A stretch of DNA of 46,783 nucleotides from Minisyncoccota bacterium (GTDB taxonomy: Bacteria; Patescibacteriota; Minisyncoccia; Phycocordibacterales; Phycocordibacteraceae), in NCBI GenBank assembly GCA_028695415.1, contig JAQVIY010000001.1:1-46783 (forward strand). The letters run 5' to 3'. Position numbers and translations under genes: made by a program. How positions within the stretch are numbered: position 1 is the first letter of the stretch; each line of letters begins with the position of its first letter. The notes below the pieces were generated by a model. That model did not search any database, had not been told where the DNA came from, and saw only the letters and a list, made by a program, of their open reading frames with translations. Of the stretch, positions 1 through 46,783 are shown piece after piece.

Positions 1-338
1 ACGAGAAACAGAATTGGAAACAGGAATACTATCAAATATTTTTTCGTCATACTGGAGGAGTTGTTTATTAATTCCAGTAGCGGGTAGCACAAAACCCGCC
101 ACCAGGAGCCCTTGCGGGCCTATAGGAGTTTCCCCCTATAACGAATGAGACGCCCTGATGACGGGTTTTCTAGTCTCATTCGATTTTCGGCCATGCCCGA
201 GGGATAAATCCCCGCAGGTTTAGGCCATTTTTATTCGTGTGTCGAACACATACATGATAGCTCGAAAGAGGCTATCGGTGTAGACCCTAGCTTAGTATCG
301 AAGGTTTGCGAAGAATCTAGACAACTTTGAATCTAGCT

Positions 339-1847
339 TCATAAACCAAGCTTCTTTAGACGCGACCTGATAGCCCCTTTTTGCCGAGCAAACATGCGAG
401 CAAGCGCTCCAATATTAGTGCCGCTCCCATGTTCTGCACGAAGCTTTTCGTCGTCCGCCGGAATCCACTTTGCATAAGCACTCGGGTACTTCCCGCGAAT
501 GTCGGCAACAGAATACGCCTTACCGGATGCTGTCGGAGTTACCTTGCCGATAAATGCATCATGCATTTTATCCAATTCGACTTTGGGAAGATTCCTAATT
601 CGTTCTGTCTCTGCACCTGAGGATATTTTGAGCTCTTTATCAAAAGCAAGTACTTCCTGATCGACTTCAAATGCTTTTTCATTTATGCCCATAAGTCGAA
701 GCCCGTCGAGTGTTCGCAACCGAGAGAGTGCAACATATCCCATTCCAGGCTCGAATGATTTAGAAAGGTCGACCTCCGCCGAATCGAGGCTCATGCCCTG
801 ACTTTTATGCACTGTAATCGCCCATGCGAGCCGAAGCGGAATCTGACTGATCTGAGCTTTAACTACATCTTCCTCTTCGTATCGCCAACTTTCGGGAAGA
901 GCAACAATCTCCGTGCCGTTCCTGGTGCGTATAATTGGCATGCCGCCCTTGTCAAAATCTCGGACTACGCCCAGAGTGCCGTTGACGAATCCACGGTCAA
1001 AATTATTTTTTACAAACATTACCACCGCATTTTTCTTTAGAGTAAGTTCGACAGGAGCAAGACAGTCCTTCTTTAGTTGTTTTACGAGCTTCGCATCTCC
1101 GCTTTCCTGCATATGAAAAACATGCGGATCAGCATTAATCGACCCGAGTTCGAATTCATTTATCGCATCAACATCTAGATTGTGCGTGTACAGCCGTGTA
1201 TGAGCTCTCCCATCGAGGGACGCTTGATAACGTGGCTTTAAAATGTCGATGGTGCTCTGCGTAACAGTATTATTCCGAATGTCGTTTAAGACGGAGAGAT
1301 ACTCAAGATCATTTTGACGATATTGCGTGGAGAGATAACAGGTGCGGATATCCATACCTTTCCATGCAGCTGATTTGAATACGAAATATTGTGCCGAATC
1401 TTCATCGCGCGAAACGGGTGGGAGCTGAAAAAAATCACCACAAAGTACCACCTGCATTCCGCCGAATGGTTCGAAATTACTTTTCATCATTCGAGCTACT
1501 TGTTCTACGAGATCGAGACGATACGAATGGAGCATCGAGATTTCATCGATAATTATTACCTTGGTATTGCGGAACTGCTCGTTAAGACGCTCGACGTTGA
1601 AGAGTTTTCGGAGCTCGGCATCGGTCATACGATCTTTGATGCCGATTCCAGCCCACGAGTGAATAGTCTTGCCGTTCATATGCGACGCAGCGATTCCGGT
1701 CGAAGCAGTTACCGCAACGCCGATCTTATTTTTGCGGAGATACTTTATATATTCCGTAAGCGTATATGTTTTCCCGCTACCAGCTTGGCCAGTCAGGAAT
1801 ACATTTGCACCCGTTTTGAGAATGTTCAGTGCCTCATCTTGGGTCAT
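339..1847 (-). CDS. PIF1-like AAA/SF1 helicase
   Basis: 502-aa ORF; Walker A GQAGSGKTYT, TASTGIAA, DEISM (Walker B), C-terminal WAITVHKSQGMSLD and GYVALSR motifs of PIF1/RecD-like helicases. Confidence 0.9.
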   Translation of the reverse strand: MTQDEALNILKTGANVFLTGQAGSGKTYTLTEYIKYLRKNKIGVAVTASTGIAASHMNGKTIHSWAGIGIKDRMTDAELRKLFNVERLNEQFRNTKVIIIDEISMLHSYRLDLVEQVARMMKSNFEPFGGMQVVLCGDFFQLPPVSRDEDSAQYFVFKSAAWKGMDIRTCYLSTQYRQNDLEYLSVLNDIRNNTVTQSTIDILKPRYQASLDGRAHTRLYTHNLDVDAINEFELGSINADPHVFHMQESGDAKLVKQLKKDCLAPVELTLKKNAVVMFVKNNFDRGFVNGTLGVVRDFDKGGMPIIRTRNGTEIVALPESWRYEEEDVVKAQISQIPLRLAWAITVHKSQGMSLDSAEVDLSKSFEPGMGYVALSRLRTLDGLRLMGINEKAFEVDQEVLAFDKELKISSGAETERIRNLPKVELDKMHDAFIGKVTPTASGKAYSVADIRGKYPSAYAKWIPADDEKLRAEHGSGTNIGALARMFARQKGAIRSRLKKLGL

Positions 1848-1859
1848 AATTTATTCTAG

Positions 1860-2024
1860 CTATTTCCGCTCAAGAATTGCAGCGATTTCATTCAAAAGCG
1901 AGTGCCTCAAAGGCGGGGCGATAGGCATGCTCGCGAGCTTGGCCAGTCTGATACTTTCCAGCCACGATTGCGATGTACTGAGCGACAGCATCTTGCGTTC
2001 CTTTCTTTGTTCCTTGGGGGTCAT
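1860..2024 (-). CDS. small hypothetical protein (54 aa) directly upstream of the PIF1-like gene
   Basis: Read by eye: MTPKEQRKERKMLSLSTSQSWLESIRLAKLASMPIAPPLRHSLLNEIAAILERK*; too short for the supplied ORF track. Confidence 0.35.
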   Translation of the reverse strand: MTPKEQRKERKMLSLSTSQSWLESIRLAKLASMPIAPPLRHSLLNEIAAILERK

Positions 2025-2135
2025 GTTTAGATGAACTGTAGCAGAATTAGACCTTTTATGAAGCCTTGGTTACCAACTCCTCGGGCTCCCGAGACGCTCT
2101 GGACTCCTTGAGGAACGTGCGTCATCCCTTAGGGT

Positions 2136-3455
2136 ATGAACACAATACAAGCGCCGGTGGGGTTTCCGGCCAAGCAAATACAAGCCCCTGTGAGGGTTAG
2201 ATACTGTCTTTATGCTCGTAAGAGTACCGAGTCCGAGGAACGGCAGGTTTTAAGCATAGATAGCCAGATCAAAGAGATGCTTCAGCTCGCGGAGCGGGAG
2301 GGGCTGGAGGTGGTAGCAATGAAGCGTGAAAGTCACTCGGCAAAAGAGACCGGACAGCGGCCGGTATTTAACGAGATCGTTGAGGAAATAAAATCCGGCA
2401 AGTACAACGGCATCCTGACATGGGCACCAGATCGGATCTCGAGAAATGCAGGCGACCTTGGTCGCATCGTTGATCTTATGGACGCAGGATGCCTTCAGGA
2501 TATCCGTACTTTCAGCCAGAGCTTCCGGAATAATCCGAACGAGAAGTTCCTCCTCACGATACTTGGAGGCCAGGCGAAGCTCGAGAACGATAACCGAGGC
2601 ATCAATGTAAAGCGCGGTTTGCGTACGCGCGTCGAGATGGGACTCTGGCCGACAACCCCGCCTACCGGCTATCTCACGCAAAAAAATATGGAGAAGAAAT
2701 GCCAGGTGATCGTGGATCCGGAGCGCGGATCGATTATCAAAAAGATTTTCGAGAAGATGGCGTACGAAAAGTGGTCCGGAAGGCGTATTCACCACTGGCT
2801 CAAGTTCGACATTAACTTTAAGACCGTTGGCAACAAGAACCTCGCGCTCTCGAATATATTTCGCACACTCCAGAACCCCTTCTACTACGGCATTTTTGAA
2901 TATCCGCGCAAAAGCGGCAACTGGTACCAAGGCAAGCACGAATCGTTGATTACAAAGGAACTGTTCGACCTCGTGCAGATACAACTCAAGCGCGACGGCA
3001 TCACGCGCCAGAGCCACGAGTTCGCATTCACGAAGCTCATGACCTGTGGTGCGTGCGGCTCCGGCATCTCGGCCGAAGAAAAGTACAAACCGCGTAAAGA
3101 CGGAACCACCGCGCGCTACGTGTACTACGGTTGCGGAAGGTCAAAGAACCATCAGTGCAAAGGCGTCTACCTGCGGGAAGAAGAACTTATCGAACAACTC
3201 ATCGAAATGCTTGATCAAATAGACATCAATCAACTCGGCATGCAGATGAAATTCGAAGAGGAGTTAAAACGCTTCAACAAATTCCAGCGCGGTGTGCTCG
3301 GCATCGCGAACAAGAGCGCGATGCATACAGATGTCGACCTTAAGACCTATGCAAAGTATACGCTCAAGGAAGGCACGAGCGAAGAGAAACGCGAGCTGAT
3401 GGGATGCTTCAAGTCGAAGATAAAAATCACAAAAGGAGTGGTGACGATTGAGTAA
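2136..3455 (+). CDS. large serine recombinase (resolvase/invertase N-terminal, recombinase and zinc-ribbon domains)
   Basis: YARKSTESEERQVLSIDSQ catalytic Ser region, APDRISRN, zinc ribbon MTCGACGSG...YYGCGRSKNHQCKG. Confidence 0.9.
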   Translation: MNTIQAPVGFPAKQIQAPVRVRYCLYARKSTESEERQVLSIDSQIKEMLQLAEREGLEVVAMKRESHSAKETGQRPVFNEIVEEIKSGKYNGILTWAPDRISRNAGDLGRIVDLMDAGCLQDIRTFSQSFRNNPNEKFLLTILGGQAKLENDNRGINVKRGLRTRVEMGLWPTTPPTGYLTQKNMEKKCQVIVDPERGSIIKKIFEKMAYEKWSGRRIHHWLKFDINFKTVGNKNLALSNIFRTLQNPFYYGIFEYPRKSGNWYQGKHESLITKELFDLVQIQLKRDGITRQSHEFAFTKLMTCGACGSGISAEEKYKPRKDGTTARYVYYGCGRSKNHQCKGVYLREEELIEQLIEMLDQIDINQLGMQMKFEEELKRFNKFQRGVLGIANKSAMHTDVDLKTYAKYTLKEGTSEEKRELMGCFKSKIKITKGVVTIE

Positions 3456-3523
3456 GGCCACCCCTTCTTGGTCTTTTATCGAACCTACTTTTTTGATTTG
3501 AAGCGGCTATAATCAGCCCTATC

Positions 3524-5191
3524 ATGGCACGGGATTACAAAAAAGAACTCGAAGCGGCAACGGCGGCTATCGTTGATACAGCACACCCAAAAAAGATCGT
3601 AGTCGCCGGCGCAGGTGCCGGCAAGACCTTCGCTTTCGGTAAACTCTTGGACAAACTCCCCACTTCGCCAATAGAGCGTCGACTGGTGATAACTTTTCTT
3701 GGAGGTCTTAAGCGAGACCTTGAAAAAGATTTGGGGGAGAAGGCCCGTGTCCAGACCTTCCATGGTTATTGCTTTACTTTATTAAAACAAAGTGCAAATA
3801 TCCGCACTGCAACCGGTTTTACAGCGGAAGTGCGATATGTGCCGCGCCTCGGGCAATTGGTCAGAAGTGATTGGGTAGCCAGCAAAGGCGTGGCGGCTCC
3901 CGCTTTCTTGCCTTCACTCCGTGGACTTGTAAAAGATGCCGAAGCGGATTTCTTTCTAGCGCGCGGATTGTACTACGACGCCATAGGCTACGACGATTCG
4001 ACAGTACATATACATCGAGCACTGGATGCTGACCATACGTTAGTACCAACACACGACCTCGTCATAGTAGATGAGGTACAGGATCTTAATCAAGCAGAAA
4101 TATCCATCATCGACCTACTTTCGTCGGGGAGTGATATTGTTGTCGCAGGAGACGACGATCAAGCTCTTTACGGCCGGCTCCGAGACGCTAGTGAAGAACA
4201 TATCCGGACAATATATGGGCGAGCGGACTACTTGAAGCGCAACCTGCCGTTTTGTATGCGATGTCCCTCTGTAGTGGTAAACGCAACGAATGACATCATT
4301 GCCGAAGCACATAACCGCGGTCTTCTGGGTAATCGTATCCAAAAGCCCTATGATCCTTACCCACGTCCAGTCGATGCCCAATACCCGACCATAAAGGTCG
4401 TGCAAGTAACAGTACAAACACCTGCATCAAACCTGTTTGGTAAGTACATCCTCGACACTATCTCTAGAATACCTGCTGAAGAAATTACGGAGTCCCGCGA
4501 AAAAGGATTTCCAACCGTTTTGATTATCGGGACTAAGCCATACGCGGGACAGGTAAAAACCTTACTCGAAGCAAGTGGGTACGCGGTAGAAACAAAAGCT
4601 GCTCCGGAAGAACGGATGGAAGATCCGTTTACAAGAGAAGACGCACTTGAAGTATTGTCTCATGACGAGCACTCAAACCTTGGATGGCGTATTTTGCTTG
4701 AAGCAGATCATCCTGCTGGATGGGAAGGATGGGTCGCAGAAGCGATAAGCACTGACACTGCCCTCTACACATTAGTGGAGGGGTCTTTTCGCAATGCGAT
4801 ATTGGCCGAACTTAAAACTTGGGAGCCAGAGGAAGTGGAAGATCCTGCAACTATAGAGGAATTACCCATCGACCGACCAACTATCCGCATAACCTCTTTT
4901 GAAGGAGCGAAAGGAATGTCAGCGCAGCATGTCTTTGTGCTTGGTCTCGAAGATGGAAAATTTCCTGCGCGCAGGAATGCAATCAATAGTCTAGATGTTA
5001 GGCGAATGATAGTAGCCCTAACCCGCACCCGGAAACAGTGCTATTTGCTCATGGCCAGAATGGGCTTTACTAACGGACGACGTCGTTTAATCAGGCCTTC
5101 GATTTTTGTGGAATGGATACAAGCTACCCGTCGCGATGTGATATCGATTAATGCTGCTTCTTTCCGCTTAGTAAAGCGTGATGAGACGTAA
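3524..5191 (+). CDS. UvrD/Rep-like SF1 ATP-dependent helicase
   Basis: VAGAGAGKTFAF Walker A, IVDEVQDLNQ, AGDDDQALYG, SFEGAKGMSAQHVFVLG, VALTRTRKQCYLLMA. Confidence 0.85.
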   Translation: MARDYKKELEAATAAIVDTAHPKKIVVAGAGAGKTFAFGKLLDKLPTSPIERRLVITFLGGLKRDLEKDLGEKARVQTFHGYCFTLLKQSANIRTATGFTAEVRYVPRLGQLVRSDWVASKGVAAPAFLPSLRGLVKDAEADFFLARGLYYDAIGYDDSTVHIHRALDADHTLVPTHDLVIVDEVQDLNQAEISIIDLLSSGSDIVVAGDDDQALYGRLRDASEEHIRTIYGRADYLKRNLPFCMRCPSVVVNATNDIIAEAHNRGLLGNRIQKPYDPYPRPVDAQYPTIKVVQVTVQTPASNLFGKYILDTISRIPAEEITESREKGFPTVLIIGTKPYAGQVKTLLEASGYAVETKAAPEERMEDPFTREDALEVLSHDEHSNLGWRILLEADHPAGWEGWVAEAISTDTALYTLVEGSFRNAILAELKTWEPEEVEDPATIEELPIDRPTIRITSFEGAKGMSAQHVFVLGLEDGKFPARRNAINSLDVRRMIVALTRTRKQCYLLMARMGFTNGRRRLIRPSIFVEWIQATRRDVISINAASFRLVKRDET

Positions 5192-6265
5192 AATCTTTTC
5201 CTTTGGTCGGTATTCGAGCGCGGCTACCAGCCTTGCCGGGTAACCCCCATCGCTTCTGAGAAGCTCAACCATTACGTTGAATTTGGTGACGTTGTGCTCT
5301 TCAAGATACTGCAAGTTGTATATGTAGCTCGCATCAACCTTGGTTTTAATGAGGTCTGCGAGTGCTTGTTGGCTGAGATCTGCGATTCCTGCTGCATGAA
5401 GCACCTCGAGCTTCTCAGAAAGCAGATATCCATGCTTTGCTTCTTCGAGAATGATCGTGCAGTCTCCCAGTGGAACTACAACATCCGAAACTGCACGCAA
5501 CGCCATCTCTGTGTCTGTTTCAAACTCCGGATAGACGGCACGCTCAATCTTATAACTGAGAAATAGGTCAAAGTACGTCGATTGCAAACTCCTAATACGG
5601 TAGCCGAACTCCTCGAAAGGAGCGCCCGCCATATTCACATCCTCTTCGTCTGACCGGCCCTCCTCATGTCCCATTATGACGAATGTGCCATGCTTGAGAA
5701 AACTGTTGACGAGTGTGAACGATAGATATGTCTTCGCACGTGAGGCGAATGTCGCGGGAATGTATCCCACGTATGAAGGTATTTCCCCCAACTCGCCATG
5801 GAGCCTTAACAATGCAGCGTCTGAAAGATTATTGATATATACGCAATACAGCCAGCGACCAAGTTCACCAGTTGCAGGTGCGGGGACGAATATCTCACGT
5901 ACTATCTTAAAAATAGTGTCTTCTTCCAAGCGCAACAGATCACCACAAAGGACACTTTGAGTCGTGCGAGGATCAAGCAGAGGCAAGAGTATGCAAGACA
6001 CATATGTGCCGTATGAACCAGATTCGATACGCTGCCGATCGAAAAGGAACCCCGCCTCATGTCGATCGACACTGGGTACCAATCCAGATCTTAAGGCTTG
6101 ATACGCTATTCCTTTCTTCGCTAAAATTATTTCTGTGTCCCTGCGTACCCGTTGAATTTCAGCGCGAATTTCTCGGTCCGTTAGCATCAAACCGTCACGA
6201 ACAACCTCGAGCATGACATTGCCGCGTGCTTCGAGCGTATGAATAGGTTGAGATATTGGATCCAT
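5168..6265 (-). CDS. hypothetical protein, no family recognised; convergent with and overlapping the UvrD-like gene by 24 bp
   Basis: Long ORF; start placed at MDPISQP (6265), preceded by TATCAT-7nt-ATG. Confidence 0.65.
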   Translation of the reverse strand: MDPISQPIHTLEARGNVMLEVVRDGLMLTDREIRAEIQRVRRDTEIILAKKGIAYQALRSGLVPSVDRHEAGFLFDRQRIESGSYGTYVSCILLPLLDPRTTQSVLCGDLLRLEEDTIFKIVREIFVPAPATGELGRWLYCVYINNLSDAALLRLHGELGEIPSYVGYIPATFASRAKTYLSFTLVNSFLKHGTFVIMGHEEGRSDEEDVNMAGAPFEEFGYRIRSLQSTYFDLFLSYKIERAVYPEFETDTEMALRAVSDVVVPLGDCTIILEEAKHGYLLSEKLEVLHAAGIADLSQQALADLIKTKVDASYIYNLQYLEEHNVTKFNVMVELLRSDGGYPARLVAALEYRPKEKILRLITLY

Positions 6266-6422
6266 ATATCTGATGATACATGAGTCCCTATTTTGAGGAT
6301 AAACAAAACCCCCGCGACACAACGCAGGGGTCTAATCCTCGGAATACCTCAGATACTTTTCCTTCGGGCGGGGACGAATAAATACAAAGCTCTCGGGTCT
6401 ATCCGATACAAAAGTCTTCGGG

Positions 6423-6509
6423 CGGAGAGGGTGGGATTCGAACCCACGGTCCAGTTACCCGGACGCCGCATTTCGAGTGCGGTGCCTTCGACCACTCAGC
6501 CACCTCTCC
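6423..6509 (-). tRNA. tRNA-Ser (CGA)
   Basis: Reverse complement GGAGAGGTGGCTGAGTGG...CCGCA-CTCGAAA-TGCGG...long variable arm...GTGGGTTCGAATCCCACCCTCTCC; no encoded CCA. Confidence 0.93.
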
Positions 6510-6560
6510 AGTGCCTGTTATCCTAGCATTTCAGCACGGAAATGATAAGGTTTGAGGAAC

Positions 6561-6632
6561 GGCCTCATCGTCTAACGGCTAGGACAGCGCCCTTTCACGG
6601 CGTAAATCGGGGTTCGATTCCCCGTGAGGTCA
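6561..6632 (+). tRNA. tRNA-Glu (TTC)
   Basis: GGCCTCATCGTCTAACGGCTAGGACAGCGCCCTTTCACGGCG...CGGGGTTCGATTCCCCGTGAGGTCA; no encoded CCA. Confidence 0.93.
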
Positions 6633-6700
6633 CAAGCGGCCAGCCGAGAAGCGTAAGCTTCTCGGCTGTTGCCGTCTTGTAGACCTCACGGGGAATCGAA
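6613..6700. repeat. long foldback palindrome made from the tRNA-Glu 3' end and an inverted copy
   Basis: TTCGATTCCCCGTGAGGTC (6613-6631) has a perfect 19-bp inverted copy at 6682-6700; between them AAG/CTT, CGGC/GCCG and a 12-bp hairpin CAGCCGAGAAGC-gtaa-GCTTCTCGGCTG. Confidence 0.9.
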
Positions 6701-6734
6701 GACCTTGTGAGCAGATTTTGCGAATGGGAAGAAG

Positions 6735-6805
6735 TTGAGCCGTTCAGATGCAAATACAAACGGTGCCTCGCCAAACCAATTTTCAAAAGGAATGGCGAGG
6801 CTCAA
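6735..6805. repeat. branched (three-way) palindrome
   Basis: Outer TTGAG/CTCAA enclosing CCGTT...AACGG and GCCTCGCCA (6765-6773)...TGGCGAGGC (6793-6801). Confidence 0.6.
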
Positions 6806-6942
6806 AGTTTATATGTGCTTGACCCACCCTCCCGTTCGCGCACATAATCCCCGCCGTTTTGAAGAGAAATTATAAAACGGCAGGGATAGCTCCCTTCAAC
6901 CGGAAAAAAGAGCTATAATACAGAAACAACACTTATTTTATC

Positions 6943-7761
6943 ATGGGAAATTATCTTTCAGAAGACGCTCAGAAAATTTTAAATATTGCAGATCAAGCTG
7001 GTTCGATATTGCTGAAACATTTTAAGACCGTTCTAGAAATAGATTACAAAAAAGATGAATTCGACCCAGTCACTCTTGCCGACCGAGAGTCGGATAATTT
7101 TATACGAGAACAATTGTACACATTATATCCAAATGATCTTATTTTGTCAGAAGAAAATGACGATGTCCCTAAAGAATATATCGGCAGAGTTTGGATGGTT
7201 GACCCGTTAAACGGGACAAAATCTTTTGTTAAAGGTTCTGGCACTTTCGCTGTCGTTATAGGTCTTGTAGTAAATGGTGTTCCTATTTTGGGTTGCGTGA
7301 ATGTACCAGCACAAAATAAAGTCTTCTGTGCAGAAAAAGGCAAAGGTGCATTTGAAAAAGTTAGTGGAGCATTTGAAAAAATTCACACATCTTCAGTACA
7401 CGAAATTCAAGAATCTTGTTTGATTACTAGAGAACAAAGTAACGAGGTTCGTCCGATTGAAGAAAAGCTCAATCAACTTCCATTTCTAAAAAGAGTCGAG
7501 GGCATAAGTGGTGCTAAAGTTTGTATGATAGCGAGAGGAGACGCAGAAGTGCACATAAACACCAATTTTAGAGCGTGTAAGTGGGACACCGCCGCGCCCC
7601 AGATAATTCTGGAAGAAGCTGGGGGTGTTGTGTCCGACCTAGATGGACAACCGATAAACTACAAGAAAGAGAGTGTGGATCTTGATAGGAGTTATGTAGC
7701 TTCTGCAAATATGGAACTGCATTTGAAAATCATTGAGGAGTTGCGCAAGCTGAATGTGTAA
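6943..7761 (+). CDS. inositol monophosphatase / CysQ-like phosphatase
   Basis: DPVTLADRESDNFI, SEEN, WMVDPLNGTKSF, CKWDTAAPQIILEEAGG motifs. Confidence 0.88.
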   Translation: MGNYLSEDAQKILNIADQAGSILLKHFKTVLEIDYKKDEFDPVTLADRESDNFIREQLYTLYPNDLILSEENDDVPKEYIGRVWMVDPLNGTKSFVKGSGTFAVVIGLVVNGVPILGCVNVPAQNKVFCAEKGKGAFEKVSGAFEKIHTSSVHEIQESCLITREQSNEVRPIEEKLNQLPFLKRVEGISGAKVCMIARGDAEVHINTNFRACKWDTAAPQIILEEAGGVVSDLDGQPINYKKESVDLDRSYVASANMELHLKIIEELRKLNV

Positions 7762-7786
7762 TTAATAAACTCAGACACTAACTTTT

Positions 7787-8710
7787 ATGAAAATCGCAAC
7801 CCATAACATTGAGTTTCTTTTTGAAGAAGGGATGCACACTCACTCGGGAAAAGAATGGAACTATACAAAAGAGCTCGTAGAGGCTCGGGTATCATATTTC
7901 TCAAAGCTTTTTTCTGAAATTAATGCTGACATCCTTTTACTTCAAGAAATCGCATCGAAGAGTGTTATCGAGAGAATTATCGCACGAACGGGAATAGACT
8001 ACTCCTATTTTTTCGGCGCTCCAGATCAAAATGGGGTTGGAAACGTCGTCCTATATAAACAAAAGGATGCATCGTGCGAATCCATTCCGGCTCTGACGTC
8101 TCTTCCGGTTTTTGTTGAAGGAGATGGCGACGTTCTTGGTTCCCGCATTTGGTCCCGTAGAGACTTCGTTCACATGGAGTTGATCTGGAATGGTAAGAAA
8201 CTCCACATCGTGGATGTTCACATAAAAGCCAATTTTTTGATGCCTGAAAAGAACACACAGGGTGAAGCGATGGTGATGACCACCCAAATCACTGCGGCAG
8301 ACGGATTGATACGTTCAGAAATTTTTAGATTTTCACAAGCAAAAAAGCTACGCGAATTGATTGACACTTTTTTTGTGATTGATCCAGATGCGTTAGTAGT
8401 AGTTGGAGGTGATTACAATGCAGAAGAAAATTACGCGGTATACCGAATTATACGAGGTGTTATAAACGATGCCCCCGATACACTTGTTGAAGCGGGCGCA
8501 AAAATAGAGCAAGAAAAGAGATTTTCGTCGTTGTCGAAAACCCTTGGGCGAAATAGACTTCTCGATCACTTTCTGATTTCAAAAAGTCTTGAGCCACGTT
8601 TGATCGGTGTTCAGATTTTGAATGACAATATTTCTGAAAACAACAACACTGCGCCAAGCCCTAATTTAGTAGGAAGCGATCATGCGCCTATTGTTATTGA
8701 ACTAAAATAA
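7787..8710 (+). CDS. endonuclease/exonuclease/phosphatase (EEP) family protein
   Basis: ATHNIEFLF, LLQEI, DVHIKAN, GGDYNAEE, SDHAPIVIEL motifs. Confidence 0.8.
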   Translation: MKIATHNIEFLFEEGMHTHSGKEWNYTKELVEARVSYFSKLFSEINADILLLQEIASKSVIERIIARTGIDYSYFFGAPDQNGVGNVVLYKQKDASCESIPALTSLPVFVEGDGDVLGSRIWSRRDFVHMELIWNGKKLHIVDVHIKANFLMPEKNTQGEAMVMTTQITAADGLIRSEIFRFSQAKKLRELIDTFFVIDPDALVVVGGDYNAEENYAVYRIIRGVINDAPDTLVEAGAKIEQEKRFSSLSKTLGRNRLLDHFLISKSLEPRLIGVQILNDNISENNNTAPSPNLVGSDHAPIVIELK

Positions 8711-8928
8711 GAATAGTCCTTCGTCCTGCCGCTCCATTCCATTCTTCAATACATTCCCCCGCCAAACAAAAATGCATAGGAAGCGGCGGGGCGAAGGGTG
8801 GCCCCGCGTAATCGCGGGGCGAGCGCCGAGTCCGCGAGGCGCGATTCAGTGTTGGTCGCGTTGCTCGAAAAAGGTTCGCGCGAAGATTAGAATATCCTCA
8901 CAACGCAAGCGCAAAGAGCCGTCACAAA

Positions 8929-10044
8929 CTATCTCTTCGGTAAGATGTTCCAGAGTGCGGGGTCTTCGCCGCCATCTATCTTAAAGAGCGCCACGCCGCG
9001 GACGCCAAGTGTACGCGCGAGATCGATCTTATCTTGTATAGCGCCCGCGTCGCTCCACCACACGACGCGTCGAGGATCGGGGAGGGCGCTCGCGGTCTGA
9101 GGCGTCGTCGTAGGGGCGTAGGTGAAGCTCATCTCGCCGGCGTGATTACGCGTCGGCGTGATACCAAGCTGTTTCGCGAGATCAGTCGCGTAGCCCGGGT
9201 TGAGCGCCCAATGACGAGCATAGCGATATCCCTGTGAAAGGGGAATAAGATCGTATTCGTAGCCGTACGTGGGGATACCGATGATGATTTTCTTTTTTGA
9301 AATAGTTTGAGCGGCGACTGCAATCACTTTCTTCACCCATTGCGGATCGGCGACGGGCACATATGGCGTACCATCGGCTGCCGCATTCAGCTTCAAATCG
9401 ATGGCACCCTGATCATAGGCCATGATATGCACTCGGTCGCAGTACTTGTTGATAGCGACGTAGTCGTTTGCGTATTCGATATTCTTTGGAGTAACGACAA
9501 ATGCTGAAGAGGTCGGCGTGCGCGCCTCAATACTGCAGTAGACCCACTTCTTTCCCATGCGCGCATACAGCCCTTTCAAGAACAAAGAGAAATAAGGGCG
9601 CGTCTTGGCGAGCTTATTTTCAAAATCGATGTCGATGCCGTCAAATTTGTTGTCCTTCACGAGTTTGGCGATGGCGTCTTCAAGTGCGATGCGGCGTGAG
9701 GTCGAGGATAAGATGGTATGGATTGCCGAGGTGTTGCTCCACATGACGGTCGGGACGATACGTACCCCTCGAGCGTGAGCCGTCGCGAGGAGTAGAGCCG
9801 CAGTCGAGGTTGCCGAAGGGTCATCAAAGCCGAACGCGTCGTGGAGCGAGCCGTCGTCTTGGACGATATAGCCAAACGGCATCAATGACGAAAAATTCTC
9901 GAGGTGCGACAACGCATCGGTTGAGCCGGCAGAGGCTCTCCAGTACGGTATCCAGCCGAAAACCTCAAAGACAGGAGCGGCGGCACTCGCAGAAAACGGC
10001 ATGAGCATCAGGAAAAAAACGCCAAAAATGAACGTACGACGCAT
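8929..10044 (-). CDS. secreted glycoside hydrolase family 18-like protein
   Basis: Signal-peptide start MRRTFIFGVFFLMLMPFSASAAA; FDGIDIDFEN (DxxDxDxE), VHIMAYDQ; start revised from 10188 to 10044. Confidence 0.8.
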   Translation of the reverse strand: MRRTFIFGVFFLMLMPFSASAAAPVFEVFGWIPYWRASAGSTDALSHLENFSSLMPFGYIVQDDGSLHDAFGFDDPSATSTAALLLATAHARGVRIVPTVMWSNTSAIHTILSSTSRRIALEDAIAKLVKDNKFDGIDIDFENKLAKTRPYFSLFLKGLYARMGKKWVYCSIEARTPTSSAFVVTPKNIEYANDYVAINKYCDRVHIMAYDQGAIDLKLNAAADGTPYVPVADPQWVKKVIAVAAQTISKKKIIIGIPTYGYEYDLIPLSQGYRYARHWALNPGYATDLAKQLGITPTRNHAGEMSFTYAPTTTPQTASALPDPRRVVWWSDAGAIQDKIDLARTLGVRGVALFKIDGGEDPALWNILPKR

Positions 10045-10084
10045 GAGGCAAGCATACCATCCCGAGGTATAATGGAGGGGCGCA

Positions 10085-10702
10085 ATGTCGATAGACTTTA
10101 TAACCCAGGCACTTCTCCAGTACCGCTTCTGGATACTTATCCCGCTGTCGCTTATCGAGGGACCGGTGGTCGCCTTTGTTGCTGGCACGCTCGCAGCGCT
10201 CGGCTATTTCAATATCTATTTCCTCGCGGTCTTCTTTTTTATACGCGATGTCGGACTCGATGGTATGTATTATGCGATGGGACATTTCGGCGGCCGCACA
10301 AAGTTTGCCGAACGAATGCTCACGAAAATAGGCATTACGGACGACCATCTCGGTACGGTGCGCGAGCTCTGGGAGCGGCGCCCGTTCACGACGATGTTCA
10401 TCGGCAAGCTCTCCTACGGTATCGCCTCGGCGTTCATCGTGGTCGCGGGGATGGTGAAGATGCCGCTCCGCGCATTTTTCAAATATGGCGCTCTCGTTGC
10501 TGTGCTCGAGTATGGTTCGTTGCTTCTCGCCGGCTACTTTCTCGGGACATCGCTCGGCGGGAGCATTGTGAAGGCGATCGAGAATGCACAATACGTCATC
10601 GCGTTCGCCGCGATCGTTGTCTCCGGCTACTACCTCTTCAGCTGGTATATGCGCAAGAAATTCCTGCAGGAGGATAAGGAAATAGAGGAGATGCCGGTAT
10701 GA
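10085..10702 (+). CDS. DedA/SNARE-associated family membrane protein
   Basis: LIEGPVVAFVAGTLAALGYFN, FVVAGMVKMPLRAFFKYGALVAVLEYG style DedA segments. Confidence 0.75.
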   Translation: MSIDFITQALLQYRFWILIPLSLIEGPVVAFVAGTLAALGYFNIYFLAVFFFIRDVGLDGMYYAMGHFGGRTKFAERMLTKIGITDDHLGTVRELWERRPFTTMFIGKLSYGIASAFIVVAGMVKMPLRAFFKYGALVAVLEYGSLLLAGYFLGTSLGGSIVKAIENAQYVIAFAAIVVSGYYLFSWYMRKKFLQEDKEIEEMPV

Positions 10703-11712
10703 AGAAGATAGTGCTCGTAACGGATGCGTGGCTACCGCAGGTCAACGGCGTCGTGCGGGTGCTCCACGCGCTCAAGCCGATCCTCGAGGCGCGAGGATAC
10801 GAAATTGTGCTTATTGAGCCGAGACTGTTCCGCACTGTACGGATGCCTTTCTATCCGGAGATACGCCTCGCGCTCTTCGCGCGCCGCCGCGTGGAAAAGA
10901 TGATAGAAGAGGCACGACCGGACGCGGTATGCCTCGTGACCGAAGGGCCGCTCGGCTGGGCGGCGCGCTCGGTGTGCATGAAGCGGGGGATACCGTTCAC
11001 GACCTGGTATCACAGCCATTTCCAGCTCTACGTCGATATGCGTCTGCGCGGGCTCCTTGGCCCTATCCTTGCCCTCCTACGCCGATTCCATCGCGCGGCT
11101 GTCCACACGATGGTCTCGACCGAACATCTCAAACAGGAGTTGGAATCACTCGGATATGCGAATATAGTCATCGTACCGCTCGGCGTCGATACCAAGCTTT
11201 TTGTACGCAATCCTTCTCCGCCGCTGCCACCCCTGCCGAAACCGGTTTTCGTCTATTTCAGCCGTCTCGATCCGGAAAAAAGCCCAGAAGAATTCCTGAA
11301 GCTCGATTTGCCTGGGACGAAGCTCGTCATAGGAGACGGCGCTAACCGCGCGCGACTCGAAGCGGCGTACGGCGCGACGAATACCTTTGTCGGCTATAAA
11401 CACGGTACAGAGCTCGTCGACTGGCTCTCGCTCGCGGATGTATTCGTGTTTCCCTCGCGTACCGAGACGTTCGGTCTTGTCGTCGTCGAAGCGCTCGCCT
11501 GCGGCCTGCCGGTCGCGGCGCACAAGGTCATGGGTCCGCGCGACATCATTACGGAAGGGAAGGATGGATACCTGGGTGACGACTTGAAAGGAGCGGCAAT
11601 CAAGTGTCTCGAACTCTCGCGCGAGGATTGTCGCGCCAAGGCGCTCCGGTATTCTTGGGAGCGCTCGGCAGATGCGTTCATACAAAACCTCGTCCCTGTC
11701 AGATCAAAATAA
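10699..11712 (+). CDS. GT4-family glycosyltransferase
   Basis: DAWLPQVNGVVRVL, YFSRLDPEK, FPSRTETFGLVVVEALACGLPVAA. Confidence 0.9.
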   Translation: MKKIVLVTDAWLPQVNGVVRVLHALKPILEARGYEIVLIEPRLFRTVRMPFYPEIRLALFARRRVEKMIEEARPDAVCLVTEGPLGWAARSVCMKRGIPFTTWYHSHFQLYVDMRLRGLLGPILALLRRFHRAAVHTMVSTEHLKQELESLGYANIVIVPLGVDTKLFVRNPSPPLPPLPKPVFVYFSRLDPEKSPEEFLKLDLPGTKLVIGDGANRARLEAAYGATNTFVGYKHGTELVDWLSLADVFVFPSRTETFGLVVVEALACGLPVAAHKVMGPRDIITEGKDGYLGDDLKGAAIKCLELSREDCRAKALRYSWERSADAFIQNLVPVRSK

Positions 11713-11713
11713 A

Positions 11714-11742
11714 CAGCCCGCTGCGAATCGCGCAGCGGGCTG
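11714..11742 (-). terminator. strong hairpin, T-rich tail on the minus strand
   Basis: CAGCCCGCTGCG...CGCAGCGGGCTG 12-bp stem; minus-strand continuation TTTATTTT. Confidence 0.6.
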
Positions 11743-11948
11743 GAAACGGCGGGTGCCGTCAGAAGCCGAAAAGCTGTCCCGGAGGGTGTGTCTTCATGCT
11801 TGCGGAGGCAATCCTCCCATGCATGGGCGGGACATTCACCCCAAGCCAGGTGGGGGCGAAGCATGATGTTCTACGGAAACCCCATCGGCTGGAGCGTTCT
11901 TCTCTGGAGACATGTGGATCCCTGGCTGGATTCGCACCGTGGATAAAG
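11743..11948. ncRNA. candidate structured RNA between two terminator-like hairpins (strand and family unresolved)
   Basis: Rod-like pairings GGTGC/GCACC, AGCC/GGCT, TGTCTTC/GGAGACA plus CATGC..GCATG and CACC..GGTG hairpins; no convincing ORF; minus-strand TATAAT just upstream (about 11995). Confidence 0.4.
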
Positions 11949-11997
11949 CCGCCTTGAGAAACGCCGAGCGTTTCTCAAGGCGGTTCTCTTTTTATTA
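11949..11997 (+). terminator. rho-independent terminator
   Basis: CCGCCTTGAGAAACGccgaGCGTTTCTCAAGGCGG followed by TTCTCTTTTTATT. Confidence 0.8.
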
Positions 11998-12052
11998 TAA
12001 AAAATCAACCTCCCGCGAGGGAGGCCGAAGGGGGAACAATTAAGAAACAACA

Positions 12053-12772
12053 TCAATCGTAGGTTCTAACCAAGGGCAGCGGGAGTACTTGTACGGCAAA
12101 CACGACCGCGACCGCGAGCGTCGCACCGATGGAAGCGACCGAGACCCCGGCGCGCCACCCGGCGGCATACCAAGCGAAGCTCGTTAGTGTCGCCCAGATA
12201 ACCGTGGTCAAGTAGGGAAGTTGCGGACTTGCAATGAAGTCTGGACACCATACCCACTGATACCAGCGGTTCAGTAAGCCGAGCGGCACATGCGTTCCGA
12301 ATGCCATATGAACACCGAGCATGACGCTCACCATGATGGCTGCCTTTACCGATACGCCGGGGCTGAAGTAGAACAGTCCGGCGAGCGCTACATAGGTGCT
12401 CATATAGATGAAGTGGAGGGCGATAACGGTCGACCATTTCTCACCCTTCCATCCCAGCGGGTCGGGAACGACTTGGGTGGAGATGAGCATCAAGTGATTC
12501 GCGAGCGTCACGAGGACACCGATGCTCACCATGATTACGATCATCTTCGTGTTCCAGCTCGCGCCGTAGCGCGTAATGATGAACGCGAACAGGGCTGGCA
12601 GAAGGAAGAAGTCTCCCCACATGCCGCCGTGTGCAATGAAGCTGATGCCTGACTTACCCCAGCGCGCGATAACCTGCGTCGGAGTAAAGTTGCCGCTCAC
12701 GAAGTACGAGAACAACCCCTCTACGACGACCAGCAACATACTGACCGCAATAACTGCGAGCCCGATCTTCAT
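12053..12772 (-). CDS. multi-pass membrane protein, function unknown
   Basis: Several hydrophobic helices; AAAGGAG Shine-Dalgarno upstream of ATG. Confidence 0.7.
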   Translation of the reverse strand: MKIGLAVIAVSMLLVVVEGLFSYFVSGNFTPTQVIARWGKSGISFIAHGGMWGDFFLLPALFAFIITRYGASWNTKMIVIMVSIGVLVTLANHLMLISTQVVPDPLGWKGEKWSTVIALHFIYMSTYVALAGLFYFSPGVSVKAAIMVSVMLGVHMAFGTHVPLGLLNRWYQWVWCPDFIASPQLPYLTTVIWATLTSFAWYAAGWRAGVSVASIGATLAVAVVFAVQVLPLPLVRTYD

Positions 12773-12902
12773 CGGAGTCTCCTTTCTTGGTTATGCCGCT
12801 TACGCGGTGATTGATGACAATGGTCAAACTACCTATATAGATGGTAGCATTGAATACACTAAAAGTCAATAGTACAAAAAACGCCCTGAGTACGGCCTGT
12901 AG

Positions 12903-13631
12903 TTAGCGCACTACGGACCACTCCTTATACGCAGCTTTGTTGCGAAGCGCGACCGAGATGCCGTTCTTGAGCCAGATGCCGTAGGTGCGAAGCCAGCCGA
13001 GCTTGTGCGGCCGCCGGAGCGAGTGCTGTACGAAAAGCTTCCAGTAGGAGAGTGTGCGACCTTTCCTCGCGAGCTGACGGAAGAGCTCGTTGTCTTCGCC
13101 GGCGGCGAGATGTTCGCTAAATCCACCCATATCTCGGAAGGCATCAGTGAGCACCATCTGAAATTCGCCTGAAGAATTACCCGAGTGCAGGATGTTATTC
13201 AAAAGGATATAGGACCAGTTGAGTGGCGCACAGAAGAATGCGTCAACGAGTGAATGATTCTCAGGCCACGGTTTCAAGGGGACCGTGATGCCGACGAGCT
13301 TTTGGTTCTTCGCGAACACCGAGAGAGCTTCTTCAAAAAACTTTTGCGGAGCGGGAATGAGCACGTCGGCATCTATGAACACGAGAAATTCGCCCGAGGC
13401 GAGAGCCGCGCCGGCATTTTTCGCTTCGCCGAAGGTCTGGCGGCGCGGCTTGTCCCACACCGTTATCTTCGCGTCATATGCGCGTGCTATATCGAGCGTC
13501 TTGTCCTTGCTCCCGCCGTCGGTGATGATAATCTCGTGCGGGAGCGAGAGCGTTTGTAGATTTTTCAGCGTGCGTTCGAGGAACTGTTCCTCGCGCAAGG
13601 TCGGAATAATAATCGAAAGGGTAGGAGGCAT
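12903..13631 (-). CDS. GT2-family glycosyltransferase
   Basis: LSIIIPTLREEQFLERTL, IITDGGSKDKT, FLVFIDADVL, AAGEDNELFRQL. Confidence 0.88.
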   Translation of the reverse strand: MPPTLSIIIPTLREEQFLERTLKNLQTLSLPHEIIITDGGSKDKTLDIARAYDAKITVWDKPRRQTFGEAKNAGAALASGEFLVFIDADVLIPAPQKFFEEALSVFAKNQKLVGITVPLKPWPENHSLVDAFFCAPLNWSYILLNNILHSGNSSGEFQMVLTDAFRDMGGFSEHLAAGEDNELFRQLARKGRTLSYWKLFVQHSLRRPHKLGWLRTYGIWLKNGISVALRNKAAYKEWSVVR

Positions 13632-13635
13632 GAAG

Positions 13636-14679
13636 TTATTGTTTCTTCACCCAGAGATAGAGATCTTCCATCGCCTTCGCGCCGTCGCCTGCGGCGATAT
13701 TGTTTTGATGGTACAACTCATCCGTACAATCTCCAGCGGCCCAAACGCCGTCGAGGGGCCCACCTGCTTTGTTACGGAGCCTCTGCGACTCGGGCGTCGT
13801 ACTAGCTTGTACGCCTTCCTCGCCGCTTTCTCCGTGCCTCGCATCTGAATCCCTCGACGGCGTTTGCAAGATTAGGTGAGCGCGCTGATTATGAGGATCG
13901 ACGACGATACGATCCACCGCATCAAACTCGACGAGCCCCTTGGCGAAATCGGTGTTCGGGACGACACCCGTCTCGACGAAAATGCCGGATGCGGGGATCT
14001 CGGTTGTCTCACCGGTATCCTTGTCTTTATACACGAGGCTTGAGACGAATTGTTCACCCTTCACCTCGGTCGGTTCAGCGTTCGTGATGATGTGCATATT
14101 CGGATGTGCTTGCGCCTTTGCGACCGTGACTGCGTCCGCCTTGAACTCCTTATGGCGATGAATGAGAGTGACGGACTTCGCGTAGCTGAGAAGCTGGAGC
14201 GCAGTTTCGAAACCGGCGTTGCCGCCGCCTATGACTGCGACATCCATGCCTGAGAACAAGGGGCCGTCGCAGGAGGCACAGTAGGTAACGCCCTTGTTCT
14301 CGAACGTATCGGCGCCAATAGCAGAGAGCTTGCGTCGTCCGGCACCCGAGGCTATCATCACCGCCTTTGCGCGGAATTCTTTTCCTGATTTCGTTATTGC
14401 TATGAATTCGCTATCGGTTTTTGAGAGAGAGACAACGCGCTCACCGAGGGCGAGCTCGAGCTTGTCGCTTTTCACCGCCTTCAGATGCGACTCGAACGAC
14501 TTTGCGAGATCCTCGCCGCTTATCTTTACGCTCCCGACCCAATTCTCAATACCTTCCGACACGCTCGATTGCCCGCCTATCTTCTCAGCGATGAGGACAG
14601 ACTTCAGATGCTTGCGCGCCGCATAGATGCCAGCGGCGACTCCGGCGGGCCCGCCGCCGATGATGATGGTGTCGTACAT
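13636..14679 (-). CDS. trxB: thioredoxin reductase-like FAD/NAD(P) oxidoreductase, carrying an in-frame palindromic insertion near the C-terminus
   Basis: IIIGGGPAGVAAGIYAARK, CASC redox motif, VIGGGNAG, GVWAAGDCTD; start revised to MYDTIIIGG at 14679. Confidence 0.9.
   Translation of the reverse strand: MYDTIIIGGGPAGVAAGIYAARKHLKSVLIAEKIGGQSSVSEGIENWVGSVKISGEDLAKSFESHLKAVKSDKLELALGERVVSLSKTDSEFIAITKSGKEFRAKAVMIASGAGRRKLSAIGADTFENKGVTYCASCDGPLFSGMDVAVIGGGNAGFETALQLLSYAKSVTLIHRHKEFKADAVTVAKAQAHPNMHIITNAEPTEVKGEQFVSSLVYKDKDTGETTEIPASGIFVETGVVPNTDFAKGLVEFDAVDRIVVDPHNQRAHLILQTPSRDSDARHGESGEEGVQASTTPESQRLRNKAGGPLDGVWAAGDCTDELYHQNNIAAGDGAKAMEDLYLWVKKQ
13742..13866. repeat. nested palindrome inside trxB
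   Basis: CAAACGCCGTCGAGGG (13742-13757) / CCCTCGACGGCGTTTG (13851-13866) 16-bp perfect; inner ACGGAG (13774-13779)/CTCCGT (13830-13835) and CGTAC-tagctt-GTACG. Confidence 0.9.
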
Positions 14680-14714
14680 AACATACAGTATAGCAAAATG
14701 CTTCCGCGGAGCGA

Positions 14715-14857
14715 GGTGTGCAATTCGGGAGAGTAACGGAGCTGGTCGGGCACGGTGTTTTGGCATCTTTGCAGCGCGAAGCACTATGTCAAAACCCGAG
14801 TGCGGAGCTTAAGAAACCGCCAGCTGGGGCGGTTTCTGCTCTCTCGAATTGCACACC
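14715..14857. repeat. nested palindrome between trxB and ftsZ
   Basis: GGTGTGCAATTCG(G)GAGAG (14715-14733) / CTCTCGAATTGCACACC (14841-14857); inner GTTTTG/CAAAAC and AAACCGCC/GGCGGTTT hairpins. Confidence 0.85.
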
Positions 14858-14866
14858 GAGCGAAGA

Positions 14867-16132
14867 CTACTTCTTGTGTCTACGAAGAAAGGTCGGGATA
14901 GCGCCCCACGCCTCGTCGTCCTCAGGAGCGGGAACGATCGTGTCGTGCTTGTGCGGTAGGGCAGTGACGATGGGCTCTTCTTTCTCCTTGTGCGCTATGG
15001 GTTCCTCCTTCTCCTCTTTCTTCGGCTCTTTCACCCGCACTTCCTCCTCTCTCTCCTTTACGACTTCGCGCTTCAGGATTTCATGATAAATATGACCGCG
15101 CTCTTCTTCGCGCCGTTCGGCGGGTATAGAGAAGAGAGAACGCTCGGGACCGGAGTGTGAGGCGTGTGCTGGGCTCTCGGGGAAGCCGGTCGCGATAACA
15201 ATGATGCGGACCTGGCCTTTCTTGAGTTTCTCGTCCTTCATCATACCGAAGATGACCTTTGCATTCTTGTCCACGGACTCATTGATGACTTTCGCCGCCT
15301 CCTGTACCTCTATAATACCAAGGTCGTCTGAACCCGCGACGACGAAGAGGATACCCTTTGCGCCGCTGATAGACACATCGAGAAGCGGAGAGTTGACTGC
15401 CTGCGTCGCGGCGTCGCGGGCGCGTTCGTCGCCCTCGGCGATGCCGATACCCATAAGGGCGGGGCCGGCGCCCTCCATAATCGCCTTGATATCGTTGAAG
15501 TCGGTATTGATGTCGCCCGGGGTCGTGATGATATCAGAGACGCCCTCGACCGCCTGGCGCAGTATCTCGTCACAGAGCGCAAAGGCGTTCTTCGCTGAGG
15601 TATTCTTGTCGACGATGGCGAGAAGCTTATCGTTCGGTATGACGATGAACGCGTCGACCTCCTTCTTCAGCTCGGCGAGACCGCGCTCAGCGATCTCTTT
15701 GCGTTGAGCTCCCTCGAATGAGAACGGCTTGGTGACGACGCCTATGACAAGCGCACCGATCTCCTTGGCTATCTTCGCGACGATAGGCGCCGCACCAGTG
15801 CCGGTGCCGCCGCCCATACCGCAGGTGATGAACACCATGTCGGACCCGGAGAGCGCTTCTTGAATCTCCTGACGAGTCTCTTCAGCGGCGCGCCGCCCTA
15901 GCTCGGGGTTCATCCCGGTACCGAGACCGCGGGTGAGATTCTTGCCGACATGAATCTTGCGCTTCGCGAGCGAGCGATGGAGGTCCTGCGCATCGGAGTT
16001 TACGGCGATGAATTCAACGCCGCGCACCTTCGATTCGATCATGTGATTGATAGCGTTCTTTCCGGAACCGCCGACGCCGACAACGCGAATCCGCGCAAAG
16101 GTCTCAATCTCAGGTTCGATACGCTTGGACAT
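14867..16132 (-). CDS. ftsZ: cell division protein FtsZ
   Basis: [48 protein letters not shown]; acidic C-terminal tail. Confidence 0.97.
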
Positions 16133-16180
16133 ACAGGTGCCGGTATTCTAGCAGACCAGAACAATATGCAAATATTGACA

Positions 16181-17338
16181 TTAGGGCAGGAACTGCTGAA
16201 AGAATTTTGTGAATGACGCACTAAGGCTCTTCTTTGGCACACTGGTGTCGCCCGTGAGCCCCCAGAGCGCGAGACCGTACGAGACGGCCCATGTCGCATC
16301 GCGCAACTTCGCGTCAGAGGCGATGCGGAATTCCGCGAGGCGAGCAGGGAGTTTGAGCGAGCCCTTCGCGATGTCGCTGATGCTCCCGATACCCGCACCG
16401 CCGCCCGAGATAATGATGCCAGCGGGTAGCGGGCCGCGACGCCCGAGTGACTTCAGGTGTTTATCGATAAGTGCGAACATCGTATTCAGCCGGCTCGCGA
16501 TAAGGTCATCTATTTTTTTACGCGGATACATCGCTCCCGAGAGGCGCCCGAGCTTCACGCGCTCCGCTTCGTCGAGTGAGATGCGGAACCCGAGCGCGAT
16601 GTCGTCGGTGATGTGTCCCGAACCCATCGGAAATACTTTGACCGATACGGGAATACCCTCGTCGTACACGACTATCGAGACCGTCTCAGAGCCGATGTTT
16701 GCGAGCACGCACCCCTTCATCTTCTGGTCGCCTTCGAGGAGGACGTAGGAGCCGGCAAGCGGGGACGCCATCTGGTCAATAACCTCGATATCGGCATCTT
16801 CGACTGCTTTGGCGAGCGCGTCTTCGTGTTGAGCGAGACAGGTGACGAATAGGTAATCGATTTCGATGCGCACACCCTTCATGCCGAGCGGGTCGCCGAG
16901 CACCTTCGCGCCGTCGATGCGGTATTCAAGCGGAATGCTGTGGAGTACGTGGCGGTTCAAGAAGCCCGGAGCGGCCGCCTCGCGCGCTACCTTAGCCGCC
17001 TTCTCAAGGTCGAGTGCGGTGATCTCTTGATCGGCGCGCGAGATGATAGCCGAGCCGGTCGCGCGCGCTTCGTCGAGCGAGATGCCGCCGACGGCGAGGA
17101 AGGCGGAACGTATCGGCACGCGCGCGGCGTACTCTGCGTCTTTCTTCGCTTTGAGGATGCTCGCGGTGACCTCTTCTTTATTGACGATATAGCCGTGGCG
17201 CAAGCCTTTCGACTCCGCGAGGCCGGTACCGATGATACGCAGCTGCCGTCCGCCGTTCTTGTCGGAGAGCTCTTCGACCACTACCATCTTGACCTGGTAG
17301 GTGCCGATATCAATGCCGGTGGCTATTCGACGCGCCAT
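16181..17338 (-). CDS. ftsA: cell division protein FtsA
   Basis: IATGIDIGTYQVKMVVVEE, IIISGGGAGIG, located directly upstream of ftsZ. Confidence 0.93.
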   Translation of the reverse strand: MARRIATGIDIGTYQVKMVVVEELSDKNGGRQLRIIGTGLAESKGLRHGYIVNKEEVTASILKAKKDAEYAARVPIRSAFLAVGGISLDEARATGSAIISRADQEITALDLEKAAKVAREAAAPGFLNRHVLHSIPLEYRIDGAKVLGDPLGMKGVRIEIDYLFVTCLAQHEDALAKAVEDADIEVIDQMASPLAGSYVLLEGDQKMKGCVLANIGSETVSIVVYDEGIPVSVKVFPMGSGHITDDIALGFRISLDEAERVKLGRLSGAMYPRKKIDDLIASRLNTMFALIDKHLKSLGRRGPLPAGIIISGGGAGIGSISDIAKGSLKLPARLAEFRIASDAKLRDATWAVSYGLALWGLTGDTSVPKKSLSASFTKFFQQFLP

Positions 17339-17762
17339 ACTTCGCTACGAGTTTTCGTTCGCATGCTTCCATCCTAGCACCATGCGCCCATCCTTTTATA
17401 TGCAGCAACCCGTGGATAAAGAGAAAGAGGACAAACGTGCGCTCGTTTAGAGCGTGAGCGGGAGCCTGTTTCGCGGCTTCAGAGAGGCAGATGATAATCT
17501 CGCCCGACTTCGCCAAGGCTTCGTCGGGCACGGCCGTTCCCCGTCCGTTTCGTTTCGGGAGAGCAGCGTCTGTTCGATACGAGAGGACATTAGGGATGTA
17601 GTCTTTATTACGAAGCTGCTTATTGAGCGCGCGTGCTTTTACGGCGCCGACGAACGCGAGTGAGATGTCCCAATCGGGAAGCACGTCCGTCGCGATGTTA
17701 GAAAATACAGCACGCGACGCCGTGGGGCGTCGCGTGAAGTTTTTTATTGAAATGTCTGCCAT
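17310..17762 (-). CDS. ybeY: endoribonuclease YbeY
   Basis: Small ORF with HGLLHIKGWAHG (H-x3-H-x5-H metal motif); VLSYRTD; overlaps the ftsA start. Confidence 0.8.
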   Translation of the reverse strand: MADISIKNFTRRPTASRAVFSNIATDVLPDWDISLAFVGAVKARALNKQLRNKDYIPNVLSYRTDAALPKRNGRGTAVPDEALAKSGEIIICLSEAAKQAPAHALNERTFVLFLFIHGLLHIKGWAHGARMEACERKLVAKYGASNSHRH

Positions 17763-17776
17763 AAATATCTTTTAGA

Positions 17777-17895
17777 GCGTGTTCAAAAATTCTCAAATGC
17801 GAGGCACGGGTAGTTGGTTTTTGTAGACGTATGTGCGATACGGCGGAGAAAATCAACGGGCCCCGTAACGAAGCAGTTGAAGTTTTTGGACATGC
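17777..17895. repeat. nested palindrome between rpsU and ybeY
   Basis: GCGTGTTCAAAAA (17777-17789)/TTTTTGGACATGC (17883-17895) with two G.U; TCAA/TTGA; ACGGG/CCCGT; TTG.TTTT/AAAA.CAA; CGTAT-gtgcg-ATACG. Confidence 0.75.
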
Positions 17896-17896
17896 C

Positions 17897-18163
17897 CTAG
17901 CGCTTGCGTGTTTTCTTCGCGGCGGGATCAATCTTGCCAAGCTTCACGAGCTCGTTGTAATTTTCGCGGCGGACTTTCGAGACGAGGGCGCGCTTGTGTT
18001 CGACGTTCTTGGAGCGGGTGCGCTCATAGTAGCGGCGGTCGCGCATCTCGCGCACGAGCCCGAGGCTCTGCGCGCGGCGGGTGAAGCGGCGGATAAGCGC
18101 CATCGTACTCTCGTTTTTACCGCGGCGTACCTCGACGCGCGTGCTTGCTGTTATTTCTGTCAT
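17897..18163 (-). CDS. rpsU: ribosomal protein bS21-like
   Basis: ALIRRFTRRAQSLGLVREMRDRRYYERTRSKNVEHKRAL is bS21-like. Confidence 0.8.
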   Translation of the reverse strand: MTEITASTRVEVRRGKNESTMALIRRFTRRAQSLGLVREMRDRRYYERTRSKNVEHKRALVSKVRRENYNELVKLGKIDPAAKKTRKR

Positions 18164-18208
18164 AATGCCGAAATCCTAGCACAAAGAAGGTCTTATTGTC
18201 CAATGACC

Positions 18209-19351
18209 TTAGGCAAACGACTTGAGGCGTTCGGCGAGGCCGGTGAGCGGAAGAATGGTTTCCTCTTGGGTAGCGCGATTACGCAGTATAGCGGAGCCTT
18301 CAAGAGCCTCCTTGCGGCCCATGATAAGGAGGTACGGGCTCTCGCGTCGTTCGGCGAGATTGAGCTGCTCAGTCAGCGACTCGATGCCGATATCTTGGGT
18401 AAGCGGTATATGCGCTTTGCGGAAGTCTTCGGCGAGCTTTATTGAGAGACGTTTCGCCTCGTCGCCGATATGGACGAACGAGTAGCGTAGACGCGCCGGT
18501 TTCGCCTTTATCGTCGCCATACCCTCGCTCGCTATCTGGAGCACCGCTCCGGTGGCGCTGAAGGGAGAGGAAGGGAAGAAGTGCTTGGCGAGATCGTTGT
18601 AGCGCGAGCCCCATGCAACGCGCCGCCCGCCCACGATAACTTCGAAGCAGGTATCGTTCCAAATATTGCCGCGGCTGATGAGATTCTTCGCAAGTTCATA
18701 GGGAGTCTCGGTCATCTCGAGATAGTCGAGAAGGTCTTCGAAGCGCTTGCGGCTTGCGTCGGAGAGGTGTTCGGTCGGCGCAGGGAGATCATCGGCACAT
18801 TCGGTCGCTATCACCAGTTCTGCGGCGGCGAGCGCGTCGCACTTAGCACGCTCCACACACTCTTCGGGGAGGGCGTTCGCGCGCTTTTTGAAATAGTTTG
18901 CAAGTTCGCGCGCGTAGCGGGCGCGCGTCTCTTTATCACCCATAGAGTTGATGCGCACCACCGGCTCTTCGTGATAGAGATCGCGTGTAAGCGCGATAAG
19001 CGCGCGAATGATGACGGCGTCGGCGAGCGCGCGATCAGTGCCGATCGCGTGGAATTGTACCGTCGCTCGCTTCTGTGCCGGCCGGCCGGGAGTGATGTTG
19101 GTGTGCCAGAGGAAGAGCGGTGTGCGCGGAGCAGACGCTCTCTCGGTATTACGGTACTGCCTGAGGAAGCTCGCGATAGTCTCGGCGACGGGGTCGAGTG
19201 CGAGGCCTGTGAGTGATTCAGGTATGCCGGTCGCGCGCTCTGCTCCGCGCTTTTTCGCGGTGAGCGTTATAAGCGGGGTGAATCCGTAATATTGTCCGAC
19301 GGCACGAGCCTTATGGAGAAGTTCTTCTGCCGGAATTATTTCGCGCATCAT
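18209..19351 (-). CDS. histidyl-tRNA synthetase-like class II catalytic core protein (divergent)
   Basis: VRINSMGDKETRARY, LISRGNIWNDTCFEV (HisA-like), WGSRYNDL (GGGRYD-like), C-terminal anticodon-binding-like domain. Confidence 0.65.
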   Translation of the reverse strand: MMREIIPAEELLHKARAVGQYYGFTPLITLTAKKRGAERATGIPESLTGLALDPVAETIASFLRQYRNTERASAPRTPLFLWHTNITPGRPAQKRATVQFHAIGTDRALADAVIIRALIALTRDLYHEEPVVRINSMGDKETRARYARELANYFKKRANALPEECVERAKCDALAAAELVIATECADDLPAPTEHLSDASRKRFEDLLDYLEMTETPYELAKNLISRGNIWNDTCFEVIVGGRRVAWGSRYNDLAKHFFPSSPFSATGAVLQIASEGMATIKAKPARLRYSFVHIGDEAKRLSIKLAEDFRKAHIPLTQDIGIESLTEQLNLAERRESPYLLIMGRKEALEGSAILRNRATQEETILPLTGLAERLKSFA

Positions 19352-19932
19352 GGCGTTATCGGATTCGTGGTCGTAGCGAGATCGGTGTAGTGCGCGACAC
19401 CGGGGAAGAATCCGATCTCCTTAACCGGCAGGAGTCGTAGGTCTACACGGCCGACGATGTCCTTCTTGGGCAGAGGGCCCCAGACGCGGCTGTCAGAGGA
19501 ATTGGGACGATTGTCGCCCATAACAAAGTATTCGTCGGGATTGAGCGAAACATCCTTCGTATAGGTCGCATCCTCGTTTACGATATAGGGCTCGTTGAGT
19601 GCGAGCTTCTCGCCGTTCACTTCTAAGATAGTAACGACGCCACGGTCGATAGACACGGTCTCTCCGGGGAGGCCGATGATGCGCTTGATATAGAAGATGG
19701 AAGGATTGTTGGGGTAGCGGAAGACGATAACGTCGCCGCGTGCAGGCGCCTTGAATCGATAGAGGAGCTCGTCGACGACGAGATAATTGAGATTCTCGAA
19801 GGTCGGGTGCATTGATTCGCCATCAACGACGAACGGCGAGATAATAAAGAGACGGATCGGGATAACCACGACCACAATGAGCAATACGAGTGTGAAAAGA
19901 TCCTTCAGAAGACCCTTCCAAGTATCTTGCAT
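19348..19932 (-). CDS. lepB: signal peptidase I
   Basis: VDGESMHPTF (catalytic Ser), VIVFRYP, IKRIIGLPGE (catalytic Lys), GDNRPNSSDSR; start revised to 19932. Confidence 0.93.
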   Translation of the reverse strand: MQDTWKGLLKDLFTLVLLIVVVVIPIRLFIISPFVVDGESMHPTFENLNYLVVDELLYRFKAPARGDVIVFRYPNNPSIFYIKRIIGLPGETVSIDRGVVTILEVNGEKLALNEPYIVNEDATYTKDVSLNPDEYFVMGDNRPNSSDSRVWGPLPKKDIVGRVDLRLLPVKEIGFFPGVAHYTDLATTTNPITP

Positions 19933-19951
19933 GCGAGTATTGTACTCGCTC

Positions 19952-20104
19952 GCGTAAAGCACGCAAGTTTTTGACACGCGTCGGCGTGTCCTGCGACACG
20001 CCGCGCTGTCTCTCGACTCGCAAATTTCGGCGCAGCCTCCCTTCGGCGCCGAAATTACCGTGCTGCTTCGTCTCCGAGACGTCAAAAACTTGCGTGCTTT
20101 ACGC
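19952..20104. repeat. branched palindrome between divergent lepB and pth
   Basis: 24-bp perfect arms GCGTAAAGCACGCAAGTTTTTGAC (19952-19975)/GTCAAAAACTTGCGTGCTTTACGC (20081-20104); inner GGCGTGTC-ctgc-GACACGCC, GTCTC/GAGAC, AATTTCGGCGC/GCGCCGAAATT. Confidence 0.97.
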
Positions 20105-20122
20105 TCGTGTTATCATCGGCGC

Positions 20123-20803
20123 ATGGCACTCGCCCCGTACCAAAGCAAAGATTCGAGAAAGAGTGCATCTCTCGGTGGTCAAAGCCGTTTAAAAACAAGC
20201 TTTGGTACGGGGCTCGTGATAGTTGGTCTCGGCAATCCGGGCAAGGAGTACGAAAAGACGCGGCACAACGCAGGCAGAAGCGCGGTGGAGCTCGTGGCGA
20301 AGCAGAATGGCTTCGATGAGTTTGTTTTCAGCAAGACGAGCAATGCGCTTGTTTCGAAGGGTGCGTTAGAAGGGGAGAAAGCGACGCTCATCTTGCCCGA
20401 GACGATGATGAACGCTTCTGGTAAGGCCGTGAGCGCGTTTGTGAAGACGCCGAAAGCCGCAAAAAGTCTGCTCGTGATTCATGATGACCTTGATTTGCCG
20501 CTCGGTACGATCAAAATGGTCTTCGGTCGCGGAAGCGGAGGGCACAAGGGCGTCGAAAGTATCATGCGCGCGGTGAAGACGAAAGAATTTGCACGCATCC
20601 GTATCGGCATCAGTGCAGCAGGGAAGAAGAATCAAGCGAAGAAGGTCGTCGGCGAGGAGAAGGTTATCAAGATGGTGATTGGTAAATGGAAGCCGGCTGA
20701 AGAGCTCGTGGTGAAGAAGGTCTTGAAGAAAGTCGCCGAAGCCGCGAGCATCTTTGCCTCTGATGGCATCGAAGCGGCCACGATGTTTGCGAATACGCGC
20801 TAA
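20123..20803 (+). CDS. pth: peptidyl-tRNA hydrolase with a roughly 30-aa N-terminal extension encoded by a palindrome
   Basis: LVIVGLGNPGKEYEKTRHNAG, PETMMNASGKAV, VIHDDLDLPLG, GGHKGVESI. Confidence 0.95.
   Translation: MALAPYQSKDSRKSASLGGQSRLKTSFGTGLVIVGLGNPGKEYEKTRHNAGRSAVELVAKQNGFDEFVFSKTSNALVSKGALEGEKATLILPETMMNASGKAVSAFVKTPKAAKSLLVIHDDLDLPLGTIKMVFGRGSGGHKGVESIMRAVKTKEFARIRIGISAAGKKNQAKKVVGEEKVIKMVIGKWKPAEELVVKKVLKKVAEAASIFASDGIEAATMFANTR
20132..20213. repeat. palindrome within the pth 5' coding region
   Basis: GCCCCGTACCAAAGC (20132-20146)/GCTTTGGTACGGGGC (20199-20213) 15-bp perfect; inner CGAGA/TCTCG. Confidence 0.92.
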
Positions 20804-20804
20804 G

Positions 20805-21440
20805 ATGTCACCTATGAGCGGTACCCAGAAGAAGGGAAGGATTATCGCGATAGTCGGGGCACCTCGTAGTGGCAAATCATTTCTGGCTACCAAACTCGCA
20901 GAGCATTACAAGGCAAGGCTATTCCTTGAGGGTGAGGAAGGGACATTTCCTAAACGAATTGAGGAGGATATCACGCAAAATATTCGTCCTCTAGAACGTG
21001 TTCTCTGGTTCAGGACGATGCTCGTCAATCGGTATCTTGAAGCAATGAGGTTACGCGATGAGGGGTACACCGTCGTTCTCGACGTCTTTTGGATGAGCCC
21101 GCAACTATTTATAGATGCATTGCTTAGCGGTTTCGAGCAAGAGCTCATGCATGATGTGGCCGCCCAAGACCGAAGACTGCTTGGTTGGCCTGATGCAACA
21201 ATCTTTCTTAAAATTTCCGAGACGAGCATGAGAGACTTCATTGCTCACGGGGGGCGCTCTTTTGATCAATCCGAGGCGTTTGTTACCGAACAGGCAATGC
21301 CGGTCAATCGTCTCCACGAAGAGTTCTTCGCTCGCGAATCTGCGAATACTGTCTTAGTCGTTGAACGCGATGGTCTCGATTTTGATAGAGATGATCACCT
21401 CGAAGGACTCACGGCCCAGATTGATGCTCTGTTCGGATAA
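20805..21440 (+). CDS. deoxynucleoside kinase-like P-loop protein
   Basis: IAIVGAPRSGKSFLATKLAEHY Walker A, dNK-like length and DVF/RD motifs; 1 nt after the pth stop. Confidence 0.6.
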   Translation: MSPMSGTQKKGRIIAIVGAPRSGKSFLATKLAEHYKARLFLEGEEGTFPKRIEEDITQNIRPLERVLWFRTMLVNRYLEAMRLRDEGYTVVLDVFWMSPQLFIDALLSGFEQELMHDVAAQDRRLLGWPDATIFLKISETSMRDFIAHGGRSFDQSEAFVTEQAMPVNRLHEEFFARESANTVLVVERDGLDFDRDDHLEGLTAQIDALFG

Positions 21441-21467
21441 TCCATGTTCGTGAATACGCGGTAAAAC

Positions 21468-21499
21468 AAAAAAACGCCCGCAGAAGCGGGCGTTTTTTT
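21468..21499. terminator. bidirectional rho-independent terminator
   Basis: AAAAAAACGCCCGCagaaGCGGGCGTTTTTTT. Confidence 0.9.
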
Positions 21500-21504
21500 G
21501 TTTG

Positions 21505-22626
21505 TTACTTTTTCTTTCCGGCGTATGTGAGCGTCATACGCTGCTCTTTAGGCTCGAAGAGCGCAATAGTGAAGGGGTAGGTCTTACCAAGCTCCAAGGT
21601 CTCGCGAAGTGCCGTGGGCGATTCAAATTCAGAGACATGCACCAAGCCCGCGACGCCCTCTTCGATAGAGGCAAGCGCGCCGTGCTTGTTGTACTTGATG
21701 ATGACACCCGGCACCTCCATATCCTTCTTATAGCGGGCGGCGGCGGTGTGCCACGGATTCTCCTTGAGCGCTTTTATAGAGAGGGAAATCTTGCCGTCCT
21801 TGATTTCGATCACCTTCACACGCACTTTGTCGCCTACCTTGAAGAGCGTATGAGGATCTTCGACGAGACCCCAGTCGAGCTCGCTGATATGTACGAGCCC
21901 CTCAAGCCCCGGCTCGAGCTTCACGAACACGCCGAAGTCGACGATGCCCGTCACTTCACCTTCGGCAGAATCGCCGACCTGATACTTATCGATAAGCGAC
22001 GCCTTCTCCTCGGCCTCGTTACCCGTGCGCTCTGAGAAGATGAGCTTGCCCTCCTTAGGGTCCGCAGTAATGATTCGCACGGACAAAGGATGGCCGACAA
22101 GGTTCATAAGCTCGCCGAGGATCTTCTCCTTATCGCCCTCGGGCACGCGCGGATAGTGATCTTTAGAGAGCTGGGAAGCGGGGAGGAATCCCTGGATACC
22201 CTGCCAAGTGAGGATAAGGCCACCCTTGTTCGCCTCTTCGACGGTGAGCGAGTACGGTGTCTGAGCAAGGATAGCGGTCTCGGCTTCGCCCCAGATAGCG
22301 GCCTGACGAGCCTCCTTCAGGGAGAGTTCGATATAGCCATCGCGGCCTGCCGGATCGACGACCTTAGCGCTTATCGTGTCGCCCGGGTTCGTCTTACGAA
22401 GCACGTCAGCGGCGTTCAGGTATTCGCGGCCGTAGATGAGGCCGGTGCCAAAGGGCGGCAAGTCTATATAGACGCGGCCGTGACTCATAGCGATGATGGA
22501 ACCCTCGACGAGGTCGCCGGCGGAAGGCGGCGTCGGGATGGCGTCAATAAGTCCGGCCATCGGGTGGCCTTCGGTCAGGTGAATCGTCGGTAGCGGAGCG
22601 GCTTTCGCCTTCTTCTCTTCAGACAT
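21505..22626 (-). CDS. rpsA: S1 RNA-binding domain repeat protein (30S ribosomal protein S1-like)
   Basis: Multiple S1 repeats: GDSAEGEVTGIVDFGVFVKLEPGLEGLVHISELDW, VPGVIIKYNKHGALASIEEGVAGLVHVSE. Confidence 0.88.
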   Translation of the reverse strand: MSEEKKAKAAPLPTIHLTEGHPMAGLIDAIPTPPSAGDLVEGSIIAMSHGRVYIDLPPFGTGLIYGREYLNAADVLRKTNPGDTISAKVVDPAGRDGYIELSLKEARQAAIWGEAETAILAQTPYSLTVEEANKGGLILTWQGIQGFLPASQLSKDHYPRVPEGDKEKILGELMNLVGHPLSVRIITADPKEGKLIFSERTGNEAEEKASLIDKYQVGDSAEGEVTGIVDFGVFVKLEPGLEGLVHISELDWGLVEDPHTLFKVGDKVRVKVIEIKDGKISLSIKALKENPWHTAAARYKKDMEVPGVIIKYNKHGALASIEEGVAGLVHVSEFESPTALRETLELGKTYPFTIALFEPKEQRMTLTYAGKKK

Positions 22627-22748
22627 ATATATAAAAGCGGTGAGGATTTTCCAAAATCAGTACTTGAACCTTTCGGCGCAAGGGTTAGCTGACCCGTACT
22701 TCTCCCGCACGCAACAGGGGGATTGTAGCACGTGGTATGGAAAAGAAA

Positions 22749-22771
22749 AAGCTCGCTTTGGGGGCGAGCTT
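22749..22771 (-). terminator. rho-independent terminator downstream of two small ORFs
   Basis: Minus strand AAGCTCGCcccaaaGCGAGCTT followed by TTTCTTTT. Confidence 0.75.
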
Positions 22772-22789
22772 GGCGGGCGATAGGGAAGT

Positions 22790-22870
22790 CTAGTTGCTAG
22801 CTAAACTTTTCCCGTACAGCCCGCAGTCAGTTCGATGTTTGGTCATGCGATGGCTCCATGTGCACTCCAT
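22790..22870 (-). CDS. 26-aa small ORF
   Basis: AAAGGAGG-atgcc-ATG; MECTWSHRMTKHRTDCGLYGKSLASN*. Confidence 0.35.
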   Translation of the reverse strand: MECTWSHRMTKHRTDCGLYGKSLASN

Positions 22871-22912
22871 GGCATCCTCCTTTGGGTCAGCAAAGTTTCT
22901 TCGGGATCTTCT

Positions 22913-23074
22913 TCAGGCCGTCGCGCTCGCGTTGCGCTTCTCGGTGGCCGTAGTGTGGGCATTGCCGGGGCCGGAATTGGACGAAGCCAAAGACGGCGGA
23001 TCGGCGGTCCAGGCGGGGTCGATCGTGGCGGCCGAGATCGGGGCGATGATGTTGGTGCTCAGGCGTTTGCTCAT
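22913..23074 (-). CDS. 53-aa small ORF
   Basis: AAGGAGAG-ttcc-ATG; MSKRLSTNIIAPISAATIDPAWTADPPSLASSNSGPGNAHTTATEKRNASATA*; TTGTTA-N17-TATAGT promoter-like pair upstream. Confidence 0.45.
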   Translation of the reverse strand: MSKRLSTNIIAPISAATIDPAWTADPPSLASSNSGPGNAHTTATEKRNASATA

Positions 23075-23216
23075 GGAACTCTCCTTGAGGTTGACGGTTT
23101 TGCAACACAGGCGCACATCGATGAATTGAAGGTGCACCCAGACGAGACTATAACAGATGAGTCGTCTGCTAACAATGATTTCAAAAAGTTCGCTTGGGGA
23201 CAAGTTTTGTGCTAAA

Positions 23217-23927
23217 ATGAAAGTATCTTTTATGGTCATCACTCACCACGGCGGGCAGTGCTTCAAGGTCACCCTCGGTGACCTCTCGCTCGTCTTCGAC
23301 CCGATCTCGAAGAAGGGCTCGCTCCCGTCTGTACGCTTCGGCGCGGATATCGCGCTCGTTTCGCGCAACCACCCGGACATGAATGGTGTCGAAGAAGTAA
23401 CGTATGGGGAGAAGGCACCGTTTGCTATCACCGGCCCGGGCGAATACGAACGACAAGGTGTTGTCATACAGGGTTTCCTCTCTCACAGTAAATACGGCCT
23501 CGCGAAAGCAGCGACCGAGCGGGAGCGAGGAAGTACTGAGGCCAGCAGGCCGAATGTAGATGTGGCGGTCTCGTATGTGAATACTATATATAGTGTCGAA
23601 CTTGAGGATATGACGCTCGTACACCTGGGCGCGCTGTCTGACACCGAACTCTCTAAAGAGGCGCGCGAAGGCATCGACGAGATAGATGTGCTCTTCGTGC
23701 CGGTGGGCGGCGATGGCGTCCTCACGCCCGCCAAGGCGCACGAGCTCGCGGTCGCGCTCGAGCCGAAGATCATCATTCCGATGCACTGGGACGGTATGGG
23801 AGCTCCGAAATCGCTCGAAGCATTTCTCAAAGAGGCGGGGAACGGCAGCGAGAAGGTTGATAAACTCACCCTGAAGAAAAAGGATCTTGCCGGCAAGGAT
23901 GGGAGTATACTGGTGATAACCTCCTAA
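23217..23927 (+). CDS. metallo-beta-lactamase-fold hydrolase (L-ascorbate lactonase/UlaG-like)
   Basis: ITHHGGQCFKVTLGDLSLVFDP, VSRNHPDMNGV, GPGEYERQGV, IIPMHWDG. Confidence 0.75.
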   Translation: MKVSFMVITHHGGQCFKVTLGDLSLVFDPISKKGSLPSVRFGADIALVSRNHPDMNGVEEVTYGEKAPFAITGPGEYERQGVVIQGFLSHSKYGLAKAATERERGSTEASRPNVDVAVSYVNTIYSVELEDMTLVHLGALSDTELSKEAREGIDEIDVLFVPVGGDGVLTPAKAHELAVALEPKIIIPMHWDGMGAPKSLEAFLKEAGNGSEKVDKLTLKKKDLAGKDGSILVITS

Positions 23928-23931
23928 TGAT

Positions 23932-24285
23932 ATGAAAACGATTTTCGAACACATCGAACATATAAAAGGGAAGCCGCACCACATCCGCAAGCGTGTTGCA
24001 TACGCTGCTGCTGCGTGCGGCGCTAGCCTCATCGCGCTCATCTGGCTCGCGGGTTCGATAAGCACGAACGCGTTCGCTATCAGCGGAAATAGTTTTGCCG
24101 AAAGTGTTGAAAAGGGAAATACCCTCACCACCGGGGCCGACACGACCGCGACGAGCCAGCTCGCGGGCGCCGGCGCAGCGGCGGTGCTTCAGGACGCCGA
24201 GACGCCCGCGCATATCGAGATAGTGAATACGACGCCGGAACCCTCAAAAGGGAAGCAGGCGGAGCAGACGACCTTGCCGTTCTAG
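23932..24285 (+). CDS. single-TM hypothetical protein
   Basis: One hydrophobic segment; spaced between the MBL gene and gyrA on the same strand. Confidence 0.55.
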   Translation: MKTIFEHIEHIKGKPHHIRKRVAYAAAACGASLIALIWLAGSISTNAFAISGNSFAESVEKGNTLTTGADTTATSQLAGAGAAAVLQDAETPAHIEIVNTTPEPSKGKQAEQTTLPF

Positions 24286-24307
24286 GGTAGACACGTATTG
24301 AAGTACT

Positions 24308-26788
24308 ATGGCGCGCAGTAAAGAAGACAAGACAGAGGAGGCTCCGACGCAGCCCGTCGGAGCAAACGTTATAGACCAGCCGATTGTCGGCGAGATGCGC
24401 ACCTCGTATCTCGATTATGCGATGTCGGTCATCACTTCTCGTGCGCTGCCTGACGTGCGCGACGGATTGAAGCCGGTGCATCGTCGTATCCTCTACGCGA
24501 TGCGCGATATGGGTCTCACGCCGTCGGTAAAGTTCCGTAAGTCGGCGACCGTGGTCGGCGAAGTGCTCGGCAAATATCACCCGCACGGCGATGTTGCCGT
24601 GTACGATTCGATGGCGAAGATGGCACAGGGCTTCTCCTACCGCTATCCGCTCGTACTCGGTCAGGGTAACTTCGGTTCTATCGACGGCGATTCGCCGGCG
24701 GCCATGCGCTATACCGAGGCGAAGATGTCGCGCATCGCCGATGCGCTCCTTACCGATCTGGAGAAAGAGACCGTGAAGTGGAACCCTAATTACGACGCGA
24801 CACGCGAGGAGCCGGGCGTGCTCCCTGCGGCTTTGCCGAACCTGCTCTTGAACGGTACGCTCGGCATCGCGGTTGGTATGGCGACCAACATCCCGCCGCA
24901 CAACTTGCGCGAGGTCGTCGGCGCGGCGGTGCACCTCATCGAGAACCCTGATGCGACGACCGACGATCTTCTCGATTTCGTAAAGGGTCCTGATTTCCCG
25001 CTTGGCGGCGTCGCGTTCAGTCAGACTGATATCAAGCACGCATACGGCTCGGGCCGCGGGCCGGTGGTGGTGCGCGGCGAAGCCGAGATAGTGGATGACG
25101 GCAAGAAGGATACGAAGATCATCATCACCTCGATTCCTTACCGCGTGAACAAGAGCGAGCTTATCGCACGTATCGCGGAGCTCGTGCAAGAAAAGAAGAT
25201 AGAAGGTATCCGCGACTTGCGAGACGAATCGACAAGCGATATTCGCGTCGTCGTCGAGCTCAAGGGTACTGCGCACCCGCAGGCGGTTTTGAATGCTATT
25301 TACAAACATACCGAGCTCGAGAGCACTTTCCATTACAATATGCTCGCCTTGGTAGACGGCGTGCCCGAGACGCTCTCCTTGCAAGGGATGCTCAATCATT
25401 TCGTTGCGCATCGCCAGGAGGTGGTGAAGCGTCGCACTGAATATGACCTGCGTCAAGCCGAGGCGCGCGAGCATATTCTCCTCGGGCTTGTGAAAGCGCT
25501 CGATCATATCGATGAGGTTATCGCTATCATCAAAAAAGCGGCCGATGTCCCGTCGGCGAGTGCGGCGCTCCAGAAGAAGTTTGGTTTCTCCGAGCTTCAG
25601 GCGGCGGCTATCCTCGAGATGCGCCTGTCGAAGCTCGCCGGCCTCGAGCGCAAGAAGCTCGAAGACGAACTTTCTGAGGTACAGGCTTTGATAAAGAAAC
25701 TGAAGGACATCCTCTCGTCGCCCAAGAAGATTCTCGCGGTGGTCAAGTCGGAGCTTGAGGAACTCGCAGAAAAATACGGTGATGATCGCCGCACCCGTAT
25801 CGTGAAGGGCGGGGTACAGAATATCTCGGTCGAAGACCTCGTGCCGGACGAGGATTCGATGCTCCTCCTTACCCAGGGCGGCTATGTGAAGCGCACCAAC
25901 CCCGACGAGTACAAGAATCAGAAGCGCGGCGGCGTCGGCGTGGTCGATATTGCGACCAAAGAAGAGGACATCGTCACGCACTTCCTCGTCGCCTCGGCAC
26001 ACAGCGACCTGCTCTTCTTCACTGATTTCGGCAAGGCGTACCAGCTCAAGATGTATGAACTACCGGAGGGTCGGCGCGCGACCAAGGGTAAGAGCATTAT
26101 GAACTTCCTCTCGCTTGCGGGCGAAGAGAAGGTGACCTCCATATTGTCAGTGCCGAAGGGCGCCGCGCTCGACGCGTCGAGCGTCGCCTTCGTGACCGAG
26201 CAGGGCGTGGTGAAGCGCGTCGCGGCGAAGTCGTTTGCGGATGTGCGCCGCTCTGGCATCATTGCGATCAATCTGAAGAAAGGCGACAAGCTCGTCTCTG
26301 CGAATCTCTCAGCCCTTGGCGACACTGTTTCCATCGTGACCGCAAAGGGTCAATCGATACGCTTCGACGCCGAGGATGCGCGCGAGATGGGTCGCACCGC
26401 AGGCGGCGTGAAGGGGATGACGGTCAAGAAGGCTGATCGCGTCGTCTCGGCGGAGGTCATTCCCGCGGAGAAGGAGAAGGACGCCTCACTCCTCGTGATT
26501 ATGAGCAAGGGCTACGGCAAACGAACCAAGATGTCCGAGTATAAGGTGCAGGGTCGTGGCGGCTCGGGCATCAAGACCGCAGAGGTGACGCCGAAGACGG
26601 GCGAGATTATCGGCGCGCGCGTCGTGACCGGCGGGGATGAGACCGAGGAGATAGTAGTGGTCTCGAAGAAGGGACAGGTGATACGCACCAGCGTTGCGAG
26701 CATCTCACAGCTCTCCCGCGCGACCCAAGGCGTGCGTATTATGAAGATGCGCGAGGGCGACTCGATTGCCTCGATGGTCGCGCTCTAG
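24308..26788 (+). CDS. gyrA: DNA gyrase subunit A
   Basis: [60 protein letters not shown], GyrA-box-like QKRGGVG. Confidence 0.96.
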
Positions 26789-26837
26789 ACGCACGAGGAC
26801 ACAACATCTCAATATGTTGATTGCGCGCGGGGCGAAG

Positions 26838-26856
26838 CCCCGCGCGTGGTATTTTA
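26838..26856 (+). terminator. hairpin downstream of gyrA
   Basis: GCGCGGGGcgaaGCCCCGCGC region followed by a T-rich tail (tggtattttat); exact ends approximate. Confidence 0.55.
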
Positions 26857-26888
26857 TAAGGTATGAGCCCTTCGACTTACTCAGGATT

Positions 26889-27431
26889 ATGAACGCACAT
26901 TTCAGTTCTCCCCACGAGAATGTTCTCCAGCTCGGACTCCGGGAAGGGATGAAGGTCGGCGACTTCGGTACCGGTTCGGGGCATTACGCGCGCGCCGCAG
27001 CGGCCATAGTCGGCTACGAGGGCAAGGTGTACGCGATAGATGTGCAGGAAGATATCCTGAAGCATCTGAAACTCAACACGCACGAACACCATCAAGACAT
27101 CATCAGCACGGTCTGGGGTGATATCGAGAAGCAGGGGGGCTCGCATCTGCGCGACCAGTCACTCGATGCCGTCTTACTCGCCAACACATTCTTCCAAGCA
27201 GAGAATCGTTCTGGACTTCTTGCAGAAATAAAGCGTGTCTTGAAGCCGGGAGGGAAGCTCATGGTGGTTGATTGGGCGGGCAGTTATGGCGGTATGGGGC
27301 CTGCAAAGGAGAAGGTAGTGTCCGAACACGAGGCTGAGGACTTCTTTATCAACGGCGGACTGCATAAGGTGAAATCATTTCGCGCGGGCCCGCACCATTA
27401 CGGCATTGTCTTTACCACTCCAACGCTATGA
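26889..27431 (+). CDS. class I SAM-dependent methyltransferase
   Basis: VGDFGTGSGHYARAAA, VYAIDVQEDIL, VLLANTFFQ, LKPGGKLMVVDW; start revised to 26889. Confidence 0.85.
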   Translation: MNAHFSSPHENVLQLGLREGMKVGDFGTGSGHYARAAAAIVGYEGKVYAIDVQEDILKHLKLNTHEHHQDIISTVWGDIEKQGGSHLRDQSLDAVLLANTFFQAENRSGLLAEIKRVLKPGGKLMVVDWAGSYGGMGPAKEKVVSEHEAEDFFINGGLHKVKSFRAGPHHYGIVFTTPTL

Positions 27432-28729
27432 AAATCTCTCTCTTTCAGGGTATCTTGTTCGGCGTTTTCGGCGTTGCGGCGCTTATCGGGCTCTTCGTCT
27501 TCGCCACGTATACGAGCAATAATTCCGGCACAAATACTATCGGTACGGTCGTCATCTGGGGCACCCTTCCCTCGGCTGATATAGAGTCTGTTCTCACCAC
27601 CATCGCGCAGACCGAGCAGTCTATGAAGGGCGTCTCGTACGTGCAGAGGGACGCTGCGACGCTCCCGACCGATCTCGCCTCGGCGATTGCGACCGGCGGC
27701 GCGCCCGATCTCGTCCTTGCTTCGCAGGAGGAGCTTCTGGCGCTCGCGAAATTCATCGCTCCCATCCCGTCCTCATCGCTCTCTGCGAGTGCCTTCGCGA
27801 ACTCGTTTGTGAGCGGAGCGAATATCTTTTCGGCCGGAAACGCCGGCTATTACGGGGTACCGTTTCTCGTTGATCCGCTTGTTCTCTTCTCGAATCGCCC
27901 TATTCTCTCGAGTGCAGGCGTCGCACGACCGCCAGCAACATGGGAGTCACTCACTGGTCTCGTACCGAATATCGCGACACTGACCTCGTCGCGTCAGGTC
28001 ACTCGCGGACTCATCGCGCTTGGCACCTACGACAATGTCCATAATGCGCGCGGTATCCTCTCCTCGCTCTTCCTCCAGCAAAATCTCCCGATATCGTTCT
28101 ATTCGGCGAACGGCGTTCCCGTCGCAAATCTCGGAGCGGTCTCATCGGCCGGAGCTACCCCTGGCTCTGCAGTGCTGAGCTTCTATACGCAGTTCACCGA
28201 CCCTTCGAAGGTCTCGTACACCTGGAACAGTTCTCTGGTTGATTCGCAGCAGGCATTTGTCGCCGGCGACCTCGCGCTCTATCTCGGGTACGCTTCTGAA
28301 GCGCGGTATCTGCGCGCGGCGAACCCGAACCTCAATTTCAGTGTTTCGACTCTGCCTCAGCCGGCGACCGCGCAATTCAAAAGCGCATACGGGCTCATCT
28401 ATGCCTTTATGACCCCGCGAGGGGCGAAGAATCCTGGAGGCGCATTTCAAGCGGCAGTCATTCTTACCAATCCTGCCGAGCAGGACGCCGCGGCCGCTGC
28501 CACGGGGCTCGCTCCCGCGACACTCTCGCAACTCGTCGTCGCTCCCGCAGACCCGATTGCTGCAGTCGCCTACACTGAGGCGCTCTATACGAGCGGTTGG
28601 CTGTCCCCAATGCCGGCGAGCACCGACACGGTGTTCTCGGGTATGATAGGAAATGTGATAAGCGGCCGCCTGAACCCCCAATCAGCACTCGTATCTGCCG
28701 AGCAGTCTCTGAACTCATTGCTCCAGTAA
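27428..28729 (+). CDS. extracellular solute-binding protein-like lipoprotein or membrane-anchored protein
   Basis: N-terminal hydrophobic segment then VVIWGTLPSADIESVL, ATGGAPDLVLAS, YYGVPFLVDPLVLFSNRPIL (SBP family 1-like). Confidence 0.75.
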   Translation: MKISLFQGILFGVFGVAALIGLFVFATYTSNNSGTNTIGTVVIWGTLPSADIESVLTTIAQTEQSMKGVSYVQRDAATLPTDLASAIATGGAPDLVLASQEELLALAKFIAPIPSSSLSASAFANSFVSGANIFSAGNAGYYGVPFLVDPLVLFSNRPILSSAGVARPPATWESLTGLVPNIATLTSSRQVTRGLIALGTYDNVHNARGILSSLFLQQNLPISFYSANGVPVANLGAVSSAGATPGSAVLSFYTQFTDPSKVSYTWNSSLVDSQQAFVAGDLALYLGYASEARYLRAANPNLNFSVSTLPQPATAQFKSAYGLIYAFMTPRGAKNPGGAFQAAVILTNPAEQDAAAAATGLAPATLSQLVVAPADPIAAVAYTEALYTSGWLSPMPASTDTVFSGMIGNVISGRLNPQSALVSAEQSLNSLLQ

Positions 28730-28733
28730 TACT

Positions 28734-29384
28734 ATGACTATGCGCACATTCGTTATCGCTGTTCTCATATCGCTCTCGTTCGCGCCGTCGACGTTCGCGT
28801 ACGGGTATCAGGCAAATGGCAGCACGTGCGTTCTGACCAATGGCAGCGAATGCCAATCGGGCGTCTGTTCCGACGTTCTTGGAAGTCGTACCTGTAGTCC
28901 GTGCACCGCGACCTCCTGTGGTTCGGGTGCGTTGTGTCAGAGTGGCGTATGCGTCGCGAACCCGTCCCCGAGAGCTGCTACGGCTCCAGCGATAGCTCCG
29001 CCTCCGGGAGGAGTCGTCTCGGGTGGCGCGGCTCCGGCGGGTTCGGGCGTTCGCGCCGGTGGGGTGGCGCCTTCAGCTACAGGCGGTACTGCCATCATGC
29101 TCATCAATCCGCTCAAGGGCGTTGATTGCAGCAAGAGTGGCGGCGATTGTCTCATGGCCTTTCTCCAGGGTATTCTCGCCTACGTGATACGTATCGGTAC
29201 TATCATCGTGATACTGATGATAGTGTTCGTTGGCTACAAATTCGTCATGGCGCAGGGCAAAGAGGCGGAGATACGGGATGCACGAAACATGCTTCTCTGG
29301 ACCGTCATCGGTGCACTCATACTGCTCGGGTCGCAAGCGATAGCTATGAGTATAAAGGCGACCGTACAGGCGCTCGGCAGTTAG
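28734..29384 (+). CDS. T4SS pilin-like two-TM protein with signal peptide and Cys-rich N-terminal region
   Basis: CSDVLGSRTCSPCTATSCGSGALCQSGVCV; two C-terminal TMs separated by a KEAEIRDARNMLLWTVIGA loop. Confidence 0.7.
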   Translation: MTMRTFVIAVLISLSFAPSTFAYGYQANGSTCVLTNGSECQSGVCSDVLGSRTCSPCTATSCGSGALCQSGVCVANPSPRAATAPAIAPPPGGVVSGGAAPAGSGVRAGGVAPSATGGTAIMLINPLKGVDCSKSGGDCLMAFLQGILAYVIRIGTIIVILMIVFVGYKFVMAQGKEAEIRDARNMLLWTVIGALILLGSQAIAMSIKATVQALGS

Positions 29385-29388
29385 GGAT

Positions 29389-29655
29389 ATGACTTTTGCC
29401 CAATATATCGGCAGCGGTACTACCGGCATTGTCGGCGTCCTCAACAGTGTCGTCGCGCCGATCATCTTCGCGTTCGCGTTTCTCGCGTTCATCTGGGGCG
29501 TCGTGAATTATTTCTTTCTTCACGGCGACAACGAAACGAGCCGCAAAGAGGGGAGGCAGTTCATCCTTTGGGGCATTATCGGGATGGTGGTATTCATCTC
29601 AATCTTCGGGTTTGTGAACATCTTGTTATCCGCACTCGGTCTCACGCCGAAATAA
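29389..29655 (+). CDS. T4SS pilin-like two-TM protein
   Basis: VVAPIIFAFAFLAFIWGVVNYFFLHGDNETSRKEGRQFILWGIIGMVVFISIFGFVNIL. Confidence 0.75.
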   Translation: MTFAQYIGSGTTGIVGVLNSVVAPIIFAFAFLAFIWGVVNYFFLHGDNETSRKEGRQFILWGIIGMVVFISIFGFVNILLSALGLTPK

Positions 29656-29677
29656 TAATGTGGCATACTTATAGCAT

Positions 29678-30007
29678 ATGAATATAACTTTCTCGCTGGG
29701 GGGTAGTAGCGTCAGTACTTGTACAGCCACTATTTGTGGCGTTGCGCACACCGTTCTGTACATCATCAACAATATTCTCGTTCCGATGCTGTTCGCCGTT
29801 GCGTTCATCGTATTCCTCTACGGCGTAGCCGACGCCTACATATTCTCTAAGGGTGATGCCGGCAAGGTTGCTGAAGGGCATAAGCTTATCCTCTGGGGCC
29901 TTATCGCATTTGCGGTGATGATATCGCTCTGGGGGCTGGTAAATGTTGTCTCAAACACCTTTGGCCTCTCGGGCTATTACGCGCCGGATCTGCCCACCTC
30001 GTACTAG
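29678..30007 (+). CDS. T4SS pilin-like two-TM protein
   Basis: INNILVPMLFAVAFIVFLYGVADAYIFSKGDAGKVAEGHKLILWGLIAFAVMISLWGLVNVV. Confidence 0.78.
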   Translation: MNITFSLGGSSVSTCTATICGVAHTVLYIINNILVPMLFAVAFIVFLYGVADAYIFSKGDAGKVAEGHKLILWGLIAFAVMISLWGLVNVVSNTFGLSGYYAPDLPTSY

Positions 30008-30011
30008 GGAT

Positions 30012-31055
30012 ATGAAAAGAGTCTCTCAGCTCGCAACATTCCTCGTTGCTCTCGGGGCGCCGTTCTTTGCGGCAGCTCAAACCGGCATCAACACCGCTTA
30101 TATCAAGAGCTATTCCGACAGCATCATTTACATCATCAATAGCATTCTTGTTCCTCTTCTTATCGCGCTCTCATTTATTGTCTTCCTCTATGGCGTCTAT
30201 CGCTATTTTATCCAGGGCGCCGCGAGCGACTCTGATCGTGAGACGGGGCGGCAATTCGCGCTTTGGGGTGTCATAGGTTTCGTCATCATCGTCTCCTTGT
30301 GGGGCATTGTGAATCTCTTTACGAGCACACTCGGGCTCACGGCGAGGAATGTTCCGGGATTCCCGGTGTTTAGTACCGGTACCTACGCACCGCCGAGCGG
30401 TGCGCCGGGAGGGACGTATGTATCTGGAGGCGCCGGAACTCCCATCGGTGGTGGCAGTGGAGGCGGAGGCTCAACGCTCGGTGGAGGTGGAGGTATGACT
30501 CCAGCACAATCGGCAGCCCTTACGTCGCTTCAAGGGCAGTACGCGAACTGCCTCAGCTCGGGTAGCCCCTATAGCGCGTTATGCACCTCATATAAGACCG
30601 CCCTTGAGACATACAATGCGGCGTTCTCAAACGCAGCGAATTCGGGAAACGGTGCCTCGTCGGCAAGCACGCCTCCGGTCTTATCCTGCCCGGCAGGCTG
30701 CTTCCAAGCCGGCTCTGAGTGTGTCTCTGACGCCGACGGATTCACACTCTGTACGTCTAACGACTCTTCCACCTTATCCTGCCCGGCAGGCTGCTTCCAA
30801 GCCGGCTCTGAGTGTGTCTCTGACGCCGACGGATTCACACTCTGTACGTCTAACGACTCTTCCAATGGAGGAAGCACTTCGTGTCCTCCCGGACCGGATG
30901 GTGAGACGTATACCCTGCAAAATGGCCAATGCGTTCAAGATGCGGCCGCTGGCAGTAGCGATTCGGACACCTTATTGCCGAGTGGTGCGGCTTGCAGCAA
31001 TTCTGCCCAGTGTGCGTCAAATGATTGCCCGATTGATACATTCACATGCTCGTAA
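30012..31055 (+). CDS. T4SS pilin-like protein fused to a long Cys-rich repeat-containing tail
   Basis: NSILVPLLIALSFIVFLYGVYRYFIQGAASDSDRETGRQFALWGVIGFVIIVSLWGIVNLF then Gly-rich linker and Cys-rich repeats; start at MKRVSQLATF (30012). Confidence 0.78.
   Translation: MKRVSQLATFLVALGAPFFAAAQTGINTAYIKSYSDSIIYIINSILVPLLIALSFIVFLYGVYRYFIQGAASDSDRETGRQFALWGVIGFVIIVSLWGIVNLFTSTLGLTARNVPGFPVFSTGTYAPPSGAPGGTYVSGGAGTPIGGGSGGGGSTLGGGGGMTPAQSAALTSLQGQYANCLSSGSPYSALCTSYKTALETYNAAFSNAANSGNGASSASTPPVLSCPAGCFQAGSECVSDADGFTLCTSNDSSTLSCPAGCFQAGSECVSDADGFTLCTSNDSSNGGSTSCPPGPDGETYTLQNGQCVQDAAAGSSDSDTLLPSGAACSNSAQCASNDCPIDTFTCS
30681..30864 (+). repeat. tandem duplication, 93-bp unit (31 aa) with 91-bp identity
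   Basis: TTATCCTGCCCGGCAGGCTGCTTCC...CGACTCTTCCA at 30681-30771 and 30774-30864. Confidence 0.95.
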
Positions 31056-31139
31056 CGAGCTATCCACACATAGCGCCAAAGCGCATTGACCCTCGTCACG
31101 TACCAGTTACAATTACTTCATTAGCCGTTTATTTATTGT

Positions 31140-31505
31140 ATGAAAAAAGCCCTTGCCCTCACTACTGGAACTCTCGCCGCACTCGCATTGCCGCTCGTCT
31201 CGATGGCAGCGATAAGCAATATCTCTGATGTTGGTTCGTTCATTATCAACACTATCAATAACATTCTCGTCCCGGTTCTCTTCGCGATAGCCTTCATCGT
31301 CTTTCTCTGGGGCGCATTCCAGACGTTCATCATTGGCGCTAGCTCCGACGATACGAAAGAGAAGGGTAAGAACCTTATGCTCTGGGGCCTTATCGGTTTC
31401 TTCGTGATGGTCTCGGTGTGGGGTCTTGTGAACATCCTTACCGGCACGGTCAGCTTCGGTAATCCGTCACAGTCGACGCTTCCGGGCGCGACAGGGGTTC
31501 GCTAG
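31140..31505 (+). CDS. T4SS pilin-like two-TM protein
   Basis: INNILVPVLFAIAFIVFLWGAFQTFIIGASSDDTKEKGKNLMLWGLIGFFVMVSVWGLVNIL. Confidence 0.8.
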   Translation: MKKALALTTGTLAALALPLVSMAAISNISDVGSFIINTINNILVPVLFAIAFIVFLWGAFQTFIIGASSDDTKEKGKNLMLWGLIGFFVMVSVWGLVNILTGTVSFGNPSQSTLPGATGVR

Positions 31506-31508
31506 TAA

Positions 31509-31784
31509 ATGTTTTCTCCCGAACTCAACGCATTTCTTGATAAGGTCATCACGCAGATTGTCAATCCGCTGATACTGCTTCTTGCGACGGTGGCCTTCAT
31601 CGTCTTCCTCTGGGGTGCGTTCGAGTTTATCGTACACGCGGGAGACGAGGGTAAGCGCGCGGAGGGCAAGAGCGCTATACTCTGGGGTCTTGTCGGTCTT
31701 GTGATTATCTTTGGTGCGTACGGCATCATCAATATCGCGCTCAACACCTTCAATATCACCCCGCTCGTTCCAGGGAAACTGTAA
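31509..31784 (+). CDS. T4SS pilin-like two-TM protein
   Basis: VNPLILLLATVAFIVFLWGAFEFIVHAGDEGKRAEGKSAILWGLVGLVIIFGAYGIINIAL. Confidence 0.78.
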   Translation: MFSPELNAFLDKVITQIVNPLILLLATVAFIVFLWGAFEFIVHAGDEGKRAEGKSAILWGLVGLVIIFGAYGIINIALNTFNITPLVPGKL

Positions 31785-31798
31785 AAGAAGATAAAAAG

Positions 31799-31838
31799 AA
31801 AAGGTCGCTTGGAGTCTCTCCAAGCGACCTTTAAGTTT
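31799..31838. terminator. bidirectional terminator hairpin between convergent operons
   Basis: AAAGGTCGCTTGGAgtcTCTCCAAGCGACCTTT. Confidence 0.85.
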
Positions 31839-31850
31839 GTTTCCCAGAGT

Positions 31851-32543
31851 TCAGAGCTTCTCGGGGCATTTCCCGTCAATCAAGTCATTACGTTTGATGA
31901 GCTTGTATTGAATCGAGAATGACCCCTTTTCGCTCCTGAACAACATCTTTCTGCCCACCCACTGGGTTAGAAGCAGCGAGTCTGTCGGCATCACTACGGC
32001 GCAGAATTCGAACACGTTCTCCTCCACCGATTCTCCCGGTGAAGAAAAAATGCCTTCTTCGGTTATCGTGCAGGCGCCGACCTTGCTGCTACTGTAGGGC
32101 GGACACTCTTCCGGTTGTGGCGAGGATGTTTTCTCCCCCCACGCGAGATGCACAAGCGGCATGGCAATGAAGAGTCCTGCCGCAAGCCACACGAGAGCCT
32201 GTTGCACCTTACCGGCCTTTTCCACGGCCTCCTTTTCCTTCGGAATGACGGAAAGGAGGAAGTAGGCGAGACCGAGAGAGAACAGGATCCACAGCCAGTA
32301 CTTCTTGCTGAACGCCCATACGACTCCGGCAGAGGGCGCCTGCAGATCTACTTCGGCGCCGGTACGTGCAAGCACGAACACGATGAGCAGCATGAGCACT
32401 CCGGCGGCAATACCGATCGAGCGTGCGCGACCTGCGATCTTCTGCTTAATCGTCTCGATGCTTCCGCCGGAAACAGCGACAGCAACGAAGGTGACTGCGG
32501 CCACGAGTCCGACCAACAAAAACAACCAGTTGAGCATTGTCAT
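31851..32543 (-). CDS. membrane protein of unknown function, paired with the SPFH gene
   Basis: Several TM segments and a C-terminal soluble domain; 4-bp overlap with the SPFH ORF end. Confidence 0.6.
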   Translation of the reverse strand: MTMLNWLFLLVGLVAAVTFVAVAVSGGSIETIKQKIAGRARSIGIAAGVLMLLIVFVLARTGAEVDLQAPSAGVVWAFSKKYWLWILFSLGLAYFLLSVIPKEKEAVEKAGKVQQALVWLAAGLFIAMPLVHLAWGEKTSSPQPEECPPYSSSKVGACTITEEGIFSSPGESVEENVFEFCAVVMPTDSLLLTQWVGRKMLFRSEKGSFSIQYKLIKRNDLIDGKCPEKL

Positions 32544-33469
32544 GGTTTCTCTCCTTGCGTATGGGCGTTGCCGCCAAGGTTGAGGGTGTATATCGTGTTT
32601 TTGAGGTTTTCACCGACGAGAGTCATCGCCGGCTTGACCTCACGGAGTGTGTCCAGACCGCGTTGCGTTTCAAAGATTGCACGAGCTTCTGTTGCTGAAA
32701 CCCCAAGCTTTTCCTGTATCTCCTTAATGGGCTTCCAGTATCCGGCAGCACGAAGCTCATTCTCCCTAGCTTCCTGTTCGCCACGGAAGGCGAGTTCGCG
32801 CATCTGGATTACTTCTGGAGGAAGATCGACATCTTCGATCGTGAGAAACTCACCTTCGGGTGTCGGATAAACACCGATAGCCCTAAGTTCATCATGAACA
32901 GTTTCGAGAACCTTGTTCGCGATAGCAGCACGATCGACGCTCGTATTGATTTCCTCCAATGTTTTTGCCTGAAGCAGTGGTCGCAGAGCACTGTCGACGA
33001 GACCGTCGATTCGCTCAAGCGGCTTATCGTAGGCGTATGCCCATTTGAGAATATCTTCGCGCAATTCTTTCCACTGCTCGTTCTTCACGTTTTCAGGGTT
33101 GCCGATATGGAACCAGACGCTTGCTTCGATAGGTGCTGAAGCACCGCCCAAGAAATCCATCACTGCACGCTCGGTACGGCCGTTCTCGTTCGTGTACATC
33201 CTCAGGCGCTGAGTCTTGAGAACTCCGCGAGTTGAAAAACTATCCACACCGATGACGCGGATATTCCATCCCTTGAAGAACACGGTACGAAACTTGCCGA
33301 ACCGTTCGATCACTGCGAATTCGCGTTGACCGAGAATTATGGATCCTGCACCGACACAGTACCCGACCCACGCGAACGCGAGTCCGAATCCTGCGCCCCA
33401 TACGCCAGTCATCATGCCGACGGAAATCGACAGTGCTGCTGGCACAAACCATACGATAGCTAACCACAT
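32540..33469 (-). CDS. SPFH/Band 7 (stomatin/prohibitin-like) membrane protein
   Basis: Two N-terminal TMs, EFAVIERFGKFRTVFFKGWNIRVIGVDSF, LEEINTSVDRAAIANKVLETVHDELRAIGVYPTPEGEFLTIEDVDLPPEVIQM. Confidence 0.8.
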   Translation of the reverse strand: MWLAIVWFVPAALSISVGMMTGVWGAGFGLAFAWVGYCVGAGSIILGQREFAVIERFGKFRTVFFKGWNIRVIGVDSFSTRGVLKTQRLRMYTNENGRTERAVMDFLGGASAPIEASVWFHIGNPENVKNEQWKELREDILKWAYAYDKPLERIDGLVDSALRPLLQAKTLEEINTSVDRAAIANKVLETVHDELRAIGVYPTPEGEFLTIEDVDLPPEVIQMRELAFRGEQEARENELRAAGYWKPIKEIQEKLGVSATEARAIFETQRGLDTLREVKPAMTLVGENLKNTIYTLNLGGNAHTQGEKP

Positions 33470-33556
33470 GACCTTCTCCTTCTTGAGAGTTTATAGGTGG
33501 GCGAAATGAACCTCGCTCTGGCGTATATGATACACGAAACTACAGAAAAGTCAAGG

Positions 33557-33638
33557 TGCTGGGAGAGAGACTCGAACTCTCATGGGTTGCCCCGCTAGCT
33601 CCTAAGGCTAGTGCGTCTACCAATTTCGCCATCCCAGC
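33557..33638 (-). tRNA. tRNA-Leu (TAG)
   Basis: GCTGGGATGGCGAAATTGGTAGACGCACTAGC-CTTAGGA-GCTAG...GAGAGTTCGAGTCTCTCTCCCAGCA. Confidence 0.92.
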
Positions 33639-33766
33639 GATACAGCACTTCCAAAGCATACTATGTTCTGCTATATTTTTCTTACGCGCCTATATCTTCG
33701 CAGACTCGATATAGGCGCTCGTTCGGAGAGAAAGAACCCGAGGACGGTTCCTTTCTTCCTCACTTC

Positions 33767-33839
33767 GCGCCTATAGCTCAGTTGGTAGAGCAGCTCCCTC
33801 TTAAGGAGACGGTCCCAGGTTCGAGCCCTGGTAGGCGCA
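33767..33839 (+). tRNA. tRNA-Lys (CTT)
   Basis: GCGCCTATAGCTCAGTTGGTAGAGCAGCTCC-CTCTTAA-GGAGACGGTCCCAGGTTCGAGCCCTGGTAGGCGCA. Confidence 0.93.
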
Positions 33840-34017
33840 CTCGTAAACGAAGTGTGGCTGGTGCGTCTAAGCGTGTCTGGGAGACACGCATCCAGGGTGA
33901 GAAGACCTTGCGAGCTGACTTCGGAGTCTGCGACGAAGTATCCGCAAGGTGTACTGTTCCTGTAAGGAAAGAGCCCTGGTAGGCGCACTCGTAAACGAAG
34001 TGTGACTGGTGCGCCTA
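33823..34017. repeat. 47-bp direct repeat of the tRNA-Lys 3' end and flank, 148 bp apart, bracketing structured DNA
   Basis: GAGCCCTGGTAGGCGCACTCGTAAACGAAGTGTG(G/A)CTGGTGCG(T/C)CTA at 33823-33869 and 33971-34017; inner hairpins GCGTGTCT/AGACACGC, ACCTTGCG/CGCAAGGT, ACTTCG/CGAAGT, TTCCT/AGGAA. Confidence 0.93.
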
Positions 34018-34836
34018 GCCGAGAGATACTTTCTCAACTTCGATATCTCTCTCGAAGAGTTTGCTGCCGAGACGTTTGAAAGTGTCTGTGGCATCAGTCG
34101 AAAAGAAGCGGATACTCCCGCCCTTACTGAGTCCCGCTTCAAGCTCGGGGTGCCGCGCAAGGTACGCTCTGAGTTTATCGGGCACCACGGCCGCGCTCGA
34201 AATGATAGTGACATTCGGCCCAACGATAGTGCGTATCTGACTCTCAAGAATGCCGTAGTGCGTACAACCGAGGATAAGCGTGTCGATGTGTTCGCGAAGA
34301 AGGGGAGCGAGATACCGCTCGAGTACGGTGAACGTTTCTGGTGAGTCCTGCTCGCCCGACTCGACGATGGGGACGAGGAGCGGGCACGCGTTCTGGAACA
34401 CCTGCACTCCCTGATCAAACTTCGCGAGCTCACGCGTATAAGCTCCCGAGGCCACGGTACCCGTGGTCGCGATGACACCTATTTTCTTACCGCTGCTTTT
34501 TTCCATCGCGTCTTCGGCCGCGGGGATAAGAACGCCGAGTACGCGTTTATCGGGCGCATACCTTGGCAGGTATTCTTGCTGGATCTTCCGCAACGCTTCA
34601 CTCGACGCGGTGTTACAAGCAAGAATAACGAGCTCGCAGTCGTGAGCGAAGAGGAATTCGACTGCCTGCTTCGTGAATGCATATATCGTCTCTTGTGAAC
34701 GATCGCCATACGGCGCACGCGCCGTGTCGCCGAGATACAGATACTCGTACTCGGGGAGCGCCGCTACGATGGCTCGCGTGACATCGAGCCCGCCGAATCC
34801 GGAGTCAAAAATCCCTATGCGTTTCTCTTGTGACAT
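34015..34836 (-). CDS. murI: glutamate racemase
   Basis: RIGIFDSGFGGLDVTRAI, GDTARAPYGDRS, ILACNTASSEALR, LILGCTHYGIL; start at MSQEKRIG (34836). Confidence 0.94.
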   Translation of the reverse strand: MSQEKRIGIFDSGFGGLDVTRAIVAALPEYEYLYLGDTARAPYGDRSQETIYAFTKQAVEFLFAHDCELVILACNTASSEALRKIQQEYLPRYAPDKRVLGVLIPAAEDAMEKSSGKKIGVIATTGTVASGAYTRELAKFDQGVQVFQNACPLLVPIVESGEQDSPETFTVLERYLAPLLREHIDTLILGCTHYGILESQIRTIVGPNVTIISSAAVVPDKLRAYLARHPELEAGLSKGGSIRFFSTDATDTFKRLGSKLFERDIEVEKVSLG

Positions 34837-34838
34837 TG

Positions 34839-34925
34839 TGCCGAGAGTGGGACTCGAACCCACACGAGCCGGCTAAGGCTCACAACGTTTTAAGCGTCGC
34901 GTGTCTACCATTCCACCATCTCGAC
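34839..34925 (-). tRNA. tRNA-Leu (TAA)
   Basis: GTCGAGATGGTGGAATGGTAGACACGCGACG-CTTAAAA-CGTTG...GTGGGTTCGAGTCCCACTCTCGGCA. Confidence 0.92.
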
Positions 34926-35397
34926 GAACACCCTTATTTTTACCACGATGAGTGGACTTCATGCTATGGCAGTTAGGACAGAGGATACGAAGATTCTCAA
35001 GTCGATTATCATACCGATCTCCATTGATATGATCGAGTTCGATTGGTATTCGTCCGTCTGGGCTCATTTTAGACCAACCGCACTCCTCACATTTCGCCGA
35101 TTTTAGACCGGCTTCAAACAATCGTCGTTTTAGTCGATAGAGACCATATTGGCTATTTTGAACTAAAAGCTCATCCAATTTATATTTCGGCTCTTTGGGT
35201 ACTTTAAGACCTTTATTCCAGGCATTACCTTTGAAGTGAGAGGTATCGATAGTATTATCTCTTATGGCTCTGGAAATCTGCACATAATTACCGCCGGCAG
35301 GAATCAATCCAACTTCTCTAATAGTTTGTCTGATACTAAAAGAATTTCTTACCGCTTTACGAAGCTGTTCAATTGTCCAAGTTCGATGTGCGCTCAT
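34873..35397 (-). CDS. HNH endonuclease whose ORF runs into the downstream tRNA-Leu gene
   Basis: CEECGWSK...PIELDHINGDRYDNRLENLRILCPNCHSMKSTHRGKNKG (HNH); last ~17 codons overlap tRNA-Leu. Confidence 0.9.
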   Translation of the reverse strand: MSAHRTWTIEQLRKAVRNSFSIRQTIREVGLIPAGGNYVQISRAIRDNTIDTSHFKGNAWNKGLKVPKEPKYKLDELLVQNSQYGLYRLKRRLFEAGLKSAKCEECGWSKMSPDGRIPIELDHINGDRYDNRLENLRILCPNCHSMKSTHRGKNKGVRRDGGMVDTRRLKRCEP

Positions 35398-35457
35398 AAA
35401 CCCATTATATCAAATGGGACGCGCGTATGAATACCTATCCACATAAGATTACCTTTG

Positions 35458-35529
35458 AGGCCAGGGCGGGAATTGAACCCGCGCATCGCGGTTTTGCAGA
35501 CCGCTGTGTTACCACTTCACCACCTGGCC
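35458..35529 (-). tRNA. tRNA-Cys (GCA)
   Basis: GGCCAGGTGGTGAAGTGGTAACACAGCGGT-CTGCAAA-ACCGC...GCGGGTTCAATTCCCGCCCTGGCCT, U73. Confidence 0.93.
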
Positions 35530-35543
35530 ATCTTCTTATGATA

Positions 35544-35885
35544 CTAGATTTTTGAAAACTCGTTCGCCGGTGCCCCGTCCTCTTCGCCGTTGTCTAAAAG
35601 GAAATCGACGCGGGGAAGGCGCATATGCACGTGTGCTTTCAAATGATCCGAGAATGCCTCGCGTTTACGCGCGAGAAGATTCATCGCCGCCTGTGCCTTC
35701 TCGATAGGGAAGACGCTCACAAAGACGAGCATGCGGTCGCCGTGCGCGATACTCTGCGCACGAATGACGGTGATAAGCGATTCGGAACCGGCTTCGCGGG
35801 AGATGAACTGAGCCGCTTCGTGCGCGACAATTTCCTCGGCACGATTCGCTTGTTTACGCGGTTCACGCATCGGAGATGGACTCAT
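35544..35885 (-). CDS. rbfA: ribosome-binding factor A
   Basis: RbfA-like sequence (EEIVAHEAAQFISRE...RLPRVDFLLDNGEEDG) directly after infB with 4-bp overlap. Confidence 0.7.
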   Translation of the reverse strand: MSPSPMREPRKQANRAEEIVAHEAAQFISREAGSESLITVIRAQSIAHGDRMLVFVSVFPIEKAQAAMNLLARKREAFSDHLKAHVHMRLPRVDFLLDNGEEDGAPANEFSKI

Positions 35886-37351
35886 AGGTCAGTAACGACG
35901 AACGCGACGACCTCGTCTCCGTAGGTTGGCGTCTCGCGCGTCTCAATCTCCATACCAAAGTCGCCTTCGATGTGGATTTCTTTCACATCAGCGCGCGCTT
36001 GCTGAAGGTTCGTGATGCTGCCTCGTGCGATTTCAACATCATCGCGCACGAGCTTCATCCGGTCGCCGAGGGTGAGCGTCCCCGAGAGGTGGCGCGCGCC
36101 GAGCACCTGCTTCTTCCCGCTTCCCGAGAAAAGCTTGAGCACCTTTGCTCGCCCGAGCTCTTTTTCGGTCGCGACTTTCGGCACGCTCGCCTCAAGAAGC
36201 TCCTTTACCTTTGTCGAGAGCTCGTAAATTATCGTGAAGGTCTCGACGGCGACATGGTCACGTTCGGCGAGATCGCGCGCGATGGCATCGGTGCCCGTAT
36301 GAAAGGCGATGATGACTGCGCCCGACGCGTATGCTGTCTTCACATCATTCTCTGATACGCTGCCGACACCCGATGCGACGATGCGGATGGCGGCGCGTTC
36401 AAGGGTTATCTTCGCGAGCTCGTGGAGTATCGCGTCGACCGAGCCGGCGACATCCGCTTTCACAATAAGCGGGAGCTCAGTGATGCCCTCGCTCGCGGCG
36501 ACTCGTTCGGGCGTTGCCGCAAGCTCCTTAGCATTCTCTTTTGCGAGCGTCTCAGCCTCCTTCTTATTCTTCACGACGCTGAAGAGCGCGCCGGCAGTCG
36601 GCAACGAGCTGAAGCCGGAGATGCGCGCCGGCTCCGAGGGGCCGGCGGCTTCGACGCGTGCGCCGCGAAAGTCTTCAATGAATCGTATCGGCGCATACGC
36701 CTCGCCCGCGACGACGAATCCGTCGAGCGACAGTGTGCCGTCCTTTACGATAAGCGTCGCCGAAGCCCCGCGCTTCGGGTCTTGGGTCGACTCGAGCACG
36801 AAGCCCTCGGCAGAAGCATCGGGGTCGGCGGTGAGCTCATTCAAGTCAGAAGCAAGGAGTACAAGGTCGAGGAGCTCAGGGATACCCTCGCCGGTTTTCG
36901 AGGAGATAAGAGCGTAGGCGATGTCGCCACCCATGCCCTCGATAAATATCTCGTGCTCGAGAAGCGAGGTCTTAGTGCGTTCAATGTCGGCGTTGTTCTT
37001 ATCTATCTTTGTTATCGCGACGATGTAGGGGATGTTCGCCTCTTTGATAGCGGTGAGCGCATCGAGTGTTTGCGGCATCACCCCTTCGTCGGCGGCGATG
37101 ATAAGGATAGCGATATCTGCCGCTGCCGCGCCGCGCGTGCGGATAGTCTTGAACGCTTCGTGTCCGGGGGTATCGAGGAAGGTTATCGGGCGGCCGTTAT
37201 GCAGGGCGATGTATGCCGCGACGTGCTGGGTGATACCGCCCGCTTCACCCGCGACGACATTTGCCTTCCGGATGTAATCCAAGAGGGAGGACTTGCCATG
37301 ATCTATATGGCCCATCACTGCGATGACGGGCGGTCGTTCTGTCCGCGCCAT
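35882..37351 (-). CDS. infB: translation initiation factor IF-2 (short N-terminus)
   Basis: [49 protein letters not shown]; start uncertain (MARTERPP 37351 or MEDTM 37363). Confidence 0.95.
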
Positions 37352-37401
37352 AGTGTCTTCCATTTCATCACAAAAATCGCAGGAGCACAACCAATAAAGA
37401 A

Positions 37402-37427
37402 ACTCGCCGGTTTGGATTCCGGCGAGT
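37402..37427 (-). terminator. terminator-like hairpin downstream of the NUDIX-like gene
   Basis: ACTCGCCGG/CCGGCGAGT 9-bp stem; minus-strand T-rich continuation TTTCTTTATT. Confidence 0.6.
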
Positions 37428-37446
37428 GAAGATGAACTTGTACGGC

Positions 37447-37920
37447 TTACGCTTTCTTGAGCCACGCGATGGCTTCGTTCAGGGCCATGATGTGATAGTG
37501 AGGCCGTCTCAACTGCTCCACTTCTTCAAGCGAGAAAGATGCACGCTCGATCTCCTTTCCCTTCGTGTCGTCGAACGAGGGGACCGTCCAGAGATCGGCG
37601 CGCGCGATGAAGAAGAAGATTGCACCGAAATCCTTTCCTTTCCATACCCTCTGAAAGCACTCGATCTGCTGAATAGCGACAGGACCAAGCCTTTTCGCCA
37701 CAGCGCGTCTGGCTGCCTGTTCCGCGTCCAGAAAATCATCGCGAAGAGTGCTTTTTCTATCGACAGGATAGATATGGCTTTCGGGGAATCTCCAGAACAA
37801 GGATTTTCCCGGTGAACGTTTTGCCGTGAGGGCGAGCCTGCTCGATTCAGGATCTATGAGCACGACGATGACCGAGTCAGGTCGTTTTTGCCCAAGGTCC
37901 GGTACTTCGTAGCCAGTCAT
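37447..37920 (-). CDS. NUDIX-like protein with a degenerate Nudix box
   Basis: VIVVLIDPESSRLALTAKRSPGKSLFWRFPESHI...AEQAARRAVAKRLG. Confidence 0.5.
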   Translation of the reverse strand: MTGYEVPDLGQKRPDSVIVVLIDPESSRLALTAKRSPGKSLFWRFPESHIYPVDRKSTLRDDFLDAEQAARRAVAKRLGPVAIQQIECFQRVWKGKDFGAIFFFIARADLWTVPSFDDTKGKEIERASFSLEEVEQLRRPHYHIMALNEAIAWLKKA

Positions 37921-38021
37921 TGAGAATCTCCCAGTGGTTGAACAGCAGACGAATACACTATTTCTGAAAGATGTTCTACCACGTATACAGCATTTATGTC
38001 AACTTCAGGTAGAATGAGCCT

Positions 38022-39227
38022 ATGTGGTGGAAACGAAGAATCTATCTCGACCGTGCTGCCGGCATGAGCGGTAATCCGTCATCATTGCACGAGGAGGGTC
38101 GGCGAGCGAAGCGGATGCTTGAAGACGCGCGAATAATTGTCGCGCGGCTCGTCGAGGTGCAAGCGGATGATGTCATCTTCACGAGTAGCGCGACCGAGAG
38201 TAATGCGCTCGCTATCCTCGGGCATGTGCGCGCCCTGCGTGCGCTTGCCGGGCCTGATGTGCCGGGGCGGAACAATATGCACGTGCTTTATCTGCCGAGC
38301 GCGCATGCCTCGATAATCGAGAATATGAAAATCCTCGAGAAGGAAGGTGTTGCTGTCGAACCGTTACCGATAACGGATTTCCGTGTTGATACCGCTTTGC
38401 TTACGAAGATGCTCCGACCGGAGACCGTGCTCGTCTCGATGGACGCGGTGTGCGGCGAGACGGGGGTCGTCTGGAATACGCGCGAGGTGGCGGGAATACT
38501 CAAAAAGGGCTACTCCGCCCCGTCAGAAAAAGGAAGCGCTCAGGCCGCGAAACCGATGCAACATCCTTTCTCCGGTATGGCGTCGCGCCCCTTGCTCCAT
38601 GTAGATGCGAGTCAGGCGCCCCTTACCGAAAAGATCACTCGCGCGCATTTCGACGCCGATATGCTCACGTTCGATGCGTCAAAGATTAGCGAGGTGCGCG
38701 GCATCGGCGTTTTGGTCGCCCATCGCACCATTCCGCTTGAACCGTTGTATCGCGGCGGAGGACAGGAGCGAGGGTTGCGGGCGGGAAGCGAATCGCCTGA
38801 ACTCGCGAGAGAGTTTGCTCGCGCTCTTGCCGCCGCCGTGCGCACGCACGACTCCTTCCGCATGCACGCATTCGCTCACCGGGCGAGACTCGCGAAACTT
38901 CTTACGGTACTCATTCCGGACATACAAATACAAGAAGGGAAGGCGCAGGCGCCCCATATCCTCAATCTTTCTCTCCCGGGACGCGATACCGACTACCTCG
39001 TGACGCTCCTTGATGAAGAAGGATTCGCAGTTTCTACACGGAGCGCTTGTGAGACCGATAGCGAGGAGGGTTCTCGGGCCGTTTTCTTCCTCACGGGTGA
39101 CCCCGCGCGCGCCCGTTCGACGCTGCGAGTCTCGTGGGGACCGTCCACCCGCTCCCGGGCATTGATGCGTTTTGCAAAGACTCTTGCGCGCGCGGTCGCG
39201 TTTATTGACAACCCTAGTCGCGGGTAG
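38022..39227 (+). CDS. cysteine desulfurase (NifS/IscS-like, class V aminotransferase)
   Basis: DRAAGMSGNPSSLHEEGRRAK, FTSSATESNALAI, HVDASQAP, DASKISEVRGIGVL, GGGQERGLRAGSES, STRSACETDSE. Confidence 0.88.
   Translation: MWWKRRIYLDRAAGMSGNPSSLHEEGRRAKRMLEDARIIVARLVEVQADDVIFTSSATESNALAILGHVRALRALAGPDVPGRNNMHVLYLPSAHASIIENMKILEKEGVAVEPLPITDFRVDTALLTKMLRPETVLVSMDAVCGETGVVWNTREVAGILKKGYSAPSEKGSAQAAKPMQHPFSGMASRPLLHVDASQAPLTEKITRAHFDADMLTFDASKISEVRGIGVLVAHRTIPLEPLYRGGGQERGLRAGSESPELAREFARALAAAVRTHDSFRMHAFAHRARLAKLLTVLIPDIQIQEGKAQAPHILNLSLPGRDTDYLVTLLDEEGFAVSTRSACETDSEEGSRAVFFLTGDPARARSTLRVSWGPSTRSRALMRFAKTLARAVAFIDNPSRG
38505..38593. repeat. nested imperfect palindrome inside the cysteine desulfurase gene
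   Basis: AAGGG (38505-38509)/CCCTT (38589-38593), CGCC (38516-38519)/GGCG (38579-38582), AAAGGA (38529-38534)/TCCTTT (38564-38569). Confidence 0.5.
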
Positions 39228-39240
39228 CATTATTACGATT

Positions 39241-40011
39241 ATGAACATAGAGGAACTCTCCAAATCTCAACTCATACTCCTCACGATTCTCGTGAATTTC
39301 GTGACCTCGGTTGCGACGGGTATCTTGACGGTCTCACTTCTCGACCATGCGCCCGCCTTCGTGACCCAGACGGTGAACCGTGTTGTCGAACGCACTATCG
39401 AGACGGTCGCGGCGGCGGCACCTGCCGCCATCATTCAGGCACCTGCGCCCTCGAATCAAGACCTTGTCACTGCCGCCATCGGCGCAGACGCCGCACGCGC
39501 GGTCGCTATTTATGCCGCTGATACCGGCACTTCCACGCCCGCTATCGCTATCGGCACGTATCTCCCGAAGTCGCGCGCTATCGCGACTGCCGCTCAAGAC
39601 GCTTTGCCGAAAGAAGTACTCGTTGGATTCACTGATGGTTCATACAGCGCCGCGTCGCTTGCACACGAAGGGAGTGGCATCGCTATTTACGGCTTCGCCG
39701 ACAAAACAGTATTGCCCAAAGCATCATCGCCAATCCTGATCGCATCAAACGAACTTCGCCTCGGCGAGACAGCTCTCGCGCTCTCTGCCGACGGTGCCGC
39801 CGCAACCGGCATCGTTGCTCGGGTGAGCGAAAAGGGTATTCATACCACTTTGCCGGATATCGGTGCAGGGAGCGCCGTTGTTGACCTTTCAGGTAATCTT
39901 ATCGGCATAGGCGCAGGTGTTACTCCCGGCCTCCTCATCAGCGCAGATAAAGTAACGTCACTTCTTACGGCGACCTCGACTACCGCAACTTCGACTGCTG
40001 CAGCGAAGTAA
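39241..40011 (+). CDS. membrane-anchored trypsin-like-fold protein, probably catalytically degenerate
   Basis: N-terminal TM, Ala-rich linker, DegP-like ...IGAGSAVVDLSGNLIGIGAGV lacking the canonical GNSGGP. Confidence 0.45.
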   Translation: MNIEELSKSQLILLTILVNFVTSVATGILTVSLLDHAPAFVTQTVNRVVERTIETVAAAAPAAIIQAPAPSNQDLVTAAIGADAARAVAIYAADTGTSTPAIAIGTYLPKSRAIATAAQDALPKEVLVGFTDGSYSAASLAHEGSGIAIYGFADKTVLPKASSPILIASNELRLGETALALSADGAAATGIVARVSEKGIHTTLPDIGAGSAVVDLSGNLIGIGAGVTPGLLISADKVTSLLTATSTTATSTAAAK

Positions 40012-40021
40012 TATCTCTACG

Positions 40022-42709
40022 ATGCCCCCATTCAATAATTTCACTACCAAAGCAAAAGAAGCAGTACGGCGCGCACACGAGCTCGCGATAGAGCGCGGAC
40101 AGAATCACGTTTCGCCGCTTCACTTGCTCGCCGCGCTCGTGCTCCAGGAAGAATCGCTCGTGTTCTCGATACTCGACCGAATGGAAGTCGACACGAATCA
40201 GCTTGGCGATGCGGTGCTTGAACATCTTGAGACTCCCGAGAGCGCCTCGGTACTCTCGCCGGCATATCAGATATACCTCACGCCGGATCTCGCAGAGGCG
40301 CTTGAGGCGGCGGGGAAGATAGCGGCGCGCATGAACGACGCGTTTGTCGGCACTGAGCACCTGTTCCTCGCAGTCGTCGAGCACCCCGGGCCGGCCGCCG
40401 ACCTTCTCGCACGGTTCGGTATCACTCGCGAAGCGGCGCTCGTTGTGCTCAAAGAAATTAAGAGTTCAAAGGACGGACAGAACGCCGAGCCGAAACGCTT
40501 CCGCGCGCTCGCGAAGTATGCGCGCAATCTCACCAAGCTCGCCGCCGAGAATAAGCTCGACCCGGTCATCGGCCGCGACAGCGAGATAAATCGTGTCATC
40601 CAGATACTTGCGCGACGCACCAAGAATAATCCGATTCTCATCGGTGAGGCGGGCGTCGGTAAGACCGCCATCGCCGAAGGGCTCGCCGCACGCATGGCGC
40701 AGAACGATGTTCCCGAATCGCTGAAGGGCAAGGAGCTTCTCTCCCTTGATCTCGGGCTTATGATCGCCGGTACCAAATATCGCGGCGAATTCGAAGAGCG
40801 CATGAAGAACGTGATGAAGGAGGTGGAACGCGCGGAAGGGAAGGTTATCCTCTTTATCGACGAACTTCACACACTCGTAGGCGCCGGAGGCGCCGAGGGC
40901 TCGCTCGACGCGTCGAATATGCTGAAGCCCGCGCTCTCTCGCGGCGAGATACGCGTTATCGGCGCGACGACGCTGAAGGAGTATCAAAAATATATAGAGA
41001 AAGATGCCGCGCTCACGCGCCGGTTCCAGTCGGTGTTCGTCTCTGAGCCTTCAGTAGAAGATGGTGTCGCGATACTTCGCGGTCTGCGCGATAAGTACGA
41101 GCTTTTCCACGGCGTGCGTATTACCGACGGTGCTATCGTCGCGGCGGTTGAGCTCTCGAGCCGCTATATCAGCGATAGATTTTTGCCGGACAAGGCGATT
41201 GATTTGATAGATGAAGCGGCATCAGGACTGCGCATCGCGCTTGAGAATAAGCCGCCGCTTCTTGAGGAGACTGATCGTAAGATTCGCCGGCTTGAGATCG
41301 AGAAGCAGGCCTTGCAGAAAGACTTGGAGGGCGAGCACGCAAAAGAGATAAAAGAACGCATCAAGATTATCGATAAAGAGGTCGCCGACCTGCGCGAGAA
41401 GACGAGCGAGCTCGAGCTCAAATGGAAGAATGAAAAGGAGGTTCTGACCGGCATTCGCGCGGCGAAGACCGAACTTGAGGCGCTCAAGATACAAGCGGAC
41501 AACGCCGAGCTAGCGGCTGACCTCGGTACGGTTGCCGAGATTCGCTACGGCAAGATGCCGGGCATCGAGAAAGACCTGGAGACGAAGCTCAAGCGTCTGA
41601 AGACGCTCCAGAAGTCGCGACGCGTGCTGAATGAAGAGGTGACCGAACAGGACATCGCGTCGGTAGTTTCCCGTTGGACCGGTATTCCGGTTGTACGCAT
41701 GCTCGAAGAAGAGGCGGCAAAGCTTGGCCGTATGGAGAACTCGCTCACAAGCAGCATTATCGGGCAGGATGTCGCGGTGAAGAAAGTTACCGACGCGGTG
41801 AAGCGCTCGCGCGTGGGCATTTCTGATCCGAATCGCCCTATCGGTTCGTTCCTCTTCCTCGGGCCGACCGGTGTCGGTAAGACTGAGCTCTCAAAGAAAC
41901 TTGCGGAGTTTATGTTCAACGACTCTGATGCGCTCGTGCGGGTTGATATGAGCGAGTTTATGGAGAAGCATTCGGTGGCGAAGCTTATCGGCGCGCCGCC
42001 GGGGTATGTCGGCTACGAAGAATCCGGCACCTTGACTGAGCGCATACGTCATCGTCCGTATGCGGTGGTGCTCTTCGACGAGATAGAGAAAGCGCATCCC
42101 GAGGTGTTCAATATCCTTCTGCAGGTGCTCGACTCGGGTCACTTGACCGACGGCAAAGGTCGCAAGGTCAATTTCAAGAATACGATTATCGTGCTCACGA
42201 GCAATATCGGCGGCGAGTTTATCGATAAGCTCGCGAATATCGGTTTCGGCACTGCGGGTGCTACCGAAGCGATGCAGTACGAGCAGACAAAGGAGCGTGT
42301 GATGGGAGCCTTGAAAGAGCACTTCCGTCCCGAATTCTTGAATCGACTCGACGACATCATTATCTTCGATGTGCTCGCGAAAGAGGCGCTCGCCAAGATA
42401 GTCGACACGCAGGTTGAAGAGGTGCAGAAGCGGCTTGCGCAGAAGCGCATCGCGCTCGTACTCGAACCTTCGGTGCACACCTGGCTCGCCGATAAGGGCT
42501 ACAACCCTCAGTATGGCGCCCGCCCACTCCGTCGCACGATACAGGACAAGATACTCACCCCGCTTGCTTCGATGATGGTCGCGCAGGGCGTTATGGAGGG
42601 TGGTACCGTGACCGTCTCTATCAGGAACGACGAACCGCATTTCGAGGTGAAAAAGAAGGCGACACGTGTGTCGCGCGCAGGCGCGTCAGCTGGCACAAAA
42701 GTCGCTTAG
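40022..42709 (+). CDS. clpC: ClpC/ClpB-family AAA+ chaperone
   Basis: Clp N-domain repeats, two AAA modules: [15 protein letters not shown] and [30 protein letters not shown]. Confidence 0.95.
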
Positions 42710-42710
42710 C

Positions 42711-42821
42711 GCGAAACGGAAAAGGTTATTTTTGAGCACGGCGTATTTTCCTGCTTGAAAATCGCCTCGCCCTCGGCTCGTCAGCCTGCGGGAGTCTCAA
42801 AAATAACCTTTTCCGTTTCGC
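42711..42821. repeat. branched palindrome between clpC and rpmG
   Basis: 26-bp perfect arms GCGAAACGGAAAAGGTTATTTTTGAG (42711-42736)/CTCAAAAATAACCTTTTCCGTTTCGC (42796-42821); inner ATTTTC/GAAAAT and GGCT/AGCC hairpins. Confidence 0.97.
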
Positions 42822-42850
42822 TTGCGGGCAGGTGTCGCATCTGGTATATT
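42822..42850 (+). promoter_or_regulatory. rpmG promoter
   Basis: TTGCGG-N17-TATATT, ending 6 nt before ATG (42857). Confidence 0.65.
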
Positions 42851-42856
42851 TTTCTT

Positions 42857-43012
42857 ATGTCCCAAATCCGCCTTATCAAGCTCAAGTCGACGAAGTCGCC
42901 GCACGTCATCTGGACGCGCAAGAACAAGAAGACCGTCGAGCGTAAGATCGAGCTCACGAAGTTCGACCCCACGCTGAAGAAGCGTGTGCTCTTCAAAGAA
43001 GCGAAGAAATAA
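42857..43012 (+). CDS. rpmG: ribosomal protein bL33-like
   Basis: MSQIRLIKLKSTKSPHVIWTRKNKKTVERKIELTKFDPTLKKRVLFKEAKK. Confidence 0.85.
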   Translation: MSQIRLIKLKSTKSPHVIWTRKNKKTVERKIELTKFDPTLKKRVLFKEAKK

Positions 43013-43013
43013 A

Positions 43014-43038
43014 ACCGCCCCCACAGGGCGGTTTTATT
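43014..43038. terminator. rho-independent terminator
   Basis: AAAACCGCCCccacaGGGCGGTTTTATTTT. Confidence 0.88.
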
Positions 43039-43951
43039 TTACCTCCTGTATCTTCCGCTTCAGTTTCTCATTAAGCTGTATAAAATCGTCGCGGCTTATT
43101 TCCGAGCGTTGCCACCCTTCGATGGTGATACCGTCGCCCTCTCGTCGAGGAATGATGTGGAAGTGGGTGTGTATGATGTACTGCCCGGCATCAAGACCGT
43201 TGTTGAGGAGGACATTGTAGCCTCCATGATCAACGCTGATAGCGTCGCCAACTTTCTTGATGGATACGAGCATGTCTCCCAGGGTCTCATCCGGTATCAT
43301 CGCGAGGTCGGGGTACCTCTTTTTCGGTATGACAAGCACATGCCCGTCCTCGTTTCCGGGAATGTCGATAGACATGAAAGCGGCCGAATGCGGCGTCTCG
43401 TGAAGCATGATGAACGGGTAACCGTTTCGATGGGTGGTTTTTCCGGAAGCCAGATTCTCGAAGAGATAGAATCGCTCAGAGGCGTTCTTGAATACCGCAG
43501 GAGTCTTCCCGACAATGTCTTGCACCGTACGCTCTATCTTCGCTTCTGCCGCGGGTCGGTTCGTCGCATAGTCGGGCACCTCGTCCATGTCTCGCACAGA
43601 GGTCTTTTCGCCGATGGCGAGGTCATTGAAAAGGATGCCATACTTGTAATTGAATTCTGAACGCATGAAGTCGATATGGTCTTCCGCCATGCCGATGACG
43701 ATGTCGTATTGGTCGAGCAGGTCTTTCGTAAGTCGCCTCTGCTCGTGTCGGACATCGTTGATGCCGACTTCGCTTAAGGTTGCGCGTACTTTCGGGTCAA
43801 TTTCTTGTGGCACGGCGAGGGTGCCGGCGGAGCCGACGGTCCAGCCGGAAATCTCGTTATCGGAGAGGTATTTCTTGAAAGATTGTTCCGCAGAGAGGCT
43901 TCGAAAGACGTTCCCGGTGCAGACGAAAAGAATGCTTCTTGAAGAGTTCAT
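43034..43951 (-). CDS. fusion of low-molecular-weight protein tyrosine phosphatase (N) and HIT hydrolase (C)
   Basis: VCTGNVFRS (CX5R) with DEVPDY region; then HTHFHIIPRR HIT triad; start at MNSSRSILFVCTGN (43951). Confidence 0.88.
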   Translation of the reverse strand: MNSSRSILFVCTGNVFRSLSAEQSFKKYLSDNEISGWTVGSAGTLAVPQEIDPKVRATLSEVGINDVRHEQRRLTKDLLDQYDIVIGMAEDHIDFMRSEFNYKYGILFNDLAIGEKTSVRDMDEVPDYATNRPAAEAKIERTVQDIVGKTPAVFKNASERFYLFENLASGKTTHRNGYPFIMLHETPHSAAFMSIDIPGNEDGHVLVIPKKRYPDLAMIPDETLGDMLVSIKKVGDAISVDHGGYNVLLNNGLDAGQYIIHTHFHIIPRREGDGITIEGWQRSEISRDDFIQLNEKLKRKIQEVK

Positions 43952-43991
43952 GACCTTGAGTATATACTTGTCTTTCGATAATACTAAATGT

Positions 43992-44119
43992 GTCGCTTCG
44001 CTCTGTATTTTTGCTTGGCCGCAGAGGACTGCGGCACCCGCATAAAATATAGTCGTCGAAGACACCTCCTTATTTTATGCGGGCTTACGAAGCCTGGGAT
44101 GGAACACTCTCGAAGCGAC
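43992..44119. repeat. branched palindrome upstream of the LMWPTP-HIT gene
   Basis: GTCGCTTCG (43992-44000)/CGAAGCGAC (44111-44119); inner GCCGCAG-agga-CTGCGGC and CCCGCATAAAAT (44037-44048)/ATTTTATGCGGG (44072-44083). Confidence 0.85.
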
Positions 44120-44257
44120 CATTCTCCGCTGGAAGGGGATATTCGGAGTTCATGGAGCCATCCTAGTAGCTTAGTGGGGCGAGAAGCAATCGGCTCTACG
44201 TCTGTTTCCCCTATATATTTTACGGTAGGGGCCACACCCTTTAACCAAGAGGGTGTT

Positions 44258-44304
44258 CGTTTTTAGAAAATGATTCCCTACCAGGCGAAGGCTCGACTGC
44301 GGTA
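44258..44304. repeat. diverged ~47-bp direct repeat, copy 1 (GIY-YIG 3' end)
   Basis: TTTTTAGAAAATGATTCCCTACCAGGCGAAGGCTCGACTGCGGTA; matches 46442-46490. Confidence 0.7.
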
Positions 44305-44586
44305 TGAACGCGCAGCCGCATACCCAAAGGCACGCTTCTTTGCGGGGCTCATGCGCTTAATCGTTTTCTCCGCTTTGCGTGGATTTGAGCTCCATACCGC
44401 ACCAAGGGGGCGGAACCATGTGCCACGGCTCGTATAGGCCCCTCCTCGACCACGCATATGCTCACCCCAACGCACGTAGGGAGATCGGCGGGTCATACCC
44501 GTATAGATGTGTTTTGAGCCATCTGGGCGGGTTGTCTCTGCCACATAGACATAGCCACCCTTAGGTTTCGGAGCACCAGCACTCAT
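44278..44586 (-). CDS. GIY-YIG nuclease domain protein
   Basis: GGYVYVAETTRPDGSKHIYTGMTRRSPYVRWGEHMRGRGGAYTSRG. Confidence 0.85.
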   Translation of the reverse strand: MSAGAPKPKGGYVYVAETTRPDGSKHIYTGMTRRSPYVRWGEHMRGRGGAYTSRGTWFRPLGAVWSSNPRKAEKTIKRMSPAKKRAFGYAAARSYRSRAFAW

Positions 44587-44588
44587 CA

Positions 44589-44622
44589 AAAACAGTATAC
44601 ACTATGTATATTAGTATGTCAA
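44589..44622 (-). promoter_or_regulatory. near-consensus promoter of the GIY-YIG gene
   Basis: Minus strand TTGACA-N17-TATACT-N7-ATG (exact outer coordinate approximate). Confidence 0.75.
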
Positions 44623-44657
44623 GTTTACTACTTATCAATGGAGTCTAAGATAGAGGT

Positions 44658-46103
44658 ATGCCGAGCGAAAACGAAGCCATTTCTGTTTCTGATCTGATAC
44701 ACCAGATCAATGCTTCCTTACTCAAGCATCGTGCTCGAGTACATGGCGAAATAACCAAGGTAGACTTCTACCCTAAGGCGGTATATTTCTCCGTTCGCGA
44801 TAAAACCGAAGATGCCGTGCTCAGCTGCATGATTTGGAAGAGCGATTATGCACGGAATGCAGTTGAGCTTGCCGCCGGCATGGAGGTAATCGTTAGCGGT
44901 GTGCCAGAAATATATGCTCCTCGAGGTAGTTTTACCTTAAAGGTTCAAACCATAGAGCTTTTTGGTGAGGGAAAACTTAAGCAGGAATACGAGCTCTTGA
45001 AGAAGAAACTAACGGAGGAAGGCCTCTTTGCTATTGAGAAGAAGAAAAAGATACCTGCCTACGCCCGCAATATCGGCATCATTACTTCCAAGTCCGGAGT
45101 CGTTCTTAGGGACTTTCTGATGAATGTTGGTTCGCATGGATTCAAGATCATTCACATAGATTCCCGGGTTGAGGGCAAGGACGCCTTGCATGAGCTGCAC
45201 CAAGCTCTTGAAACGATGGCGAAGCAGGATATTGATGTGCTGGTAATCGTAAAAGGAGGTGGAGCACTTGAATCTTTCCAGGCATTTAACAATGAGTCTT
45301 TTGTGCGTGCACTAGCAAAATTTCCATTCCCGGTGATAACCGGGATCGGGCATCAGCCGGACATAACACTTGCACAGCTTGTGGCCGATCATGGAGCTGA
45401 TACACCTACTGCTGCGGCACAGAAACTGAACGAAGAGTGGAGTCGCGTCTCGGCAATCCTTAGGAGCGCTGAAAACAAAATTATTGGAAGATACGCCCGT
45501 GAATTATCTCTCAACCGAGAAGTTATTTTGAATGCCTCAGCTACTGTTATGGACGCGTTTAATCGTTTTGAGCGAGTAATACGTGATCTTAGAAAGGATA
45601 TACAGGGAGCAATTGCAGTAATGCGCGCGATGCTAAATAAACACACTGATACTGTTGGCAAGACCTTAGATCGTCTCAAGAATCTCTTGAGGCAAGGAAT
45701 TGGCCGTAAGAATGCTATTTTGAGAGAGGTTTCTGAGAAAATAAGTCGATCTCAAAGTAGTGTTCTCTATACCGCTTCGGTGGGTCTCAGTGAATACATA
45801 GAGGAAATACCTCAGCTCTTATTGCCAGTATTTAATGGGATTTCATCTGATCTATCTATAGGCTCAGAAACGATTGGGCGTGTCTTTCGCCCAGCTCTTG
45901 CCGCAGCTACTGCGAATATGCGCAGCTATGAGGCACAAATCGACGCTCGCAATCCTGAGAATAATCTAAAACTGGGGTATAGCATTGCGTATGCTGGTGG
46001 GAAGCTCCTGCGAGACGCGGCTCAGCTCAAGACAGGCGAAATTACGGAGGTTCGCTTGCTTAAGGGTAGTTTTACCTCCAAAGTGGAAAATATAACTAAA
46101 TAA
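44658..46103 (+). CDS. xseA: exodeoxyribonuclease VII large subunit
   Basis: SVSDLIHQINASLLK, IGIITSKSGVVLRDFL, VIVKGGGALESFQAFN, FPVITGIGHQPDITLAQLVADHGADTPTAAAQ. Confidence 0.94.
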   Translation: MPSENEAISVSDLIHQINASLLKHRARVHGEITKVDFYPKAVYFSVRDKTEDAVLSCMIWKSDYARNAVELAAGMEVIVSGVPEIYAPRGSFTLKVQTIELFGEGKLKQEYELLKKKLTEEGLFAIEKKKKIPAYARNIGIITSKSGVVLRDFLMNVGSHGFKIIHIDSRVEGKDALHELHQALETMAKQDIDVLVIVKGGGALESFQAFNNESFVRALAKFPFPVITGIGHQPDITLAQLVADHGADTPTAAAQKLNEEWSRVSAILRSAENKIIGRYARELSLNREVILNASATVMDAFNRFERVIRDLRKDIQGAIAVMRAMLNKHTDTVGKTLDRLKNLLRQGIGRKNAILREVSEKISRSQSSVLYTASVGLSEYIEEIPQLLLPVFNGISSDLSIGSETIGRVFRPALAAATANMRSYEAQIDARNPENNLKLGYSIAYAGGKLLRDAAQLKTGEITEVRLLKGSFTSKVENITK

Positions 46104-46105
46104 CT

Positions 46106-46450
46106 ATGACGAAGAATGAAAGAGGGGCGGGACAAGATACTAATATCACAGACAATCTCACAGAACTTGCTGGGATTGTGAAATGGTTTGAGAGCCAGCA
46201 GGAGGTAGACGTTGAGGAGGGGTTGGGGAAGGTGCGTGAAGCAGCCAAGCTCATTAAGCAGTCCAAGGCTCGCCTCGCTGATATCGAGAACGAATTTAAG
46301 GAGATTGAGAAGGAGATTAAGGACGATCTTGGGGATGAGTCTGTTGCGCCTGTTGCTGCACAGCCGTCCACGGCTAAATCTGCGCCAGCGGCGAGCGAAG
46401 AAATTTCTTACCCTGACGAAGACGTTAATCCTGAAGACATTCCTTTTTAA
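46106..46450 (+). CDS. xseB: exodeoxyribonuclease VII small subunit-like
   Basis: NLTELAGIVKWFESQQEVDVEEGLGKVREAAKLIKQSKARLADIENEFKEIEKEI, immediately after xseA. Confidence 0.8.
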   Translation: MTKNERGAGQDTNITDNLTELAGIVKWFESQQEVDVEEGLGKVREAAKLIKQSKARLADIENEFKEIEKEIKDDLGDESVAPVAAQPSTAKSAPAASEEISYPDEDVNPEDIPF

Positions 46451-46490
46451 GAAAAAGATTCCTTACCAAGCAAAACTTCGATTGTGGTAC
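46442..46490. repeat. diverged ~47-bp direct repeat, copy 2 (remnant of a GIY-YIG 3' end)
   Basis: TTTTTAAGAAAAAGATTCCTTACCAAGCAAAACTTCGATTGTGGTA; minus strand reads YHNRSFAW*, cf. YRSRAFAW* at 44278. Confidence 0.65.
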
Positions 46491-46783
46491 TTAGAGATTT
46501 CTAATTATGTAGGGGTCTAATTTCTTCACCCCTCTGACACGAATACGATACGTATTTTCAATATTGGGCACTAGGGGTGCAGGTGGCTCCGCTCCGCTTA
46601 TTAAGTTGATACCTCCATTATTCTCAAATTCTGGCTCTTCTTGCACTTGCGGCCCTCCTCCAGATATCTGCTTCCAAAAATCCTTATATATCGAATCCAA
46701 ATAACTATTTGAAAGCCTTCCGCTAATGTTTTTTGCTGCTACAGAAACAAAACCTTCCCGTTCGTCTTTCCTAATGACCCCAA
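46491..46783 (-). CDS. 3' part of a CDS running off the window edge, function unknown
   Basis: Frame stays open to the last base: GVIRKDEREGFVSVAAKNISGRLSNSYLDSIYKDFWKQISGGG... Confidence 0.6.
   Translation of the reverse strand, partial: GVIRKDEREGFVSVAAKNISGRLSNSYLDSIYKDFWKQISGGGPQVQEEPEFENNGGINLISGAEPPAPLVPNIENTYRIRVRGVKKLDPYIIRNL

Follow-up and report, generated by a model that had tools for sequence, protein, structure and literature searches.

Why should a thioredoxin reductase carry some forty residues, found in no relative, directly ahead of its GVWAAGDC motif? The gene, trxB, lies in the 46,783-nt stretch of a Minisyncoccota contig that was analysed as a whole (hereafter the window; Table 1). 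An earlier note on this DNA had described an in-frame palindromic insertion in trxB at 13742-13866, and that description holds: the structure is a hairpin of 125 bp whose 16-bp arms are perfectly complementary, and across it the trxB reading frame is unbroken. The note's count of about 40 extra residues before DGVWAAGDC is supported by 54 relatives, in all of which both trxB flanks align while the gap between query residues 268-270 and 308-312 is closed or nearly so. Relatives read ..DPHNQRTSVEGVWAAGDC.. or similar at the site, where the present protein reads ..DPHNQRA[HLILQTPSRDSDARHGESGEEGVQASTTPESQRLRNKAGGP]LDGVWAAGDC.., so that the 41 codons (13878-13756) stand for one, a net gain of 40 amino acids. 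The insertion occurs in none of the 54 relatives with alignable flanks; close relatives sharing the loop in non-palindromic DNA, which the note had named as evidence against its reading, are thus not among them. A search of the host's own genome returned a single trxB match, and the insertion-bearing gene is therefore its only trxB. A palindromic target already present at this position was considered and rejected, because the orthologs have a single codon there.

Table 1. Features of the trxB locus and of the second element copy in the window.
Feature	Coordinates	Strand	Basis
trxB, thioredoxin reductase, carrying the insertion	13636..14679	-	Translation; Pfam Pyr_redox_2, 5.4e-39; sole trxB match in genome
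41 extra codons (HLILQ...GGP) in place of one ortholog codon, directly before GVWAAGDC	13756..13878	-	Alignment with 19 relatives
CACCTAATCTTG, 12 nt of extra DNA outside the hairpin, neither native nor hairpin	13867..13878	-	Letters compared with orthologs
Complete hairpin element with outer arms, ~125 nt	13742..13866	-	Inverted-repeat search and fold; ends agree with family-wide end
Conserved core, covariance model R1 positions 1-107	13751..13857	-	R1, 93 bits; the trxB copy is one of the 20 used to build R1
Upstream arm CAAACGCCGTCGAGGG, inverted complement of native target codons	13851..13866	-	Inverted-repeat search; target defined by orthologs
Downstream arm CCCTCGACGGCGTTTG, encoding native LDGVW	13742..13757	-	Letters, translation, orthologs
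Second copy in the window, between rpsU and ybeY	17774..17898	+	R1 match 17783-17889, 96.7 bits; ends TAGAGCGTGT / ACATGCCCTA

Since its length keeps the frame open, the insert can be read as a loop of about 41 residues. In the structure prediction that the earlier note had proposed, the extra codons probably form a disordered loop before GVWAAGDC, with residues 274-308 at pLDDT below 50 in a model of modest quality (mean pLDDT 69.8). The closest solved structure to TrxB is alkyl hydroperoxide reductase subunit F (1fl2), with five residues between the matched stretches. If the insert is read through, peptides such as HGESGEEGVQASTTPESQR are expected.

The two arms form the sole inverted repeat within 13600-14000, each of 16 nt, 100% complementary and 93 nt apart. 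As RNA of the gene strand the hairpin is near-continuous (-75.1 kcal/mol, z = -5.3), and none of 200 shuffled sequences folded as well. The earlier note was right that one arm encodes the native residues (LDGVW), with the correction that the arm which it called the right one, 13757-13742, is the downstream arm in the sense of the gene. It had also equated the extra DNA with the hairpin, which is mostly so, except for the 12 nt at 13878-13867 that lie outside.

The palindrome might be a single oddity of trxB, as the note supposed, produced once by template switching. Perfect 16-bp arms built on one native coding sequence fit such an origin, and the palindrome itself is real, but its interior of about 90 nt belongs to a structured, conserved element that is repeated many times in this and related genomes. 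When the trxB hairpin was compared by blastn with the 93 genomes of the genus, the interior, without the outer arms, was found at other loci (best match 1.3e-14, in G110; several others in G094, G105, G106, G029, G074 and G109). Because homologous interiors occur at other loci in many genomes, the trxB hairpin is a member of a dispersed family; moreover, its arm ends at the family-wide position, which also contradicts a one-off event, and we regard that origin as very improbable. An assembly chimera or a binning error is no more credible. The data do come from a MAG, but the frame is intact, both flanks belong to one gene, the contig is 209 kb long, five further copies lie in the same genome, and a chimera would not recreate the family at other loci in dozens of genomes.

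A covariance model, R1, was built from 20 copies, the trxB copy included. Aligned, these share a fixed frame, CAGATGCGAGGCRCGG - stem - GGAGRCGTAC..GTACGRCGGAAGA - stem' - CCGYAACRAAGCAGRTG, in which R and Y covary, and the consensus also holds conserved unpaired nucleotides. The MAFFT alignment of the 20 copies was made without fitting to structure; in it 93% of cells pair and 19 of 30 pairs vary on both sides. Both sides are changed in 90 cells, whereas shuffles gave 25 and slid controls 12-23. This is a large excess over the slid versions, though the shuffle count is not to be read as a probability because the copies are related. The stems thus stay paired while their sequence varies freely. 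Core length is 105-109 in 121 of 123 copies; in one copy (L300:988-1150) the apical loop is longer by about 56 nt, perhaps through a nested insertion. Left and right flanks also pair: over the nine positions outside R1, Watson-Crick pairing among 119 distinct copies is 0.61, compared with 0.31 when partners are shuffled (z = 22); at positions 10-12 and 13-20 it is no higher than background. Since flank pairing stops there, the element ends 9-10 bp beyond R1, and the limits of the trxB copy so defined are exactly 13742-13866. The sequence of this terminal stem is specific to each copy, with only a weak TAGARC/GYTCTA preference, although the ends are paired. No Rfam 15 family exceeded its gathering threshold: 13 element loci gave only a tRNA, and the window region nothing relevant. 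The element is a previously uncatalogued hairpin repeat with a core of about 107 nt and a full length of about 125 nt.

At genus level R1 has matches in 40 of 93 genomes, at order level in 83 of 297, and at phylum level in 39 of 380. Copy numbers reach 40 in G105 and 28 in G094, with 20 apiece in G067 and G106; the host has six, two of them in the window. The second of these overlaps the end of rpsU, whose stop codon (17897-17899) falls within or beside the terminal arm. As an outside control we used 50 unrelated bacterial and archaeal genomes, drawn from a chance 16-mer scan; that scan, of genome contigs with the trxB arm, gave 103 matches where about 120 were expected by chance and was itself uninformative. 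Most of the 50 were negative with R1, but an Omnitrophota MAG gave 35 matches and an Alistipes MAG 14 (G768 and G795; L436-L454), while a Nitrospirales genome gave two weak matches and an Oscillospiraceae MAG one at threshold. The Omnitrophota copies have the same anatomy and end at a stop codon; in these the outermost CAG/CTG is almost constant and the inner arm bases vary in pairs. Because Omnitrophota and Alistipes carry copies, the element is not restricted to the Candidate Phyla Radiation (CPR), and its true host range is probably wider than a CPR-trained model reveals. Phages and plasmids gave no match to the element, and two gapped consensus patterns found none in viral contigs. Two other repeats were seen in the window, a perfect 92-bp tandem duplication at 30680-30864 (start-to-start 93) and a 47-bp direct repeat, 96% identical, at 33823-33869 and 33971-34017 (start-to-start 148 bp).

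Placement is far from random. In 91 of 116 copies the stop codon of an opposite-strand gene lies -8 to +12 nt from the right boundary, compared with 4.6% of random positions at the same loci; at the left boundary the figure is 20 of 116, compared with 5%. In most copies the strand that looks structured is antisense to the gene it adjoins. These genes belong to ordinary housekeeping families (S15, S10, L31, AhpC, ribonucleotide reductase and others); none of the families listed is a transposase. At the rpmE 3' end of one genome (G113, L417) a different hairpin, TAAAACTG...CAGTTTTAG, which may be a decayed or divergent form, stands where other genomes have the element. Similar hairpins following stop codons (CAGGNTGTTCAAAAAG...CTTTTTCA..) occur in deltaproteobacterial and Nitrospirae genomes, where they are candidate relatives.

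Nine of the 123 copies lie in frame inside genes. Copies within genes run in the gene's orientation in trxB, comEC (two genomes, same site), recG, uvrA and ksgA, and in the opposite orientation in lepA and ileS (two genomes). Orthologs of comEC, uvrA, recG and lepA are free of the element and have short variable loops at the site. Same-orientation copies share a frame: in comEC, recG and uvrA, and in more diverged form in trxB, the encoded peptides resemble (S/P)DARRG..GV..GTTE...RNKADG; the ksgA copy changes frame midway. In other genomes these surface loops contain further small palindromes, in lepA (L374, L376, L381, L382 and L385), recG (L369) and uvrA (L330): a PERSEG-type CCGAGCGAAGCGAG, GGGGCCCC and, in uvrA, a palindrome of about 40 bp.

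Could the element instead be a functional RNA or DNA structure, selected at gene ends for 3'-end processing, mRNA protection, bidirectional termination or protein binding, of which the trxB copy is a stray? Its placement at stop codons, its conserved unpaired nucleotides and its compensatory changes would all suit such a role. When copies were compared by core similarity, those at rpsJ, nrd and ComEC were mostly mutual nearest relatives, which suggests that they were inherited between genomes, and the rpsJ arms have since been altered together; this too speaks for such a role. Those at rpsO and rpmE mostly were not: their nearest relatives lie elsewhere, which suggests separate insertions at one site. 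Such recurrent, apparently independent copies argue against a selected function, as do the patchy occurrence (40 of 93 congeners), the in-frame copies within genes and the antisense position of the structured-looking strand in most copies; we consider this explanation possible but doubtful.

The earlier note had seen in the left arm an inverted copy of the target. That arm is indeed the inverted complement of the native one, although the note overlooked the interior, and the same relationship recurs elsewhere: the far arm mirrors host coding sequence at several sites, so the idea generalises. One such site is rpmE (L31), whose protein ends KQRA[AS]KK[x]* whether or not the element is present; five genomes have there a far arm complementary to the gene's own last codons (aagaagcgc, aaaaaacgc, aagaagcac, aagaagctg, caaaaagaaa). 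Pairing in copies with a coding inner arm is at least as good as in the remaining copies. Because the rpsJ arms co-change, complementarity is also kept up once the element is in place, whether through selection or through hairpin-templated repair. Tentatively, the element may fill in its terminal stem from the adjacent host strand, of which 9-16 nt would be copied, each insertion then carrying an inverted copy of the target at its far end; this is a proposal that we hold with reserve. If it were true, host-strand copying would amount to a mode of insertion for which the stem length has been measured, and we know of no described mobile element that inserts with a host-copied terminal stem.

We therefore read the trxB insert, with a probability of about 0.86, as one copy of a hairpin element that is dispersed, non-coding and non-autonomous, MITE or RPE-like in character and found mainly at gene 3' ends with the stop codon in or beside its terminal stem. 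The element, which is or was presumably mobile, would have landed in a loop of trxB, where the insertion is probably tolerated rather than useful. The host-matched arm could have arisen, at insertion or later, from copying of the adjacent host strand by fold-back synthesis or by template switching at the hairpin, and insertions would persist at the least harmful positions, namely stop codons and surface loops. Counted against this dispersed-element reading are the 12 extra nucleotides that adjoin the trxB copy and the rpsJ and nrd copies, which look inherited rather than freshly moved. No target-site duplication was seen by eye at trxB, and no transposition event was observed.

A mobilising enzyme was looked for and not found, which also counts against this reading: Y1_Tnp (PF01797) is absent from G000, G074, G076, G094, G105 and G106, and the reverse transcriptase domain RVT_1 from G022, G074, G076, G094, G105 and G106. 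Being missing from most of the element-richest genomes, neither a Y1 transposase nor a reverse transcriptase is a general resident helper, and both were rejected as mobilisers. This bears on a further alternative, that the element is a REP/RAYT-type repeat moved by an IS200/IS605 Y1 transposase. REPs with GTAG or CGTC tagged ends likewise overlap stop codons, often supplying them to flanking ORFs, and some lie within ORFs such as recB (PMC3733652). They are 20-40 bp long, however, and the GTAG class uses the RAYT transposase, whereas the present element is about 125 nt with a core of 105-109 and has no GTAG in its consensus. Together with the missing PF01797, these differences make such an origin improbable.

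Annotators should be aware that some of the "loops" by which conserved proteins of CPR stand out are the text of a presumably mobile element. Few genomes are as small and compact as those of CPR. Our literature search, which took in subscription journals only in small part, found no description of the element in CPR. R1 supplies a covariance model for a hairpin repeat that has no Rfam entry, across the phylum and in Omnitrophota and Alistipes, and it opens two questions: how a hairpin comes to mirror the neighbouring host sequence, and why a structured repeat lies so often on stop codons.

Among known systems, an integron attC site was one candidate, since on the antisense strand the hairpin comes after stop codons; it was rejected because the R boxes are missing: the right side reads CCGYAAC, but its AAC lies opposite unpaired GC and no GTT is present (R'' RYYYAAC / R' GTTRRRY). 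The multicopy family of Geobacter bemidjiensis and G. metallireducens, which lies within genes on both strands without frameshifts (PMC2996986), is comparable by description rather than by sequence, the likeness being in-gene copies without a frameshift. MITE-like ERIC/RU-1 (127 bp) and the 107-bp form of Correia resemble the element in size, in terminal complementarity and in having intergenic and some in-frame intragenic copies (PMC2229807), but its paired ends vary from copy to copy, and no fixed terminal inverted repeat, target-site duplication or parent transposon was found (Y1_Tnp and RVT_1 were searched). The Rickettsia palindromic elements (RPE) are long stem-loops of 105-146 bp, dispersed and in frame inside conserved protein genes, and an RPE-bearing gmk is still active (PMC2229807, PMC10969869). 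Compared by description, the present element is like them in being a 125-bp hairpin with in-frame copies in unrelated conserved genes (trxB, comEC, recG, uvrA, ksgA, lepA, ileS), and differs in its hosts, in the overlap of most copies with stop codons, and in a copy-specific terminal stem that can match the host. By analogy, it would act like an RPE while forming a new family in new hosts, and would thus extend selfish palindromes of the Rickettsia type, lodged inside working proteins, to the Candidate Phyla Radiation.
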